A stretch of DNA of 64,000 bases from a virus, in IMG/VR virus record IMGVR_UViG_3300028844_007948, positions 62,001 to 126,000 of that record; one strand, written 5' to 3'. Of the stretch, positions 1 through 64,000 are shown piece by piece. Each line of letters starts with the position of its first letter. Within the stretch, counting starts at the first letter, position 1. The notes under the pieces are model-generated. The model ran no database searches, had not been told where the DNA came from, and was given only the letters and a program-made list of their open reading frames with translations. The position numbers and the translations under genes were made by a program.

Positions 1-3000
1 TCCGATGATATAAATCCAAGAAACTCTTTCCATACTCCCAAACAAGGGTCATCTTTCGCTGAAGTAGTAGGAAAAAATGCAAGATATTTCACTTATGAGG
101 CTGATACTTCTGACGGAACTCTAAGAAACAATAAAGGGGAGCCTATAGGATTTGGAGATAAAGCAGCTTTTCACATAAGAGCTTTTGACTATTCTGAAAA
201 TTTAAGCGATGGAGCGAATAGTAATACACTTTCCTTAACTAATGTATCAGCAGCGCCAGATATTTATTTATCTGGAGAAATAGTAGAGGAAGCCGTAGGG
301 ACAGACAGTTATAGATGGAGCCCAATACTGCATGTTTTTTATTCTGGATCCTATCACACTTTTAAGTCATTCAAAAATTATCATTTAAAAATAAATGACG
401 AAACATACGGGTTTGGATCTCCTAATTCTTATGTAATACCATTACAGGATGTCAAGCCAGCCCCTGAAAGCTTTGGAGTTCAAGGCTCTGGCTATTACGA
501 AATAAGATCAGTTCTTCCTGGTGCCACTTATTACGGAGAAATATATGCCGTAATGAATGACGGAAGAGAATCAAGAGAAGGTAATCATACTGCAACTATA
601 CCACAGGATACATTCCCCCCAGCAAAACTAAACGACTTTAGGGTTTCAAAACAGTTTTCAAATTTTAGATTTTCATGGGATGAACCTGAAGAAAGAGATG
701 TTGCCAAAATTCTTTTATATACAGGAAGTGGGCATTCTAATTGGGGAGTGCAGTTAAATAAAGAAAGCGAGACAAGTAACTTAACTAACCCTGAGTTCAA
801 ACCTCAAACAGAACACTTCTTAGTTTCAGATCCTACAGATTTCCCAGCAGCACCGATAGACAAATTCAGAGAAATAGGATCAGAGTCTTGGGAGAAAACC
901 AAATTCCCATTTCACGCGGTTCCAGTTGACACATCTAACAATACAGGTATGTATAGCAATTATACATATAGATATGTAAATCTAGCTGGACCCGAAGTTC
1001 ATACAAGTGGAGAGGCTCACCCAGACGGTCGTTCATTAATTCATGTTTTTTACTCTGGAATAGGTCAAAATGATGAATCATTTAAATATTACGAAACAGA
1101 GTATCAAGATGTAACATCCAACGACTCTTTCTTAATAAACTCTTATTCTGATTCAAAAAAATCTAGCCTAGATCATTCTTTGATCGGAAAAGGTTCGGGG
1201 CATTTTAGCTTTGAGGCTTTAGGCACTCATTTATATGAAGTAAGAACTAGAGTTATATTCGACTCTTTTGAATCAAATTTTTCTGATGATGTTAGATTAA
1301 GCAATTATGAATATGGAATAACCTCTGATTTTATATATGCTCCGCCAGATAGAATACCTCCTGGAAGACCAGAATGGATAGCGGCTCAAAAAAATGGACC
1401 TAATGTATTTTTATCTTGGGATAATCCGCCAGACAGAGATTTAAAATCAATACTTCTTTATACTGGATATCAAAACTTTACAGGCGAAAAAGATGGAACA
1501 TATTTACATCAGAATACATTGACTAATGTCGATTTAATAGCTTTAAAAAACTTTAGAAAAAATTCAGAAAATGATTTATATTTTTGGTTAAGAGCTGTAG
1601 ACACCTCAAATAATACTGGAGAATGGAGCATAGGGAACACAGCCATAGGAAATCCAGATCAAATAGATCCTTTTGGAAAACCTTATAATAGTGGGCAAAG
1701 AATTGGAATCGGTTTACCAGAACCTCTTCATAGAGAGCATATAATAGCTACTACAGGAATAGAAACAGATGAAAAGGGAGATGGTACATCAAAACCTTTT
1801 ATATCTTATATGATAACTGGTCATCTTGATTACCAAAGAGCTTATTATAAAGTAGACCTATCAAGAAAAAATAATTATTCAATACTAAAAGGAACACAGA
1901 ATATTGATATAGAACACGGCCCAAGAACTAATACAATGACGGGCAGTGGAATATTTACAGATTTAATAGCTAACGAAGACTATTATTTAAGAGCTAGATT
2001 TCAAGAATTTGACGGAAGAGTTAGTGCATATACTGATTGCATACAAAACCCAATAAAAACACCAAAAGATACTACACCACCAAAAAACCCAACAAATTTT
2101 GTAATAGTATCTGGCCCAAAACAAAATATTATAAACTGGAAATGGGAAGGTGGGGTTTCAAAAGATTTAGCATCTTTATTAGTTTATAAAACAGGAATAC
2201 CAACAGGAAGAATAAGCAAAAAATCTTCAGAGGATAATTGCTGGGCTTCTGCTCATATAAGCGGGTATTTTCAAAAAAATATAGACGAATATGCTTTTCA
2301 GTTAGCTCCATCCACATCGTTTATTGATAACGATGTAGTCACTGGATTAAATTATAATTGGGGCTTGCCTGGAAATGTTAATGGAAAATACGAAAGGCCT
2401 TTAAATAATGTTTATTATCATTATTTTATTAAAACTATAGATAGGTCGGGCAATACTGGCATTGGATTTGTATCTGGAGTTTCTCAGGACACCCATACCT
2501 CATATCCAATCAACCCATCTAAAACAGTTCACTCATCTTTTGCTAATGATAGTTATGCACAAACACCGCACAATCAAGGTTATGTAACTGGGGGGGCAAT
2601 CAGTGCAAGCTACATTTCAAATGTATATGCTGGAGATATAATATCATCTAAAATCACATCTACTGATTTTATTTTAGCTCACCCAAGCGGCAGGATATTA
2701 AGCGATTCGGTTCATACTCTTGGACCCTCATACGGACCTAATCCTGGGCCAAATGTGCATGAGTATGACTACTTGGCTGGACCTGGATTATATATGGATC
2801 ATAAAATGTTCAGAATCGGTGACCCTGATGGATTTGGAATGTTTTGGACTGGAGAAAAACTTGTAGACGGATCATTTAAGCAGCCGACCTTTAGGCATGA
2901 TCCTGATGGATGGCATGCTATAGATATAGACCCTAATACTCTTGAAATCAGGGGCAATCTAACTGCTGGAACTATACAGATAGGAGCTAATCAACAAGCA

Positions 3001-5256
3001 GCATTAGATGTAGACCAATATGGAAATTTAAGCATAGGAGATCAAAGAAAAAACATTAGAGGTTTCTTTACTGGAGCATTAGGTTACAGTGGTATCTTAC
3101 ATGACGAATTGGGTCAACAAGAGCCCGCTTCAATACTCCCAGCGAACATCAATGATGCTGGTAAAGCATATGTTCAACTAAATCTAGATGACTATGAAAA
3201 CTATGAACTATCTGACCTTGCTGGAGGAGGGATGTTCATAGAAATGCACTGGACTAGAGATGGAGGAAAATACCACGGAATAGAAACCAGACAAGTATTA
3301 GATATCAACTTAAGGCAAGACAGGGATTACGAACAAGGATTCGGCAAGGTCAGATTAGGGGGGGCAGCAGGCTCGTTTGACGGAGTTAGTCTTACAACCA
3401 GATATGGAAATACATATGGATTAAAAGGGGTAACAACAACAGGAGCATTAATATATTGGGATAAACCCGAACATAAAAACCATGCCTTATATCAACAGCC
3501 AAAAGATAGAGATTGGTTTCAAATACATAATGCAAAATTCAAAGTTCTTAATGATGGATCTGTTTTTGCAGATAGTGCTCAAATAGGTGGAGTTGTTACG
3601 GCTGACTCTTTTCAGGCTGGCAATAATATAACACTGGGAGACGAAGAAAACAAGTACAATACATTAATATCTAGTTATGGATTTATAGATGATTTGCCCT
3701 GTAAAGACACAGCTCAAGATGGAAGAGGATGGGGGATAAGGGGAGATGGTCATGCAGTATTTAAAAGTATAGATATTAGGTCGGGAATAATTAGTGGTGT
3801 TTCTTTTGCAGCTGGAGATTGTGATAGTAGAGATCATTTTAGGGTAAATACAAGAGGGGATATATCTGTAGGGCCAAGCAATTACTATGCAAAAAATAAT
3901 TTTTATGTTACAAGGCACGGAGAACTTCATGCTACTGATGCATTCTTTTCTGGAGATGTTACTATAACTGGAACATTAGATGTAGGAGAAGGCCTCCAGA
4001 TAGCAACAGACATAAGAGGACATAAAGACGGAGACCCAGCCACATTTCATGCCGAAGGTACTAAAGGTATTTTAATAACGAAAGATGATATTAGGTCAAC
4101 TAATTATAATGATGCCAACTTTACACTACCTTCTATGGTTGGACATGGTAGACCGCAAAATAGAGGATGGAAAATTACCAATGATGGGAATGCTGTATTT
4201 TTTGGAGCATATGTAACTGGAGGTTTTTTAAGCGGAAATAGCATAATAGCTGGAGAAGGAACCTCTGAAAACCCTTATTTTAAAATAAGTTCAGATGGTG
4301 AAATGCAGGTCGGGGGTTTTGGCCCAGGTGTCACAGCCACTTCGGCACCAAAATCTGGCCAAGGACTTTTTATAAATAGAAAAGGTGCCCTTTATGCTCA
4401 AGATGCATACATAAGAGGTAATATAACAGGAGATGCGGGAAAGATAGGGTCTTTATATCTAGCAAGGAATTACTTAGCTACATACGATCATAGCACAGAA
4501 GGCAGAAATACTAGAAGCTCTCACAAATGGCAGGAAGGAAAAACAGGTCTATATCTAGGTAAGAATGGAGATTTTTCTATATCAAATAAAGAAGGTTTAA
4601 TTTTTGCATATGATCCAGATCATAATTCTAGTTATGTTACAATTACTGGTATTGCGTCAAGTAGTAATAGACAAAGTGAAATGGCTGATCTGACAAATCA
4701 AAATAGTCAAATACCATGGAAAGGCGACGGAAAAGGTAGGGGGTTTGTTTTTGCTGGTGATGGAGATAGTTGGCTAGCTAATTTTTCAACAGACCCTTAT
4801 AGTGCATCTGGAATAGCTGGGTTAGTAGAAACTCAAATAAATGGAGATATACAAAGCCCAGAACAAAATAAAAAATACACAGTAATGGCAAAGTCTCCAA
4901 TAGGGTATGATGTTTTAGGAATATACATGGAAACAGATGCGGGCACAGCAACAGTACAATGGAGTAAAAATGCAACAAATGTAGGTCAAAGATCTGTATT
5001 AGGATTGGAGCGAAATGGAGCGGGTTATGTAAATATGTCTGTAGATACAAATGGATCATATCATGATTTTATAGGAAAAAGATACAAGCATGGAACCGAT
5101 AGTTATGTAGCTGTGGTAGGATCTGCCGCTAATGTAATTAATCCAGATAATGCGGATTGTTATATAGTATGTACTCCAACCGCTGTAGCTGGAGCAACCT
5201 CATTAAGGTTTAGGATAGACTTAAAAAGGAATGGAAATTTAGACGGGAAAAACTAA
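1..5256 (+). CDS. FN3-containing tail / receptor-binding protein (5' partial)
   Basis: The reading frame is open from base 1, so the gene begins upstream; the ATG at 553 is internal. At least 1751 residues are visible. The first half holds three or more fibronectin-III-like units, recognisable by a recurring pattern (SWDEPEERDVAKILLYTG, SWDNPPDRDLKSILLYTG, and a diverged third) each followed by a DTSNNTG-type segment. The second half is built of beta-rich units of the form GW-I--DG-AVF with Gly-rich turns, as in the distal part of host-specificity protein J and other tail-tip proteins. No signal peptide or membrane segment is seen in the visible part. The most likely role is a tail-tip or central fibre protein contacting the host; the exact component is inferred. 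The neighbours at 5265 and 5436 continue the structural block on the same strand. Confidence 0.8.
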   Translation, partial: SDDINPRNSFHTPKQGSSFAEVVGKNARYFTYEADTSDGTLRNNKGEPIGFGDKAAFHIRAFDYSENLSDGANSNTLSLTNVSAAPDIYLSGEIVEEAVGTDSYRWSPILHVFYSGSYHTFKSFKNYHLKINDETYGFGSPNSYVIPLQDVKPAPESFGVQGSGYYEIRSVLPGATYYGEIYAVMNDGRESREGNHTATIPQDTFPPAKLNDFRVSKQFSNFRFSWDEPEERDVAKILLYTGSGHSNWGVQLNKESETSNLTNPEFKPQTEHFLVSDPTDFPAAPIDKFREIGSESWEKTKFPFHAVPVDTSNNTGMYSNYTYRYVNLAGPEVHTSGEAHPDGRSLIHVFYSGIGQNDESFKYYETEYQDVTSNDSFLINSYSDSKKSSLDHSLIGKGSGHFSFEALGTHLYEVRTRVIFDSFESNFSDDVRLSNYEYGITSDFIYAPPDRIPPGRPEWIAAQKNGPNVFLSWDNPPDRDLKSILLYTGYQNFTGEKDGTYLHQNTLTNVDLIALKNFRKNSENDLYFWLRAVDTSNNTGEWSIGNTAIGNPDQIDPFGKPYNSGQRIGIGLPEPLHREHIIATTGIETDEKGDGTSKPFISYMITGHLDYQRAYYKVDLSRKNNYSILKGTQNIDIEHGPRTNTMTGSGIFTDLIANEDYYLRARFQEFDGRVSAYTDCIQNPIKTPKDTTPPKNPTNFVIVSGPKQNIINWKWEGGVSKDLASLLVYKTGIPTGRISKKSSEDNCWASAHISGYFQKNIDEYAFQLAPSTSFIDNDVVTGLNYNWGLPGNVNGKYERPLNNVYYHYFIKTIDRSGNTGIGFVSGVSQDTHTSYPINPSKTVHSSFANDSYAQTPHNQGYVTGGAISASYISNVYAGDIISSKITSTDFILAHPSGRILSDSVHTLGPSYGPNPGPNVHEYDYLAGPGLYMDHKMFRIGDPDGFGMFWTGEKLVDGSFKQPTFRHDPDGWHAIDIDPNTLEIRGNLTAGTIQIGANQQAALDVDQYGNLSIGDQRKNIRGFFTGALGYSGILHDELGQQEPASILPANINDAGKAYVQLNLDDYENYELSDLAGGGMFIEMHWTRDGGKYHGIETRQVLDINLRQDRDYEQGFGKVRLGGAAGSFDGVSLTTRYGNTYGLKGVTTTGALIYWDKPEHKNHALYQQPKDRDWFQIHNAKFKVLNDGSVFADSAQIGGVVTADSFQAGNNITLGDEENKYNTLISSYGFIDDLPCKDTAQDGRGWGIRGDGHAVFKSIDIRSGIISGVSFAAGDCDSRDHFRVNTRGDISVGPSNYYAKNNFYVTRHGELHATDAFFSGDVTITGTLDVGEGLQIATDIRGHKDGDPATFHAEGTKGILITKDDIRSTNYNDANFTLPSMVGHGRPQNRGWKITNDGNAVFFGAYVTGGFLSGNSIIAGEGTSENPYFKISSDGEMQVGGFGPGVTATSAPKSGQGLFINRKGALYAQDAYIRGNITGDAGKIGSLYLARNYLATYDHSTEGRNTRSSHKWQEGKTGLYLGKNGDFSISNKEGLIFAYDPDHNSSYVTITGIASSSNRQSEMADLTNQNSQIPWKGDGKGRGFVFAGDGDSWLANFSTDPYSASGIAGLVETQINGDIQSPEQNKKYTVMAKSPIGYDVLGIYMETDAGTATVQWSKNATNVGQRSVLGLERNGAGYVNMSVDTNGSYHDFIGKRYKHGTDSYVAVVGSAANVINPDNADCYIVCTPTAVAGATSLRFRIDLKRNGNLDGKN

Positions 5257-5264
5257 TATAATAT

Positions 5265-5429
5265 ATGAATATTAGAGAGTTAGATGCCTTAAACATAAAA
5301 GCCATGCTTTGTGACATTTTATTAGAAAAAGAACAATTAGAAAAAAATATAAATATATTAAAGGGAGAGCTGGAAAGAAGGGAAAATGACAGACAGGTAA
5401 AAGTACAAAATGGTGAAGGGGGAAAGTGA
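5265..5429 (+). CDS. 54-aa coiled-coil small protein
   Basis: A 54-codon ORF fills the gap between two giant structural genes. It starts with the ATG inside TATAATATATG at 5257-5267 and stops six bases before the next start. The product begins MNIRELDALNIKAMLCDILL and continues as a charged Leu/Ile heptad-like helix rich in Glu and Lys, so a short coiled coil is likely. No family is recognised. Its position suggests a small tail or chaperone-like accessory protein (inference). Complete use of the gap and the tight spacing support it being a real gene. Confidence 0.55.
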   Translation: MNIRELDALNIKAMLCDILLEKEQLEKNINILKGELERRENDRQVKVQNGEGGK

Positions 5430-5435
5430 TAAATT

Positions 5436-8400
5436 GTGCCATTCGATCAAATTTATTGGAATCATTACGGGGGTGGAAACTTTGCTGATAAAGGTTTCTT
5501 TGATGTTAGCGAATCGCAAGATGTAAGATTCGGAGTAACTGCAACAAGCGACAGTCATTCAACTTTTTCTTTTTACGGCAAAAGGCGAGATAAGGTTGGG
5601 TCTTTTTGGGATCTTCTATACAGAGATCCAAATTTCCCATTCAACGCTCATTCATTTGGAAATGCAAATGGAAACAATGGAATAGGAGATGGTGGGTTTT
5701 GGGATGAACCAGACGATCCCCCTCAGCCCACAGCCAACAATGGTAATACAAAAAATGCATGTGAAGAAAGTAAAGGATGGACAGACAGTGGGTTTAATGG
5801 AGTATGCAAACCAGCAAGAGAATGGCATGTAGGTATAACCGAATCGATGGTTTACAGTTGGCCTGGAATAGAAGATAGATGTTATACTAATTTTAACGTC
5901 AATGATATAAAAAAAACAGGAAACTCAGGAAATAATATCGAGGGCGTTTATGAAAATCCGACTGAAGATAATTTATTCCAATCCCAAAATAGAGAAAGCT
6001 GCCATAATATATCAAACACATCAAGAGTAAAAGATGCCCAAAACACTTTTATAGGAATACATAAAGACTATCCTCTGACAGTAACAGCGACTCAATCCAT
6101 GAGGGGGTACTATTTAATATTAAAAAGAAAGAGGTTTACTTACAATGAATATAAAAGTAAACACACCAAGCAATATGGAGGTAATAGTTCTAGCCCGCAC
6201 TGGCAAAAAGGGGGCAATATAAAATTAAGTAATACCGATTCCAGACAAGGTAATTTTTTAAGATTAAATGTCGCAGTAGATACAGACAGAGAAAATCCAT
6301 GGATAGATAAACCATATGATTCGACAGAAGAAATGGCTACCGACAACATAACTGGAATATTATGTTCTCCATTAGGAGCTCCTTTATCAACAACTAGAGA
6401 TTATGAAGAAATTTATAATTGGGGAGGTGGTTATAATTGGAGAGCAGCAGGCGAATCTGGATTATCTGGAAGAACTGTAGAAGATGATTTATTGGGTGTT
6501 TTTCGGGATTATGTTCCTTGGGCTGGGATTTTTCCAATTCCTTTAGACGATCAAGATAAAGAAATAAACGGCTGGATCTATGATTGGACTGTATACATTG
6601 TAAACATTGCATTATGGAAAACATATAAACCAAATGCAGCTTCAGAAACCGCTGCAGCGAAAACCTTATATGATAGCGCGCAAGCAACTACAAATGCACA
6701 GTGGATATCCTATCAGGCTTTACAAGACGATGCCGAAGCAAAAGAAGCAGAATATGATAGGCTTAAAGCTATTGCAGACGATGCTTTCCAAGACGCTGAA
6801 GATGCCCAGACCGCCTTAAATACTGCAAATACTGCAGAATCTAATGCATGGGATGCTTATATCGGCAGATTCAATAGTTATACTCCAGTAACTAATTCCA
6901 CATTCGAACTTAGTGAGTATTTCGAATGGGACTCATCGATTCTTGGAACAACTTTATACAACGAAAAGGTGGCTGAAGATGTCTATGCAGAATGGTATGA
7001 TTGGTGTGCAGAATATGCAGGCTATACGGATGATACTGGTTATACCTGGACGGCTAATGATTCTATTGGTTATAAATGCGCTAATGGTACAGACAATGGA
7101 AATGATTTATGGGGTGCTTATAATGACATGGTTTGGTGGCAAAATCTTGCGGATAGTGAATTAGTAGCGGTAAATGCACTAGGTGCTGCGCACACTGCAT
7201 CCGAAGCCGTTGTAGCCGATGCAGTAGCGGCTCAAGTAGCTGCTGCCGCAGCCAGCGATGCTGCGAATGAAGATTCAAATGCGGCTGCAGATGCTTCAGA
7301 TGCAGCACAGCTACTTCCTGCTCCAGCATACACAGAGTGGCAGAGGTTGGACGGAATTTCTGCTGACCTGTATGAAGATTATATAATAGCTGAAACCTAT
7401 GAATCAAGAGTTGACGAACAAATTGCAGCATGGGAAACAGAAGAGGCTAAATATCCAAATAATGCTAATTCTTCCATGAGGGATAGAATAAAAAATCCAA
7501 CATTTTACACGTCAACAAGATTAAATTGGAGATTACCTCAATTTACAAACGATACAGGGGAAATAGATACGGAATTAGATGTTATAGCTCCAACTGGAGA
7601 AGATCATGATGGATCTGTCAAGGTGATGGATGCAGTAATACATCCAACTTTTGTGCCAAGAGAAAGGGCCGAAACGGGCTCTGTATACATAAAAAGCATA
7701 ACAATTAAAAAGAATAATCAGGTGTTAAGGCCAGCTCAGGATAGTATTGGAACTTATATACAAGTTCCAAGTCAAGAAATATACACAGACAGAAGTTCTA
7801 CTATAAAAGCATCAGGAAGTAAAGATCAAAAATGGGTAACTTTTACAAATTTATACAATAATAAAACGGATATAATTCACAGATATATATCTGATACTTT
7901 TTATATAAAATTTCCATCTGGAGATTGGTATGAAATAGCATCCGTAGAAAACGCTGGTAATAAAATTCAATTAACAGAAAATTTAAAAGAAACTTTATCT
8001 TCTTCAAATTTTATACTTTATATACCTAGAGGATCTCCTAATGTTAACTATACATGGGGACATTATGACTTGACGGAATTCGATAAAGATACGTATGAAG
8101 AATTAGTAGATAAGTCAAAAAAGCACATGTGGCATAAAGATGATAATCTAGAAGAAATACCTGAAGAACTGATAGACCCGCAGGGTAATTACGGTTTTAC
8201 AGATGATGAAAAAGCTGCTTTGATGCATGTTATAAATGATAGTACAGCAATATTAGTTAGAGATTTATTTACAAACACATCGGTAGACCCAGATAGAGAT
8301 ACCCTTGATACATTATATGCAAGCCCAACAATGGGCCTGGAAACAGGACATACTGGTAAAGCAACCAGACATCCATATTTTTCTAACGAACTATCGGAAA

Positions 8401-9425
8401 GTTTACATATTAGGAATGATTTCTTTACTTGGGCTTATTATGAATATCTGTATTTTGGTGCTCCAGCAGGGCAAAGTGGACACATATCTGCAAAAGTGAA
8501 AGGAAATGTATCTTGGGATAAATATAGTTGGGTTCAATATTGGGAATGGAAAGGAACTAACTGGCAACTCGAAACAGAAGCGTTAGGCAAATATGCGACA
8601 AGTGGATTTTCAAATTTAAACCAATCAGAATTTGATGGTTTTACGCATAGATATACAGACTTATACGGAGTTGATATACCAAGTAAAGCTAAGCAGTTTT
8701 GGTATGGCGGTATTGATAAATCTTCTTCAGCTTTATGGCCGTCTTATGAAAATAATATAGCAGCATTATGCGCTGAAAATGAACATAACCCGTTTCACCA
8801 ATCCTTTACTACACACTATGGAAGTTGGGTAGATGAATTTGCAGAAGGTTACACAAACTGGAATCATTCTATTAGGGGTATAGATTTAGGAGCAGATTCA
8901 AATAATACGCCATCAACACAAAGAGTTCTAGATAGACCTTGGTTTAGTTATTGTGCATTTAATAGAGTTCCAGGCTTGCAAATAAATTATAGAAGCAGCT
9001 TGAATTACTCAAATCAAAGAATGCTAATGGCTTTCGCAATGACTCATAGAAATTTAAACGAGATGGATAATGCAGATAGAGCCAAACCAATTCATGCACT
9101 TATGGATGCTAAATATGAAAAAATATTAAAAAGGCCATCTGTTTTAGCTCAATATGGTTATGTTGGAGATTTATTTGGATACTCTAATGAAGACGTAGGA
9201 TTTGCTAATAATGATTGGATAGATCATAATATGACAATATACGAAAGTAACGAATCAATATCTGCTGGAACTACATTTGAAGTATCTTTACATCAAGCAG
9301 GGACAGAATTTAATGATGACCCAAGAACTGAATTTGAAAAAAGAGCAGTAGATGATAATCAGGTCGGAGATGGAAGATCAAAGATAGCTTTAGATAACTA
9401 TACTTTGTATGTTGTTGCAAAATAA
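5436..9425 (+). CDS. Large virion-type structural protein with Ala-rich helical section (1329 aa)
   Basis: The start is GTG at 5436, preceded by a GGGGGAAAG purine run. The N-terminal ~390 residues are Gly/Asn/aromatic-rich and look beta-structured (MPFDQIYWNHYGGGNF). Residues about 395-670 change to an Ala/Asp/Glu-rich section with repeated short motifs such as AAAASDAANEDSNAAADASD, which predicts long helices or coiled coil. The rest returns to Tyr/Trp-rich sequence. I recognise no enzymatic motif. Size and position between the tail-tip gene and other structural genes make a tail or fibre component likely. It ends seven bases from the convergent gene at 9432. Confidence 0.75.
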   Translation: MPFDQIYWNHYGGGNFADKGFFDVSESQDVRFGVTATSDSHSTFSFYGKRRDKVGSFWDLLYRDPNFPFNAHSFGNANGNNGIGDGGFWDEPDDPPQPTANNGNTKNACEESKGWTDSGFNGVCKPAREWHVGITESMVYSWPGIEDRCYTNFNVNDIKKTGNSGNNIEGVYENPTEDNLFQSQNRESCHNISNTSRVKDAQNTFIGIHKDYPLTVTATQSMRGYYLILKRKRFTYNEYKSKHTKQYGGNSSSPHWQKGGNIKLSNTDSRQGNFLRLNVAVDTDRENPWIDKPYDSTEEMATDNITGILCSPLGAPLSTTRDYEEIYNWGGGYNWRAAGESGLSGRTVEDDLLGVFRDYVPWAGIFPIPLDDQDKEINGWIYDWTVYIVNIALWKTYKPNAASETAAAKTLYDSAQATTNAQWISYQALQDDAEAKEAEYDRLKAIADDAFQDAEDAQTALNTANTAESNAWDAYIGRFNSYTPVTNSTFELSEYFEWDSSILGTTLYNEKVAEDVYAEWYDWCAEYAGYTDDTGYTWTANDSIGYKCANGTDNGNDLWGAYNDMVWWQNLADSELVAVNALGAAHTASEAVVADAVAAQVAAAAASDAANEDSNAAADASDAAQLLPAPAYTEWQRLDGISADLYEDYIIAETYESRVDEQIAAWETEEAKYPNNANSSMRDRIKNPTFYTSTRLNWRLPQFTNDTGEIDTELDVIAPTGEDHDGSVKVMDAVIHPTFVPRERAETGSVYIKSITIKKNNQVLRPAQDSIGTYIQVPSQEIYTDRSSTIKASGSKDQKWVTFTNLYNNKTDIIHRYISDTFYIKFPSGDWYEIASVENAGNKIQLTENLKETLSSSNFILYIPRGSPNVNYTWGHYDLTEFDKDTYEELVDKSKKHMWHKDDNLEEIPEELIDPQGNYGFTDDEKAALMHVINDSTAILVRDLFTNTSVDPDRDTLDTLYASPTMGLETGHTGKATRHPYFSNELSESLHIRNDFFTWAYYEYLYFGAPAGQSGHISAKVKGNVSWDKYSWVQYWEWKGTNWQLETEALGKYATSGFSNLNQSEFDGFTHRYTDLYGVDIPSKAKQFWYGGIDKSSSALWPSYENNIAALCAENEHNPFHQSFTTHYGSWVDEFAEGYTNWNHSIRGIDLGADSNNTPSTQRVLDRPWFSYCAFNRVPGLQINYRSSLNYSNQRMLMAFAMTHRNLNEMDNADRAKPIHALMDAKYEKILKRPSVLAQYGYVGDLFGYSNEDVGFANNDWIDHNMTIYESNESISAGTTFEVSLHQAGTEFNDDPRTEFEKRAVDDNQVGDGRSKIALDNYTLYVVAK

Positions 9426-9431
9426 AATTTA

Positions 9432-10610
9432 TTAACAACAATCGTTGTTTCCACAAAAGGATTGGGATGTAGGGGTTTGAGAATTATTAGCTAATTGAGT
9501 TTGCCCTTCATATGTTGGACCTTGACTTCCATCATTAGAACATGTATTACCACAATTACCTCCTGTATTTGAAGCAGTGTGACCACTTCTACCTGGGAAA
9601 TAAAACCTCTGAGTTTTTGTAGGTAAATACGGGTTGGGCAACGGAATTAAAAAAGAGTTATATCCTGGATGTTGGGCTAACCTATTTTTCATAGCCTTGG
9701 ATAACAGGCCTTTATTTGGTTTCAGTTCTGAATTTTTATAGAAAAAGTTGGCTGGATTTTGATATAAAAGAGATGATATTGATTTCATATCTAAAGATCT
9801 TCCATGAGCATAAAAAACATTCTCTTCTTTAACAAAAGACCAAACTTCAGTTTGAACTTTTTTCTTTTGCCCGTTTATTGTTTTTGTTTGCTTTCTATTG
9901 GCTGAAGTATCTACATTGGATAACGATTCTACATTTTCAGCATATTCCGACAAGTACTCGCTAATATTCTGTCTGTTAGATTGGACGGTATCACCTAATC
10001 TAGCCCCAATTCTTTTCCCCTCATTAGCGCTTATTAATTGCCCTTCAATTGGATTGTCATATATAATCTCGCTTGCAAGCTTTCCATTTTTAGGATAATA
10101 GATTCTGAAAGATGTGTTTATGGGATCTCCTCTGTAAAAAGAATGAGTGCAAGTATTAAAAACATAAATATCTTTATCGCTCATCATTTCGCAAAGAATT
10201 TCCACGAAAACCACTTCTCCATTTTGAATTTTTTTTACATCTAATATTGGAAAATTTGCATCTGTATATAAGTCTCCATCCTCACCTTTCCAGCTTGCTT
10301 CAGCATTACTGGAATACTTTACTGAATTTTTGAAATTACTATGAACTGAAATTATTGTCCAAGATACTGAAACTGGTTTAAAATTTAATGCATTGAACCT
10401 TGGTATAGAACAGGCAAAATTAGCTGTAGTTCCATTTTCATTAGTTACTGTTTTTGTTACTGTCGAATCTAGATTTAAATAGGGAGTATATATATCAGTA
10501 TATATATCTATTTTTTTTAATTCCTCATTCTGTATATTAACATATTCTTCTCTTGAAAGAGCTGCTGCAGCTTTCTTAACTTCGTCTATATCTACAAATT
10601 CATCACTCAT
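9432..10610 (-). CDS. Structural-type protein with Cys-rich C-terminus (392 aa)
   Basis: I chose the ATG at 10610, one base after the TAA of the upstream gene, over an upstream in-frame TTG at 10625. The sequence begins MSDEFVDIDEVKKAAAALSR and is mostly beta-type with no enzyme motif seen. The C-terminal ~50 residues are Gly/Asn/Ser-rich with six cysteines (GGNCGNTCSNDG and SFCGNNDCC at the very end), which could bind metal or form crosslinks. It is the second gene of a two-gene minus-strand unit with the 796-aa gene, embedded among structural genes, so a virion or assembly role is inferred. The family is not recognised. Confidence 0.65.
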   Translation of the reverse strand: MSDEFVDIDEVKKAAAALSREEYVNIQNEELKKIDIYTDIYTPYLNLDSTVTKTVTNENGTTANFACSIPRFNALNFKPVSVSWTIISVHSNFKNSVKYSSNAEASWKGEDGDLYTDANFPILDVKKIQNGEVVFVEILCEMMSDKDIYVFNTCTHSFYRGDPINTSFRIYYPKNGKLASEIIYDNPIEGQLISANEGKRIGARLGDTVQSNRQNISEYLSEYAENVESLSNVDTSANRKQTKTINGQKKKVQTEVWSFVKEENVFYAHGRSLDMKSISSLLYQNPANFFYKNSELKPNKGLLSKAMKNRLAQHPGYNSFLIPLPNPYLPTKTQRFYFPGRSGHTASNTGGNCGNTCSNDGSQGPTYEGQTQLANNSQTPTSQSFCGNNDCC

Positions 10611-10611
10611 T

Positions 10612-13002
10612 TTAAACAGTATCAAAAGGGTCTTGGTCTAATGGCACATATGATGGGTAATCGGTCCAGTCTATTTTTTTTGATTTTTCTGCGACTTGAT
10701 TAATAACCGAATCGCTGCTTGCTTCAGATGGATCAAGCTGTTCATGTTTTTTGTGTGCAAAAATTTGCGAGGGATGAACATTCCAGGCATCTGATTTTTT
10801 TTCAGGGCCAGCGCTCTCCATGTGATTATAAATATCTCCAAAATGATTTTCTACAACTTGAACATATCTTTGATTATGCGCATAGAAATATGCCCAATTA
10901 GGACTATGAGAACCTCCATCTTTATAATAAAAAGGTTCATCTGTATAATCTAATTCAACTATCCATCCTCTTACTTTAGTAAGATATTCAGCTAATTGAA
11001 CAGTAGCTGCATTGATATCATACATGGGGGCATTAGTAATTCCATGTATGGGAAGAAATTCTGAAAGAGCATTATGCTGCTTGTCTCCATCAAAATTTTC
11101 CAAAGCTTCTTCGTATTTACCATTACTGGTAATTATAAGCTCGTCTTCTCCTTCGCCTTCTTCGAATGTAAAAATCTTATTTAAAGTACTCTGTCTATAT
11201 GTTTTCATCAGATAGGGGTCGTATCTTCCAGTTATGTTTGGAAGCCCTGGGTATTTATGCACTCCTGTATAAAATACTGCCCTAGAAATCCAATCTTGAT
11301 TTTCATTCCTTTGGTTTTTTCCGTTAAAATAACCATTGTGTTGACCATTTGAATAACATGTATAAAGGGCAGCATATATACCAGTATTATTAAATCTGTT
11401 ACCGTAAAGGTTTACATTGTTAAGTTGATTATTTGTAATAAATTGAGCGAAACATCCTTTAGGAAAAAGTTCATCTTTATCTCTATCGAGTTCAGTTAAG
11501 TTGTAATATGGACACCTACTGTGAGCTGGGGGATTTTTGTAACGTCTTCTCCAGGGCTGATTTCTAACTCCATTTTTTAAAAACGATAAATCTGAAATTG
11601 GGCCCATTTGATTTAAGAAATCAAGATTACATCCAGAAACACTAAACTCAGTAAGAAAAGGCATGCATCTTGGATCGAAGTACATATACTCAAGATTTGG
11701 GCAATCCATAAATTTAAATCTTCGAACACCTTCAACAGAATCTTTAAGGCCAGGATGGATTCTTACAGATTTTAACTGATTTGTATCTGATACACTAACA
11801 ATATTAAATCTATCATATTTGTGTCCCCAAAATGAAAAAGGAGCCCCGTATTGAAAATTATACAAAGCATTGTAATCTTTAACTCCTTGTTCTATAAGAG
11901 AATATTTATTTATTCCATATGGTTGAATCCATCTGGATTTAGCTCTTGTTATTTTAAAAACAGGTTTAGCGTTGAGAACTCGTAGTTCTTGTTCTGTATT
12001 GTTTATATTTAAGGGTTTATCAAATTCAACATCCATGCTCATGTTTACATGGTTTTTGTAGGCTTTTGTTGGAATCACCATTTGATTTGCAGGTTCCCAA
12101 TAGTAACCAGTAAGAAGGTATCCGTAATCTTCTGGATCATCTTGTTTGATATATTGTCCTATTACATGATTTCTTTTTGGATCCACGGTATCTCCTATCG
12201 CTAAATCGTAAATTTTATATTGAATTCCAATTTCTGCAGTAACATCATACCTCTCTTCTCTTCCCCAAACTGCGGTACCTATAGATTCAATTCCAGTTTT
12301 TACATAATTTAGATGATAAAGAGCATAGTCATCATCAGAACCATCGTATCCTGCTAAAGTTCCGCTTATAAAGCTTGGGTCTGTCTGGTATTCTGGTCTA
12401 ATATAAATATTACTTTCCCTATCTCCCTTCGATTTTGCCTGAAGTTGAAAAGGGCCCCATCGAGGCTCTGATATATCACCTAACTTGGAAACCAGATATC
12501 CGCTCGAACCACTTACTAAATCTTCATCTATTATGGTTTGAATCTCTTCTGATGTATAACAATACTTAACTGGTCTGCTAACTTTTTCATTGCCATTAGC
12601 CTCTAAATATGAAATTCTATAAAAATTACCCCAATATTGGTTGTGGTACTGTTTAGATTCCTCGATCATACCTCCCCATATATCACCTTTCAATAAGTTA
12701 TGGTATCTTACAACATCCTGATGAACAAAAGGTTTTTCATCTTCATTCGGTTGAGTGTTTTGGAAAGATTTATTGTTTTGATGTTCTATGCCAAGGGGGT
12801 CCTTGAGATGATCGTAATCATTTATTGATATATTAAACTTTTTAGCAATCTTTTTTAGGTAATAAGTAGGCCTATCAATTAGATCCCTGACCGTCAGTTT
12901 ATCTTCTATACTATTCCAGCTGGGCAGCTGATTAGCTATCACTCCACCCCTAGGAGAAATTCTGCCTGCACCAGCCTTTATGTTACGAACTTTTTTAGCC
13001 AT
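10612..13002 (-). CDS. Large structural-type protein with leucine-rich-repeat-like section (796 aa)
   Basis: The start is ATG at 13002; an in-frame TTG lies just upstream at 13005. The N-terminus is basic (MAKKVRNIKAGAGRISPRGG). Residues about 400-545 contain irregular leucine-rich-repeat-like segments (LEYMYFDPRCMPFLTEFSVS, LNNVNLYGNRFNN) that resemble BspA/LRR-type surface proteins, although the units are few and diverged. The C-terminus is acidic. No signal peptide is present, so export by that route is unlikely and virion incorporation is more plausible (inference). A GTGTA element stands 16 bases before the start, as in other structural genes here. Confidence 0.7.
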   Translation of the reverse strand: MAKKVRNIKAGAGRISPRGGVIANQLPSWNSIEDKLTVRDLIDRPTYYLKKIAKKFNISINDYDHLKDPLGIEHQNNKSFQNTQPNEDEKPFVHQDVVRYHNLLKGDIWGGMIEESKQYHNQYWGNFYRISYLEANGNEKVSRPVKYCYTSEEIQTIIDEDLVSGSSGYLVSKLGDISEPRWGPFQLQAKSKGDRESNIYIRPEYQTDPSFISGTLAGYDGSDDDYALYHLNYVKTGIESIGTAVWGREERYDVTAEIGIQYKIYDLAIGDTVDPKRNHVIGQYIKQDDPEDYGYLLTGYYWEPANQMVIPTKAYKNHVNMSMDVEFDKPLNINNTEQELRVLNAKPVFKITRAKSRWIQPYGINKYSLIEQGVKDYNALYNFQYGAPFSFWGHKYDRFNIVSVSDTNQLKSVRIHPGLKDSVEGVRRFKFMDCPNLEYMYFDPRCMPFLTEFSVSGCNLDFLNQMGPISDLSFLKNGVRNQPWRRRYKNPPAHSRCPYYNLTELDRDKDELFPKGCFAQFITNNQLNNVNLYGNRFNNTGIYAALYTCYSNGQHNGYFNGKNQRNENQDWISRAVFYTGVHKYPGLPNITGRYDPYLMKTYRQSTLNKIFTFEEGEGEDELIITSNGKYEEALENFDGDKQHNALSEFLPIHGITNAPMYDINAATVQLAEYLTKVRGWIVELDYTDEPFYYKDGGSHSPNWAYFYAHNQRYVQVVENHFGDIYNHMESAGPEKKSDAWNVHPSQIFAHKKHEQLDPSEASSDSVINQVAEKSKKIDWTDYPSYVPLDQDPFDTV

Positions 13003-13059
13003 CAAATATATTATACACTAGAATGAAAAAAATGCTATTTTAATGTGTAAAATATTTAT

Positions 13060-14211
13060 ATGGTAAACAATTCCATACTAAGGTACAATTCGGCGAGACT
13101 ATTTGGTCAGTCAAGGACCGCTGGCGAAACTATAAATCCAATAACCTTAGTAACAGATTTCCAATTTGGTTTCAATATAAATAGAGAAACTATAAAATCG
13201 GTAGGTTATAGCGAAATACTAAGACCTGTAGTAGCCAACCAAAGGCCTTACTTTAGTTTTTCATATTACCTTTCTGATGTTGATAACGAAAAATTATTTA
13301 GAATGCCTGTCACAGCGGACGAAGCAATACACGAAAAAATGCCCATGTTTACAGGTCTTGAAACAATGGACTTTTTCTTTTTATCTTCTGAAAGTGGTCA
13401 AGATTTTATAGACATCAATAAAGATGAACTTTCAGCCTGTGTTTTTACGGGAGCGTTTTTAACTTCATATAGTATGGAAATACTGACATCTGGAGTTATA
13501 AAAATAAATGTTTCTTGGGAGGCTGACAATGTAAAATTTCAAAAATTTAAAAATGTTTCTGGTTATGAGTTCATAGATTATGATGTAGAAGATTTAAATA
13601 TGACAACCCAGAGTGATTTTGAATTAAATGATGGGGTAGAAGATATTAATTTAGATGTAGGAGGATTTGGAGTTCAAGGTGGGCTCCAGTCTTTTAACTT
13701 TTCAGCAGACATTCCAACCAAAACCCTTTATGATTTCGGTCAATATTCACACAAAAAAGATATAAAATTTCCAGTAGAGGGCAGGATCTCAGCTAAAGCA
13801 TTTGTGAGAAGCCAGATGGAAGGAAGATTGGACAATATACTTTGTTCTGATAAAGGGGTTGATTTTTTGTTCTCAAATTATAGACAAGATTGCGAAAACC
13901 CTCAATATAGAAATTATAAATCTGGGTTTTTATTTAAAAATGCACAAATTTTATCACAAAAATACAGTTTAAACACTAACAGGGGTAATTATTTCGTAGC
14001 AGATTTAGAATTTATAATATATATAACAAAAGAAAAAGGGGTATATATATCTAAACACATAACCCCAAAGACTGATGGAACATTTCAAGGGGAAGATGGG
14101 AATGAAATACTTAACTTAATTTTAGAGGTTGAGGGTGGTGGAGGGGGAATTTTATCAGAAGTTGCTGGTGATATGATTAATTCACTGAGAGATTTAAGAA
14201 ACAAAGTGTAA
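13060..14211 (+). CDS. Tail-tube-like structural protein (383 aa)
   Basis: The gene starts at ATG 13060, divergent from the 796-aa gene, with GTGTA 15 bases upstream. The N-terminal part (FQFGFNINRETIKSVGYSEI followed by RPYFSFSYYLSDVDNEKLF) has the alternating hydrophobic pattern of phage tail-tube or other beta-sandwich virion proteins. A second copy-like segment occurs near residue 200 (FNFSADIPTKTLYDFGQYSH), which suggests an internal duplication of the tube fold. The Gly-rich stretch EGGGGGILSE near the C-terminus precedes a helical end. The tube assignment is by character and context only; a baseplate protein is the main alternative. Confidence 0.55.
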   Translation: MVNNSILRYNSARLFGQSRTAGETINPITLVTDFQFGFNINRETIKSVGYSEILRPVVANQRPYFSFSYYLSDVDNEKLFRMPVTADEAIHEKMPMFTGLETMDFFFLSSESGQDFIDINKDELSACVFTGAFLTSYSMEILTSGVIKINVSWEADNVKFQKFKNVSGYEFIDYDVEDLNMTTQSDFELNDGVEDINLDVGGFGVQGGLQSFNFSADIPTKTLYDFGQYSHKKDIKFPVEGRISAKAFVRSQMEGRLDNILCSDKGVDFLFSNYRQDCENPQYRNYKSGFLFKNAQILSQKYSLNTNRGNYFVADLEFIIYITKEKGVYISKHITPKTDGTFQGEDGNEILNLILEVEGGGGGILSEVAGDMINSLRDLRNKV

Positions 14212-14220
14212 TAATAATTA

Positions 14221-16650
14221 ATGGCTATAGATAGAAAAATATCGGACCTTGACAACTTACCAGGTTTGCAGTTCACACCACCTCAAGATGGTGACTATTT
14301 CCTTATAGCTAGAGAGGATGTAAATAACTATAAATTAAGCTACGGAAGAGTTTATGCTCAGTTGCGTGAAAATGTAGTTTTTACTACTGGAAATCAAGCA
14401 ATAGAGGGAGAGAAAACTTTCCATGATTATATACACGCCCCACTCATTAAAGGCGGGTTAGAAGGTAATGTAACAGGAGATCTTCAAGGTACAGCTAGAT
14501 ATGTGCAAGATGGACTATATCTGACTGGGGATCAATATGTTAGTGGAATAAAAACATTCGAACAATTTATTGTTGGTAATGTTAGTGGTGATTTATCGGG
14601 AATAGCTAGGCATGTGGTCCATGGAGTATACACTACTGGGGATCAAGATATATATGGGGTAAAAACTTTTGACGAGTTTTTAATAGGTAATGTAAGCGGA
14701 AACCTCTCTGGCACAGCAAGATATGTAGTAGACGGGGTTTATGTTACTGGAGATCAAACCATATATGGTCATAAAACATTCAACTCTTTTATATCCTCTA
14801 ATGTAAGCGGAAATCTTTCGGGGATAGCAAGGTATGTACAGGATGGTGTGTATACCACTGGTAATCAAACAATAAGTGGGGTTAAAGATTTCAGAGAAGA
14901 CCTACTTGTAAGCGGTAAATCTATTGAGGTTTTAATAAAATCTGGAATATCTGATGTAGAAAAAGAAATTAGCTCCCTTCAAGAGTTTTCTGTTCTAACG
15001 ACAGGAGATCAAATAATAAGTGGGGTTAAAACTTTTGATTCATTTATCTCAGGAAATGTTAGTGGTAATCTTTCGGGAACAGCAAGGTATGTACAAGACG
15101 GCGTATATACAACAGGTAACCAAATCATTAGCGGAGTAAAAACTTTTGATTCGTTTATCTCAGGAAATGTTAGTGGTAATCTTTCGGGAACCGCTCTTTA
15201 TGTCCAAAGTGGAGTCTATACTACTGGAGATCAACAAATAACAGGTAGAAAAGATTTTCTGGGAGAGCTTTACATAAGCGGAAAGCCTTTCTCTCAATAC
15301 AGTACAAAATTAGACGAACATCAAGTTTTAATAATTACTGGGTTTAATCAAACAGTAAGCGGAAGAAAAGTTTTTCAAGACTACTTAGTTCCATCTGGAG
15401 GGATAACAACAACAGGGGAAGATAAAAGTTTACTTATAACTGCTGACGAAAATGAGCTAGTAGATGTTCCAGGAAAATCTTTAGTTATAAATTTCGAAAG
15501 TGGGGTTTATATTACTGGCTCCGACCTACATGTCCAAGGTAAAATTTATGCTGATGAAATCGAAGCCGTAGACTCTATTATGGGGAACTCTGGGGCTATG
15601 GTTCTCACCGATGGTAGAGACCCAACCTTATTTGAGGGTCCAGATGAAAGTCTTATTATGGGAGACTCTGGAGCTATGGTTCTCACCGATGGTAGGGACC
15701 CAGCCTTATTTGAGGGTCCAGACTATAGCCTGTCTATGGCCTTCAGGAGTGGAGTATTCATTACAGGGGGGGCAGACTTACATGTAGAAGGAAAAATTTA
15801 TGCCGAAGAGATCGAAGCTATTGATTCAATAGCTGGCGAATCTGGAGCTATGGTTCTCACCGACGGTAGAGACCCCGCTTTATTCGAAGGACCAGACTAT
15901 AGCCTTACAATGGCCTTCAGGAGCGGGGTCTTTATCACAGGTGGATCCCTGAATCTAGATAGACCACCAACGATAAAAGGAAAAAACATTTTAAAAAGCT
16001 CAATAAAAAGAACTGAAATAGCTTGTAATTTTTGGTGGAGTTCTGATTCTAAAAATGTTTACTTACCAATAGCAGACTCTTCTTCAAGTAAAATTACTAA
16101 ATCTGAAATGGGTCTTGAGTCAATTAGACTTATGAGCTACCAAGGAAGAGTTGCTAGAATTAGCTATTCTATAACAAAAACAAATCCACATGGAATTAAA
16201 AACCCTCAGTTTAATATAATAACAGGGCAAGCAGTAAATCACAGTTGTGCCGAACCATTTGAGGAATGTAAATTATCTTTTATTGATGAAGACGGTTTAA
16301 CATCAGAAGATATATCAGAATCTTCTAATATAGAATATGAAAAATGGATGGATACATTTGGAATATATAATCAATTTGGACCATCGAGCCCCAATGTTCC
16401 TTGTTGTTATCCATATCCTGGAGTAACTCCAATCAGGCGAGATGAAAAGCAAGAAGGGATAATTGAATATAGCACGCCTCAGCAATATATTGTATACTCA
16501 CAAGAATTTGAAAATAAATTTCATTTTAACGAAAAAACATTTTTAGCTATACAAATGGATAAAGACGGTAATGAAGGCGATAAATGTTTTCAAGGAAATA
16601 TAAATCAACCTATTATGGTTACTATTGAACTCGAAGAGTTCTTGAATTAG
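14221..16650 (+). CDS. Repeat-containing tail fibre protein (809 aa)
   Basis: The start is ATG at 14221, preceded by GTGTA at 14206. After an N-terminal attachment-like segment (~50 residues) the protein consists of about nine diverged units with the core TGDQ-I-GVKTF--FI-GNVSGNLSGTARYVQDGVY, each around 35-50 residues, typical of trimeric phage fibre shafts. A second repeat type, SGAMVLTDGRDPALFEGPD, occurs three times near residues 455-560. The C-terminal ~220 residues are non-repetitive, contain cysteines (VPCCYPYPG) and are the best candidate for a receptor-binding head. It ends convergently with the minus-strand operon. Confidence 0.85.
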   Translation: MAIDRKISDLDNLPGLQFTPPQDGDYFLIAREDVNNYKLSYGRVYAQLRENVVFTTGNQAIEGEKTFHDYIHAPLIKGGLEGNVTGDLQGTARYVQDGLYLTGDQYVSGIKTFEQFIVGNVSGDLSGIARHVVHGVYTTGDQDIYGVKTFDEFLIGNVSGNLSGTARYVVDGVYVTGDQTIYGHKTFNSFISSNVSGNLSGIARYVQDGVYTTGNQTISGVKDFREDLLVSGKSIEVLIKSGISDVEKEISSLQEFSVLTTGDQIISGVKTFDSFISGNVSGNLSGTARYVQDGVYTTGNQIISGVKTFDSFISGNVSGNLSGTALYVQSGVYTTGDQQITGRKDFLGELYISGKPFSQYSTKLDEHQVLIITGFNQTVSGRKVFQDYLVPSGGITTTGEDKSLLITADENELVDVPGKSLVINFESGVYITGSDLHVQGKIYADEIEAVDSIMGNSGAMVLTDGRDPTLFEGPDESLIMGDSGAMVLTDGRDPALFEGPDYSLSMAFRSGVFITGGADLHVEGKIYAEEIEAIDSIAGESGAMVLTDGRDPALFEGPDYSLTMAFRSGVFITGGSLNLDRPPTIKGKNILKSSIKRTEIACNFWWSSDSKNVYLPIADSSSSKITKSEMGLESIRLMSYQGRVARISYSITKTNPHGIKNPQFNIITGQAVNHSCAEPFEECKLSFIDEDGLTSEDISESSNIEYEKWMDTFGIYNQFGPSSPNVPCCYPYPGVTPIRRDEKQEGIIEYSTPQQYIVYSQEFENKFHFNEKTFLAIQMDKDGNEGDKCFQGNINQPIMVTIELEEFLN
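14385..15390 (+). repeat. Array of ~9 diverged fibre-shaft units
   Basis: Units starting near 14385, 14525, 14636, 14750, 14859, 15003, 15114, 15225 and 15340 all encode variants of TG(D/N)Q-I-G-KTF. The copies at about 15010-15095 and 15120-15200 are almost identical at DNA level, pointing to recent duplication or gene conversion. Confidence 0.85.
15580..15915 (+). repeat. Three near-identical ~72-bp fibre repeats
   Basis: A unit encoding SGAMVLTDGRDP-LFEGPD appears at about 15586, 15664 and 15838 with only a few base differences. The second and third copies are also followed by the same YSL-MAFRSGVFITGG segment. Confidence 0.85.
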
Positions 16651-16986
16651 TTACTTATTTTTTACTAAAGTAAAAAAAAGATAAGATATATATGGCCAAG
16701 AAAAGGTTGATGCTAAAATCAGCCAATAACTAGATCCAGATAGTTGACATATAATAAGACTTATCATCCATGATAAATGGGTTGATAAACAAAGCGGACA
16801 CATTAAAAGCTCCCCAAACCAACCTCCGTTCATACACAAATAGTCTTCAAGATCTTCCGTTGTAAATATTTTTTTATTTTTTTTAAAAAAATTAAAAAAG
16901 TGAACAGATATATTTGTCAACTTCCATATACATATAATGTTAGAAACTATTAAAGCTCCCAATATATAATACATAATTATATTCAT
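16651..16986 (-). CDS. Small membrane protein, DUF1360-like (111 aa)
   Basis: Hydrophobic segments lie at about residues 1-22 (MNIIMYYILGALIVSNIICI) and through about 65-107 (two passes), with a short cytosolic-type linker (FFKKNKKIFTTEDLEDYLC). The motif CPLCLSTHLSW between the helices is typical of DUF1360-type small membrane proteins found in phages and bacilli. The molecular role is unknown. It is the last gene of the minus-strand operon, overlaps the 74-aa gene by 4 bases (ATGA), and its stop directly abuts the end of the convergent tail-fibre gene. Confidence 0.6.
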   Translation of the reverse strand: MNIIMYYILGALIVSNIICIWKLTNISVHFFNFFKKNKKIFTTEDLEDYLCMNGGWFGELLMCPLCLSTHLSWMISLIICQLSGSSYWLILASTFSWPYISYLFFTLVKNK

Positions 16987-17207
16987 AACCCTATTTGAAT
17001 CATTTTTGCATAAATGATTTGCCTGTATTTACTATATATAGAACTTTTTTTGCATGAGCTACAGCCTGGACCCCCTAATTCTTTTTGGAGTGAAGCTTTA
17101 ATGTCTTTACAGTTGACCATTTTAGATCCATATTCTTCTTGGCAAAAATTTTCATTACTAACGAAAAGTGAGAAAACCTTTTCTCTTAATTGTTGCTGGT
17201 TGCTCAT
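16983..17207 (-). CDS. Small Cys-containing protein (74 aa)
   Basis: A 74-codon ORF (begins MSNQQQLREKVFSLFVSNEN) with the cysteine motif GGPGCSSCKKSSIYSKYR near its end, plus two further cysteines, so a small metal site is possible. It sits tightly between the membrane protein and the 127-aa gene on the minus strand. The family is not recognised. Confidence 0.55.
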   Translation of the reverse strand: MSNQQQLREKVFSLFVSNENFCQEEYGSKMVNCKDIKASLQKELGGPGCSSCKKSSIYSKYRQIIYAKMIQIGL

Positions 17208-17209
17208 AT

Positions 17210-17593
17210 TTAAAAATCAATTTTGTAATCTTTAGTTTCTACGGTTTTCTTTTTATCTTCAGGATGTTTTGCTCCACCTCTTTTTTTTGAATAATCTTTA
17301 AAATATTTCTTTTTTACGGGATCAACTCCACCATTTTTTTCTGCTCTAGCATTGGAGAGTTCAGCACTTCTATCCAGTAAGTCTCCATATGTTCCTTTTG
17401 TGTTTCTTGTCTTTTCTACAAAATCTTTATTACTCCATGGGTCAATTGTGCCCTCGGTATTCAGTTGGCTAGGAGTAAAAAATCTATTCCACTCTAAGCC
17501 ATTTTCGTCAAAATAAACATGATCATCCTTCATTGATTGAATAACCTCTATCAATTCACTAGTTTCAGGATTTTGATATACATATATAGGCAT
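17210..17593 (-). CDS. FmdB-like protein lacking zinc cysteines (127 aa)
   Basis: The N-terminus MPIYVYQNPETSELIEVIQS resembles FmdB-family zinc-ribbon proteins (MP-YEY---G--FE--QSM), which occur often in large phages. Here the CxxC pairs that would hold zinc are absent: the protein contains no cysteine. The C-terminal half is very Lys-rich (KKKYFKDYSKKRGGAKHPED) and could bind nucleic acid. It is one base downstream of the 113-aa gene and clearly co-transcribed. A regulatory or structural role is possible; the assignment rests on the first ~40 residues only. Confidence 0.5.
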   Translation of the reverse strand: MPIYVYQNPETSELIEVIQSMKDDHVYFDENGLEWNRFFTPSQLNTEGTIDPWSNKDFVEKTRNTKGTYGDLLDRSAELSNARAEKNGGVDPVKKKYFKDYSKKRGGAKHPEDKKKTVETKDYKIDF

Positions 17594-17594
17594 T

Positions 17595-17936
17595 TTAGTC
17601 CCAGTTTCCTCTCGCTGGTAATTGAGAAAAATCTACAGAAAAACAATACTCATCATCGTCATCATCGTGAATTTCATTATCTAATTGCTTTTGCTTGTTT
17701 TTCGTAAGTTTAGCATTCATGCGTTTTCCCATCCAAAAAGCTTCTAATATTAGAGAACGAGCCGCATTGACATTAGTTGCTTCTTCTTGCATACAGCTAT
17801 AAGCTAACCTAAGTACATTACAAATAGTTCTTTTGTTATCAGGGTCTGAACTTATACCATCTAAAGCTTCTTGCAGTTCATTAATGCCAAATGATTTAGG
17901 TGTGTATGCTTTTGATTCAAATTTAATCTCTTTCAT
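17595..17936 (-). CDS. Conserved-looking hypothetical protein (113 aa)
   Basis: The start is the ATG within TATAATATATG (minus strand), with GTGTA 14 bases upstream. The product has a helical core (residues ~20-85, including NKRTICNVLRLAYSCMQEEA) and a run of five Asp near residue 95. I do not recognise a function. It heads a four-gene minus-strand set (113, 127, 74 and 111 aa) with almost no spacing. Confidence 0.6.
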   Translation of the reverse strand: MKEIKFESKAYTPKSFGINELQEALDGISSDPDNKRTICNVLRLAYSCMQEEATNVNAARSLILEAFWMGKRMNAKLTKNKQKQLDNEIHDDDDDEYCFSVDFSQLPARGNWD

Positions 17937-17949
17937 ATATTATAGTACA

Positions 17950-19035
17950 CTAAACATCCATTTCTTTTAATATCAAGTCTACAGTATTTTTATACGTAAA
18001 TTTATCTTTTAGTTTTTCTCCTTCTGTATTAATTTTACCCTTGAAGTTTTCTGCCAACTCAAACTTAGAGATTATTTCATCTTCACTTACTGTATTTATA
18101 GAGCCTTGATTAAATGGAGAGTTTTTGGTGAAAAATACTCCGTCTTCAGAGCTTTCTTTGTCTTGTGGGTTTAATAGTATTGAATTTTCAGAAGTCGCCC
18201 AGTCTTTATGAGATGTATGATTCATGACAATACTCCATTTACCTAAACATGAAGCATTAAAAGAAGGTAAGTTCCAACCTTCGGCGCCGCTCAATCCAGA
18301 TAAATCAAAATCTATAGAATTTAAAACTTCATTAACTTCTGAATTAGTACCTAGCCTACCAAGGAAATTTATATTACCATATGTTTTACCTTCAAGAGCT
18401 TGGCCTATGATTTGGTTCATTTCTTCGTTTTTGAAGAACGGATTAAGAACACAGCAAGTGAGTTGGTACTTGTGGTTATTTCCGTATTTTTTAGCCCAGG
18501 CTTTTATTATTTTACCAGTATGTTTTCTTTTTTCCCATTTTCCTATTATACCAAAATGTATTTTATCTTTGATGTATTCTTTATTTGTCTTGCAAAAGTC
18601 TTCGTCAAAACCAAGAGGAATAGATTTTACATTTTCGCAACCTACATTTTCGAAACATTTTCTTGCATGAGAACTGCTAAATATAGCCTTATCATGAATA
18701 TCAACTATATTCTTTTCAGTGAATGTGGGGCTGTCTAATTCATAAAAAGAATAAAGAAAACTTTTTTTTCCAATGGTTGACTCGCTATCATTAAGATGCC
18801 ATATTGAAAGACAGGGAGTATCCTTACTCATGCTTGTCAGTCTATTATTTGCAGAATCTTCAAGCCATGCCTTGAAGTCAGGATCAAGTTTATCAAAAGC
18901 AGAAAAATCAAAGTTATTGGATATTGGAAAAATAGAAGTCTTTATATCCCTTCTATACAATTCTCTAGCTATATTGTAGGATACATTGCCAAATGACAAA
19001 GAATTAAATGCAGCTTTTAAAATTATTTTTTTCAT
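17950..19035 (-). CDS. GT-B glycosyltransferase (group 1/GT4-like)
   Basis: I chose ATG at 19035, just after the SSB stop; an upstream TTG at 19056 would overlap SSB. The 361-aa protein has the two-Rossmann GT-B pattern: an N-terminal domain with SFGNVSYNIARELYRR, a central linker with HFGIIGKWEKRKHTGKIIKA, and a C-terminal donor-binding region with DFDLSGLSGAEGWNLPSFNA, resembling the E-x7-E-type motif region of GT4 enzymes. No membrane segment is seen. It lies outside the main sugar cluster, between SSB and small genes, so it may serve a separate target. The donor sugar is unknown. Confidence 0.75.
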   Translation of the reverse strand: MKKIILKAAFNSLSFGNVSYNIARELYRRDIKTSIFPISNNFDFSAFDKLDPDFKAWLEDSANNRLTSMSKDTPCLSIWHLNDSESTIGKKSFLYSFYELDSPTFTEKNIVDIHDKAIFSSSHARKCFENVGCENVKSIPLGFDEDFCKTNKEYIKDKIHFGIIGKWEKRKHTGKIIKAWAKKYGNNHKYQLTCCVLNPFFKNEEMNQIIGQALEGKTYGNINFLGRLGTNSEVNEVLNSIDFDLSGLSGAEGWNLPSFNASCLGKWSIVMNHTSHKDWATSENSILLNPQDKESSEDGVFFTKNSPFNQGSINTVSEDEIISKFELAENFKGKINTEGEKLKDKFTYKNTVDLILKEMDV

Positions 19036-19049
19036 CTTATTATTATAAA

Positions 19050-19478
19050 TTACCAAGGCTCTTCTTCAAGTTCTTCTTCTAAAGCTGATTCTTGAGTGTG
19101 TTTTATTTCAGAGTTAATTTTTTTTATATCCCTTAATTTATGTATGCTTTCGATTTCAACATCTTCTTTTGATGAAGATTCTTTGTTGTTTAATATTTTT
19201 ATAAAATCGCAGACACAGAACAATTTACTTTTAGACTCTCCTTTTTTTGTTTTCCAAGAAGAAAACTTCATTTTCCCTTCAACGAAAACTAAAGACCCTT
19301 TCTTGACAAAAGAATTGCAGTTCTCGGCAATTTTATCCCAACATTCAACATCTACCCATGTCGTCTCTTTTCCATAATTAATCCCTATAGAAAATGATGC
19401 TTTGCATTTTCCTGAAGAGTATTCATTAAACTGAGGTTCTGAGGCGGCATACCCCATACATATATATTTGTTTATCAT
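19050..19478 (-). CDS. ssb: Single-stranded DNA-binding protein
   Basis: The 142-aa product is an OB-fold SSB: MINKYICMGYAASEPQFNEY, then KASFSIGINYGKETTWVDVE and ENCNSFVKKGSLVFVEGKM match the bacterial SSB beta-strand pattern. A Ser/Lys/Glu-rich linker leads to an acidic tail ending EEELEEEPW, comparable to the partner-recruiting acidic tip of bacterial SSB (DDDIPF) but ending in Trp. It coats ssDNA during replication and recombination and would act with the RecA and polymerase encoded downstream. It overlaps the sigma-factor gene by 4 bases (ATGA). Confidence 0.9.
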   Translation of the reverse strand: MINKYICMGYAASEPQFNEYSSGKCKASFSIGINYGKETTWVDVECWDKIAENCNSFVKKGSLVFVEGKMKFSSWKTKKGESKSKLFCVCDFIKILNNKESSSKEDVEIESIHKLRDIKKINSEIKHTQESALEEELEEEPW

Positions 19479-20044
19479 TTTTCTATTCTATTCTGTAATT
19501 TTTTTAAAAATTTATTGTGTATATTTATGCATCCCTGCACACTTAATGAAAGTCTTGAACTAACAACCTTCCAAGCTGTAAGCTTATTATTCTTAGATTC
19601 AAAATACCTAATTTTAAAAATTTCCGCAACCCTTTCGTCACTATCTTTTTCTATTTCTTCATGAATTTTATTGTAACGCTCTTTTTTTAACAGGAAAGGT
19701 ATTGTAGAAATAGAATCATCTTTGATGTTCTCATACTCAAGTTTTGTTTTCTTTTTTTCTGAATTGAAAAAATTAAGACAAAGCCATCTTGCCTTATTAG
19801 CTAGATAGGAAGAAAATTTAGCCTTTTTGAGATGTTCAGGATTGTACTCAAGTGCAGCGAAGTAAATATGATACTTACATTCTTCTATTAATTCTTTCTT
19901 TTTATCTGGAAAAGAATTGCAAGAAAAGTATTTATGTATTATTTTATAATAAATTTTAGAATGCATTTCGTATAGTCGGGAAAGGCTTTGATTCAAATCA
20001 ATGCTTTCTTTTATATTATTAATGTGTTGTTCTTCTTCTTTCAT
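19475..20044 (-). CDS. Phage RNA polymerase sigma factor (T4 gp55-like)
   Basis: At 189 aa this is close in size to T4 gp55. Residues ~50-100 (AALEYNPEHLKKAKFSSYLANKAR) match the sigma-70 region 2 pattern AALEYDP-KG-KFSTYLA. The C-terminal ~45 residues (AEIFKIRYF, LSLSVQGCINIHNKFLKKLQ) match a region-4 helix-turn-helix. Such factors direct host RNA polymerase core to phage late promoters. It is co-encoded with SSB, dNMP kinase and dUTPase in overlapping minus-strand genes, so it is probably made early or in mid infection. Candidate target elements are discussed in the findings. Confidence 0.8.
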   Translation of the reverse strand: MKEEEQHINNIKESIDLNQSLSRLYEMHSKIYYKIIHKYFSCNSFPDKKKELIEECKYHIYFAALEYNPEHLKKAKFSSYLANKARWLCLNFFNSEKKKTKLEYENIKDDSISTIPFLLKKERYNKIHEEIEKDSDERVAEIFKIRYFESKNNKLTAWKVVSSRLSLSVQGCINIHNKFLKKLQNRIEK

Positions 20045-20047
20045 TAC

Positions 20048-20611
20048 TCAAGGGATTGTTTGTTGTTTTAAAAATTGTTTATGTAAAAAATCAGAGACCA
20101 TTGAAGAAGCTATGCCATTAGTAAACTCTTCTTCACTGAAGTTAGGCCAATTAAAATGATAATCACACTCTTCTTTTACGATTGGGTCATTGGTCAGTTC
20201 CTCTGAATTGATTGGCCCAACTCCTTCCCTCTCTATGTGTATGCAAAAGCCTTTTGATTTTTTTATTTCAGAAATTTCATTTGGGAATCTTACATCTGTA
20301 ATAAAGAAATTTTCCTCTTCTTGATCGTTTATTTTTTTAAATACTTGATCTATCCAATATCTACCATTAGAAATTTGTCTTTTTGCCATTCCATAGGAGA
20401 CTAACATTGGCCTTATTACTTCTTTTTCTTTTAAGTCTTCAGTAAAAGAGCTTATATTAAAGTTTCTCAACAAGAAGTAATCCAACTCTTCCTTCAAGCA
20501 TCCAGCAAAAGCTATACTTTGATTTGGGCGATTATTAAAATTAATGTTTTTACAGAAATTATAAAATGAATCTTTGCCACTACGGGCAACACCAGCTAAA
20601 CCTATTATCAT
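20048..20611 (-). CDS. Deoxynucleoside monophosphate kinase-like P-loop protein
   Basis: The 187-aa product carries a Walker A at residues 7-15 (GVARSGKDS, Lys13) and sequence features of the phage dNMP kinase family (T4 gp1-like): KEELDYFLLRNFNISSFTED, RPMLVSYGMAKRQ, the Walker B-like FFITDVRFPNE, and HIEREGV. It would phosphorylate dNMPs to dNDPs for phage DNA synthesis. It overlaps dUTPase by 4 bases (ATGA), consistent with joint translation of pyrimidine-supply enzymes. Confidence 0.8.
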   Translation of the reverse strand: MIIGLAGVARSGKDSFYNFCKNINFNNRPNQSIAFAGCLKEELDYFLLRNFNISSFTEDLKEKEVIRPMLVSYGMAKRQISNGRYWIDQVFKKINDQEEENFFITDVRFPNEISEIKKSKGFCIHIEREGVGPINSEELTNDPIVKEECDYHFNWPNFSEEEFTNGIASSMVSDFLHKQFLKQQTIP

Positions 20612-21147
20612 TTTCCAGTACTCCCAAATCCGCCATCTCCCCTTTGGCTGTCAGTAAGACTATCTTTTATGAAAATTTTTGGATGTATATGTTTGCTGAA
20701 AACAAGCTGGCCTATCTTATCTCCCTTGGAATATATCATGCTTTCATCAATACCTAAAGCTAAATTCTTACCTTCGTTAACTAAATAATAATTCTCTGGT
20801 TGCGGGATGTATTTGAATCTAAGTTTGATTGTGTCTCTGAATCCAGAATCTATAACTGCGACAGAATTACATAAAGAAAGATTGTATTTAGATATGCTAG
20901 ACCTTGGGAATACATTGCAATACAGCTCGTAATCGCTGAACTCGTCTTTTCCTGGTTCAATAGCTATATTGGTCTCATATTCTAGGAAGTATATTTTTTT
21001 ATAGAGTTTTTTTATGTAAATATCTCCCATTATTCTGGGGTAATCTACCGCAATTAAATCATATCCTGCATCACCTGGGTTTTTTGGAGATATAATTTGA
21101 CCCTCTTTAAGGTTCTTTTTGGAATTAAGGGTTACATTTATTTTCAT
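20608..21147 (-). CDS. dut: dUTP diphosphatase (dUTPase)
   Basis: All five trimeric dUTPase motifs are present in order: GDAGYDL (I), PRSSISKY (II), VIDSGFRDTIKL (III, with the catalytic Asp), KGDKIGQLV (IV) and RGDGGFGSTG (V, the P-loop-like tail). It hydrolyses dUTP to dUMP and PPi, lowering uracil incorporation and supplying dUMP. At 179 aa it is slightly longer than the usual ~150, because of insertions near residues 35-55 and 115-130. It sits at the start of the minus-strand nucleotide operon, overlapping the 103-aa gene by 4 bases. Confidence 0.95.
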   Translation of the reverse strand: MKINVTLNSKKNLKEGQIISPKNPGDAGYDLIAVDYPRIMGDIYIKKLYKKIYFLEYETNIAIEPGKDEFSDYELYCNVFPRSSISKYNLSLCNSVAVIDSGFRDTIKLRFKYIPQPENYYLVNEGKNLALGIDESMIYSKGDKIGQLVFSKHIHPKIFIKDSLTDSQRGDGGFGSTGK

Positions 21148-21455
21148 TTCTCTTTTTTCATTAATTTAATTATTTTATTATATTTGTTCGATAAGTCATA
21201 CATACCAACATCAGCCAATACATCTGGTGTGTATATAAGATGAACATCATCAACCACATCCATTTTTTCAAAAATGGATGAAATATCAAGGATTGTTATT
21301 GAAGGGGCTAAATTTAAATCTTTTCCAAATTTATCATTAGCTTCTTCAACGGCTAATGCCGCAGCCTCATTAGGGTCCTTAGCCTTAACCATGCACTCCC
21401 AATTAGCACAAGTCACATAGTAGCTCTTCTTTTTAGTGTCTACATCAAAAATCAT
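21144..21455 (-). CDS. Conserved hypothetical phage protein (103 aa)
   Basis: The product begins MIFDVDTKKKSYYVTCANWE and contains the segment ECMVKAKDPNEAAALAVEEA, a pattern seen in small uncharacterised proteins of large phages. No enzymatic motif is visible. It is the first gene of the minus-strand operon, directly behind the AT-rich divergent spacer. Confidence 0.6.
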   Translation of the reverse strand: MIFDVDTKKKSYYVTCANWECMVKAKDPNEAAALAVEEANDKFGKDLNLAPSITILDISSIFEKMDVVDDVHLIYTPDVLADVGMYDLSNKYNKIIKLMKKEK

Positions 21456-21574
21456 ATTCGTATCAAGAATACCCTTTTTTCTAAAAAAAACAACCTTTTT
21501 TTATTTTATATTAAAGAAATATATTGAATAATATATAAATTCTATAATAATATAATAATTAATATATTATATAT
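21456..21574. promoter_or_regulatory. AT-rich divergent intergenic region
   Basis: This 119-bp spacer separates the minus-strand nucleotide operon from the plus-strand sugar cluster. It is almost entirely A and T, with long T and A runs and overlapping TATAAT-like stretches at about 21539-21574. It must contain the promoters of both units, but no single -10/-35 pair stands out. Confidence 0.5.
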
Positions 21575-22468
21575 ATGGAGGAAGGTAAGGTATGCTTTAT
21601 AGACGATTCTGTTTCTGGTGTAGGAGGTACAACATTGACCCTAGATGCTATAGTTGAGCCGAAAAAAGAATTCGTTCAATTTATAAGCACCGATCAATTT
21701 AGTCTCAAAGATGTTTTTTCTGGGTTTGAGGTCTTTATTTTAGGAAACCTAACTAGGTTTACCAAGAACTCTCTTGATGCATTAATTTTATTAATGGAAT
21801 CAAAACGGTTCTGCAAAATTGAATTTGATTACGGGTATTGCGAATTCAGAGGTTCTATTCCTCATAAATTAATAAAAGGCGAAGATTGTCAATGCCCATT
21901 TGGGAGCACTGGGAATAAAATATTATCTATGATTTACTCTTTGATAAAAGAAAATTGCCTCCACACTTTCTACATGTCAGAATCTCAGCTCAACATCCAT
22001 TCAGAAAAATTAGAATGGATCGACTCAGATAAGAAGTCAGTGCTTTCATCTTGCTTTACTGAAGACAATATGTTAAAGTTCCAATCATTGAAACCTAAAC
22101 CTAAAAACAATAAGTATGCAATCATAGATGGTCAAGGAGGATGGCACACACAAGCAAAAGGAATCAAGCAAAGCATAGATCACGCTAATAAAAAAGAACT
22201 GGACTTTGATTTAATAAAAACTGAAACTCACAATGAAATGCTTAACTTGCTATCGGAATACAAGGGGTTAATATCACTCCCCATAATAGAGGACACTTGT
22301 CCCAGGATAACCATAGAAGCTAGATATATGGGTTTAGATGTTATTACAAATGAAAACTCGCAACACATTACTGAAGATTGGTGGAAGTCTGACGACGAAA
22401 CAGCCTTTAACTTCACTAAAAACAGGCCAAAATATTTTTGGGAGACAATAAAATGTTTAAAATCTTAA
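21575..22468 (+). CDS. Glycosyltransferase-like protein (GT-B type, 297 aa)
   Basis: This is the first gene of the 20-kb sugar cluster. The N-terminal half reads like the acceptor domain of a GT-B enzyme (FIDDSVSGVGGTTLTLDAIV, then FEVFILGNLTRF). The C-terminal half (SLPIIEDTCPRITIEARYMG, LDVITNENSQHITEDWW) resembles the donor-binding end of GT4 proteins. A cysteine group lies in the middle (DYGYCEFRG, GEDCQCPFG). The fold call is moderate and the donor and acceptor are unknown. It overlaps the next gene by 16 bases. Confidence 0.6.
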   Translation: MEEGKVCFIDDSVSGVGGTTLTLDAIVEPKKEFVQFISTDQFSLKDVFSGFEVFILGNLTRFTKNSLDALILLMESKRFCKIEFDYGYCEFRGSIPHKLIKGEDCQCPFGSTGNKILSMIYSLIKENCLHTFYMSESQLNIHSEKLEWIDSDKKSVLSSCFTEDNMLKFQSLKPKPKNNKYAIIDGQGGWHTQAKGIKQSIDHANKKELDFDLIKTETHNEMLNLLSEYKGLISLPIIEDTCPRITIEARYMGLDVITNENSQHITEDWWKSDDETAFNFTKNRPKYFWETIKCLKS

Positions 22469-23184
22469 TACCTTGCCATGGCGACAAAACACAAAATTTA
22501 GATTCTTTAGTAAAAAGCATCGATTTTCAGAATTATGATTGCAAGGTTGAATGTTATTTTTTAGAAGATCAAATAGCTCCTAATTTCAGAGAATCGTTGA
22601 TTGATTTATGCAGTAACTCATCTGATAAATTTTTAATAAAAAATGAATCAAAGGAAAGACTTTATGGTATTTATAACATCTATAGATTTTTAACTCCACT
22701 AGATTCAGAGAAAGAAAAGGATACTATTTTCGGCATAATAGATTGCGATGACCAGCTTTGGGGGAAAGATTGTTTTACTAACATTAAGTCTGAATATGAT
22801 TCTGGCCATAGCTGTGTTTGGACAGCTAATGAACTTAAAGGTATAGGTATTAATTTTTCAGGGCCTTTAGTTCAAAATTGTGATGTATATTCTCACCCTT
22901 GGGTTTCCAGCCATTTTAAAACTTTTAAACTTTCAGATTTTAAATCAGTTCCTTTTCAAAATTTTCAAGATGAAAACAAAGATTGGTTTGAAGCATGTTA
23001 TGATCAAGTTTTAATGCTCCCAATCCTTCATAATATTTTTAAAAGAGGTGGTTCTGTTAAATATATAAACAAAGTTCATTATATTTACAATGGCACAATT
23101 AATCCAGACCCAGAAACTCGTTATAGAAAATCTCAACTTGAAACAGAAAATTTCATAAGATCAAGGGGGTATGTAAATGAATGA
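22453..23184 (+). CDS. GT-A type glycosyltransferase-like protein (243 aa)
   Basis: I chose the ATG at 22453 (GGAGA seven bases upstream) over an in-frame TTG at 22438. The N-terminus FKILIPCHGDKTQNLDSLVK resembles family 2 transferases, and IIDCDDQLWG near residue 93 is a DxD-like metal/nucleotide-sugar site. It ends 8 bases inside the following gene. The specific sugar is unknown. Confidence 0.65.
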   Translation: MFKILIPCHGDKTQNLDSLVKSIDFQNYDCKVECYFLEDQIAPNFRESLIDLCSNSSDKFLIKNESKERLYGIYNIYRFLTPLDSEKEKDTIFGIIDCDDQLWGKDCFTNIKSEYDSGHSCVWTANELKGIGINFSGPLVQNCDVYSHPWVSSHFKTFKLSDFKSVPFQNFQDENKDWFEACYDQVLMLPILHNIFKRGGSVKYINKVHYIYNGTINPDPETRYRKSQLETENFIRSRGYVNE

Positions 23185-24085
23185 TTTCTTTATAAATAAT
23201 TTCTCCAATATTGACGGTCCTTCGATATTCTCGAAAAGACTAAAAGAGGAACTCGAAAAACAAAATTATAAATTCTCTTCGACCTCTAAAAATAGAATTG
23301 CCGTGACTACAGGTTCTTACGAAAATGATAGCTTTAATATGTTAAGGCTTGACGGGCTTTATTTAGATTCTGGAAATACACTGGGCGACAGTAACATGCT
23401 AAACAAACCTATATTTGAATGTTACGAGAGGTTTGATCATATTATTTTTCAATCTGAATATGCTAAAAAAAGTTACGAAACATTTACAGGAACAAAAAAA
23501 TCTAACACTGTTATATATAATGGAGTCTCTTCAGATTTTTTTAAAAAAGTAGACCCAATAAGCAAGCCAGATGGTTTTGAAAAAGTCGTCATTGCTTCTT
23601 CAAAATGGCGTAGGCATAAAAGATTAGAGGAGTGCATAGAAGCATTTAAAAACAAAAAATTAAAAGATGTAGCTTTGGTTGTATTGGGTGGTTATGAAAA
23701 TGTAGACATGCCAAATGTTTTTACTTTACCAATGATACGCCCAACAGAACTGCCTAAGTATTATCAAATGGCAGATGCAATGATTCATTTATCATGGTTA
23801 GATTGGTGTCCTAATACAGTCGTTGAAGGGTTAGCTTCAGGATTACCTGTTATTTGTAGTCATAATGGGGGAACTAGCGAATTAGTTAAGGGCGATGGTA
23901 TTGTTATACAAATAGAAGATACTTATGAGCATGGAGCAATGGTTGACTTATATAACCCTCCTAAAGTATGCACAGAAACTATAGTTAGTGCTATTCTAAA
24001 ATCTTTAGAGATAGGAGAGATTGAGCCAAGACTAGATCTAAATATAAGGAATACGGCGCAAAACTATTCAGCTCTCTTTAAATAA
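23177..24085 (+). CDS. Glycosyltransferase family 4-like (302 aa)
   Basis: This is a group 1 glycosyltransferase. The middle contains SSKWRRHKRLEECIEAFKN and VALVVLGGYENV, the start of the donor domain. The C-terminal motif TVVEGLASGLPVICSHNGGT is the classic E-x7-E region (Glu of VVEGLASGLP) that binds the nucleotide sugar. The N-terminal acceptor domain is short. It is translationally linked to both neighbours by overlaps of 8 and 1 bases. Confidence 0.85.
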   Translation: MNDFFINNFSNIDGPSIFSKRLKEELEKQNYKFSSTSKNRIAVTTGSYENDSFNMLRLDGLYLDSGNTLGDSNMLNKPIFECYERFDHIIFQSEYAKKSYETFTGTKKSNTVIYNGVSSDFFKKVDPISKPDGFEKVVIASSKWRRHKRLEECIEAFKNKKLKDVALVVLGGYENVDMPNVFTLPMIRPTELPKYYQMADAMIHLSWLDWCPNTVVEGLASGLPVICSHNGGTSELVKGDGIVIQIEDTYEHGAMVDLYNPPKVCTETIVSAILKSLEIGEIEPRLDLNIRNTAQNYSALFK

Positions 24086-24888
24086 TGGGTATGGGTGGAC
24101 ATTTAATGTGGACTGCGGTAGCAAGAAACATAAGAAAACACAAGGGTCAAACATGCTTAGCATTAGAAAATTATAACTTTTGTATGAGTGACATACTTAA
24201 AAACAATCCTAATTTTTCTTTTAATGGAGATTTTCATTTAGACTTTTCTTTACCCGAAACTAATTACATAAAAAAAGACGGAGAAAGAATTGAGTTCTCA
24301 TGTCCAGGCAAACATGCCATTGAGTATGCTTTAGATTTTTATGGGATAAAAAATGACATAGATTTAAAATGCGAAATATATTTAACGGAAGAAGAAAAGT
24401 TCAATTCAAATTTAATTAAAAACTTATTACCTAAAAAATATGCATGCATTGAGCCGCATTCTAAAACAAGCTGGATGCAATCAAGAATGTATTCTTTTCA
24501 AAAATATCAAAATGTAGTAAATTCTTTAAAAGATAAAATTAATTTTGTGCAGATTGGATCTCCAGAATCAAAAAAATTAGACAACGTTATCTATACTAAT
24601 GGAGATCTTACTTTCAGAGAAACTCATAAAATTTTAGAAGGAGCGTCATTTTTACTATCAACAGAAGGCGGTTTAGTTCATTTAGCGAACAGTGCCAATG
24701 CAAAATCTTTTGTCATTTACACTAGCTATCAATTTCCCGAAATGACAATGTACCCAGAAAATCGCTGTATAGATATATCTTTGTATAGGGATGAAATATT
24801 AGGCTATAAGAGCCACAGGCTTTATTTAGATGAGGTAGAAAAACACGACGAGTCAATTATAATAGATTTAATTAAAGAAGAAATATGA
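24085..24888 (+). CDS. Glycosyltransferase family 9 (heptosyltransferase-like)
   Basis: The N-terminus MGMGGHLMWTAVARNIRKHK matches the glycine-rich start of heptosyltransferase-type GT-B proteins. The C-terminal half has ACIEPHSKTSWMQSR and FLLSTEGGLVHLANSANAKS, equivalent to the -EGGxxHxA- donor loop of GT9. At 267 aa it is shorter than LPS heptosyltransferases (~320-350), with a reduced N-terminal domain. The substrate is not necessarily heptose. Confidence 0.75.
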   Translation: MGMGGHLMWTAVARNIRKHKGQTCLALENYNFCMSDILKNNPNFSFNGDFHLDFSLPETNYIKKDGERIEFSCPGKHAIEYALDFYGIKNDIDLKCEIYLTEEEKFNSNLIKNLLPKKYACIEPHSKTSWMQSRMYSFQKYQNVVNSLKDKINFVQIGSPESKKLDNVIYTNGDLTFRETHKILEGASFLLSTEGGLVHLANSANAKSFVIYTSYQFPEMTMYPENRCIDISLYRDEILGYKSHRLYLDEVEKHDESIIIDLIKEEI

Positions 24889-25814
24889 AAAATGTAGAAG
24901 TAACAATAGGCATAACATCATTCAATAGATTTTATTATTTATCTTCTTTATTAGATAGTCTTGCTGTTTGTATGCCTAAAGATATTTTATGCAAAATTAT
25001 TGTTGCTGATAATTCCTCTATAGAGTCTGATTTAGTAAAGCTTAAACAAGACTACTCTGATTATCAAAAAAAAATTCACCCACACAAAATAGAATTTGTA
25101 ACCTGTTCACCTAATCATTGGTTAGAAGCTGAATATGTTGCAAGAAATGCTATCTTAGATAATGCAGAGGGTAAATATTTATTATTTCTCCAAGATGATA
25201 TTCAGTGTGTTGTTAAAGGCTTTTTTATTAATGATTTAAAAACCATAATAGATAATTATGATTGCAGTCAAATACTACTTGATGGAGTTAGAAGGCAAAC
25301 GGTTTTAAGAAAACTAGTTCGGCCAATTAGACATTTTGGAGAAAGTGTTGATATATGGCAAACTGGACATAAACACTTTCCCACCATGGGTTTTGCTTCT
25401 TTAGATCTATATAAAGAAGTTGGACATTTCATGATTAATGCTTCTGCGGGATGGGGTCAAGGGGAAAACGATTATAGTAATAGGGTGAATTCAAAATTCC
25501 CAGAAAAATCAATCTTCTTCCTGCAGGTTCCACCTTTTGTTGGTATATGGAATGACCCCAGGGGACACTATTCCTTCATAAGAGATGGTAAAAGAAAAGG
25601 TCATTATATAAAAGCTGCTTCATCTGATAATTTTTATTATGAAATATTATCAGAGCCAAAAATAAAAGAGTTAAACTCAATGCAGATCCCATGTTCATTT
25701 AGAGAAATAGCTCACCCAATTGGTTGGGATTATGCAAAAGAGTCAGACGGAGAACAAACAAAATATCCTCAGCAAAGTATCATAGAAGAAGGACCAAGTG
25801 AAGATATACTTTGA
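24885..25814 (+). CDS. Glycosyltransferase family 2-like (309 aa)
   Basis: The N-terminal GT-A domain is clear: VTIGITSFNRFYYLSSLLDS, KIIVADNSS and a DxD-type motif in KYLLFLQDDIQ. The segment AEYVARNAILDNAEG precedes the DxD, as usual in GT2 enzymes. The C-terminal part (TMGFASLDLYKEVGH, GWGQGENDYSNR) is an acceptor-type region similar to that of GT2/GT7 proteins. It overlaps its neighbours by 4 and 17 bases. Confidence 0.8.
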   Translation: MKNVEVTIGITSFNRFYYLSSLLDSLAVCMPKDILCKIIVADNSSIESDLVKLKQDYSDYQKKIHPHKIEFVTCSPNHWLEAEYVARNAILDNAEGKYLLFLQDDIQCVVKGFFINDLKTIIDNYDCSQILLDGVRRQTVLRKLVRPIRHFGESVDIWQTGHKHFPTMGFASLDLYKEVGHFMINASAGWGQGENDYSNRVNSKFPEKSIFFLQVPPFVGIWNDPRGHYSFIRDGKRKGHYIKAASSDNFYYEILSEPKIKELNSMQIPCSFREIAHPIGWDYAKESDGEQTKYPQQSIIEEGPSEDIL

Positions 25815-26709
25815 ATATAAATTCGAGAATGGCCCCTGGGGAGGAGGTAATCAATTCTTAAAAGCTTTATACAACGAGCTCAATAATGATTCTCTCATCA
25901 CGGAATCTCCTGAGGATGCGGATGTTATTATTTTTAATGCCCACCAAAATATTCAAGAAGTTTTTCTTTTAAAACAAAGGTTTCCTAAAAAACTTTTTGT
26001 TCATAGAATGGATGGGTTATATAAATTATACAACAACGAGAACGACGAAAGGCAAGATTTAAGTATAGCAATCAATGAAAGTGTTGCAGACCTCACCGTC
26101 TTTCAAACCCAATGGGCTTTAAACGAATATATTAAAGAGGGGTTTAACCTCAATAGATCGCACTCGGTTATAGTTAATGCTCCTAATTCTGATATATTTA
26201 AACGTCCTGCGTCTAAATTTTATTACAAAAAAACAAGACTTGTTTGCACCTCTTGGTCTATAAATAAAAACAAAGGGTTTGATTATTATAAATATTTAGA
26301 TGATAATTTAGATTTTTCAAAATACATTTTTACATATATAGGAAACGATCCAGGTATAGAATTTAAAAACATAAGAAAAGTTGGACCTTTTGATTCTCAT
26401 AGACTATCGAAAGAATTAGTAAACCATGATATTTTCATTACAGCGAGCAAGCACGAATGTTGTTCTAACTCTTTATTAGAAGCAATGTCATGCGGTCTCC
26501 CAGCTATTGGATTAAATAGCGGCGGAACTCCAGAATTAATTAATAAAGGAGGGGAGCTTTTTGATAATCAAGAAGATTTAAAAGATAAAATAGATTTGGT
26601 ATCTAAAAACCTAGGCTCTTATTCTGATTCGGTAAAAGTAAAAACTATAAAAGAAATAAAAAACGAATACTTAAATTCTATAAATAATAATAAAGATGAT
26701 AGATTTTAA
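25798..26709 (+). CDS. Glycosyltransferase family 4-like (303 aa)
   Basis: The start is GTG at 25798, overlapping the preceding gene. The N-terminus has the acceptor-domain signature WGGGNQFLKALYNEL and FVHRMDGLYKLY. The C-terminus has HECCSNSLLEAMSCGLPAIG followed by LNSGGTPELI, the donor-binding E-x7-E region. The protein appears soluble, with no membrane helix. Confidence 0.85.
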   Translation: MKIYFEYKFENGPWGGGNQFLKALYNELNNDSLITESPEDADVIIFNAHQNIQEVFLLKQRFPKKLFVHRMDGLYKLYNNENDERQDLSIAINESVADLTVFQTQWALNEYIKEGFNLNRSHSVIVNAPNSDIFKRPASKFYYKKTRLVCTSWSINKNKGFDYYKYLDDNLDFSKYIFTYIGNDPGIEFKNIRKVGPFDSHRLSKELVNHDIFITASKHECCSNSLLEAMSCGLPAIGLNSGGTPELINKGGELFDNQEDLKDKIDLVSKNLGSYSDSVKVKTIKEIKNEYLNSINNNKDDRF

Positions 26710-27358
26710 TTTTAAATTTAACGATTCTGAGTCTGAGTTTTATTGGAATTCAATATCGAAGGGGCAATGGGAGCCAGAGACTTTCAAAATTTTAGATCAA
26801 TATAAAGACTCTAATTTAGTATATATAGATATAGGGTCCTGGATAGGCCCCACAGTTCTTTATGCATCTCAAAAATATAAAAAAGTAATATCCCTTGAGG
26901 TTGATCCCGATCCAGTTAAAAAGTTAAAAAATAATATATCAATTAATGATATTTCAAATATTGATTTTGTTGAAAAAGCTCTCTATGATAAAACAGGTCA
27001 GGTTAACTTTTTTTCTAGATCAAGTTCCATGTCTACATTTTCAACAAAGAACCCTAAAGGGCAAAAAGAAACTGTTATAAATGTTGATACTATAACATTT
27101 GAAGATTTGTTAGATGAATGTAAAATACAGGCTAAAGATATAGCTTTAATAAAAATGGATATAGAGGGTGGAGAAATTAAAGCGATTCCTTCAATGGAAA
27201 AATTTTTAACCAAAAACCCTATACCTCTTTATATCAGCCTTCATCCTATGTTTTTAGATTATGAAGAAATTGATTATTTGCAAAATATACTCCGCTCAAT
27301 TTATAATAATATCGAAGTTGTAAGAGGTAAACATCCAGAATTTATTTGCCATAGCTAA
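26696..27358 (+). CDS. FkbM-family methyltransferase (220 aa)
   Basis: The SAM-binding motif VYIDIGSWIGPTVLYASQ (residues ~43-60) and the acidic-loop segment VISLEVDPDPVKKLKNNI are those of FkbM methyltransferases. The later motif ALIKMDIEGGEIKAIP (residues ~149-164) is the family hallmark (K-DIEGxE). These enzymes O-methylate sugars or related groups, so a role in capping or modifying the glycan made by the surrounding transferases is likely. Confidence 0.85.
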   Translation: MIDFNFKFNDSESEFYWNSISKGQWEPETFKILDQYKDSNLVYIDIGSWIGPTVLYASQKYKKVISLEVDPDPVKKLKNNISINDISNIDFVEKALYDKTGQVNFFSRSSSMSTFSTKNPKGQKETVINVDTITFEDLLDECKIQAKDIALIKMDIEGGEIKAIPSMEKFLTKNPIPLYISLHPMFLDYEEIDYLQNILRSIYNNIEVVRGKHPEFICHS

Positions 27359-27359
27359 T

Positions 27360-28106
27360 ATGAATAAACTCTGTATAATTTGCCCAGCTATTCTTGATAT
27401 AGAATGTTATCAAAAACATTTCGATACTCTTGATAATATTTTCTTCAATAGAAATACTTTTTTTGAATATATTATTCATTTGGACGACCACCTCAGAGAA
27501 TCTTCTTCTATTTGTACAAAAGATGATTATATTAACCTCGTAAAGAAGATAAACGAAAAATACACTAATGTTAATGCTAGCATTTTTATATCAAATCCAA
27601 GGTTAGGTCTTCCCAGAAGTATGCAATTTCTTTTTAAAAAGTTTCTTGATACTGACAGTCAATACTGTGTAGTCATAGAGGACGATTCTGAAATAATTAA
27701 CAAAATTTATACAGACAGTTTTCTAAAACTACTAAGCTCTAAAGAATATATTTATAGACTATCCTTTGGTGCTGGTCATAGGTCGAGCGAAAATCCATTT
27801 TTAGTCAATCAATATTTTTCTACTGAAGGTCACAATATTTTTGAAAACAAAAAAAATTTTTGCTCTCAAAATGGAACCTTCTTCTCTAGGTCATTGGTCT
27901 CATCTATCTTAAACAACTATAGAGATGACATAGAACCTGAAAATTTCATATCAAGTTGCGAAAGTTTTAAAGACAAAAAAATTAGGACTATATTTTCAGA
28001 CCTGAATGCGGATTTTAATAAGTCCTCTAAATGGAGGTTACCTAAAGAATGTCATATCCTATATGATTCTATTAGATTCCTTAGGAGAGTGGGTTGGAGT
28101 GAATAA
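27360..28106 (+). CDS. GT-A glycosyltransferase-like protein (248 aa)
   Basis: The N-terminus MNKLCIICPAILDIECYQKH and the acidic motif YCVVIEDDSEII (residues ~101-112) indicate a GT-A-type fold with an ExDD/DxD metal site. The segment NPRLGLPRSMQFLFKKF before it matches the usual helix contacting the nucleotide. It is more diverged than the other GT2 members. It begins one base after the previous stop and overlaps the next start. Confidence 0.6.
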   Translation: MNKLCIICPAILDIECYQKHFDTLDNIFFNRNTFFEYIIHLDDHLRESSSICTKDDYINLVKKINEKYTNVNASIFISNPRLGLPRSMQFLFKKFLDTDSQYCVVIEDDSEIINKIYTDSFLKLLSSKEYIYRLSFGAGHRSSENPFLVNQYFSTEGHNIFENKKNFCSQNGTFFSRSLVSSILNNYRDDIEPENFISSCESFKDKKIRTIFSDLNADFNKSSKWRLPKECHILYDSIRFLRRVGWSE

Positions 28107-28818
28107 TTTAAACATAAGTATAGATGATGTAAGCCCGCATCCCCAGTCTTCAACAAAAGTCCTTGAAAGATGTTTTGAGTTAATAGAGATTTTTAACGAT
28201 ATTAAATTCACCCTTTTTATTCCGACTGCTTACTGGAGAACAGTAAAGCCTGATATATCAACAGACACCCCTTTAGTTTTATCTGATTACCCAGAATTCT
28301 GTTCTGAGGTAAGATCTCTTCCGAGTAAAAATTTTGAAATAGGATATCATGGACACTATCACGGTATTCCTGGCTATAATGACAACGATGAATTCAAAAA
28401 CCTCAGCTATCAAGAAGCATTAGACAAAGTAAGACTAATGAAATTAACTGTCAAGAATGCTGGTTTAGAAAATACTTTTAGCCCCATTTTTAGACCTCCT
28501 GCTTGGAAAATGAGCCCAGATTCTTTTAGAGCTTTCCACTCAGAAGGCATTAGCAATTTCGCTATTTTTCCTTTGAGCTTTTGTGATATTGGTTACACCC
28601 AGGCGAAAACATATAAGAATGAAGATGAAAATAAAAAATATAAAAAATCTTACGCCACTTGCTTTCCGCCTTTTGTTCCCCTTGCTTTAAAAAGTCAAAC
28701 CAATATAGTATATCATGCCTGCGAATGGGATAAGAATTATTTAAGCAAAGGTCTTACTGATGAACTTAGACGATTTATATCATCAAATAATAACACAATA
28801 AAATTTAATTTTTTATGA
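28099..28818 (+). CDS. Polysaccharide deacetylase-like protein (NodB/DUF2334-type)
   Basis: I chose GTG at 28099, which has an AGGAG at ~28083 and only a short overlap with the previous gene; the frame continues open upstream to 28006. The 239-aa product shows the metal-dependent deacetylase layout: LNISIDDVSPHP (catalytic/metal Asp pair), GYHGHYHGIPGY (metal His residues) and PIFRPPAWKMSP (RPP motif). Such enzymes remove N- or O-acetyl groups from sugars, so it probably edits the glycan or an amino-sugar precursor. It overlaps the epimerase gene by 4 bases. Confidence 0.75.
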   Translation: MNNLNISIDDVSPHPQSSTKVLERCFELIEIFNDIKFTLFIPTAYWRTVKPDISTDTPLVLSDYPEFCSEVRSLPSKNFEIGYHGHYHGIPGYNDNDEFKNLSYQEALDKVRLMKLTVKNAGLENTFSPIFRPPAWKMSPDSFRAFHSEGISNFAIFPLSFCDIGYTQAKTYKNEDENKKYKKSYATCFPPFVPLALKSQTNIVYHACEWDKNYLSKGLTDELRRFISSNNNTIKFNFL

Positions 28819-29714
28819 ATATTTTAGTAACTGGAGGGGCTGGTTTTGTAGGAACATCTTTAATTAAAAAACTTTTAAAAAAATATAATGATTGTAAAAT
28901 TATATCTATAGATAACTACAGTTGTGGCAAAATAGAAAATCATATCGTATCCAAAAGGGTGCTGTATTTAAATAAAGACACTAGGGATTTGAATAATGTT
29001 GACGCCCCTCTGCTCTGGAACAATAAAAAGTTTTCTCCCGATGTGGTTTTTCATTTTGGAGAATATTCAAGAATAGTTACTAGTTTTGATAATATAAATC
29101 TTTGCTGGGATTATAATATGCAGGGAAGTAAATCTGTTTTAGATTTTTGCATATCAGAAAATTGCAAACTAATATATAGTGCAAGTAGCAGTAAGTTTGG
29201 AAACGACGGAAAAGATGAAAACCTATCTCCTTATGCTTGGATGAAAGCAAAGATAGTAGAGTTAATAAAAAACTACTCAGACTGGTTTGATTTAAAATAT
29301 GAAATAACTTATTTCTATAATGCTTATGGTCCTGGTCAGGTCAGGTCAGGAGATTATGCTACGGTTATAGGGATATTTGAGGAACAATACTCTAGAGGCT
29401 CCCCATTGACTGTTGTTTCTCCAGGAGAACAGTCTAGAGATTTCACTCATATTAATGATATTGTCAGAGGTGTTATTTTAGCTTATGAAAAAGGTCAACA
29501 AGGAGAGTATCCGCTTGGCACTGGTACTCCTCATAAAATTATAGATGTTGCTGAAATGTTCAAACATAAACATGTTTTGATTCCTGAAAGAAAGGGTGAA
29601 AGATTTTTTGGTAAAGCGGTTCCTTCTTTGACTTATCAGCATTTGGGATGGAAGCCGCAGATTAAATTAGAAGATTATATATCAACCGTTATAAAGAATG
29701 AAGAGAAAAATTAG
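28815..29714 (+). CDS. NAD-dependent nucleotide-sugar epimerase/dehydratase (extended SDR)
   Basis: The 299-aa protein begins with the Rossmann motif ILVTGGAGFVGTSLIKKL. Ser/Tyr/Lys catalysis is seen as YSASSSKFG followed by YAWMKAK (YxxxK). Later motifs YNAYGPGQ and QSRDFTHINDIVRGV are the substrate-binding elements of UDP-hexose epimerases and dehydratases. The exact substrate is undetermined. It overlaps the FkbM gene by 17 bases. Confidence 0.85.
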   Translation: MNILVTGGAGFVGTSLIKKLLKKYNDCKIISIDNYSCGKIENHIVSKRVLYLNKDTRDLNNVDAPLLWNNKKFSPDVVFHFGEYSRIVTSFDNINLCWDYNMQGSKSVLDFCISENCKLIYSASSSKFGNDGKDENLSPYAWMKAKIVELIKNYSDWFDLKYEITYFYNAYGPGQVRSGDYATVIGIFEEQYSRGSPLTVVSPGEQSRDFTHINDIVRGVILAYEKGQQGEYPLGTGTPHKIIDVAEMFKHKHVLIPERKGERFFGKAVPSLTYQHLGWKPQIKLEDYISTVIKNEEKN

Positions 29715-30279
29715 GTTTATAGATTGTGGTGCAAATGTAGGTCAATCTACAGAATGGGCTTTAGAATTCTTTTCAAATCAAGATATTAAAGTTGATTGCT
29801 TTGAGCCATTACCTTATAATTATAATATTTTAAAAAAAAAGTTTTCTAAAGATATTCGTGTAGAAACTCATAATTTTGCAATTAGTAACAGTTCGGAACC
29901 TAAAAAATTTTATTGTCAAGACTGGGGGGCTAGGACAGGCTCTTCATTAGTTGCTGGAAAATCTTCAACGACCATAAATGATTATATAAATGTTAATTGT
30001 TTAGATATATCAGATTGGATTAAAAAAAACATTTTAGAGACAGAAGTTGCGGTTCTTAAAATAGATATAGAAGGCTCAGAGTACGATGTTCTCCCTCATT
30101 TGTTTGAGAATAAAATACATGATTTCATTAAATATTGGTTGGTAGAGTTTCACCCTGAAGTTAAAACTCCTAATTACAATAATTCTGTTAGGCTGGACTC
30201 AAAATCTAAAATAGCCAACTTATGTGAATGGGATCTCAGCTACCAGGATGCTGAAGAAATGTTGCAAGAATTAAAGTGA
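29698..30279 (+). CDS. FkbM-family methyltransferase (193 aa)
   Basis: RFIDCGANVGQSTEWALEF (residues ~6-24) is the SAM-binding loop, CFEPLPYN the ribose-binding acidic strand, and VLKIDIEGSEYDVLPHL (residues ~119-135) the FkbM signature. This is the second such enzyme in the cluster and not a close copy of the first. It probably O-methylates a sugar. Confidence 0.85.
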   Translation: MKRKIRFIDCGANVGQSTEWALEFFSNQDIKVDCFEPLPYNYNILKKKFSKDIRVETHNFAISNSSEPKKFYCQDWGARTGSSLVAGKSSTTINDYINVNCLDISDWIKKNILETEVAVLKIDIEGSEYDVLPHLFENKIHDFIKYWLVEFHPEVKTPNYNNSVRLDSKSKIANLCEWDLSYQDAEEMLQELK

Positions 30280-31232
30280 ACTTCATCTTATATGAAATGA
30301 CTTATCTCCGTTATTTCCTTCCGTTAATAATAGAGGGAAATAAACAAGGTATAAAATCTTTTGTTTACTATGGTCAAAACCAAAAATATAACAATCCTTT
30401 AGCTTGTTTAGATTTTTTAACCAAGCTTTCGTGTTTTTATAATTTTGAGTTAATAAAACTTTCTCCCCGATCTCTTCGTGATCCTACTTTTTTTGTCGAA
30501 GGCGAGTATTCACAACACATCAACTGTGACAAAAAAATATCTTTAACTTATATGACTGACTTCAGAATGAGTTTCAAAAAATACATAGATAACATTAACT
30601 TTTGTGTTTTCCCTTCTAGATTTTTTGCTTCACTTGGAGGTTTCGAAAATCACCCTAAGTCTGTGTTTTATGGAAGTCCAAAGTATGATATCAACTTTAA
30701 CTTAGATGAAATTTTCGAGAAATATAAACTCTCAAAAAAAGATAAATATATTTTCATGCCTATGCCTCGACTTAGAGACTCTACCAAGATAGATTTAAAT
30801 TCAATTTGCGATATAGCTAGAGATATAGGTTATAAAGTTATTACTAAAACAAGGGGTAAAGACCCATATAAGATCAACTCGGATTATCACTTTATGGATG
30901 AATCTTGGTTTCCACATGACAGCATGGAGCTTATTTATGCTAGCGACATGGTTATCAATTTTAGCTCTACAATAACTAAAGAGGTCCTTATGTTAAAAAA
31001 GAGAATGTTAAACCTGAACATAAAACCATTCCCTCAAAGGCTGATAAAATTTTATGAGTGTAAGAATTTCAAGAACATGAATTCTGATTTCAATAATCTT
31101 GATTTAATAAAATCCAATATAAAAGATCTACTTGCTAAAGAGTACGATTATGATTACTATATAAAAAAGTTTTTATCTTCAGGTAGTGCTTCAAAGAGAA
31201 TCATAAATCGCTTAGTAAAGAATGAATGTTAA
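30276..31232 (+). CDS. GT-B-like glycan-synthesis protein (318 aa)
   Basis: The start is GTG at 30276, overlapping the previous stop (GTGA). The C-terminal half (DKYIFMPMPRLRDSTKIDLN, then SMELIYASDMVINFSST, ITKEVLMLKKRML) has the donor-domain pattern of GT-B enzymes of the CDP-glycerophosphotransferase or UDP-GlcNAc-2-epimerase-like type. The N-terminal domain contains FVYYGQN. The exact family is uncertain; it could transfer a sugar or a polyol phosphate. Confidence 0.5.
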   Translation: MNFILYEMTYLRYFLPLIIEGNKQGIKSFVYYGQNQKYNNPLACLDFLTKLSCFYNFELIKLSPRSLRDPTFFVEGEYSQHINCDKKISLTYMTDFRMSFKKYIDNINFCVFPSRFFASLGGFENHPKSVFYGSPKYDINFNLDEIFEKYKLSKKDKYIFMPMPRLRDSTKIDLNSICDIARDIGYKVITKTRGKDPYKINSDYHFMDESWFPHDSMELIYASDMVINFSSTITKEVLMLKKRMLNLNIKPFPQRLIKFYECKNFKNMNSDFNNLDLIKSNIKDLLAKEYDYDYYIKKFLSSGSASKRIINRLVKNEC

Positions 31233-31803
31233 TATTATTATACCCGCAAGAGGGGGTAGCAAAAGATTAAAAGATAAAAATATTTTTCCTATTTTCGGAA
31301 AACCTATGATTTATTGGGCTATTAGAGCTGGGTTATCACTAAATCCAGATTACAAAACCAAGGTTTGGGTCACATCTGATAGCGAAAAAATCTTATCTGA
31401 ATCTAAAAAATATGGAGCCGAGACCATCTTACGTGATAAAAGTTTAGCTTGTGATCGTACATTCAAACAAGCTGCAGTTAGAGATGCTGCTAGCAAGATA
31501 TCTCAAAAAAACCCTTGTAATGTATGGATTTCTCTTCAGCCTAATTCTCCAGAAATAGAAGGTCTTCATTTAAAAGATGGCATCAATCTTTTATTGAACA
31601 GAAGTAAAGATGAAATCTTTAGTGTTGATTCTGATTTAATGCAAAATGCTGCCTTTAGAATATTTAAAGGGGATTATGTTTTTCAAAAAGATCTTAGTAC
31701 TAATTGCGGGGTGATTGTTTGTGATATCCAAGATGTTCATACAATAGATGATGCCCAGTATATAGAGTCAAAACCTCCAGCGAGAACAGTTTCTTGGTCA
31801 TGA
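31222..31803 (+). CDS. CMP-nonulosonate (acylneuraminate) cytidylyltransferase-like
   Basis: The N-terminal IIPARGGSKRLKDKNIFPIF is the CTP-binding signature of NeuA/KdsB-type enzymes. VWVTSDSEKIL, ETILRDKSLACDRT and SLQPNSPEIEG continue the family pattern. At 193 aa it is somewhat shorter than bacterial NeuA (~220-230). It would activate a nine- or eight-carbon 2-keto acid as its CMP derivative. It overlaps the NeuB-like gene by 4 bases (ATGA), the natural pathway pairing. Confidence 0.85.
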   Translation: MNVNIIIPARGGSKRLKDKNIFPIFGKPMIYWAIRAGLSLNPDYKTKVWVTSDSEKILSESKKYGAETILRDKSLACDRTFKQAAVRDAASKISQKNPCNVWISLQPNSPEIEGLHLKDGINLLLNRSKDEIFSVDSDLMQNAAFRIFKGDYVFQKDLSTNCGVIVCDIQDVHTIDDAQYIESKPPARTVSWS

Positions 31804-32486
31804 GTGTTTATATTATAAGTGAATTGTGCGGTCAATGGGGAGGCTCCATTGATAAAGCAAAAAAAATGATAGACCAATCCGCCGAAGGTGGAGCTAATGC
31901 TGTTAAAGTTCAACTTTATGACACTTACAGAATGCCTGGAAAAGATAGACACAAGTGGGAATACCTTTCTATGTCCAAAGATGTTTTTCTAGAGCTCAAA
32001 TCTTATTCCGAAAGCAGCGGTTTAGATTATTTCGCGTCAGTTTTTCATTTAGATAGGTTTGAGTGGGTTAAAGAGTCGGGCTTATCTATAAATAAAATAG
32101 CGAGTGGTTTAATAAAAAATGATTTTGAGCTTTGCTGTCATATGGTAAAATCTAATATAAAAACATATTGCTCTTTAGGCAAATGGGAAAATGATGGGTT
32201 ACCTTTTGATAATATTAATGTTGATTATCTTCATTGTGTTTGCAAGTATCCTCATACTGAAGAGGAGGGAATATCCTTGCTGCCAAAATATTTTGATAAA
32301 AATTTAGTCGGTTATAGCGATCATTGCGATGGAATAAATGCTTGTAAAGAGGCTATTAAAAGAGGGTCCACTGTTATAGAAAAACATTTTACATTAGACA
32401 AAAACCTTCAATCGGAAACGGAAGCAGCTCATCATTGCTCAATGAACCTTAAGGAGCTCAAGGAACTTTCTAAATTTTGTAAGTAA
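31800..32486 (+). CDS. NeuB-like nonulosonate synthase, catalytic domain only
   Basis: The start is the ATG of the ATGA overlap at 31800. The 228-aa product has the TIM-barrel NeuB pattern: ISELCGQWGGSIDKAKKMID, GGANAVKVQLYDTY, KIASGLIKNDF, LHCVCKYPHTEEE, VGYSDHCDGI and VIEKHFTLDKNL. It would condense phosphoenolpyruvate with a six-carbon amino sugar or related aldose. The C-terminal SAF (antifreeze-like) domain of ordinary ~340-aa NeuB/PseI enzymes is absent. No frameshift is evident: the next gene begins immediately after the stop. Confidence 0.85.
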   Translation: MSVYIISELCGQWGGSIDKAKKMIDQSAEGGANAVKVQLYDTYRMPGKDRHKWEYLSMSKDVFLELKSYSESSGLDYFASVFHLDRFEWVKESGLSINKIASGLIKNDFELCCHMVKSNIKTYCSLGKWENDGLPFDNINVDYLHCVCKYPHTEEEGISLLPKYFDKNLVGYSDHCDGINACKEAIKRGSTVIEKHFTLDKNLQSETEAAHHCSMNLKELKELSKFCK

Positions 32487-33347
32487 ATGGATGTAGGTAT
32501 TTTTCTTTCTTGTTACAACTCTGAAAATACAATAGAAGATTGTATTAATTCTATTCTATCTCAGACTTTTCGTGGTTTTTCTCTGTATATATTTGATGAT
32601 AACAGTACTGATGATACTGTTAAAATGATATCAAAGATAAAAGATGATAGGGTAAAGTTAATTTGTTCTGATTCAAATATTGGAACATATGCATCTAAAA
32701 ATTTTTTATTAAAAAAATATGGAGGTTTACATAAATACATAGCACTTCAAGATGCCGATGATATAAGTATCAAAGATCGAATACAAGAACAGTACGACTT
32801 TCTTGAAAATAGCGACGAGTTAACAGCTTGTTGTGGAACAAATATTATTGAGTTCTGGGAAGATGGTTATACCCCTCATACAGTTTCTAAAGAAAAAGCA
32901 GTTAAGAATAGTAGAAAAAACCACTACCCTGTAAATGTTAAAAGGTCAATATTAAGAGATATATGTAATTATCTTTCAAGCGAAGATCTTTACAAAGATT
33001 ATATGAAAGTTAAAATTTGCATGAATGGATCTCTAATGTTCAAAAGAAGCGTTCTGGATGAGCTTGAAGGCTGGGACGGGAACACCCATATAGCTGCGGA
33101 CACAGGAATTTTTCTCAGAATATTGTCAAAGTATAAGATATTTAATTTGCAAGAGTTTTTATATAAACGCAGATTTTCAAAATCATCTTTGACTGCCAGT
33201 AGTAATTTTGGTGTTTCTTCTGATCTCAGAAAATCATACAATTTGAAAAGAAGTGAAATCCCAAAACTCTCCTTAGCTGGGGTAGTGCAAAAAGAGAATT
33301 TTTTCTTTCCTGAATTTAACTTTAAAATTATCGATCTCAAATCATAA
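32487..33347 (+). CDS. Glycosyltransferase family 2 (286 aa)
   Basis: This is a typical GT2 enzyme: VGIFLSCYNSENTIEDCINS, LYIFDDNSTDDT and YIALQDADDIS (DxDD metal and nucleotide site at residues ~86-96). The C-terminal part (MNGSLMFKRSVLDELEGWDG, DTGIFLRILSKY) contains the acceptor-side ED-type segment. It starts one base after the NeuB stop. Confidence 0.9.
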   Translation: MDVGIFLSCYNSENTIEDCINSILSQTFRGFSLYIFDDNSTDDTVKMISKIKDDRVKLICSDSNIGTYASKNFLLKKYGGLHKYIALQDADDISIKDRIQEQYDFLENSDELTACCGTNIIEFWEDGYTPHTVSKEKAVKNSRKNHYPVNVKRSILRDICNYLSSEDLYKDYMKVKICMNGSLMFKRSVLDELEGWDGNTHIAADTGIFLRILSKYKIFNLQEFLYKRRFSKSSLTASSNFGVSSDLRKSYNLKRSEIPKLSLAGVVQKENFFFPEFNFKIIDLKS

Positions 33348-33353
33348 TATATC

Positions 33354-33986
33354 ATGGCTCCTTTATCGAATAGCCCACTTGTTTCAATTATAGTCACTAA
33401 TTATAATTATTCTAAATATATACAAAGATGCATTAGGAGTTGTATAGATCAAAAGTATGTTTCTCACGAGGTTATTGTAGTAGACGATTGCTCAACAGAC
33501 GATTCGGAAGAGCAGCTCGTTCCATTTTTACAAAATACAACCCTCTTAAAAACAGAAAAAAATTCTGGTGTTGCTAGGGCAGCAAACTTAGGAGTTTCAA
33601 GATGTAGAGGCAGGTTTTTCATTAGGGTTGACTCTGATGACTATGTTCATAGCGAAATGTGCCATATGCTTTCTAAGTATTTACAAATGAACAGGGATTC
33701 TTTTTGCGTTTCTTGTGATTATATTCTTGTCGATGAAATGGAAAATAAAATTACCAGAAAATATGCAGAGGTTGACGACATTTCCTGCGGTATAATGTAC
33801 AGAAAAGATCTTTTCGTTGAACTCGGTTCTTATAATCCAGAAATGAGACATAAAGAAGAAAGAGAGTTAAGAAAAAGATTAGGTTCAGACTATAAAATAG
33901 ACCACTTAAGAATGCCATTTTATAGATATAGAATGCATGACTCTAATAAAACTAAATCTAAAGAGTACGAACAAACAAAAGTATGA
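33354..33986 (+). CDS. Glycosyltransferase family 2 (210 aa)
   Basis: It has the canonical start VSIIVTNYNYSKYIQRCIRS, VIVVDDCSTDDS, GVARAANLGVSRCRGRFFI and RVDSDDY. The catalytic-side segment SYNPEMRHKEERELRKRL follows. At 210 aa it is a compact GT2. It overlaps the next gene by 4 bases. Confidence 0.9.
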   Translation: MAPLSNSPLVSIIVTNYNYSKYIQRCIRSCIDQKYVSHEVIVVDDCSTDDSEEQLVPFLQNTTLLKTEKNSGVARAANLGVSRCRGRFFIRVDSDDYVHSEMCHMLSKYLQMNRDSFCVSCDYILVDEMENKITRKYAEVDDISCGIMYRKDLFVELGSYNPEMRHKEERELRKRLGSDYKIDHLRMPFYRYRMHDSNKTKSKEYEQTKV

Positions 33987-34837
33987 CTAAATCAAAAGCG
34001 AATATAGATTTCTTATTGGTTTTACATAACAATACTGCCATAAATTTATTTAATTCTAATAGTCCAGGATGGGTTAAAAATTTAAAAAATTTTAATGTAA
34101 ACTTTTTAGTTAGATGCCCCATTGAATTAGAAAAAAATATAATTGCGCCTACTAATTCAACCTTGTTAAATTTTGATTATCATCCTTTGGGTCCCCGTGA
34201 CTCTCACGGATCTATGACTCATGCCTTTAATTTGCACAGGTTATTAAAAGAAATAACTTCTGATTTTTTTATTGTTTCTGATCCCGATATAGAGTATTTA
34301 GGAGATTGGGATCAAAAAGACCTAACGGAAGTTTTAGATTCTTACGATTTATTCGGAATTCCCTATGCAAAAATTCTTCAAGGAGGAACAATGGGTAGGT
34401 ATGGTCATATGCCAAGTGCGTTAAATACATTCTTTAGGTCTAAATCTTTTTTTGAAAGGGTTGAGCATTTTCAATTAATGAAAGATGATAAATTTTGGAT
34501 TTTTTATCCTTGCGGCAAGGAAGAAGGGGTAAAAGATTTTAGGAAAAATTTAGATAAATCAATTCCTTACTCTGAAGAGGTTATTGATTTTGGTCATATA
34601 TGGGGAAAAGATCTAGGTGTTTGGATGCCAATCTCTCCAAAGTTTTTTCTAGATCAAATGAGTCGCATAGGTTACACGGCCTTAGATACATCTTGGTTGC
34701 ACCCAATTGTATTCGAAGATTTAAAATATTTAATCTTACCAGAGGTTGATTCGCAATCATCAGGAGATAAACATCAATACAAAAGCATTGTAATAAAACA
34801 TAAAAGAGCTGGTACTAAAGAGCCAAGCGAGTATTAG
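33983..34837 (+). CDS. GT-A glycosyltransferase-like protein (284 aa)
   Basis: The motif FFIVSDPDIEYLGDWD (residues ~91-106) is a DxD site like those of GT-A transferases. The N-terminus (IDFLLVLHNNTAINLFNS) and the segment GSMTHAFNLHRLLKEIT match helices seen in small capsule and O-antigen transferases. The C-terminal half with ALDTSWLHPIVF is not family-diagnostic. The donor is unknown. Confidence 0.65.
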   Translation: MTKSKANIDFLLVLHNNTAINLFNSNSPGWVKNLKNFNVNFLVRCPIELEKNIIAPTNSTLLNFDYHPLGPRDSHGSMTHAFNLHRLLKEITSDFFIVSDPDIEYLGDWDQKDLTEVLDSYDLFGIPYAKILQGGTMGRYGHMPSALNTFFRSKSFFERVEHFQLMKDDKFWIFYPCGKEEGVKDFRKNLDKSIPYSEEVIDFGHIWGKDLGVWMPISPKFFLDQMSRIGYTALDTSWLHPIVFEDLKYLILPEVDSQSSGDKHQYKSIVIKHKRAGTKEPSEY

Positions 34838-34848
34838 CTAGCACTAAA

Positions 34849-34914
34849 ATGAAAGTTTTATTTTTTGGTAATAAGAATAGAAACGAAAAAATACCCAAAG
34901 AAATTTATCCATGA
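34849..34914 (+). pseudogene. 21-codon mini-ORF, possible gene remnant or leader
   Basis: A short ORF, MKVLFFGNKNRNEKIPKEIY plus Pro, ends in a TGA that overlaps the ATG of the acetyltransferase gene as ATGA, the same coupling used by many neighbours. MKVLFFGN looks like the first strand of a Rossmann-type protein, so it may be the remaining start of a lost sugar gene, or it may only promote re-initiation. Support is weak. Confidence 0.3.
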
Positions 34915-35378
34915 TTAGATCCATGACTCTTGAAGACATTCCTTTTTACAATGAAATCAGGAATGAGTGTAGAGATTTTCTGCACGACTCTTCTTTTTAT
35001 ACTACGGAAGAATCTTACAGTTGGTTTAAAACAAATAATCCTAAGTTTTTTATATATGAGATAGGTGGAAATAAAATAGGATATTTTAGAACCAGTAATT
35101 GGACCGACAAAGGTTGCTATATAGGCTTAGATATACATAAAAAATTCAGAGGAAAAAAGCTAGCATTTAAAGCTTATCAAGATTTTTTTGTTTTTTTAAA
35201 AAATAAGATTGGAAAAATAAATTTTTATGAATTTTACTTAGAGGTTTTAAGTTTTAATAAAGTAGCTATAAATCTCTATAAAAAACTTGGGTTTACTGAA
35301 TTGTCTAAAACACCAACTGGAAAAAACAATGATTTTATTTATAACATAAAAATGAAACTGATTTTAAAAAATGAGTAA
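34911..35378 (+). CDS. GNAT-family N-acetyltransferase (155 aa)
   Basis: It has the GNAT fold pattern: MIRSMTLEDIPFYNEIRNEC, the strand IGYFRTSNWTDKGCYIGLDI, the acetyl-CoA loop HKKFRGKKLAFKAYQDF (R/Q-x-x-G-K/A form) and EVLSFNKVAINLYKKLGFTE. It lies directly before a dTDP-glucose-dehydratase-like gene and a PLP aminotransferase, so acetylation of a 4- or 3-amino-deoxy sugar nucleotide is the likely job. It overlaps the dehydratase start by 8 bases. Confidence 0.85.
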   Translation: MIRSMTLEDIPFYNEIRNECRDFLHDSSFYTTEESYSWFKTNNPKFFIYEIGGNKIGYFRTSNWTDKGCYIGLDIHKKFRGKKLAFKAYQDFFVFLKNKIGKINFYEFYLEVLSFNKVAINLYKKLGFTELSKTPTGKNNDFIYNIKMKLILKNE

Positions 35379-36360
35379 AAAAGTTTTAATTACAGGTGGG
35401 TGTGGGTTTATTGGTCACCATTTAGTAGAGCATTTACTTCGTCATAGTGATTATGAAATTGTAATTCTAGACAAGCTAACATATGCAAGCATGGGGCTAG
35501 ATAGATTAAGGAGTTTTTCTGGATTAACAAATGAACGAGTTAAGTTTTTTTGTCATGATTTCACTTTACCCATAGAAGGCGGCCTTAAGAAAGAGATTGG
35601 AGATGTAAATATTATAGTTCATATGGGGGCTGAATCTCATGTAGATAATAGTATACTAGACCCAAGAAAGTTTTTTCATAATAATATTAATGGAACAGTT
35701 GAAATGCTTGAGTATGCAAGAACGCTCAAAAATTTAGAAATGTTTTTTTACTTTAGTACTGATGAAGTATTTGGTTCTGCTCCTGAAAATTTTTGCTACG
35801 GAGAGTGGGATAGGCATAAACCAACAAACCCATACTCGTCAAGTAAGTCTTGCGCTGAACAAATATGTGTTTCTTATGAAAACACATACAAACTCCCCAT
35901 AATGGTAATTAATGTCATGAATGCTTTTGGAGAAAGGCAACATGTAGAAAAATTTATACCTTTATGCATCAAGAGAATTTTAAATAAAGAAAAAATATTT
36001 ATCCATTCTTATCCAGACAAGAAAAAGGCTGGAAGCAGATTTTATATACATGCAAGGAATATTGCTGCAGCTGTGCTGTTCTTACTAGAAAAAGGTGTTA
36101 TTGGTGAAAAGTACAATGTAGTCGGAGAAGAGGAGGTTGATAATCTATCGATGGCTAAAATGATATCTCAATTTATAGGGGAAGAATTGGAATACGAAAT
36201 GGTTGATTTTCATAAAGATAGGCCTGGACATGACTTGAGATACTCTTTGTGTGGAGAGAAGATGAAAGATATGGGGTGGAGTATCCCTATTCCTTTTCTT
36301 GAATCACTTAAAAATACTGTCGAATGGACAGTTAAAAATCAAAAATGGCTTGAAGAATAA
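35371..36360 (+). CDS. dTDP-glucose 4,6-dehydratase-like SDR enzyme
   Basis: The 329-aa protein has VLITGGCGFIGHHLVEHLL at the N-terminus, HMGAESHVDNSILDP, the strand and catalytic FSTDEVFG, and YSSSK near residue 155 (Tyr/Lys pair). NVMNAFGERQHVEKFIP and SRFYIHARNIAAAVLF are characteristic of RmlB/RfbB-type dehydratases. It converts a nucleoside-diphosphate hexose to the 4-keto-6-deoxy form that the downstream aminotransferase can use. Its stop overlaps the next start (TAATG). Confidence 0.85.
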   Translation: MSKKVLITGGCGFIGHHLVEHLLRHSDYEIVILDKLTYASMGLDRLRSFSGLTNERVKFFCHDFTLPIEGGLKKEIGDVNIIVHMGAESHVDNSILDPRKFFHNNINGTVEMLEYARTLKNLEMFFYFSTDEVFGSAPENFCYGEWDRHKPTNPYSSSKSCAEQICVSYENTYKLPIMVINVMNAFGERQHVEKFIPLCIKRILNKEKIFIHSYPDKKKAGSRFYIHARNIAAAVLFLLEKGVIGEKYNVVGEEEVDNLSMAKMISQFIGEELEYEMVDFHKDRPGHDLRYSLCGEKMKDMGWSIPIPFLESLKNTVEWTVKNQKWLEE

Positions 36361-37445
36361 TGATACCTCTTTTTAAAGTACATTACCCAAAAGGTGTTGG
36401 GGAAAAAATAGATGAAGTTTTTAAATCTGGATTTATAACAGAAGGAGAATATTCAGATAAATTTGAAAAAGAATTTGGGGAATATATAGGAAATGATAAT
36501 TGTTGTTTAACAAATAGTTGTACATCGGCAATTACTTTGGCTTTGAGGTTATCTGATGTTGGCCCTGGTGATGAAGTTATAAGTTCGCCCATGACCTGCA
36601 TGGCTACAAATGAACCTATATACAATGCTGGGGCTAGTATAGTTTGGGCTGATATAGAAAAAGACACAGGAAACATTGATCCAGAAAGTGTTTTAAGAAA
36701 AATAACAAAAAAAACAAAAGCAATTATATCTGTTCACTGGGCTGGACAGCCTTTTAACATTGATTTAATAAATAAAATCGCAAAAGATCATAATCTAAAA
36801 GTTATTGAAGATGCGGCTCATGCATTAGACTCAACATATAACGGTCAAAAAATTGGCAATCATAGTGATTTTATTTGTTTTTCGTTTCAGGCAATAAAAC
36901 ATTTAACAACTGCTGATGGAGGAGCTTTGCTTTGCAAAAATAAATCTGATTACGAGAAGTCTAAATTATTAAGATGGTTTGGTTTAAACAGGAAATATAA
37001 AGGCAGTAAATGGGAGCAAGATATCACACTCTCTGGTTATAAATTTCATATGAATAACATAACGGCTGTGATAGGCTTGGAGCAGATGAAATATATTAAT
37101 GATTTAACCCTTGCGCATAAAAACAATTCAAAATTTTATGACAAAAACATTAACAATCCAAAAATTATAAAATTAAAAAGGGGCAGCGAGTATGAGTCTT
37201 CTTCTTGGATATATTCCATACTTTGCGACACTAGAGAAGATCTTCAAGATTTTTTAAAAAATAAAAAAATTCATACAGATGTCGTTCATGTACGGAATGA
37301 TAAATATTCTGTTTTTAAAGATTTTAAAAAATGCAATTTGCCTAATTTAGATTTTTTTGAATCAAGATTATTAAACATACCTGTTGGATGGTGGCTATCA
37401 AAATCAGATTTAAACTATATAGTAGATTGCATTAATTCCTATTGA
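36360..37445 (+). CDS. DegT/DnrJ/EryC1/StrS-type sugar aminotransferase
   Basis: This is a 361-aa PLP enzyme. KVIEDAAHALDSTYNGQKIG and FICFSFQAIKHLTTADGGAL contain the cofactor-contact Asp and the Schiff-base Lys (about residue 180). The N-terminal TNSCTSAITLALRLSDVGPG and EVISSPMTCMATNEPI complete the family pattern. It would aminate the keto sugar produced by the upstream dehydratase; GNAT could then acetylate it. Together these three genes form an N-acetylated amino-deoxyhexose module. Confidence 0.9.
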   Translation: MIPLFKVHYPKGVGEKIDEVFKSGFITEGEYSDKFEKEFGEYIGNDNCCLTNSCTSAITLALRLSDVGPGDEVISSPMTCMATNEPIYNAGASIVWADIEKDTGNIDPESVLRKITKKTKAIISVHWAGQPFNIDLINKIAKDHNLKVIEDAAHALDSTYNGQKIGNHSDFICFSFQAIKHLTTADGGALLCKNKSDYEKSKLLRWFGLNRKYKGSKWEQDITLSGYKFHMNNITAVIGLEQMKYINDLTLAHKNNSKFYDKNINNPKIIKLKRGSEYESSSWIYSILCDTREDLQDFLKNKKIHTDVVHVRNDKYSVFKDFKKCNLPNLDFFESRLLNIPVGWWLSKSDLNYIVDCINSY

Positions 37446-37475
37446 AAAATTTTCATAAAAATATATTATAAAACA

Positions 37476-38378
37476 ATGGATACAACACTAGGAGTCATAG
37501 GAAATGGATTTGTGGGATCAGCGGCTGTCCATGGATTTAATCATCATGTAAAAAGTGTGAAGGTTTTTGATAAGGATGAAAACAGAAGATCTCACACACT
37601 TGAAGAAACTTTAGATCAAGATGTAGTATTCGTATGCCTTCCTACTCCAATGTCTCTATCTGAACAAGGCAAGTGTGATCTATCTATTATTGAATCTTTT
37701 TTTGCTGAAGCTTCCGAGCTTAAACCTGATTGCACTTTTGTTATAAAGTCTACCGTTCCAGTAGGAACAACCTCTAGACTTCAAAAACAGTATGATAAAT
37801 TAAAAATTTTACATTCCCCTGAGTTTCTTACCGCAAGGACTGCTCTTTTAGATTTTATAACCCCATCTAGAAACATAGTAGGATATCCAAAAGATTTTTA
37901 TTCAAACCTTCATGCTGTCCCTAATAAAGTTGTAGAGCTTTTTGAAAAAAGATTTCCAGGAGTAAAAACATTTTTAATGGACAGCGATTCTACAGAGATG
38001 ATTAAATATGTAGCCAATTGTTTTTTTGCTACTAAAATCAGCTATTTTAATGAGGTAAAACTCTTTTGCGATAAGATTGGATTAGATTATAATAAAATTA
38101 TGGAAGGTGTTTTGTCTGATGGCAGGATAGGCATAAGTCATTATCAAGTCCCAGGCCATGATGGCAAGTTAGGTTTTGGAGGCACCTGCTTCCCAAAAGA
38201 CATAAACTCTTTCATTAATCTAATGAAAGCTAATGGCGTAAACTCTAAAGTTTTACAAGCAGCATGGGATACAAATGTCTTGGTTAGACCAGAAAAAGAT
38301 TGGGAAAATTTTTCCGCCGCAGTTTCGACTGGAACACAAGATTTTGATACATCGGGATGCGGCCATGATCACATTTAA
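37476..38378 (+). CDS. UDP-glucose/GDP-mannose dehydrogenase-like, short form (300 aa)
   Basis: The Rossmann start LGVIGNGFVGSAAVHGF, VVFVCLPTPMS, the segment FVIKSTVPVGTTSRLQ, HSPEFLTARTA and the catalytic GFGGTCFPKDINSF (Cys at about residue 239) identify the family. Oxidation of a UDP-sugar to the uronate is expected. Standard enzymes are 390-450 aa; here the C-terminal nucleotide-sugar-binding domain is essentially missing, so the protein ends soon after the catalytic domain. Whether it is active alone cannot be judged from sequence. Confidence 0.8.
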   Translation: MDTTLGVIGNGFVGSAAVHGFNHHVKSVKVFDKDENRRSHTLEETLDQDVVFVCLPTPMSLSEQGKCDLSIIESFFAEASELKPDCTFVIKSTVPVGTTSRLQKQYDKLKILHSPEFLTARTALLDFITPSRNIVGYPKDFYSNLHAVPNKVVELFEKRFPGVKTFLMDSDSTEMIKYVANCFFATKISYFNEVKLFCDKIGLDYNKIMEGVLSDGRIGISHYQVPGHDGKLGFGGTCFPKDINSFINLMKANGVNSKVLQAAWDTNVLVRPEKDWENFSAAVSTGTQDFDTSGCGHDHI

Positions 38379-38393
38379 AAATTATAGATAAAT

Positions 38394-39326
38394 ATGAAGT
38401 ATACAGTTATAGGAGGAGCAGGTTTTATTGGAAGTCATTTAGTGGATGCACTAATAGATGAAGGTCATGAGGTTGTAGTTTTTGATAATTTCTCAACTGG
38501 CCAACCAGACAACATAAATGAAAAAGCTGAGCTATTTAGGATAAACCCTGCATATTTTAATACTATTGGCGAAAAGATGGATTCATACAGGCAAGCAATT
38601 AATGCATCTGTCGGCTCAGATGCTATATTTCACCTTGCAGCTTTGCCAAGAGTACAGCCTTCATTATTGGATCCCGTAGGAACTAATAAGGCTAATGTGG
38701 ATTCATTGGTTGGAGCTCTTGATTTTGCAAAAAATATTGGAGTTAAGAGATTTGTTTATAGTGCAAGTTCTTCTGCCTATGGAGACGCTTCAGTTTTCCC
38801 AACTCCAGAGGATCACCCCACTAATCCGAAAAGCCCTTACGGACTCCAAAAACTTATAGGAGAACAGTATTGTAAAGTTTTTTCGGATTGTTATGGTTTA
38901 GATACTGTAAGTTTGAGATATTTTAATGTTTACGGTTCCAGAGCTAGTTCGGGTTCTGCATACAGCTTAGTTCTTGAGGTATTCTTCAAACAACGTCTTT
39001 ATAAAAAACCTCTCACAATAACTGGAGACGGAGAACAAAAACGAGACTTTACTTTTGTTGGCGATGTAGTGAAGGCAAATATCCTTGCCGCTCAATCGGA
39101 CCAAGAGTTTAAAGGTGATATTTTTAATATAGGAAATGGCGACAACAGAACAATAAATCAAGTGGCTGATTTAATAGGAGGAGAAAAAGAGTATATTGAG
39201 GCTAGGTTAGAGCCTAAAGAAACCCTAGCTGATATTTCAAAAGCGAAAGAGGTTTTAGGCTGGGAGCCTTCTATGACCTTAGAAGAATGGATTCCTCAAA
39301 GAAAAAAAGAATTACGCCTTGATTGA
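38394..39326 (+). CDS. UDP-hexose 4-epimerase-like SDR enzyme (310 aa)
   Basis: YTVIGGAGFIGSHLVDALID, FDNFSTGQPDNI, the strand VYSASSSAYGD, YGLQK (YxxxK), LRYFNVYGSRA and GDGEQKRDFTFVGDVVKA are the elements of GalE/WbpP-type UDP-sugar epimerases. It follows the UDP-sugar dehydrogenase, so 4-epimerisation of a UDP-uronate or UDP-HexNAc is plausible. Confidence 0.85.
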   Translation: MKYTVIGGAGFIGSHLVDALIDEGHEVVVFDNFSTGQPDNINEKAELFRINPAYFNTIGEKMDSYRQAINASVGSDAIFHLAALPRVQPSLLDPVGTNKANVDSLVGALDFAKNIGVKRFVYSASSSAYGDASVFPTPEDHPTNPKSPYGLQKLIGEQYCKVFSDCYGLDTVSLRYFNVYGSRASSGSAYSLVLEVFFKQRLYKKPLTITGDGEQKRDFTFVGDVVKANILAAQSDQEFKGDIFNIGNGDNRTINQVADLIGGEKEYIEARLEPKETLADISKAKEVLGWEPSMTLEEWIPQRKKELRLD

Positions 39327-39331
39327 TTTTT

Positions 39332-40402
39332 ATGAAAAAAGTTATTGTTACAGGTATAACAGGTCAGGATGGAAGCCATATGTGCGACTATCTTATTAAA
39401 AAATTAAATAAAGAAAAATTAGATATTAAAATTTTTGGTTCAGTAAGACGTATTAGCGTCAAGAATCACGAAAATATTTTGCATTTAGAAGGTGATCCTA
39501 ACTTCGAGCTTATCGATATGGATTTGAATGATGCTCATAGCATTAGAGATGCTATCATAGATATCAAGCCAGACTATTTTATAAATTTTGCCGCACAATC
39601 TTTTGTCGCTGGTAGCTGGAAATATCCTATACAAACTTGGGGTACTGATGCTGATTCTGTTCTTCATATCCTTGAGTCAATAAGAAGATTCGCTCCGCTA
39701 TGCAGGTTTTATAATGCAGGATCTTCTGAAGAATTTGGAGATGTTATATATTCCCCTCAAGATGCCGCTCACCCCTTAAGACCTCAGTCTCCTTATGGAG
39801 CTGCCAAGTGTGCTGCTAGACATCTAGTCAGGGTCTATCGAGAGTCTTATAATCTATATGCTATTCAAGGTTGGTTATTCAATCATGAAGGGGTAAGGAG
39901 AGGTCTTGATTTTGTTACTAGAAAAATAACATATAATGTAGCTAAATTTAAATTGGCTTTAGAAAAGTCTAATCTAAGTCATGTGGAGATTCCTAGCTTC
40001 TCTTTGGGCAACTTAGAAGCTAAGAGAGACTGGAGTGATGCGGAGGATTTTATGGATGGAGTGTGGCGTATGTTAAATCAAGATAAACCCAAAAATTATG
40101 TTTTAGCTAGTGGGGAGATGCATACAATTAGATCTTTTCTTGAAGAGACCCTATCTTGCGCAAACATTGAATATTATAAAACAGGGGTGGAGGATAAAGA
40201 AAAATATTTTTCAAAAAAGGGTGATCATCTGATAATGTCAGTAGATCCAAAATTCTACAGGCCTGCCGAGGTTCACGAGCTCTGCGGCGACCCTTCTTTG
40301 GCTGAAAAAGAATTAGGATGGGCCCGTAATACAGATTTTAAAGGGCTTGTTAAAAAGATGTATCAATCTGATTACGCAAAGTCATCATATGAACAAAGAT
40401 GA
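39332..40402 (+). CDS. gmd: GDP-mannose 4,6-dehydratase
   Basis: I chose ATG at 39332 over an in-frame TTG at 39323. The 356-aa protein shows VTGITGQDGSHMCDYLIKKL, NFAAQSFVAGSWKYP, the catalytic SSEEFG and YGAAK, and WLFNHEGVRRGLDFVTRKIT, a Gmd-diagnostic segment (LFNHE-PRRG--FVTRKI). It converts GDP-D-mannose to GDP-4-keto-6-deoxymannose. The next gene encodes the enzyme that completes GDP-L-fucose; the genes overlap by 14 bases. Confidence 0.93.
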   Translation: MKKVIVTGITGQDGSHMCDYLIKKLNKEKLDIKIFGSVRRISVKNHENILHLEGDPNFELIDMDLNDAHSIRDAIIDIKPDYFINFAAQSFVAGSWKYPIQTWGTDADSVLHILESIRRFAPLCRFYNAGSSEEFGDVIYSPQDAAHPLRPQSPYGAAKCAARHLVRVYRESYNLYAIQGWLFNHEGVRRGLDFVTRKITYNVAKFKLALEKSNLSHVEIPSFSLGNLEAKRDWSDAEDFMDGVWRMLNQDKPKNYVLASGEMHTIRSFLEETLSCANIEYYKTGVEDKEKYFSKKGDHLIMSVDPKFYRPAEVHELCGDPSLAEKELGWARNTDFKGLVKKMYQSDYAKSSYEQR

Positions 40403-41339
40403 TGCTATTTATGTGGCGGGCCACAGAGGAATGGTTGGCTCTGCTACTGTAAGAGCTTTAAAATCTAATGGTTACACTAATATTGTAACAGCAACAAGGG
40501 AAGAGGTAGATCTTAAAAACCAAAAAGATGTAAACCTTTTTTTTAAAAATTTAAACATCGATTATGTTGTTCTTGCTGCTGCAAAAGTGGGAGGTATACT
40601 AGCGAATAATGACCTTAAGGCTGACTTTATATATGAAAATACTATTATTGGTGCTAACATCATAAAAGCTTGTCATGATAATAAAGTTAAAAAGTTGATA
40701 AATTTAGGCTCTTCTTGTATATATCCAAAAGAGTCTCAAATCCCTATAAAAGAAGAGTATTTGTTAACAGGAAAGCTTGAGCCGACAAACGAACCGTATG
40801 CGATAGCAAAAATCGCCGCCTTAAAAATGTGTGAAAGTTTTTACCATCAATACGATGATAACTATTATTCCTTGATGCCCTGTAATCTTTACGGGATTAA
40901 TGACAATTTTGATCTAAAAAGCTCTCATGTTCTACCAGCTTTAATTAACAAAGTTCATCATGCAAAAAGCTCTAACAGTCCTAGTATTACTCTTTGGGGT
41001 TCTGGAAAACCGCTTAGAGAGTTTCTTTTTTCTGAAGATGTTGCCTCTGCTATTTTATTTTGCCTAGAAAACGTTGATGCTAAAGATATTTATGAGCAAG
41101 GGATCTCTCATCTTAATTGCGGATCTAATGAGGAACTCTCTATTTTAGATCTATTATTAAAAATAAAAAATATTATAAGTTACGAAGGCGAAATTTTATT
41201 TGATAGTTCTAAACCAGATGGGACTTTTAGAAAAAAAATGGATAATAGCAGAATAAACCAGCTAGGCTTTATTCCGCAAGTATCAATTGATGAAGGTATT
41301 GCAAAAACATACTCTTGGTACTTATCAAATTCAGAATAA
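40389..41339 (+). CDS. fcl: GDP-L-fucose synthase
   Basis: I chose ATG at 40389 (MNKDDAIYVAGHRGMVGSAT) over an in-frame start at 40347 lying inside gmd. GHRGMVGSA, AAKVGGILANN, NLGSSCIYPKE and EPYAIAKIAALKMCE (Tyr/Lys) are the hallmarks of the GDP-fucose synthase (WcaG) family. It epimerises and reduces the Gmd product to GDP-L-fucose with NADPH. It closes the sugar cluster and is followed by a 127-bp spacer. Confidence 0.93.
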   Translation: MNKDDAIYVAGHRGMVGSATVRALKSNGYTNIVTATREEVDLKNQKDVNLFFKNLNIDYVVLAAAKVGGILANNDLKADFIYENTIIGANIIKACHDNKVKKLINLGSSCIYPKESQIPIKEEYLLTGKLEPTNEPYAIAKIAALKMCESFYHQYDDNYYSLMPCNLYGINDNFDLKSSHVLPALINKVHHAKSSNSPSITLWGSGKPLREFLFSEDVASAILFCLENVDAKDIYEQGISHLNCGSNEELSILDLLLKIKNIISYEGEILFDSSKPDGTFRKKMDNSRINQLGFIPQVSIDEGIAKTYSWYLSNSE

Positions 41340-41466
41340 AAAAATAGTTGTTTTGTTTGAGTAACTGGGTTAATCCTCTTACTCTATTTTAGAAAATATT
41401 CATAAATATAAACTCTGAATATTTAGAATAGTCGTGTAATAAAAAGAATCCCCCCCTAATCATTTT
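41340..41466 (+). promoter_or_regulatory. Spacer before nrdA with inverted repeat, promoter-like motif and C7 tract
   Basis: This is the second-largest non-coding gap in the window. It holds an inverted repeat AAATATTC (41394-41401) / GAATATTT (41417-41424), the element GAATAGTCGTGTAAT at 41426-41440, which recurs with two changes upstream of the RNR small-subunit gene, and seven consecutive C at 41450-41456. It probably contains the nrdA promoter and possibly an operator. Confidence 0.45.
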
Positions 41467-43902
41467 ATGGAAATAAAAGTAAAGAAAAGAAACGGAAGGT
41501 TAGAAGACTTTAAAGTAGAAAAGATAAATGCAATATCCGAAAGAGCGTGTGAAGACATTGATAATGTTTCTGCAAGTGAGGTCGTACTTGATGCCCAGTT
41601 ACAACTTTACGATAAAATTACTACTTCTGAAATAGACAAGGCTTTAATCCTTAGTTCTAGAGAAAAAATACAAAAAGAACCAAACTATAGTTTTGTAGCG
41701 TCTAGGCTTCTTTTAAATACGGCCTATAAAGAGGTGTTTAAAGAAGGGGTCGATTCTGATACTTTCAAATTACAATATAGGAAAAGTTTCATACAAAATA
41801 TTAAAAAACTATCCAAGGTGGGTAGAGTTAATGCTAAGCTTTTGGATTTCGACTTAGTAAAACTTTCTGAATCCTTAAAAATAAGGAGAGATTTAAATTT
41901 TAAATATTTAGGCATACAAATTTTAACTGATAGATACTTCATTAGGCACGAAGATAAAATCATGGAAGCTCCTCAAAGTTTCTGGATGAGGGTCGCTATG
42001 GGTCTAGCAATAAATGAAGAAAATAAAAATGAAAAAGCTATAGAGTTCTATAATCTTTTTAGTCAATTTTTATACACACCTTCCACTCCTACTCTTTTTA
42101 ACAGTGGCACAGTTCGATCTCAGTTAAGCTCATGCTATTTAAATACTTTTGATGATAGTATAGATGGAATTTTTGATGGAGCTTGGCAAGAGGCAAGAAA
42201 GTCAAAATATGCTGGAGGGCTTGGGCTTGATGTTACGCCTTTTAGGTCTACAGGCTCCTTCATAGAAGGCACTAATGGTATCTCAAGTGGTCTTGTGCCT
42301 TGGTTGAAGATATATAATGATCTATTAGTTGCAGTCAATCAAGGCGGAAAGCGTCCAGGTGCAGGATGTGCATATCTTGAGCCTTGGCACTTAGATTATG
42401 AAGATTTCCTAAACTTAAGAAGGAATACAGGGGATGATCGTTTACGATGTCATGACATGAATACAGCTTCATGGATACCAGATGAGTTTATGCGTAGAGT
42501 TAAGAACGAAGAAGATTGGTATTTCTTTGATCCAGGCGAGATGGTTTATGAAGACGGAAAGACTCTTCACGATTATTTTGGTAAAGATTTTGATGATAGA
42601 TATGAAGATGCATGTCGAGCTGCAGAATATGGCCACATCAAAAACTTCAGAAAAATCCCTGCCAAAGAGCTCTGGAAAAAAATGCTGAAAGTGCTTTTTG
42701 AGACTTCTCACCCATGGAATACTTTTAAAGATCCATGCAACATTCGTTACACAAATCAGCATGAAGGTACTGTCAGAAGCTCTAATCTTTGCACAGAAAT
42801 TACTCTGCACACTAAAGCCTCAAAATACAAAGAAGGGGAAAAGGTTGAGCATGGAGAAACCGCAGTCTGTAATTTAGGCTCTATTAATTTATTAAATCAT
42901 TTAAAAGAAAACAACTCTATAGATTTTCAGAAATTAAAATCAACTATACATACCGCTATACGTATATTAGATAATGTTATAGATTTAAATTTTTATCCAA
43001 CTAAAGAGTCTAGTAATTCTAATTTAAGAAATAGGCCAATAGGCCTAGGAATGATGGCTATTCATGATGTTCTACACAAAATGAACATAAAAATAGATAG
43101 CGATGAAGCCGTAGCTTTTAACGATAATTTGTTTGAATTTTATTCTTGCAATGCAATCCTTGCCAGCTCTATTCTTGCAAAAGAAAAAGGATCTTATGAA
43201 ACTTACAGTGGCTCTCTTTGGAGCAAGGGGGTGTTCCCTTTAGATTCATATAATAACTTAATGCTGTATAGGGGTAATAACACAAAGTCAACAGAAAACC
43301 TTAAAGAATGGGGTCGAGTCAGAGATCATGTTCGTCAATTTGGCATGAGGAACTCTAATGTTATGGCTATAGCTCCAACGGCTACTATAGGATACATAAA
43401 CGGTGTAGAGCAAAGTATTGAACCAAATTTTTCAGTATTATTTGTTTACGAAAATAAGAGTGGTAATTTTTATATAACCAATCCTCATTTCATTAAAGAT
43501 ATGAAGGATAGGGGTTTATGGAATGCAGAAATAGCTAATTTTATTAAAACTATAGATGGCGATTTATCCCTTGCAAATGGAGATATACCTCAAGATATAA
43601 AAGAAAAATATAAAACCGCTTTTGACAGAGACATGATGAGTTTAATAGATTCTAATTCTGCACGTCAGAAATGGATCGATCAAGCTGTAAGTTTTAATCT
43701 TTACAACAAAGGGACTTCACTAAAATACTTAAATGATATCTATATGAAATGTTGGGAGTGTGGTTTAAAAACCACCTATTATTTAAGAAATAGAGCTGCA
43801 AGTAAAATTGAAAAGTCTGCCAGTTCGGACACTTCATCTACTGAAACTTCGTGCAGTATTGAAGCCATGAAAAATGGAGAGGTTTGTGAATCCTGTCAGT
43901 AA
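41467..43902 (+). CDS. nrdA: Ribonucleoside-diphosphate reductase alpha subunit (class I)
   Basis: 811 aa. An ATP-cone is present at residues ~1-90 (KVKKRNGRLEDFKVEKIN). The active-site residues are all visible: redox pair Cys223 (SSCYLNTF) and Cys468 (TAVCNLGSINL), thiyl Cys442 with Asn440 and Glu444 (SSNLCTEI), and the Tyr pair for radical transfer in TYYLRNRAASK. The C-terminus ends CESCQ, the swinging redox Cys pair. It reduces NDPs to dNDPs with the beta subunit at 46730. The two subunit genes are separated by a Nudix gene and a late-type gene set. Its 3' end overlaps the Nudix gene. Confidence 0.95.
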   Translation: MEIKVKKRNGRLEDFKVEKINAISERACEDIDNVSASEVVLDAQLQLYDKITTSEIDKALILSSREKIQKEPNYSFVASRLLLNTAYKEVFKEGVDSDTFKLQYRKSFIQNIKKLSKVGRVNAKLLDFDLVKLSESLKIRRDLNFKYLGIQILTDRYFIRHEDKIMEAPQSFWMRVAMGLAINEENKNEKAIEFYNLFSQFLYTPSTPTLFNSGTVRSQLSSCYLNTFDDSIDGIFDGAWQEARKSKYAGGLGLDVTPFRSTGSFIEGTNGISSGLVPWLKIYNDLLVAVNQGGKRPGAGCAYLEPWHLDYEDFLNLRRNTGDDRLRCHDMNTASWIPDEFMRRVKNEEDWYFFDPGEMVYEDGKTLHDYFGKDFDDRYEDACRAAEYGHIKNFRKIPAKELWKKMLKVLFETSHPWNTFKDPCNIRYTNQHEGTVRSSNLCTEITLHTKASKYKEGEKVEHGETAVCNLGSINLLNHLKENNSIDFQKLKSTIHTAIRILDNVIDLNFYPTKESSNSNLRNRPIGLGMMAIHDVLHKMNIKIDSDEAVAFNDNLFEFYSCNAILASSILAKEKGSYETYSGSLWSKGVFPLDSYNNLMLYRGNNTKSTENLKEWGRVRDHVRQFGMRNSNVMAIAPTATIGYINGVEQSIEPNFSVLFVYENKSGNFYITNPHFIKDMKDRGLWNAEIANFIKTIDGDLSLANGDIPQDIKEKYKTAFDRDMMSLIDSNSARQKWIDQAVSFNLYNKGTSLKYLNDIYMKCWECGLKTTYYLRNRAASKIEKSASSDTSSTETSCSIEAMKNGEVCESCQ

Positions 43903-44341
43903 AGCTTCTGGAGTAACATTAGTAGTTGGTAATGAAATATTGCTAGCTAAAAGATGCGAATTATGGAATGGAGAACCAGTGCCTTTAGCTGGCTATTGGA
44001 GTATTTTTGGCGGAGCTATTGAAAAAGGGGAGAGTGCCATGTCCTGTAGCATTAGAGAGATGAAAGAAGAAACTGGAGTTGATATAGAAATATCTGACCT
44101 TTCTTACATACGAGATATCTTTAATGATCATAGCGATGGTCATACAACTCAGTTTACTGTATATTTTTCTAAAAATAAAAGTAAACCTGTTATTGTTTTA
44201 AATGACGAGCATACTGAATTCAAATGGTTTGACATTAATGATATAGAGAATTTTCCATATAAAATTATGGACGATTTAAAAGACTGTATAATTAGATATA
44301 GATGTTACCTAAAGGATCTTAAAACTAAATATGGATTATAA
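43874..44341 (+). CDS. Nudix hydrolase (155 aa)
   Basis: A perfect Nudix box is present (G-x5-E-x7-REUxEExGU): GAIEKGESAMSCSI followed by REMKEETGV, residues ~56-78. These enzymes hydrolyse nucleoside-diphosphate-linked compounds. Beside RNR a house-cleaning role on (d)NTPs is plausible; a nucleotide-sugar substrate is possible given the nearby cluster. The start overlaps nrdA by 29 bases; a GTG at 43886 is an alternative. Confidence 0.9.
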   Translation: MERFVNPVSKASGVTLVVGNEILLAKRCELWNGEPVPLAGYWSIFGGAIEKGESAMSCSIREMKEETGVDIEISDLSYIRDIFNDHSDGHTTQFTVYFSKNKSKPVIVLNDEHTEFKWFDINDIENFPYKIMDDLKDCIIRYRCYLKDLKTKYGL

Positions 44342-44371
44342 TTTTATTGAAAAAGCTTTTTTTAAATTTAT

Positions 44372-44379
44372 TATAAATA
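44372..44379 (+). promoter_or_regulatory. Candidate T4-type late promoter (TATAAATA)
   Basis: An exact TATAAATA lies 22 bases before the ATG at 44401, in non-coding DNA ahead of the small protein, holin-like and LamG-like genes. The T4 gp55 late promoter core is TATAAATA, and this phage encodes a gp55-like sigma. In such AT-rich DNA a chance match is possible. Confidence 0.35.
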
Positions 44380-44400
44380 AAAACTAACCCAAAAAATATC

Positions 44401-44592
44401 ATGATTCAATTCTATAATGTAAAAAAGAAGACAAAAGTCGAAATTTCAGAAGATAAAGTGGAAAAGAAAACCTACGAAAAAGTTTCCAAAGCTGGAAAGA
44501 CTACAATTAGATATGCCCTCGCTGCAGTAGATGAAGATGGCACAAAATTAACTAAATTTTGCAGTAAAGATGTCTACGACAGCCTTGGCTAA
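44401..44592 (+). CDS. Small hypothetical protein (63 aa)
   Basis: This is a Lys-rich 63-residue protein beginning MIQFYNVKKKTKVEISEDKV and containing YALAAVDEDGTKLTKFCSKD. It resembles small conserved phage proteins of unknown role. It is linked to the holin-like gene by a TAATG overlap. Confidence 0.6.
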   Translation: MIQFYNVKKKTKVEISEDKVEKKTYEKVSKAGKTTIRYALAAVDEDGTKLTKFCSKDVYDSLG

Positions 44593-45026
44593 TGGGCCCA
44601 ATTTTAAATACTATATTGGGTGCGGGAATTAAACTCGCATGCAATTTAATAAACTCTTGGTTGGAGCAAAAAAGGCAAGACCAAATGATGCTTGCCGCAA
44701 GAGATAGTGCAACTCTTGAAGCTCTAATTAAAAATCAAGAAGTTCAAGCTAGTGATCCTTTTGTTAAAACCACAAGGAGAATATTGTTTATGTCTATCAC
44801 ATTTACAATGTGCTACCTTATGATTTATTATGCTCACAATCCCACAATCACTTATGATATAATTGTTCCTAAAGGTGATGGAGCAAAGTGGGGATTTTTT
44901 AGCTGGATATTTGGAGGTAAGGAATGGGAGGTTGTTACTCTCAGTGGTGGTTTAATGCTTAGCTCTTTTATAGATTTATGTTTTATGGTTGTCGGATTTT
45001 ACGCTATTCCTAGCAAGAGGAGATGA
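44592..45026 (+). CDS. Holin-like membrane protein (144 aa)
   Basis: Residues 1-40 form an amphipathic helix (ILNTILGAGIKLACNLINSW). Two hydrophobic segments follow, ILFMSITFTMCYLMIYYA (about residues 64-81) and VVTLSGGLMLSSFIDLCFMV (about residues 115-134), with a basic tail PSKRR. Topology and size match phage holins of the two- or three-helix type, which permeabilise the inner membrane at lysis. No endolysin is visible in the window, so the role is inferred from architecture. Confidence 0.5.
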   Translation: MGPILNTILGAGIKLACNLINSWLEQKRQDQMMLAARDSATLEALIKNQEVQASDPFVKTTRRILFMSITFTMCYLMIYYAHNPTITYDIIVPKGDGAKWGFFSWIFGGKEWEVVTLSGGLMLSSFIDLCFMVVGFYAIPSKRR

Positions 45027-45044
45027 TTTTGTGTAATATTTTAC

Positions 45045-46088
45045 ATGAACTTTATTGATTTAAAAAACCAGATCCACCGTGCAAGTAAGTCTGAATTTAT
45101 CAGTCAACGCTCTACTTGGGTATCTAATATCAAAACTTTACTCGCTAATGCATCAGAGGCAGACATTGAATACTTCAGGAATCATGTTGGCAGAGAGTTG
45201 TTTAGAAAAGCAAACTTATTTGACGATGCATCTTTTATAAAAGATGATTTTGACTCTGGGTTTCGTCCTAGAATAGTCGATCCAACCACAGGATTAAATG
45301 GAAATATTATTTCGTGGTACGATGGGTCAGACCCTAGTTCTCACGAATTAGATTCGCAAAACAGAGTCATAAAAGCTTACGATAAAGCTGGATCTTTTGA
45401 TTTGTCTAGTAATAAAGGGATAGATAAAGCCCCGACAATTGGCCCCATAAAATTTGATGACGGAACATTTAGAAATACTTTCTTTTTTAGAGCAGGTCCC
45501 ACAGCTGATAATTGCACGTTCAGAAGTTATAATTTTTCTCATGACTTTAGCTTAGATGGTGAATTAAATATGCTCATTGTCTTACATCATATGAAATCTA
45601 ATTTAGGAGATAATGACACTCAAGATTTTATTTTTGAAGCTGCTCAAAACAACAAACATGCATCAGGAACCCCTAGGGTTTTTCTTAGAAAAGGTGGAGA
45701 GGATACAACTGCCCCTACCTATAATAACCAAGGGCTTGGGGATGCAATTGGATTCACTGAAGGCGAAGCTGTAATTCAGTTCGATAACCCAGTTAACTTA
45801 TTACTAAATTTTCATATAAAAAATAGCGAGCAAGAATCACGAATAAATGGAAAGCAAATTAAACAATCATCCAGAGTCAATGTTCAAAACATAACAAAAG
45901 AATCAGGAGGCGACGGAGGAATTTATTGGGGAAGCAATATGCATGGAGGGCAAACTCTAGAGGGTGGATTTGGAGAAATTATATTGTATGATAACTTTGC
46001 AGAGGATGGAGAGTTCTTAGAGTCTTATCTTGCTAAAAAGTGGGGCTTCGACATCCCAACACCTAAACATTTTAAAACATTTGTGTAG
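45045..46088 (+). CDS. LamG/concanavalin-like lectin-fold structural protein (347 aa)
   Basis: The start is ATG 45045 with GTGTA 14 bases upstream. After a helical N-terminus (residues 1-70) comes a beta-sandwich: GNIISWYDGSDPSSHELDSQ, FTEGEAVIQFDNPVNLLLNF and GGFGEIILYDNFAEDGEFLE followed by SYLAKKWG. The last segment is typical of LamG-like domains in phage and bacterial surface proteins (GEIILYD---ES-LA-KWG). It may be a carbohydrate-binding virion or baseplate decoration protein. Confidence 0.7.
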   Translation: MNFIDLKNQIHRASKSEFISQRSTWVSNIKTLLANASEADIEYFRNHVGRELFRKANLFDDASFIKDDFDSGFRPRIVDPTTGLNGNIISWYDGSDPSSHELDSQNRVIKAYDKAGSFDLSSNKGIDKAPTIGPIKFDDGTFRNTFFFRAGPTADNCTFRSYNFSHDFSLDGELNMLIVLHHMKSNLGDNDTQDFIFEAAQNNKHASGTPRVFLRKGGEDTTAPTYNNQGLGDAIGFTEGEAVIQFDNPVNLLLNFHIKNSEQESRINGKQIKQSSRVNVQNITKESGGDGGIYWGSNMHGGQTLEGGFGEIILYDNFAEDGEFLESYLAKKWGFDIPTPKHFKTFV

Positions 46089-46090
46089 TT

Positions 46091-46681
46091 TTGGACTTTA
46101 TACTTTTCAGCTTATTAATACTTTCCTCTTTAACATCGGTTGGCTTTTATTTAAAATTTAAAAAAACTTTTATATATTTAAAAGATATAGAAAATGATAA
46201 TTTTTTAACCCAAGCTAGATTCAAAGATTTAGAAAAAAATTTAGAGCTAAAAGAAAATCAACATAGACTTAGCATGGAATCGTTAAAAGAATCTTTTGAG
46301 CATGAAAGAAAATCTATAGAAGAAAAAAAGGTAGAAATACAAACCAAGGAAAAAGGTTTCCAGATTGCTGTGGCAAAGCTCACCGAAGATCTTGAAGAGC
46401 AAAAAGAATTAAAATCTAAAGTTACTTCTCAGAAAAAAAGTAGCGAAGTTAGGTTAGGACATATAGCAGAAACCCTTGCTCCTTTTCTAGATCAATTTGA
46501 ATTTGAACCAGAAGAATGTTGCTTCTTGGGAAAGCCAATTGATTACGTGTCCTTTGGGGAAGAAGAAATTACATTTATAGAAGTTAAAAGCGGCCAAAGC
46601 CAACTAAGCACAAAGCAAAGAAAGATTAGAGATCAAGTCAAAGCTGGAAAAGTTTCTTGGAAAGAAGTGAGAATAAAATAA
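46091..46681 (+). CDS. Membrane-anchored Holliday-junction-resolvase-related protein
   Basis: The start is TTG at 46091. An N-terminal transmembrane helix (FILFSLLILSSLTSVGFYLK) is followed by a long coiled coil (residues ~30-120). The C-terminal domain (RLGHIAETLAPFLDQFEFEP, FLGKPIDYVSFG, ITFIEVKSGQSQLSTKQRKI) matches the Endonuc_Holl-type PD-(D/E)XK family (PF10107): Asp of PIDY, E-x-K of IEVKSG and the RQR-IR tail. It would cut or bind DNA at the membrane. The biological role of this family is not established. Confidence 0.8.
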   Translation: MDFILFSLLILSSLTSVGFYLKFKKTFIYLKDIENDNFLTQARFKDLEKNLELKENQHRLSMESLKESFEHERKSIEEKKVEIQTKEKGFQIAVAKLTEDLEEQKELKSKVTSQKKSSEVRLGHIAETLAPFLDQFEFEPEECCFLGKPIDYVSFGEEEITFIEVKSGQSQLSTKQRKIRDQVKAGKVSWKEVRIK

Positions 46682-46688
46682 TTTCACC

Positions 46689-46716
46689 TTGAGTAGAACC
46701 TGAATGGTCGTATAAT
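46689..46716 (+). promoter_or_regulatory. Sigma-70-like promoter of the RNR beta gene
   Basis: TTGAGT at 46689-46694 and TATAAT at 46711-46716 are separated by 16 bp, and the ATG is at 46730. The -10 lies inside GAATGGTCGTATAAT (46702-46716), which is nearly repeated upstream of nrdA (41426-41440). Confidence 0.55.
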
Positions 46717-46729
46717 CGTTATATAGACT

Positions 46730-47746
46730 ATGAATAAAGAAAAAACTGGAGATATATTAGGGAAAGAACTTGCTGGAGTGAATCAAATTTTACCCCATAA
46801 ACATAAATATGTTTGGGATTTATTCCTAAAAAGTTGTGCCAATAATTGGATGCCTACTGAAATATCAATGCAAAATGATATAAAACAATGGAAAAATGAT
46901 GAAATCACAGAAGATGAAAAGTTACTTGTTAAACGCTGTCTCGGATTTTTTGCTGGATCTGAGTCTTTGGTTGGTAACAATCTGTTTACTGTGGCCGCTA
47001 GATTTATTACGGATCCTGAGTGCGGTCAGTACATCATGCGTCAGGGCTTTGAAGAAAGTCTTCACAATCATACGATAGTCTATATTTGTGACAGTCTTGA
47101 TTTAGATGTGAAAGAAGTTTATGAGGCTTATCAGAATATTCCTAGTATAAAAGCTAAAGATGACTTTCTGATGTCTATAACTAACGATGTTAATAGACAA
47201 GATTTTGTTCATCATACAAAAGAAGGAAAACAAGAGCTTCTTCGTAACTTTTTAACCTACTGGATAGTTTGCGAGGGAACTTTTTTCTTTAGTGGTTTTG
47301 CAATGCTTCTTGCTTTAGGTAGGCAAAACAAATTACAAGGAATCTCTGATCAAATTAAATATACATTAAGAGACGAAACCAATCATATAGCTTTTGGGAC
47401 TTATGTTATAAATAAAATTATCGAACAAAATCCGTCAATCTGGACTAAAAAAATGCAAGATGAATTTGTTGATCATATGAAGAAAGCGGTTGATCTTGAA
47501 ATTGCCTATGCTCATGATGTGCTTCCTACTGGCATATTAGGTCTTAATGCAGATATGTTTGTTGACTACATGCATTATATTGGCAATCGTAGATTAGAGT
47601 CAATTGGTATAGATTTTCGCTTCCCTAGTGATAAAAATCCTTTTCCTTGGTTAGGTGAAGTTGTTGATGTTCAAGCCATGGGTAACTTCTTTGAAAGAAG
47701 GGTTAGGGAGTACCAACAAGTTGGTTCTCTTGACGATGACTTCTGA
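46730..47746 (+). CDS. nrdB: Ribonucleoside-diphosphate reductase beta subunit, class Ic-like
   Basis: 338 aa. The six metal ligands are visible: Glu78 (ESLVGNNL), Glu109 and His112 (EESLHNHTIVYI), Glu182 (CEGTFFFSGF), Glu216 and His219 (RDETNHIAFG). The first ligand is Glu rather than the usual Asp, and the radical-Tyr position (four after His112) is Ile116. Both features mirror the Chlamydia trachomatis class Ic enzyme (Glu89, Phe127), with identical spacing between all ligands. It should generate the thiyl radical in the alpha subunit from a Mn/Fe-type cofactor rather than a tyrosyl radical. It overlaps the next gene by 11 bases. Confidence 0.93.
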   Translation: MNKEKTGDILGKELAGVNQILPHKHKYVWDLFLKSCANNWMPTEISMQNDIKQWKNDEITEDEKLLVKRCLGFFAGSESLVGNNLFTVAARFITDPECGQYIMRQGFEESLHNHTIVYICDSLDLDVKEVYEAYQNIPSIKAKDDFLMSITNDVNRQDFVHHTKEGKQELLRNFLTYWIVCEGTFFFSGFAMLLALGRQNKLQGISDQIKYTLRDETNHIAFGTYVINKIIEQNPSIWTKKMQDEFVDHMKKAVDLEIAYAHDVLPTGILGLNADMFVDYMHYIGNRRLESIGIDFRFPSDKNPFPWLGEVVDVQAMGNFFERRVREYQQVGSLDDDF

Positions 47747-48941
47747 TGTAACAATATTAATTGCATTTTTTAGTACATGTAAGTACAGAAAAAATTCTTT
47801 TCGTTTCGTAAGAGATTATATAATTAATTGCCGCATACCTTTGGTTGTTTGCGAGCAGACCAATAAAGATAAAAAAAGCTTTCAAGAAGGTTCTTATAAG
47901 CATTTTTACTTAAATATTGATGGTCCATTCAATAAATCAAAACTTTATAATTTTGGAGTTAAAAACATCTTAACTAAACACATTTGGTTCTTAGATTCGG
48001 ATGTCATTCTTGATTTTAGTAAAGTAATACCCAAGTTAAATGATCAAGAATTTGTTAGACCTTTTGGTCCAGTTTATATGCTATCAGAGAAGCAGTCTAT
48101 TTCCTTTAAAAAAGGTTTCCCAATTAACCTCAAAGAAGTAAACGCCGACTCTCATTTCTCAAAGCATTCTTTCATAATTAGATCTGATATCTTCCATCGA
48201 TCAAAAGGTTTTGATGAAAAATTTTCTGGCTGGGGCTGGGAAGATATAGACTTCTCTTACAATAAAATGGATTTTTGTAAAAAAGAAGTTTTTGATAATG
48301 TTTTTGGCTTTCATTTTTTTCATCCTCCAGCTTCTAAATTTAACGAGAGGAATAATTTTTTAAATTATTTACAAAACTCTGGTAATCGGCCTAAACTTAG
48401 TATTTGTTCTTTTCTAGATTCGAATTTTGATTTTGATAATTTTAAAAAAATGCTGTCTTCTAGTGGCGAAATTCATAAGTCGATAGATTTTTCTATTTTC
48501 ACAAATTTGGAAAAAGAAAGGGTTCCGATCAAAGAACTTTCCTCTATCCAATCTAAATTTCCATCGGTTAGTCTTTTTTGGAATGCGTCTAAATTAGAGA
48601 GCCTAAAAGATAAAATGAATTCTACTGTTTATATTTCTACAGGTTTATTAGTTTCATATTTTGATAATAGCTTTGTTCCAGATTATAATTTTTTTCAAAA
48701 AGCTCTTTCTTCTACTAGCTCTTTGTTTAATGCAGGCGGATCTCTTTTCATAAGCAGAGATCTTTTTGATTCCGTAAATGGTTATGTTGACTTTAAAACC
48801 GTTTCTGAATGCAATAAGGACCTTGAGAGCAGGTCATCCGAAATTCTCGAAAACAAATCTTATAATTTTTATTCTAGTTTTGGGGAAAGAGATGGTTTAG
48901 AAGTTTATAATTTTAAAACTAAAAGTTTTTCCCCTCTTTAA
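47736..48941 (+). CDS. Glycosyltransferase with GWGWED motif (GT2/GT7-like, 401 aa)
   Basis: I chose ATG at 47736, overlapping the nrdB stop; the frame continues upstream only within nrdB. The GT-A domain shows SDVTILIAFFSTCKYRKNSF, HIWFLDSDVILDF (DxD) and SGWGWEDIDFSYNKMDF (residues ~164-180). The last is the acceptor/catalytic motif of GT7 and chondroitin-synthase-like enzymes. The C-terminal ~170 residues repeat a GT-like pattern weakly (TVYISTGLLVSYF, SLFISRDLFDSVNGY), perhaps a degenerate second domain. It lies outside the sugar cluster. Confidence 0.75.
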   Translation: MTSDVTILIAFFSTCKYRKNSFRFVRDYIINCRIPLVVCEQTNKDKKSFQEGSYKHFYLNIDGPFNKSKLYNFGVKNILTKHIWFLDSDVILDFSKVIPKLNDQEFVRPFGPVYMLSEKQSISFKKGFPINLKEVNADSHFSKHSFIIRSDIFHRSKGFDEKFSGWGWEDIDFSYNKMDFCKKEVFDNVFGFHFFHPPASKFNERNNFLNYLQNSGNRPKLSICSFLDSNFDFDNFKKMLSSSGEIHKSIDFSIFTNLEKERVPIKELSSIQSKFPSVSLFWNASKLESLKDKMNSTVYISTGLLVSYFDNSFVPDYNFFQKALSSTSSLFNAGGSLFISRDLFDSVNGYVDFKTVSECNKDLESRSSEILENKSYNFYSSFGERDGLEVYNFKTKSFSPL

Positions 48942-48980
48942 TCTTGTTTTTATCTTTTTTTGGCTTAGGTTATTTTTGAA

Positions 48981-49328
48981 TTGAAGCTAAAACAAACAGA
49001 AAAGAAAAATATAATAGAATTCTTACTCAATGTCCCGAAAGTCAATAAAAGAGGATTTTGGGCTAGAGAAATAAAACTTTTGAATGATCTTTTTTCTGAA
49101 TATCCCAGTTTAGATTTTTGGAAAAAATTAAATTTCCCTGATAAGTACGACTCTTTAAGTTTTTTTAAATCACAATTTGGAATTAAAAAGTTAAAGAAGA
49201 AATTTTTAGAGTATAATTATGTTCCAAAGCAAAATTTAGAAATTAAAATTTATGATAATAAATTTGGAGAGCCTTACAAAAAAAATAAAAAACAAAAAAC
49301 TATAAAATCCTTTCTTACAAATGAGTGA
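48981..49328 (+). CDS. Hypothetical protein upstream of recA (115 aa)
   Basis: There is no ATG: an in-frame stop lies at 48966 and the first usual start codon after it is TTG at 48981. The product is basic with the segment GFWAREIKLLNDLFSEYPSL and a Lys-rich C-terminus (YKKNKKQKTIKSF), suggesting nucleic-acid contact. It overlaps recA by 8 bases, so a recombination or replication accessory role is likely. The family is not recognised. Confidence 0.6.
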   Translation: MKLKQTEKKNIIEFLLNVPKVNKRGFWAREIKLLNDLFSEYPSLDFWKKLNFPDKYDSLSFFKSQFGIKKLKKKFLEYNYVPKQNLEIKIYDNKFGEPYKKNKKQKTIKSFLTNE

Positions 49329-50403
49329 TACATTAAAAATAATCGATGATTTTCTTACCGATAAAGAAAATAAAAAATACCATTATAATAATTACGAAGA
49401 TGATAATTATAAAATTTCATCTGGTAGTATAAATCTAGATCTTGCTTTGGGCGGTGGACTTCCTTCTGGAGCTCATAGGTTTACAGGAGTTAACGAAGGT
49501 GGTAAAACTAGTTGTGCTTTAACGGTTGCAAAAAACTTCCAAAATTATTTTGGTAAAAAGGGTATGGTTGTTTATATTAGAAGTGAAGGTAGACTTAGCC
49601 CAGAGTTATTAAATAGATGCGGCATAGATCGAGATCCAGAAAAGTTTTTCAAATTTGACTGTAATATTTTTGAAAAAGTTTTTCAACTCATAAGAACTCT
49701 TGTCGATGAAAACCCAGATGATAAAAAATATTTATTCATAATCGATAGTGTTGATGCTCTTTGTAGAATAGGTGATTATGATAAGCCTTTTGATGAGAGC
49801 GAGCAGGTTGCTGGAGGAGCTTTAGTAACATCTGTTTTTTTAAAGAAGATGGTTTTGCCTATAACTAAAATGGGTCACATGATGATATTGACATCTCAAG
49901 TTAGGGTTGAGGTTGCGACTAACCCTTATGCTAGTAGAGGTGGGCCCAAAGTTAAACAAGCGGGAGGAAATGCTGTTAAGCATTATGCTAATTTTATTTT
50001 AGAATTTCAAGAGAGATACACTAATGATATTATATATCCAAATGCCTCTGCTTCAAAGATAGAGGATAAAGGAGATCCAATAGGTCATATTTGCAAAATA
50101 ATTTTCAGAAAAAGTGTTAACGAAAAGACTGGGGGGGTAGTGAGATATCCTATAAGGTACGGTCAAAAAGACGGAAATAGTATATGGGTAGAGAGAGAAA
50201 TTTTAGATATGATGAAATTATGGGGTTACATTGAACAAAAAGGAGCTTGGATTTCTTTTGATCAAGAGATTATTGATCTAGCTAAAGAGCAGGGGATTGA
50301 ATGTCCAGAAAAAATACAAGGCGAAAATAAATTAGTTGATTTTATAGATCAGAACAAAGGGTTTACTAAATTTATGCTCTCTCAAATTCATTCAAATTTT
50401 TAA
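49321..50403 (+). CDS. RecA/UvsX-type recombinase
   Basis: 360 aa. SSGSINLDLALGGGLPSG leads into Walker A GVNEGGKTS (Lys62). YLFIIDSVDAL is Walker B, and MMILTSQVRVEV corresponds to the strand before loop L2, which carries GGPKVKQAGGNAVKHYANF. The N-terminal helix is short. It forms filaments on ssDNA for strand exchange and recombination-dependent replication. It is followed without spacing by a PD-(D/E)XK endonuclease and then DnaB. Confidence 0.9.
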   Translation: MSDTLKIIDDFLTDKENKKYHYNNYEDDNYKISSGSINLDLALGGGLPSGAHRFTGVNEGGKTSCALTVAKNFQNYFGKKGMVVYIRSEGRLSPELLNRCGIDRDPEKFFKFDCNIFEKVFQLIRTLVDENPDDKKYLFIIDSVDALCRIGDYDKPFDESEQVAGGALVTSVFLKKMVLPITKMGHMMILTSQVRVEVATNPYASRGGPKVKQAGGNAVKHYANFILEFQERYTNDIIYPNASASKIEDKGDPIGHICKIIFRKSVNEKTGGVVRYPIRYGQKDGNSIWVEREILDMMKLWGYIEQKGAWISFDQEIIDLAKEQGIECPEKIQGENKLVDFIDQNKGFTKFMLSQIHSNF

Positions 50404-50813
50404 TGAAATTTAAAACAATCCAAGGCTCTCTTAAAAGAGTTCCAAAAGTTAGAAATTATTTGATAGATTGGGAAGGTAAAAGCAAAAGTAAAATACAGTT
50501 TAATACAAAAAAGTTCTTAAAAGACTATTGGGAAAATCATGTTGTATTCGAGGAGTTTCCTGTAGCTGGAACGAGACTTTCTTTAGACTTTTATAATGCT
50601 ACAAAAAAAATAGCCATTGAAGTTCAAGGAGCTCAGCATAGAAAATACGTTCCCTTTTTTCATGGAGGTCATAAATCAAATTATTTAGACCAATTAAGAA
50701 GAGATAAGCAAAAAATGGAATTTTGCTCTACAAATGAAATAAAGTTGATGGAAGTTTATGATGGAGATGTTATAGATAGATCTCTTTTTGAAAAGTTTGG
50801 AATAAATTTATAG
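50403..50813 (+). CDS. PD-(D/E)XK-type endonuclease (136 aa)
   Basis: The catalytic pattern FEEFPVAGTRLSLDFYN followed by KIAIEVQGAQHRKYV gives E...D...ExQ, the variant used by Vsr/DUF559-like and some resolvase-type nucleases; DQLRRDKQKMEFCSTNEIKL is the conserved helix after it. The ExQ in place of ExK is common in this subgroup. Its ATG overlaps the last base of the recA stop, so a recombination or repair role (junction or nick processing) is inferred. Confidence 0.7.
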   Translation: MKFKTIQGSLKRVPKVRNYLIDWEGKSKSKIQFNTKKFLKDYWENHVVFEEFPVAGTRLSLDFYNATKKIAIEVQGAQHRKYVPFFHGGHKSNYLDQLRRDKQKMEFCSTNEIKLMEVYDGDVIDRSLFEKFGINL

Positions 50814-50840
50814 TGTATATATAATATGTAAGACACTATA
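50809..50840. repeat. Inverted repeat TATAGTGT...ACACTATA
   Basis: Perfect 8-base arms (50809-50816 and 50833-50840) flank 16 bases between the endonuclease gene (whose stop lies in the left arm) and the 82-aa gene. The right arm runs into TATAAATATG at the next start codon. It could be a hairpin or a dyad operator. Confidence 0.45.
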
Positions 50841-50843
50841 AAT

Positions 50844-51092
50844 ATGGATGATTTTGACCCAAATATAACTCACAACTTCAGCATCCCTAAAGAGTTTTTA
50901 AATCAGCTTTATGATTTTACTGGAGGTAAAGACGGTAATTCTGGCTTTGTATTAAGCTATGTCAACGACCAAGGCAAAGCCTTAGTTTTTTCCAAAGCTA
51001 GTTCTGAAATAGTAGAGATGGGACTGAGAAAGGCTCTTGAAAAATATCTAATGCAGATGGAAGAGGGCGAGATATCAATAGATTTATCTTAA
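50844..51092 (+). CDS. Small hypothetical protein upstream of DnaB (82 aa)
   Basis: An acidic 82-residue protein beginning MDDFDPNITHNFSIPKEFLN, with a helical second half (SSEIVEMGLRKALEKYLMQM). The location between RecA/nuclease and helicase genes suggests a replication accessory. The family is not recognised. Confidence 0.6.
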   Translation: MDDFDPNITHNFSIPKEFLNQLYDFTGGKDGNSGFVLSYVNDQGKALVFSKASSEIVEMGLRKALEKYLMQMEEGEISIDLS

Positions 51093-51133
51093 TTTAATAT
51101 TGTTTTTTTTGTAAGTTTTAGTTAGCATATTGA

Positions 51134-52654
51134 ATGCGTCTATATAATTATGAATTAGAACAGCACTTGTTGGGGGGGTTAATACAGAAGCCAGAAGAGT
51201 ATTATAAAATATCATCTTTTATATCTGAGAAGGATTTTTATTCGGATTCTACATCCATCCACAAAGCTATATTTATTGTTTTAAGGTCATCTATAGAAAA
51301 GAATGAATCTATAGATGAATACCTTTTATCTGAAAAGATAAAGTCATTAGGCTTATCTTTTGAAGAGGGGATTGAGCCCTTAGAGTATTTGCAAAGCTTA
51401 ACTCTTAGAAAGGTTTCGGCTAAATCTATAATGGACTCTGCGAAAGAGATTAAGACACTAACTCTTAAAAGGGACATTTCAGAAATTGGGGTTAATCTTC
51501 AATCCAGCATGACTAAATCTAGTCTTTCTTCCTACCAGGATATAATTGATAAGGCTGATTCTATATACAATAGTAAAATAAATTTTTATGAATCTGGTTC
51601 AGACATACCAGAAAATATTTATGAAAATATGGAGGACATGATTGAAGATAGGGGCGAAAACCCTGTAGATGATCATGGCTTAGAGGGGCCCCATCAAAGA
51701 CTTCATGAAATATATGGATCTCTTCTTAGGCCTGGTAACATAAGTGTTATTGTTGCTAGATCTGGAATAGGCAAAACACAATTTTGCATGGACTTCTGCA
51801 CAAAAGTTTCTTCTTTGAATAATAATGTTCCTATTTTACACTTTGATAATGGAGAAATGAGCATTGAAGAGCTGACGATGCGTCAGTGTGCGGCTCTATC
51901 TGGAGTTCCCTTGAATTTACTTGAAAGCGGTCGCTGGAGGAATGCAGGTGATGAAGTTGTCAATAAAGTTAGAAAAGTTTGGAAAAACTTAAAAGGAATG
52001 AAATTCTTTTATTATAATTGTGGCGGCATGTCTATAGATGAAATGGTAAATACTGTTAAAAGATTTTATTATTCAAATGTAGGAAGAGGGAATGAGATGA
52101 TTTTTAGTTTTGATTATATAAAAACTACATTTCAACCTTCTGGAAACAAAACAGAGTGGCAGGTTGTTGGTGAAATGGTGGATAGATTTAAGCGGCTTAT
52201 AGCTAAAGATTTAGTTTTTGATAAAAAGCCAGTTGTATCTATGCTAACAAGTGTACAAATGAATAGAGTTGGAACCAGTCGAAATAGAAGTTCTGAAAAT
52301 ATTATTGAAGATGAAACTGTAGTTTCTTTGTCGGATAGAATCACTCAGTTTTGTTCTCATATGTTTTTGTTGAGAAATAAAGAGCCTTCAGAAATTACAG
52401 AGGATTCGAACTTTGGAACGCATAAACTTACTAATATTAAAGCTCGGCACTTAGGTCAAGATCCAATGGGTGAAATCGAGCCAGTCAGAATGCCAGATGG
52501 ATCTTTAAAAAGAAATTATTTGAACTTAGATTTTAATAATTTTAATATAACAGAAAGGGGAGACTTAAGAGATTTAGTGGAGCACCTCAGGGTCGAAGGA
52601 ATGTCCCCCTCAGAAGATGGTGATAGTTCTTTACCAGATCTTTTCAATGAGTAA
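51134..52654 (+). CDS. DnaB-type replicative DNA helicase
   Basis: 506 aa. The N-terminal helical domain starts NYELEQHLLGGLIQKPEEYY, as in DnaB. The RecA-like motor has RPGNISVIVARSGIGKTQF (Walker A, Lys214), LHFDNGEMSIEELTMRQCAA, the Walker B MIFSFDYIK and VVSMLTSVQMNR. It unwinds DNA at the fork 5' to 3' and works with the primase encoded next, which it overlaps by 8 bases. No separate loader is recognised. Confidence 0.9.
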   Translation: MRLYNYELEQHLLGGLIQKPEEYYKISSFISEKDFYSDSTSIHKAIFIVLRSSIEKNESIDEYLLSEKIKSLGLSFEEGIEPLEYLQSLTLRKVSAKSIMDSAKEIKTLTLKRDISEIGVNLQSSMTKSSLSSYQDIIDKADSIYNSKINFYESGSDIPENIYENMEDMIEDRGENPVDDHGLEGPHQRLHEIYGSLLRPGNISVIVARSGIGKTQFCMDFCTKVSSLNNNVPILHFDNGEMSIEELTMRQCAALSGVPLNLLESGRWRNAGDEVVNKVRKVWKNLKGMKFFYYNCGGMSIDEMVNTVKRFYYSNVGRGNEMIFSFDYIKTTFQPSGNKTEWQVVGEMVDRFKRLIAKDLVFDKKPVVSMLTSVQMNRVGTSRNRSSENIIEDETVVSLSDRITQFCSHMFLLRNKEPSEITEDSNFGTHKLTNIKARHLGQDPMGEIEPVRMPDGSLKRNYLNLDFNNFNITERGDLRDLVEHLRVEGMSPSEDGDSSLPDLFNE

Positions 52655-53690
52655 TATTGATTATAAAAACACCTTAGAGTCTCTGGGGTATAAACTACTA
52701 GATAGGGGAGATTACTGGCAGACAAATGCTATATTCCGTGGAGGAGACAATAAAACCGCAATACAAATATATAAAGATTCTGGAGTATGGAAAGATTATG
52801 TAAATCAAACTCCATTTTTATCATTTAAAAAATTAGTTCAAGCGACTATTGGATCTAATGATGATGAATTGGTGGATTCTTTATTGAAAAAAGATATTAT
52901 CTTTAATAATCCTCATAGAAACAGCAACCAACCAAGAATTTCAATGGAAAAAACTTATAAAAAAGACTGCTTAGATAGACTGCTTCCCCATTATTCTTTT
53001 TACGAAGATAGGGGTATATCCGCTGATGCTCTTAAAAAATTTAAAGGAGGGCTCTGCACAGAAGGAAAAATGTACCAAAGGTTTGTATTTCCAATATTTA
53101 ATTTAAATGGAAAAATACATGGCTTCTCTGGTAGAGATATGGCTTCGCTTGAAAACAGACCCAAATGGAAACATATTGGATTGAAAAGTAAATGGATTTT
53201 CCCCCATCATATATCTTCAAAATATATAGAAGATTCTTCTGAGGTTATTTTAGTAGAAAGTATTGGTGACGTCTTAAGCTTGTATGAAAGAGGTTTTAAA
53301 AATATTCTATGTACTTTTGGTACCTTAATTTCCCCCACATTAATATCTTATATTGTTGGTATTAATCCTTCAAAAATAATATTAAGCCTTAATAATGATT
53401 TAAATTCTGAATTAAACGCTGGCCTAACTGGGTGTATAAAAAGTTTTTTTAAGTTAATTTCTTATGTAGATTATGAAAAAGTAATTATTTGCCTTCCTAA
53501 TCAAAATGACTTTGGAGAAATGTCCGAAAAAGATTATAATAAATGGGAATCAAAAAAAGAAAAGTTAATCAAATCATTTAATTATCAAAATATCATCAAT
53601 ACTGCTGAAAATATTTGCTCCAAATCAAAACAGCCTGATGTTTTTATAAAAAAAATTAAAAAATTTAAAAAAGAATTAAACAATGAGTGA
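52647..53690 (+). CDS. DNA primase (TOPRIM, DnaG-like; zinc motif not evident)
   Basis: I chose ATG at 52647 (MSNIDYKNTLESLGYKL), overlapping the DnaB stop, over one at 52617 inside dnaB. The 347-aa protein has RFVFPIFNLNGKIHGFSGRD, the primase segment preceding TOPRIM, then VILVESIGDVLSLYERGFKN (Glu of TOPRIM motif I), LCTFGTLISP and KIILSLNNDLN. The usual TOPRIM DxD is seen here as NND, and CHC2 zinc-finger cysteines are not evident at the N-terminus. It synthesises RNA primers for the phage fork. Confidence 0.8.
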   Translation: MSNIDYKNTLESLGYKLLDRGDYWQTNAIFRGGDNKTAIQIYKDSGVWKDYVNQTPFLSFKKLVQATIGSNDDELVDSLLKKDIIFNNPHRNSNQPRISMEKTYKKDCLDRLLPHYSFYEDRGISADALKKFKGGLCTEGKMYQRFVFPIFNLNGKIHGFSGRDMASLENRPKWKHIGLKSKWIFPHHISSKYIEDSSEVILVESIGDVLSLYERGFKNILCTFGTLISPTLISYIVGINPSKIILSLNNDLNSELNAGLTGCIKSFFKLISYVDYEKVIICLPNQNDFGEMSEKDYNKWESKKEKLIKSFNYQNIINTAENICSKSKQPDVFIKKIKKFKKELNNE

Positions 53691-54747
53691 TGTCATATTA
53701 TCTGCAAGTAAAATAAAGACAGCACAAAGTTGTTCCTGGAAATATTGGACATCTTATGTTCTTAAATTGCCTCAATCTACAAACGATGGTGCTAGCAGGG
53801 GTTGGATATGCCATTTGGTTTGCGAGCTTCTTGGCTTTAAAAAGCATAAAAAGCATTACAATCTAATTATTAAATCTGGTTCGATTCATGCCTCTAAGGC
53901 TGTGTCTAAATTAGTCTCACATCATGCTCGAAAGCTAGAAGTATCTGATGATGATAATATGGAATTGATTGATATGATGACCGTAAAAGCTCTCTTACAT
54001 GATTTTTTTGGAAAAGAAAAGGGTAGAACTACAGATTCTATATCCGAACATGAATTTAATATTTCTGTGGATGAAGGTGGAAAGAATTATAAAATTAGAG
54101 GTTTTATAGATAAGCTTTTTTTATACGATAGAGGTAAAGATGCTTTAATTAGAGATTTTAAAACAAGTAAACAAGTTTTTAAAGGCAAAGAAATCACAGA
54201 CAATCTCCAAAATTTGATGTATTGCCTAGCCGTCAAAAAAACATTTCCCAAAGTTAAAAATGTAGAGGTTGAATTTCTATTTTTAAAATTTGATTTAAGT
54301 TCTGATTTGCTTGGTCAAAAAGGAAGTGGAGTGCTGTCTATGGAGGTTATAAGCAAAGAAGAATTAGAGGGTTTTGAGTATCAACTTACATCCATACAAG
54401 AATATCTAGAAAATTTTGATGAAGAATGTGCAAAAAGTGATTTTGCTGCAAACAGAAACTATCCTTCTGATGGTACTTTTGGCGGACCATTAATGTGTGG
54501 CAAAGAGGGGTATAAAAAATCAAGAGGTGAATTAGTTTTAGACTCTCAAGGAAACAAGATAAAGAACTTTATATGTGAACATAGACTTCCCTTTGATTAC
54601 TATGAACATAGAGATTGTGATGGTAAAATTATAAAATGCTATAAAGACAAACCCTCTTTTGTTTTAAATGATGGGGAAGAATTAACTCTTAAACATTACT
54701 CTGGTTGCCCTCATTTTGACAAAGGCAATTCTTCTTTTTTGGTGTAA
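53683..54747 (+). CDS. RecB/Cas4-like PD-(D/E)XK exonuclease
   Basis: 354 aa. ILSASKIKTAQSCSWKYW is the N-terminal motif of RecB-family nucleases. Catalytic motifs are RGFIDKLFLYDRGKDALIRD followed by FKTSKQVF (D...DFK), and NLQNLMYCLAV supplies the Q-x3-Y motif. Cysteines occur near both ends (QSCSWKY, LMCGKEG, FICEHRL), as in Cas4-type [4Fe-4S] proteins, but the full set is not certain. It probably resects DNA ends for RecA-dependent recombination. Confidence 0.8.
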   Translation: MSDVILSASKIKTAQSCSWKYWTSYVLKLPQSTNDGASRGWICHLVCELLGFKKHKKHYNLIIKSGSIHASKAVSKLVSHHARKLEVSDDDNMELIDMMTVKALLHDFFGKEKGRTTDSISEHEFNISVDEGGKNYKIRGFIDKLFLYDRGKDALIRDFKTSKQVFKGKEITDNLQNLMYCLAVKKTFPKVKNVEVEFLFLKFDLSSDLLGQKGSGVLSMEVISKEELEGFEYQLTSIQEYLENFDEECAKSDFAANRNYPSDGTFGGPLMCGKEGYKKSRGELVLDSQGNKIKNFICEHRLPFDYYEHRDCDGKIIKCYKDKPSFVLNDGEELTLKHYSGCPHFDKGNSSFLV

Positions 54748-54755
54748 ATTAAATT

Positions 54756-54890
54756 ATGGCGATCCTGAAAAATAAAAAAACAAACGAACTGGTATTTGTA
54801 AAAGGTCAATTATTGTTGAAAAAAAAGAATAGAAAAATAGATTTTTACGCAAAAGAAAAGGGAGCTAACCCACGCGAAACAGGAGGTTGA
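54756..54890 (+). CDS. Basic 44-aa small protein
   Basis: A 44-codon ORF (begins MAILKNKKTNELVFVKGQLL; 14 Lys) fills the gap before the next structural gene, with GTGTA 14 bases before its ATG. Its last codons contain the AGGAGG ribosome-binding site of the following gene. The function is unknown. Confidence 0.5.
   Translation: MAILKNKKTNELVFVKGQLLLKKKNRKIDFYAKEKGANPRETGG
54881..54887 (+). promoter_or_regulatory. Strong Shine-Dalgarno AGGAGGT
   Basis: A full AGGAGGT sits 5 bases before the ATG at 54892. Most genes in the window lack such a site, so this start is unusually strong. Confidence 0.8.
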
Positions 54891-54891
54891 T

Positions 54892-56730
54892 ATGGGTAGA
54901 CCTATTTGGCCAAAACAGTTCTCTCCGAGTAAAGCCAAGGTCTTTGGTGAAAGGCCTGGTCGTGCCATATGGCAAGGTAGAGCTCAAGTAATAGAGTCAT
55001 CTTCTCCTTTCAGTAACTCTTACACATCAAGAGTTTTTGTAAATAAATACGGTCAAAAAAGATATGAGAATTCAGATAGGTTAAGCTTTCCAGTAGATTC
55101 AAATATAATGACACCGACATTGGTTCGTTATCCAGCTAAAGACTTTAATGATTTTGGATTTTTCAATGGCTTCCCTTTTCTACTAAACGAAACCTGCGAG
55201 CACTTAAATTTTGGCAATAATTTTGTTATAGATGATAAAGGAGCCGTAACAGATTTAGGAAAGGGCTTTTCTGATAGATCCTTGACTGGCATACCAGTTG
55301 ACGACTATTCTGCTGTAAGTGTACTTGGAGGGGGTTATGATTTAAATAAGAATAAAGGATATTTTTCTCCTAATCTTAAAGGTGTGCATAGAAGGGCTGC
55401 AGCTGTAAATCATTATTGGAATTTAGCAGCTATAGAGACTGATTTCATCATACAAACTAGAAGAATTCCAGATGGCTATGTAACTGGTTACTCTAAAAAC
55501 GTAGACTATGACAGTGATGAAGGGATTCAATATGTTACAGAAGATTATGAAGTGGTAGAGTCTTATACTGATAAAGCCTATTTACCACAATTAAGACAAT
55601 ATATAGATCCAAGCGGCTCTTTTGACCAAACAGATGGAGTCAATAATTGTACGATAGATCCTGAAACTAGATTATTTCAAGGTAGTGGAGAAAATTATTC
55701 TTCAATGTTTTTTCTTGGTCAAGACACTGGGCATTATGCAGACTTTTTTATACCCTTTAGTATTCAGCCAAATAATACTGGAGCTTATACAATATGTTTT
55801 GACGAAGATGTCGCCACCCATCTCGAATCTCAACCCGAATGGGGTCCAGCAAAAGCATTTAATTGTAATGTTTCTCTAGATTTTAATACTAAAGATCGTG
55901 ACCACGAAGGTTTTGCAGGATCGAATGTAGAGTATCATTGTTTTCCTCATAGAGCTTATATCGTTCCAGCGAAAGATTGGGAATTCACCGTTCTTGGTTC
56001 AAAAGTCAAAGGGGTCTACTACACATATGCCCAATCTGAGCTTCTCAGATATCCTGGAGATCAATCTATAACACTAAATTATAGGCCTTGGTATCAAGAC
56101 ATTCATTTCACTTACTCAAACTATGCTCCTGATAGGCTAGGGGGTGGACCTATTGAATATAACTTATTGCCCACCACTCATATTCCTTTTGATTCTGCTG
56201 CTGGAGGTCCAGAAGATAAAACCTATTGCTATAAGTTTTCCTGTAATTCAAGGTTCAGCTTTTTAACTCCTACCATTAGTCAAGATGCAGGATTATCTGA
56301 GTTTAGGCAAACCTATAATGGAGCTGGAAAATATTCAATTTTTGGAACGGATCTTGAGTTTTATTGTGGTGGTCCGAGGCCAGAATTAGTTCTTGAAGAC
56401 AGTTTAATATCAAGATTTTACGATAGTAAATATGATAATTTAGTTTATAGACAAGAGAATAAATCTGTTTATCATTCATCAGAAATAGCAAAACTTTATT
56501 ATAATTTAAGGAACACAGAAACAGCTGATAATAAAAATTTAAGAAAGTTAAAAAACCAATCAAACACACTCATCACAAAAGAAGTTGTTAGCAGAACTAT
56601 AAAAAGAAAAACTAGAGATTATACATTTTTTAGTGATTCTTTAGCTAATAGTGCTACAACAAAACGCATTCCATTACAAGCTAGTTTTCTTGATTTCCCT
56701 GATGCAGATAGTGTTGTTTATGCGGATTAA
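54892..56730 (+). CDS. Structural-type protein (612 aa)
   Basis: The basic N-terminus MGRPIWPKQFSPSKAKVFGE is followed by a long, Tyr/Phe/Asp-rich, beta-type sequence with few Lys until residue ~510, then a Lys/Arg/Asn-rich region (RKLKNQSNTLITKEVVSRTI). No enzyme motif, signal peptide or membrane helix is seen. A strong Shine-Dalgarno suggests high expression, and it adjoins another structural-type gene, so a major virion component is plausible. The family is not recognised. Confidence 0.65.
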   Translation: MGRPIWPKQFSPSKAKVFGERPGRAIWQGRAQVIESSSPFSNSYTSRVFVNKYGQKRYENSDRLSFPVDSNIMTPTLVRYPAKDFNDFGFFNGFPFLLNETCEHLNFGNNFVIDDKGAVTDLGKGFSDRSLTGIPVDDYSAVSVLGGGYDLNKNKGYFSPNLKGVHRRAAAVNHYWNLAAIETDFIIQTRRIPDGYVTGYSKNVDYDSDEGIQYVTEDYEVVESYTDKAYLPQLRQYIDPSGSFDQTDGVNNCTIDPETRLFQGSGENYSSMFFLGQDTGHYADFFIPFSIQPNNTGAYTICFDEDVATHLESQPEWGPAKAFNCNVSLDFNTKDRDHEGFAGSNVEYHCFPHRAYIVPAKDWEFTVLGSKVKGVYYTYAQSELLRYPGDQSITLNYRPWYQDIHFTYSNYAPDRLGGGPIEYNLLPTTHIPFDSAAGGPEDKTYCYKFSCNSRFSFLTPTISQDAGLSEFRQTYNGAGKYSIFGTDLEFYCGGPRPELVLEDSLISRFYDSKYDNLVYRQENKSVYHSSEIAKLYYNLRNTETADNKNLRKLKNQSNTLITKEVVSRTIKRKTRDYTFFSDSLANSATTKRIPLQASFLDFPDADSVVYAD

Positions 56731-56747
56731 AAGAAAGGCTTAAAAAA

Positions 56748-58712
56748 ATGGTTAGTAATATTTATCCTCCAAGTAGCGGTTATCCAAGGCCTAGCTTTAG
56801 CCCTAAATCTCCTTCTTCTCCAGGTAGTATCCCTTCTTCCTTTGGTGGAGCTGGAACTGGTTCTGGTGGAGTTTCTACTCCTAGTGGAGATACAGCTATT
56901 GGCGCTGGAGGCTCTGATATGTCTAGTGGGTCCCCTTCCAATATGGGCACTCCTCGCCCCCCATCCGTTGGCGGTGAGGGCTTTACATCTTTTGGTGGGG
57001 GTGGGTCTATAGGAAGTCCTGTCTCAGGAACAGAAAGTGGTTCTAGTTCTCCTATCAATCGTCCATCCACATCTCCTAGTTCTACCCAGAATTCTGGCGG
57101 GCCACCACCTTCTCAAAATAGTGAGCCGCCACCCAAGTTCCCTGGCTCAAGAGCTACCCCAGGGAAACCTAGTGGCACTTCTAAAGGTCCTGGTGCTACA
57201 CCTTCTTCCAACGGATTAGGTCAAAACATGGGCTCTAATATAGGTGTTCCTCCACCACCCTCAGGTTCAACAAGCGGTACTGGTGTAGGTAATGGTAATA
57301 GCAGCTCAACAACTCCCACTCCAGGCTCAAACACTGGCACTGGAGGCGGTTTACAACAGAAACAAAGAACTGGAGCTGGTACAGGATCAGTCTACGTTCC
57401 CCCAAAAGAAACACAAGAAACTAGTTCAAAACAGGAACAGGAAAATTCGGGCAAAAAAAGTGCGGAAGAAATCCAAAAATCAGTTCCGTCACCTAATGGC
57501 AACTCAACTAATCCGCCAAAAATAATTAAGCCCCCTAATAAGACGGGAAATACAAATACAGACGATCAAATCAATAATGCCACAAAGAATTCTAAAGGTT
57601 CTACAGAAGGTTCTGACGGCGCTGATTCAGAACAAGGAAGATCGAGAGGTGATATAGAGAATATAAATAACGCTGCAAATGAAGCTCAAAAAGATGCTAA
57701 AAATAACCCAAAAACAGATTGCAAAGATTGTGGCACACCGAAAGGTCCTGGAGAGATAGATGAAGAAGTTGTAGATGGTGTCAATGATATTGCAGATGGA
57801 GATCAAGATATAAACACCGACTCTGAATCAGGAGAAATTATCGTTCCTGGAACAGATCAATTAGATGATGAAAATTCAGATGGAGTAACGACTCCAGAAG
57901 AAACTCCAGATTTTATTGAGCCATGGGAGTCTTTGGAGTCTAACGAGGATCTTAAGAATTTAAGCTTTACTTATGGAAACAATTATAGTAAGAAAAAAAA
58001 GAATCCAGAGGATGTTTATGGGGGTTATTTTAGCGAATATGCCGATACAGTGGATTCTGTAGCAGATACTGCCCTTGGCGCAGGTAGTGATTTTAGACAA
58101 AATCCAAACGAATCTTTGGCAGATTCTCTTTTTAGATGGCAGCAAGACCCTAACAGAGATTATGATCCAAGTGGGAAAGCCGATTGGGTCGTCACAGGAA
58201 GGGGTAGTATGCAGAGTTATTTGCACACTAAAGGTTATAATACTTATGGCGCGCAGAATGATTTTGGAAATGATAGTGCTACTGGGCCAGCTTTCGGACT
58301 CAAAGATAGCAAAACAACTTCTAGTAACAATGTTAATCTGATAAATGCAGAGCTAGCGTTTGGTGCCAGAAATATGGGGGATAATGGGGACCTGCAAGGT
58401 ATGAGTGCTAGTTTAGCATACGCAGGTCCTATTGGGGCAGGTTCCAGTGATTTTAGTGACTTTGCAGGAATTCAGCCTAGTTACAGTGCTTCTGTAGCAT
58501 TCAGTGTTAGCTCGAAAGATCTCAGCCCCTTAAATGCACCAGGAAAGTTAATTGATGCTGCTGTTGATCTCACCACTCAATTGGGAAGTCAAGTATCCAG
58601 TAATTTTAGAAACAAAGGGGCTATTGAAGCAGCGGGAGACTTAGCAAAAGGATCTCTTAAAGCCGCAGGGAAAATAGGTCTGGGTCTTTTGGCTGGAGGC
58701 TGGGAGTTTTAA
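56748..58712 (+). CDS. Ser/Gly/Pro-rich low-complexity protein (654 aa)
   Basis: Residues 1-~215 are dominated by Ser, Gly, Pro and Thr (for example PSSGYPRPSFSPKSPSSPG), a mucin-like, probably disordered stretch. Residues ~215-300 are Lys/Asn/Thr-rich, ~300-400 acidic, and ~480-640 fold-like with Gly/Ala-rich beta pattern. The end GSLKAAGKIGLGLLAGGWEF is hydrophobic. It starts 18 bases after the preceding structural gene. The Ser/Thr-rich region would be a plausible O-glycan acceptor for the phage glycosyltransferases (inference). Confidence 0.65.
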   Translation: MVSNIYPPSSGYPRPSFSPKSPSSPGSIPSSFGGAGTGSGGVSTPSGDTAIGAGGSDMSSGSPSNMGTPRPPSVGGEGFTSFGGGGSIGSPVSGTESGSSSPINRPSTSPSSTQNSGGPPPSQNSEPPPKFPGSRATPGKPSGTSKGPGATPSSNGLGQNMGSNIGVPPPPSGSTSGTGVGNGNSSSTTPTPGSNTGTGGGLQQKQRTGAGTGSVYVPPKETQETSSKQEQENSGKKSAEEIQKSVPSPNGNSTNPPKIIKPPNKTGNTNTDDQINNATKNSKGSTEGSDGADSEQGRSRGDIENINNAANEAQKDAKNNPKTDCKDCGTPKGPGEIDEEVVDGVNDIADGDQDINTDSESGEIIVPGTDQLDDENSDGVTTPEETPDFIEPWESLESNEDLKNLSFTYGNNYSKKKKNPEDVYGGYFSEYADTVDSVADTALGAGSDFRQNPNESLADSLFRWQQDPNRDYDPSGKADWVVTGRGSMQSYLHTKGYNTYGAQNDFGNDSATGPAFGLKDSKTTSSNNVNLINAELAFGARNMGDNGDLQGMSASLAYAGPIGAGSSDFSDFAGIQPSYSASVAFSVSSKDLSPLNAPGKLIDAAVDLTTQLGSQVSSNFRNKGAIEAAGDLAKGSLKAAGKIGLGLLAGGWEF

Positions 58713-58722
58713 TCTAGCAAGT

Positions 58723-58986
58723 ATGCGCAAAAGGGTTAAAGCTTCTATTGATCTAAGGTTAAATTCAGATTCTATTAGCTCTGTAGATTTATTAGAAAAA
58801 TTTCTTGATCCAGAAAATAGGTTTAATTCTTTTATACCTTTTAATTGTAATGGTAGGTCAAATCCCCCTCAGAAAATAGATGTTGGCTCAGAGCTTCCTA
58901 TAGACACGGATGTAAATACTAATTTTGAAAATAGTTTTAGGATATTTGAAAGATATAAGATAAAGAAAAAGAAGAAAGAAGAATAA
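58723..58986 (+). CDS. Small hypothetical protein (87 aa)
   Basis: An 87-residue protein beginning MRKRVKASIDLRLNSDSISS and ending in a Lys-rich tail (YKIKKKKKEE). No family is recognised. It lies one base before the membrane coiled-coil gene and is probably co-translated. Confidence 0.55.
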   Translation: MRKRVKASIDLRLNSDSISSVDLLEKFLDPENRFNSFIPFNCNGRSNPPQKIDVGSELPIDTDVNTNFENSFRIFERYKIKKKKKEE

Positions 58987-58987
58987 A

Positions 58988-60214
58988 ATGAAATATTTTT
59001 TACTTAGCTCTGCATTGTCTCTTTCAGCGATAGCTGCTTATTTTAGCATAATTGGTTTGTCTACTATTTTTCCAGGTTCAATAGTTTCTATTGTGGTGAT
59101 GGCTGTAGCATTAGAGGTTGCTAAAATAGTTGTCGCTGTCTGGGCTCACCAAAATTGGAAAAAGATATCAATCTTAACTAGGGCTTATTTGTCTTTTTCG
59201 GTCTTTATTCTTATGGCAATAACGAGTGCAGGAATCTTTGGTTTCTTAAGTAAATCTCACATTGAACATTCTTCAAGTGTTTCTTTTGCAGAGCAAAACA
59301 TAAAAGAAATAGATAGAAAAATATTACTAGAAGAAGAGTCTATAGATCGTCAAAAATCTTTTATAATAGAAAAAAAGTCAGTACAAAAATTTTCAGAAGA
59401 TAAAAATTCAAAAATTATAGAACAGCTTTCGGCAAATATTGAGTTGATATATTCTAGGTTAGATGAAGATATAAAAGAATTAAATTCAAAAATTGATAAG
59501 CATCAGTCTAGATTAATTTTTATGGATGAGCAGCTTCAAGATCTAAGAAATCAAAAAACAGGCTTTTTCTCTAGTAACTCAAAAAAAATAAAAGACTTAG
59601 AGGTTTCTCAGTTAGAGGAAAGAGAATACATTAGCTCTCAACTAAAAATTTTAAATGATTCTATTATTGAATTAAGGAGATCTTCAACTATCAAAGTTGA
59701 CGATATTAATAACGAAATAAGATCTTTACAAAACTCAAAAATAGAAATCGATCAAACAGATCTTGATTTAATATCGACGTATGAGTCTAAGATTAAAGAT
59801 AGCCTGTCTAATATAGAAGTTTTAAATTTAGAAAAATTTAAATTAGAAAGTGACAACCTCAAAATAGAGAACGAACTTGGTCCAGTTAAATATATAGCTG
59901 AATTAATTAAAGACTTTGGTGGGCCAAATTTAAATACTGCTGGATCTATAAGGCTTGTTATAATCTTTATAGTTTGTGTTTTTGACCCTTTAGCTATTGT
60001 AATGGTTATATGTGCTTCTAATTCTTTTAAAAAGAAAAATAAAACCAAAGAGGTTGAGGTGAAAAAAGAAAGCCTTGAAGAAGAAATGTTAAGGCTTGTG
60101 CCTGAGACAGCAAAGGAACCTAAAGCCACAGAGAAACCTAAAGCCACAGAGAAACCTGATGATTTTATTGAGAAAAACGGCTTTATATACAAAGTCCCTA
60201 AAAATAAAAAATAA
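58988..60214 (+). CDS. Membrane protein with long coiled coil (408 aa)
   Basis: Three hydrophobic helices occupy residues ~1-95 (LSSALSLSAIAAYFSIIGLS, SIVSIVVMAVALEVAKIVVA, AYLSFSVFILMAITSAGIFG). A ~200-residue Glu/Lys/Ile-rich coiled coil follows, then another helix (LVIIFIVCVFDPLAIVMVIC) near residue 330. The C-terminal tail is charged and contains a tandem KATEKP repeat. This layout occurs in large-phage membrane proteins of unknown role; superinfection exclusion, membrane anchoring or lysis timing are possible. Confidence 0.65.
   Translation: MKYFLLSSALSLSAIAAYFSIIGLSTIFPGSIVSIVVMAVALEVAKIVVAVWAHQNWKKISILTRAYLSFSVFILMAITSAGIFGFLSKSHIEHSSSVSFAEQNIKEIDRKILLEEESIDRQKSFIIEKKSVQKFSEDKNSKIIEQLSANIELIYSRLDEDIKELNSKIDKHQSRLIFMDEQLQDLRNQKTGFFSSNSKKIKDLEVSQLEEREYISSQLKILNDSIIELRRSSTIKVDDINNEIRSLQNSKIEIDQTDLDLISTYESKIKDSLSNIEVLNLEKFKLESDNLKIENELGPVKYIAELIKDFGGPNLNTAGSIRLVIIFIVCVFDPLAIVMVICASNSFKKKNKTKEVEVKKESLEEEMLRLVPETAKEPKATEKPKATEKPDDFIEKNGFIYKVPKNKK
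60119..60154 (+). repeat. Two exact tandem 18-bp repeats
   Basis: CCTAAAGCCACAGAGAAA occurs twice in direct tandem within the tail of the membrane protein gene (PKATEK twice), a likely slippage site. Confidence 0.85.
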
Positions 60215-60252
60215 AACTTGTTTTTTCGGCCTACCGATGCATGCTATAATGC

Positions 60253-60993
60253 ATGATACCTTTATTTAAGTCTGATTTTTCAATAGGCAAAAGTATACTT
60301 AGGTTAGATAAAAGATCTTTCGAGGAGGAGTCTGATTCAAATATATTTAAAATTTTATCAGATAGTAAAGAGAAAAACCTTGTTTTAGTAGAGGATACTA
60401 TGATAGGCTTTTTGGAAGCTTATAATAATTCATTAGAACTTGGTTTTAATTTAATATTTGGAGTGAATATTCTTTGTAATTCTTCGATTAACCCTCAAGA
60501 AAAAGATAAATATATAATTTTTGCGAGAAATGAGCATGGATGTAAAATTTTAAATAAAATATATAGCTTTATACATTCAGAGAGGAATGGCTCTATAGAT
60601 TTACCTGATTTAAAAAAGTTCTGGACTGAAGATTTAGTTTTATATGTGCCTTTTTATGATTCGTTTATCTATAATAACTTCATGTATTTTTCTGAAAGTG
60701 CTCCAGATTTAAGCTTCTTTAATCCTTGTTTTTTTATACAAGATAACGGTTTACCTTTTGATTTAATGTTAAAAGAGATGGTGGAAAATTATATAAATTT
60801 TAATAATTACAAATCTATTTTGAGCAAAAGTATTTATTATAATAAAAAAAATGATTTTTCGGCATATCAAGTTTATAAATGTTTATGCTCTAGAAATTTC
60901 TCTCAAAATTCATCTTTAGAAAAGCCCAACCTAGATCATTGTTCTAGCGATGAATTCTCTTATGAAAGTTATTTGCAGTATGAAAGCTCTTAA
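60253..60993 (+). CDS. DNA polymerase III alpha, N-terminal (PHP) part, separately encoded
   Basis: The 246-aa product begins MIPLFKSDFSIGKSILRLD and continues with VLVEDTMIGFLEAYNNSLEL, GFNLIFGVNILC, YIIFARNEHGCKILNKIYSF and ends SYESYLQYESS. This is the order of elements of the PHP domain at the N-terminus of bacterial DnaE, up to the linker before the palm. The stop at 60991-60993 is genuine, and the palm and fingers are encoded by a different gene starting at 62722. The HxH metal motif expected at the start is replaced by KSD, so the PHP site is probably inactive. It overlaps the GMP reductase-like gene. Confidence 0.8.
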   Translation: MIPLFKSDFSIGKSILRLDKRSFEEESDSNIFKILSDSKEKNLVLVEDTMIGFLEAYNNSLELGFNLIFGVNILCNSSINPQEKDKYIIFARNEHGCKILNKIYSFIHSERNGSIDLPDLKKFWTEDLVLYVPFYDSFIYNNFMYFSESAPDLSFFNPCFFIQDNGLPFDLMLKEMVENYINFNNYKSILSKSIYYNKKNDFSAYQVYKCLCSRNFSQNSSLEKPNLDHCSSDEFSYESYLQYESS

Positions 60994-61939
60994 ATATTCA
61001 GATATTTGTTTAATACCAAATTACAGTGAAGTACACAGCAGGGTTGACTGTGATGCTTCTGTAAATCTTTTTGGAAAAAAATTTCTATTACCGATTATTC
61101 CTGCGAATATGAAATCCGTAATAGATATGCGTACATGTGAGTGGATGAGCTCACATGGCTTTTTCTACATTATGCATCGCTTTGATCGTGATTTAGCTGA
61201 AGATGTTGCCAATGCTCAAGAGTGGGATAACATTTCATTTAGTGTCGGAGTTAAGATGCAAGATAAGATGGCTATTCAAAAAATCAGCAAGAGAGGCCAT
61301 CGAGTTGATTACTTAACTATCGATATTGCTCACGGTTATTGCCAGCGAATGAAGTCAACTATTGAATGTATAAAAAAACATCTCCCAGATACAAAAATTA
61401 TTGCTGGGAATGTTGCTACTTCTGATGCGGTAAGGCAATTATCTAATTGGGGAGCTGACATTGTAAAAGTTGGAATTGGTCAAGGCTCTCCATGTACCAC
61501 TAAAGATAAGACGGGATTCACTATGCCTATGTTCACTTGCGTTCAACAATGCTCTCAAATTTCCTCGAATCACATAGATAGTGTTCCAATCATTGCTGAT
61601 GGTGGTATTCGCTGTAATGGTGATGTAGCTAAAGCTTTAGTTGCTGGAGCTACCATGGCAATGGCTGGCAGCTTGTTTGCTGCTTGCACCGATAGTCCTG
61701 CTTCAGTTATTACTATTAACGGTCTTGAGCATAAAGCTTATTTTGGCTCTGCTAGTATTGAAAACAAAGGACACAACAACAATGTAGAGGGTAAATTAAA
61801 TCAAATACCAAACAGTGGAATGACTTATGGTGAAAAATTAAACGAAATCACCCAAGACCTCCAGAGTTCTATTAGTTATGCTGGTGGTCAAACACTATCT
61901 TGCTTGGCTCCACGTGAAGTTAAATATTATGAAGTATGA
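60980..61939 (+). CDS. GMP reductase / IMPDH-family enzyme
   Basis: I chose ATG at 60980 (MKALKYSDICLIPNYSEVHS), where the family normally begins; in-frame ATGs exist at 60950 and 60962. The 319-aa barrel has PIIPANMKSVIDMRTCEWMS, YLTIDIAHGY, IIAGNVATSDAV, the catalytic loop GIGQGSPCTTKDKTGF (Cys172, Thr174) and PIIADGGIRCNGDVAKAL. The lack of a CBS domain and the K-T-G after the Cys favour GMP reductase over IMP dehydrogenase. It interconverts GMP and IMP, tuning purine pools for phage DNA synthesis. It sits between the two halves of DnaE. Confidence 0.85.
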   Translation: MKALKYSDICLIPNYSEVHSRVDCDASVNLFGKKFLLPIIPANMKSVIDMRTCEWMSSHGFFYIMHRFDRDLAEDVANAQEWDNISFSVGVKMQDKMAIQKISKRGHRVDYLTIDIAHGYCQRMKSTIECIKKHLPDTKIIAGNVATSDAVRQLSNWGADIVKVGIGQGSPCTTKDKTGFTMPMFTCVQQCSQISSNHIDSVPIIADGGIRCNGDVAKALVAGATMAMAGSLFAACTDSPASVITINGLEHKAYFGSASIENKGHNNNVEGKLNQIPNSGMTYGEKLNEITQDLQSSISYAGGQTLSCLAPREVKYYEV

Positions 61940-62106
61940 ATAAGAAAAAATTAAAATTAATTAAAAGTATAATCTCCTATGATGAGTCTATAGAAGAGCA
62001 TAAGAGAGCACTTAGGGTGATTAAGAAGGCTTACGATAAAACCCCATCTAATCTAAAGTCTCAATTCATAGCAGAAGTTAAGGAAACTTTTAAAATCGAT
62101 GAATGA
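61936..62106 (+). CDS. Small basic helical protein (56 aa)
   Basis: A 56-codon ORF beginning MNKKKLKLIKSIISYDESIE overlaps the GMP reductase stop by 4 bases (ATGA) and the exonuclease start by 8 bases. It is Lys-rich and helical throughout. Overlap on both sides supports translation. The function is unknown; a small subunit or accessory of the polymerase is one possibility given its position. Confidence 0.55.
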   Translation: MNKKKLKLIKSIISYDESIEEHKRALRVIKKAYDKTPSNLKSQFIAEVKETFKIDE

Positions 62107-62740
62107 AAATTTACTTAGATTCAAAAAAGATCAAAAATTTCTTGTCTTTGATTATGAAACTTGCAACTTAAACTTAAGTAGTTTTGAAAATAAACCTTGG
62201 CAAATTGGTTTCATTTTGTTAAAAGGGTCGAATGTAATAAATAAATATAATTTACTTATTGGTTGGGATGATTTAAATATTTCTTCAGATGCTGCGAGAA
62301 TAACTAATTTTTCCAAATCAAAATATGAAAAAGAAAAAAAGGATGCTTCTTATTGTTTAGATCTTTTCGATAAATATCTTTATGACGAAAGTTATCTTGT
62401 AGTGGGTCACAACATTCTCGGTTTTGACATTTTCATGCATAATATACATCGGAAACTTTGCGGTAAACCTACGGATTATTCTTATATTGATAGGGCCATT
62501 GATACTAACTGCCTAGCCCGTGCTGTCAAGAATGACATTCATTACAATGATTCAATTAATTTAATATCCTGGCAATACAAATTGCTTAATTACAGAAAAA
62601 GAGGTGTTAAAACTAATTTAAAACAATTATGTAAGGATTATTCTATTGATTTTGATGACTCAATGTTGCATGATGCTCTTTATGATGTCGAAAAAACTTC
62701 AGAAGTTCTACAAAAAATGTTATGGCAGCTAGAAATATAG
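62099..62740 (+). CDS. DEDDh 3'-5' exonuclease (DnaQ-like proofreading subunit)
   Basis: 213 aa with all catalytic residues of the RNase T/DnaQ fold: Asp18 and Glu20 (FDYET), Asp110 (GHNILGFDIF), His191 and Asp196 (HDALYD). The H-x4-D spacing marks the DEDDh subgroup. It directly precedes, with a 19-base overlap, the gene for the polymerase palm, so it is the natural proofreader for this family C polymerase, whose own PHP domain looks inactive. Confidence 0.88.
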   Translation: MNENLLRFKKDQKFLVFDYETCNLNLSSFENKPWQIGFILLKGSNVINKYNLLIGWDDLNISSDAARITNFSKSKYEKEKKDASYCLDLFDKYLYDESYLVVGHNILGFDIFMHNIHRKLCGKPTDYSYIDRAIDTNCLARAVKNDIHYNDSINLISWQYKLLNYRKRGVKTNLKQLCKDYSIDFDDSMLHDALYDVEKTSEVLQKMLWQLEI

Positions 62741-64000
62741 ATCTTAATTTCCTTAATCAATTTTCTTCTTACGAAGGTTGCATACCTCCAGGGGTTAGAC
62801 TTCCAGAGATTAAAATTGAATCAAAATATTATAAGAAACTAAATTTAAAAAATACAATATCTAATTTTGATTTCCTTAAAAATATTTGTGAAGAATCTTT
62901 GTTAAAAAAGTCTATTCAAAAAAATAAACTATCACAATACCAAGAAAGACTTGATTACGAGCTTAATACATTAAATGATTTAGGTTTCGTAGATTATATT
63001 TTGCTGAATTGGGATATAATTAATTTTTGTTACGAAAATAATATCCCTACTGGTCCAGGCAGGGGTTCTGCCGCAGGAAGTCTAATTTTATATTTAATAG
63101 GGGTGACAAAGGTTGATCCTATTAAATATGATTTGTTTTTCGAGAGGTTTGTTTCGAAAAGTAGAGCTAGAAAGATAGAAAAAGATGGAGTAGTATATTT
63201 AGATGGAAGCCTTCTCGCTGATATTGATAATGATATAGCTTATGAGCATAGGCAATCAGTAATATCTTATATAGAAAAAAAATACCCATCAAGAACTGCA
63301 AAAATCCTTACCCTTAATACTCTTAGTGGTAAATTATGTATTAAAGAATGTTCTAAAATAGTAGCTCAAGTATCAGAGCAGGATGCAAATTTCTTAAGTG
63401 ACACTATACCAAAGCAATATGGAAATGTCGCTAAACTTTCAGATGCATATAATGAAAGTGAAAAATTCAAAAGTTTTTGTGATAAAAATCCAAAAGTTTA
63501 TGATATTTCCCTAAAACTAGAAGGTCTAAAGAAAAACACGGGCATTCATCCTTCTGGAATCGCCATTTGCTTTGAGGAGATATCAAACATATGTCCAGTT
63601 CAAAAATCTAACGATGGCTCCTTGGTTACTGGGTATGACATGAATTGGGTTTCAGAACTAATGGTTAAGTTTGATATACTCGGTTTAAGAACTTTGTCTG
63701 CTATTTATTCTTCTTGCGAAAGACTTGGTATTGACCCTTCAGAAATAGATCTTGACTCTAAATATATTTATGAAAATCTAGATGACTTAAGAACTCCTCA
63801 TGGCCTATTTCAAATCGAGGCTAGTGCTAATTATATGGTTTGCAAAAAAATTAGACCTACTAGTTTAGAACAGTTGAGTGCTGTTATAGCCATTGCTAGG
63901 CCTGGAGCTATGGACTTCGCAGATTCATATAAAAATTATAGAGAATCTGGAGATCATCAAAGTGTTGATGAGTTTTTTGATGATGTCCTGTCTTATACTG
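62722..64000 (+). CDS. DNA polymerase III alpha, catalytic part (3' partial)
   Basis: It starts at ATG 62722 inside the exonuclease gene and is open to the window end (426 codons). After a DnaE linker region, TGPGRGSAAGSLILYLIGVT (residues ~110-129) and DPIKYDLFFERFVSKSRARK are diagnostic of the DnaE palm. The catalytic Asp pair is in LADIDNDI (Asp167, Asp169), equivalent to PDFDIDF, after a short insertion. NTGIHPSGIAI and LMVKFDILGLRTL continue the palm with the third Asp, and GLFQIEASANYM and IAIARPGAMDF begin the fingers. The N-terminal PHP part is absent here and encoded at 60253. Confidence 0.9.
   Translation, partial: MAARNIDLNFLNQFSSYEGCIPPGVRLPEIKIESKYYKKLNLKNTISNFDFLKNICEESLLKKSIQKNKLSQYQERLDYELNTLNDLGFVDYILLNWDIINFCYENNIPTGPGRGSAAGSLILYLIGVTKVDPIKYDLFFERFVSKSRARKIEKDGVVYLDGSLLADIDNDIAYEHRQSVISYIEKKYPSRTAKILTLNTLSGKLCIKECSKIVAQVSEQDANFLSDTIPKQYGNVAKLSDAYNESEKFKSFCDKNPKVYDISLKLEGLKKNTGIHPSGIAICFEEISNICPVQKSNDGSLVTGYDMNWVSELMVKFDILGLRTLSAIYSSCERLGIDPSEIDLDSKYIYENLDDLRTPHGLFQIEASANYMVCKKIRPTSLEQLSAVIAIARPGAMDFADSYKNYRESGDHQSVDEFFDDVLSYT

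Follow-up and report, generated by a model that had tools for sequence, protein, structure and literature searches.

A phage-encoded class Ic-like ribonucleotide reductase small subunit with isoleucine at the radical-tyrosine position

The nrdA–nrdB locus

The window, the whole 64,000-nucleotide stretch of DNA that was analysed, corresponds to bases 62001–126000 of a 163,424-base IMG/VR virus record and encodes both subunits of a ribonucleotide reductase (RNR) (Table 1). The nrdA gene is intact and is located upstream of nrdB on the same strand. NrdA scores above the cut-off of NF005544, contains one ATP cone and carries CxxC at its C-terminus. The protein can be aligned over its full length with the class I NrdA 5im3, which we take to be the Pseudomonas aeruginosa enzyme, and retains both the catalytic motif, SNLCTE, and the tyrosine dyad, within KTTYYLR. 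The nrdB ORF begins with ATG and has no internal stop codon, and no comparable frame was found on the reverse strand over nrdB. Its product is the sole NrdB of the 163-kb record. Neither NrdI nor glutaredoxin was found in the record, which is possibly a fragment.

Genes for a UvsX-like recombinase and a DnaB-like helicase are located 3' of nrdB. The nrdA–nrdB pair is retained across related phages, and the other neighbours differ. In most relatives' loci whose contig extends far enough, a gene for a matched NrdA precedes nrdB on the same strand. For NrdB, NrdA and the helicase, matches of at least 60% identity are absent from the phage records searched. Between nrdA and nrdB (46091–46681), the window encodes a PF10107 endonuclease, a relative of archaeal Holliday junction resolvase; such a gene adjoins nrdB in just 5 of the 99 related loci. 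Upstream of nrdA (35371–39326), nucleotide-sugar epimerases, an aminotransferase and a UDP-glucose dehydrogenase-like protein look like part of a glycan synthesis cluster. A tRNA-Arg (TCT) at L257:12784–12860 is the sole tRNA detected in the phage record.

Table 1. Genes and NrdB residues discussed in the text, in window coordinates
Feature	Position	Strand	Evidence
nrdA, RNR large (α) subunit, NrdAz type, 811 aa	41467..43902	+	ORF, NCBIfam, Pfam, alignment
Nudix hydrolase gene that overlaps nrdA at its end; neighbour of the RNR genes	43874..44341	+	ORF, Pfam
nrdB, class Ic-like RNR small (β, R2) subunit, 338 aa	46730..47746	+	ORF, phmmer, NCBIfam, Pfam, fold match
Glu78, first ligand of the metal site; equals Chlamydia Glu89 and is Asp in class Ia/Ib	46961..46963	+	alignment; 96/96 phage relatives
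Glu108 (second-sphere Glu) and ligands Glu109 and His112 of the EExxH motif	47051..47065	+	alignment, conservation, PMC6370689 Tables 3-4
Ile116, radical-tyrosine position; E. coli Tyr122, Chlamydia Phe127	47075..47077	+	alignment, conservation
Glu182, metal ligand; Chlamydia Glu193	47273..47275	+	alignment, conservation
Thr212, four residues N-terminal of ligand Glu216; class Id Thr191 position	47363..47365	+	column comparison
Asp215 (transfer pathway) and metal ligands Glu216 and His219	47372..47386	+	alignment, conservation
Tyr328, C-terminal intersubunit radical-transfer Tyr; Chlamydia Tyr338, E. coli Tyr356	47711..47713	+	alignment, conservation

Metal ligands and the radical position of NrdB

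In a phmmer search against the PDB, the top solved match of NrdB is Chlamydia trachomatis NrdB (1syy, E 3.1e-111), followed by other Chlamydia entries and 6y2n. NrdB scores 438 bits against NCBIfam NF005550 (cut-off 309) and matches Pfam PF00268 with an E value of 4.9e-75. Chance is no concern as an explanation of the match. From residue 15 to approximately residue 292, NrdB is aligned with the Chlamydia protein without a gap and with a constant offset of +11. The six metal ligands pair accordingly (E78/E89, E109/E120, H112/H123, E182/E193, E216/E227 and H219/H230; NrdB/Chlamydia), as do the non-ligand residues I116/F127 and Y118/Y129. The ligand list of the first-pass annotation and the Chlamydia spacing that it assigned are thus exact. 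The alignment also bears out two further claims of that annotation, namely, that the first ligand is Glu as in the Chlamydia enzyme and that the radical Tyr is lost, with Ile116 at the position of Phe127.

The residue signature reported for NrdBzc of subclass Ic comprises the ligands E,E,H,E,E,H and the second-sphere residues E and D (PMC6370689 Table 4), and the signature of NrdB is identical. As in class Ic, a redox-inert residue replaces the radical Tyr (Ile116 in the window and Val or Ile in 96 of 96 phage sequences), but Phe (or Leu), the usual class Ic residue, is missing from this position throughout the phage clade. The transfer residues W40, D215, Y211 and Y328 are present, and the cognate class I α subunit is provided by NrdA. 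Outside the phage clade, an Asp first ligand is combined with Tyr at the radical position in all 69 relatives of that type, and a Glu first ligand is combined with Phe in all 20 others, in a set sampled near the query and hence biased to close relatives rather than a census.

Conservation among phage relatives

A scan of viral contigs yielded 254 candidate relatives, the best 80 of which (at least 81% identity) were read. A second, intermediate group of marine phages exhibits ∼60% identity to the query and 58% identity to Chlamydia NrdB. The six ligands, Glu108, Asp215, Trp40, Tyr211, Tyr118 and Tyr328 are invariant in all 96 phage sequences. Position 116 is occupied by Val in 80 of these sequences, by Ile in 16 and by Tyr in none. 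Ile116 is encoded by ATA or ATT, and the Val codons are mostly GTA. On the first tree, in which the outgroup branches are very long, the Ile-bearing sequences require five independent changes. A special status of the window's Ile116 was rejected, as the residue exchanges repeatedly with Val through a single transition (ATA/GTA). Pairwise dN values among the phage relatives are ∼0.05–0.13, and dS exceeds 2 or is saturated; with dN far below dS, nrdB is under purifying selection.

Together with its two nearest relatives (L002 and L003), the window diverges from the rest of the clade at 46985–47071 (NrdB residues 86–114). Examples are Gly99 in place of an Arg that is nearly invariant elsewhere and His114 in place of Leu. 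Two related loci are of uncertain host assignment. A contig of 11 kb that is assigned to a Candidatus Woesebacteria MAG (L084) contains phage-clade nrdA and nrdB (82% identity) and is probably a misbinned phage contig. In the entry titled Acinetobacter phage MD-2021a (L082; CAKLQH020000007.1), nrdAB is flanked by rstA/rstB, a LysR regulator and other chromosome-like genes, and the entry looks like a bacterial chromosome rather than a phage.

Phylogeny and predicted fold

The outgroups of the first tree gave very long branches, and later trees were built without them and with the trait columns 78, 116 and 212 left out, and then with the intermediate phages added. The phage clade occupies one side of a branch with 100/100 support. 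In the tree without the intermediate phages, a branch with 99/100 support separates the phage clade and the Glu/Phe sequences, including Chlamydia, from the Asp/Tyr sequences. With the intermediate phages added, the class Ic-side grouping is supported at 97/93, with one Glu/Phe sequence (L159) outside. The first-pass annotation had set placement with class Ic sequences as a check beforehand, and this outcome agrees with it, subject to a long-branch warning and to the position of L159. The phage clade has a long stem (∼1.6 changes per site with the intermediates and 2.9 without them), for which long-branch effects are flagged, and the exact place of the clade within the class Ic side is therefore unsure. 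Overall, the β-subunit tree puts the clade of the window NrdB either next to or within the class Ic group.

L159 is an actinobacterial NrdB (Actinosynnema) that combines the Glu ligand with Phe and falls among the Asp/Tyr sequences. Joining L159 to the class Ic side was not rejected by an AU test (p 0.128). L159 could represent either a second origin of the class Ic pattern or a long-branch misplacement, and the combination of Glu with a non-Tyr residue may have originated more than once.

An AlphaFold model of NrdB was generated from 64 sequences (pLDDT 84.3, pTM 0.85). The thirteen best PDB matches of the model are all Chlamydia NrdB, including Mn/Fe forms, with root-mean-square deviation (rmsd) values of 1.8–2.0 Å and ∼50% identity.

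Thr212 and the radical pocket

Approximately 45–50 columns are specific to the phage clade, and several of them are located near the ligands (C181, F187 and T212), such that the cofactor could differ from that of Chlamydia. Thr212 is found in 83 of 83 clade sequences and in 96 of 96 sequences of the larger set, and the column is Ile in all 20 class Ic and all 69 class Ia relatives. Ile or Val at position 116 is always accompanied by Thr212. The changes at 116 and 212 constitute a single evolutionary event in one clade, and their co-occurrence does not amount to statistical evidence of coupling. The E. coli counterpart of Thr212 is presumably Ile234, which lines the Tyr122 pocket. Two neighbouring positions of the radical pocket thus carry smaller residues in the phage clade, with the gain of one hydroxyl group.

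A similarly placed Thr is found in class Id, in which Thr191 of the Flavobacterium johnsoniae protein is reported to form a hydrogen bond with the sequestered Tyr104 (PMC8463856). Thr191 precedes Glu195 by four residues, the same spacing as that between Thr212 and Glu216, and a crystal structure of a class Id T191I variant is available (8dq5). The source of the proton for Mn(IV)/Fe(III) reduction in the Chlamydia enzyme is not identified (PMC11883743), and, as a speculation, Thr212 might act as a proton donor in radical initiation. The replacement of Phe by Ile or Val at position 116 and of Ile by Thr at position 212 could define a functionally distinct class Ic variant, in which a small polar cavity (Thr and perhaps water) beside metal 1 would change the metal preference or supply the proton for radical initiation. 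We regard this proposal as tentative and rather unlikely to hold.

Proposed mechanism and alternatives

The nrdB product is likely to be the subunit that starts radical chemistry in a functional class I RNR of the phage, of the class Ic type, with an oxidant stored on its metals, probably Mn/Fe. The first-pass annotation had implied this mechanism too, and it has good inferential support. We infer the metal identity, oxidant and activity of NrdB, and a metal-based oxidant follows from established class Ic chemistry. The six carboxylate and histidine ligands would bind two metals, presumably Mn at site 1 and Fe at site 2. Reaction with O2 would yield a high-valent Mn(IV)/Fe(III) pair, and the oxidising equivalent would be held by this pair because the radical site lacks a tyrosine. 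The hole would then travel via Trp40/Asp215 and Tyr328 into the co-encoded NrdA, to reach its Tyr-Tyr dyad and catalytic cysteine. Ile116 would be an inert filler that is readily exchanged with Val in the clade. More speculatively, Thr212, perhaps with water in the space freed by the change from Phe to Val or Ile, may alter the hydrogen bonding near metal 1.

A metal-based oxidant of another composition, such as the dimanganese cofactor of class Id, with Thr212 involved in a changed site-1 environment, is improbable but deserves consideration, given that the Glu first ligand is common to classes Ic and Id and that the invariant Thr212 occupies the class Id Thr191 position, four residues before the second EExxH-type Glu. 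Class Id proteins universally conserve the radical-site Tyr and have Lys71 four positions beyond the first ligand (definition in PMC8463856), whereas NrdB contains Ile or Val (96 of 96 sequences) and Gly82 at these positions, and class Id membership was rejected on these residues. Phylogeny and fold are also far nearer to Chlamydia NrdB (rmsd 1.9 Å and 50% identity to the model) than to class Id (∼2.5 Å and ∼20%), and the class Id α subunit lacks an ATP cone, one of which is present in this NrdA. Membership in class Ie, which is characterised by substituted ligands and an NrdI partner, was likewise rejected; the six ligands are intact, and NrdI was not found in the possibly incomplete record.

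It is very improbable that NrdB is an ordinary diiron-tyrosyl radical enzyme whose radical has moved to Tyr118 or another nearby Tyr. Tyr118 lies just two positions away from Ile116 and never varies within the phage clade, but it is equally conserved in relatives that retain the radical Tyr, as the Asp-ligand relatives contain Tyr at the 116 position and nearly always at the 118 position too. It is also present in Chlamydia, and this distribution identifies it as a general fold residue. The first-pass annotation had named Tyr118 in the radical site as the finding that would overturn its reading; the alignment places Tyr118 on Chlamydia Tyr129 instead, and Tyr118 was rejected as the radical residue. 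Moreover, the first ligand is Glu, and it is Asp that pairs with a radical Tyr (69 of 69). A non-RNR homologue of R2, such as an R2-like ligand-binding oxidase (R2lox), or an inactive decoy is a similarly implausible identity. R2lox proteins use Mn/Fe and likewise lack a tyrosyl radical (PMC3824934), but NrdB scores only 72 bits against the R2lox profile (cut-off 194) and contains Tyr328, whereas R2lox has no C-terminal transfer tyrosine. Both the upstream matched NrdA, present in most loci that reach that far, and the low dN relative to dS also argue against an oxidase or a decoy.

Class Ic enzymes show that the synthesis of DNA precursors can be started by a metal pair instead of a protein radical. 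If the class Ic reading is true, mechanistic studies could draw class Ic variants from a natural source, the marine phages, and the demand for metal during infection could be deduced from sequence. The Ile/Val116–Thr212 pair provides a concrete testable feature.

Comparison with known systems

A bioRxiv study of February 2026 (PMC12918982) describes 269 marine-virus α sequences (GOV 2.0) near NrdAz, named 'subclass Ic-like', whose β subunits contain Ile or Val at the radical position. In addition, PMC3824934 credits Högbom 2010 with earlier R2c examples of Leu, Ile and Val at this position. The Ile variant, which the first-pass annotation did not know as characterised, thus has published precedents. 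The same annotation proposed an adaptation to nitrosative or oxidative stress, which finds no support here; the nitric-oxide argument had already been made for cyanophage P-SSP7 (PMC6370689), and PMC12918982 instead reports that its group is anti-correlated with iron.

The window NrdB shares with the 'subclass Ic-like' clade a marine viral origin, proximity to NrdAz and replacement of the radical Tyr by Ile or Val. No clear difference is apparent, and the window NrdB is an additional member of this reported but uncharacterised group, with membership judged from the published description rather than from sequences. PMC12918982 separates its group from class Ic by the residue alone, whereas the β tree presented here puts the clade beside or inside class Ic. 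That study left the cofactor open and even considered a metal-free enzyme, where the full ligand set, tree and fold argue for a two-metal site of the Mn/Fe type.

Chlamydia trachomatis R2c (1syy, 4d8f and 4m1i) has the same six ligands and spacing, second-sphere Glu and Asp, transfer residues and predicted fold, and its sequence is 52% identical. The window NrdB differs in Ile/Val for Phe127, Thr for the Ile four residues before Glu227, Cys181 and Phe187 near Glu182 and an acidic DDDF C-terminus, and its NrdA differs from that of the Chlamydia system in having one ATP cone. The class Id NrdB proteins of Flavobacterium johnsoniae and Leeuwenhoekiella blandensis share the Glu first ligand and the Thr191-equivalent Thr, but the window NrdB lacks the radical-site Tyr and the Lys71 equivalent and is only ∼20% identical to them. 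The Cyano SP (class O) β subunit of P-SSP7 is also a phage RNR protein with a Glu first ligand and no radical tyrosine. It differs in its second-sphere Asp (Glu in the window NrdB) and ligand spacing and branches away from class Ic (PMC6370689), and Cyano SP membership was rejected on residues. As far as literature searches show, the placement of the β subunit on the class Ic side, the match to the full signature and the Ile/Val116–Thr212 pairing are new.
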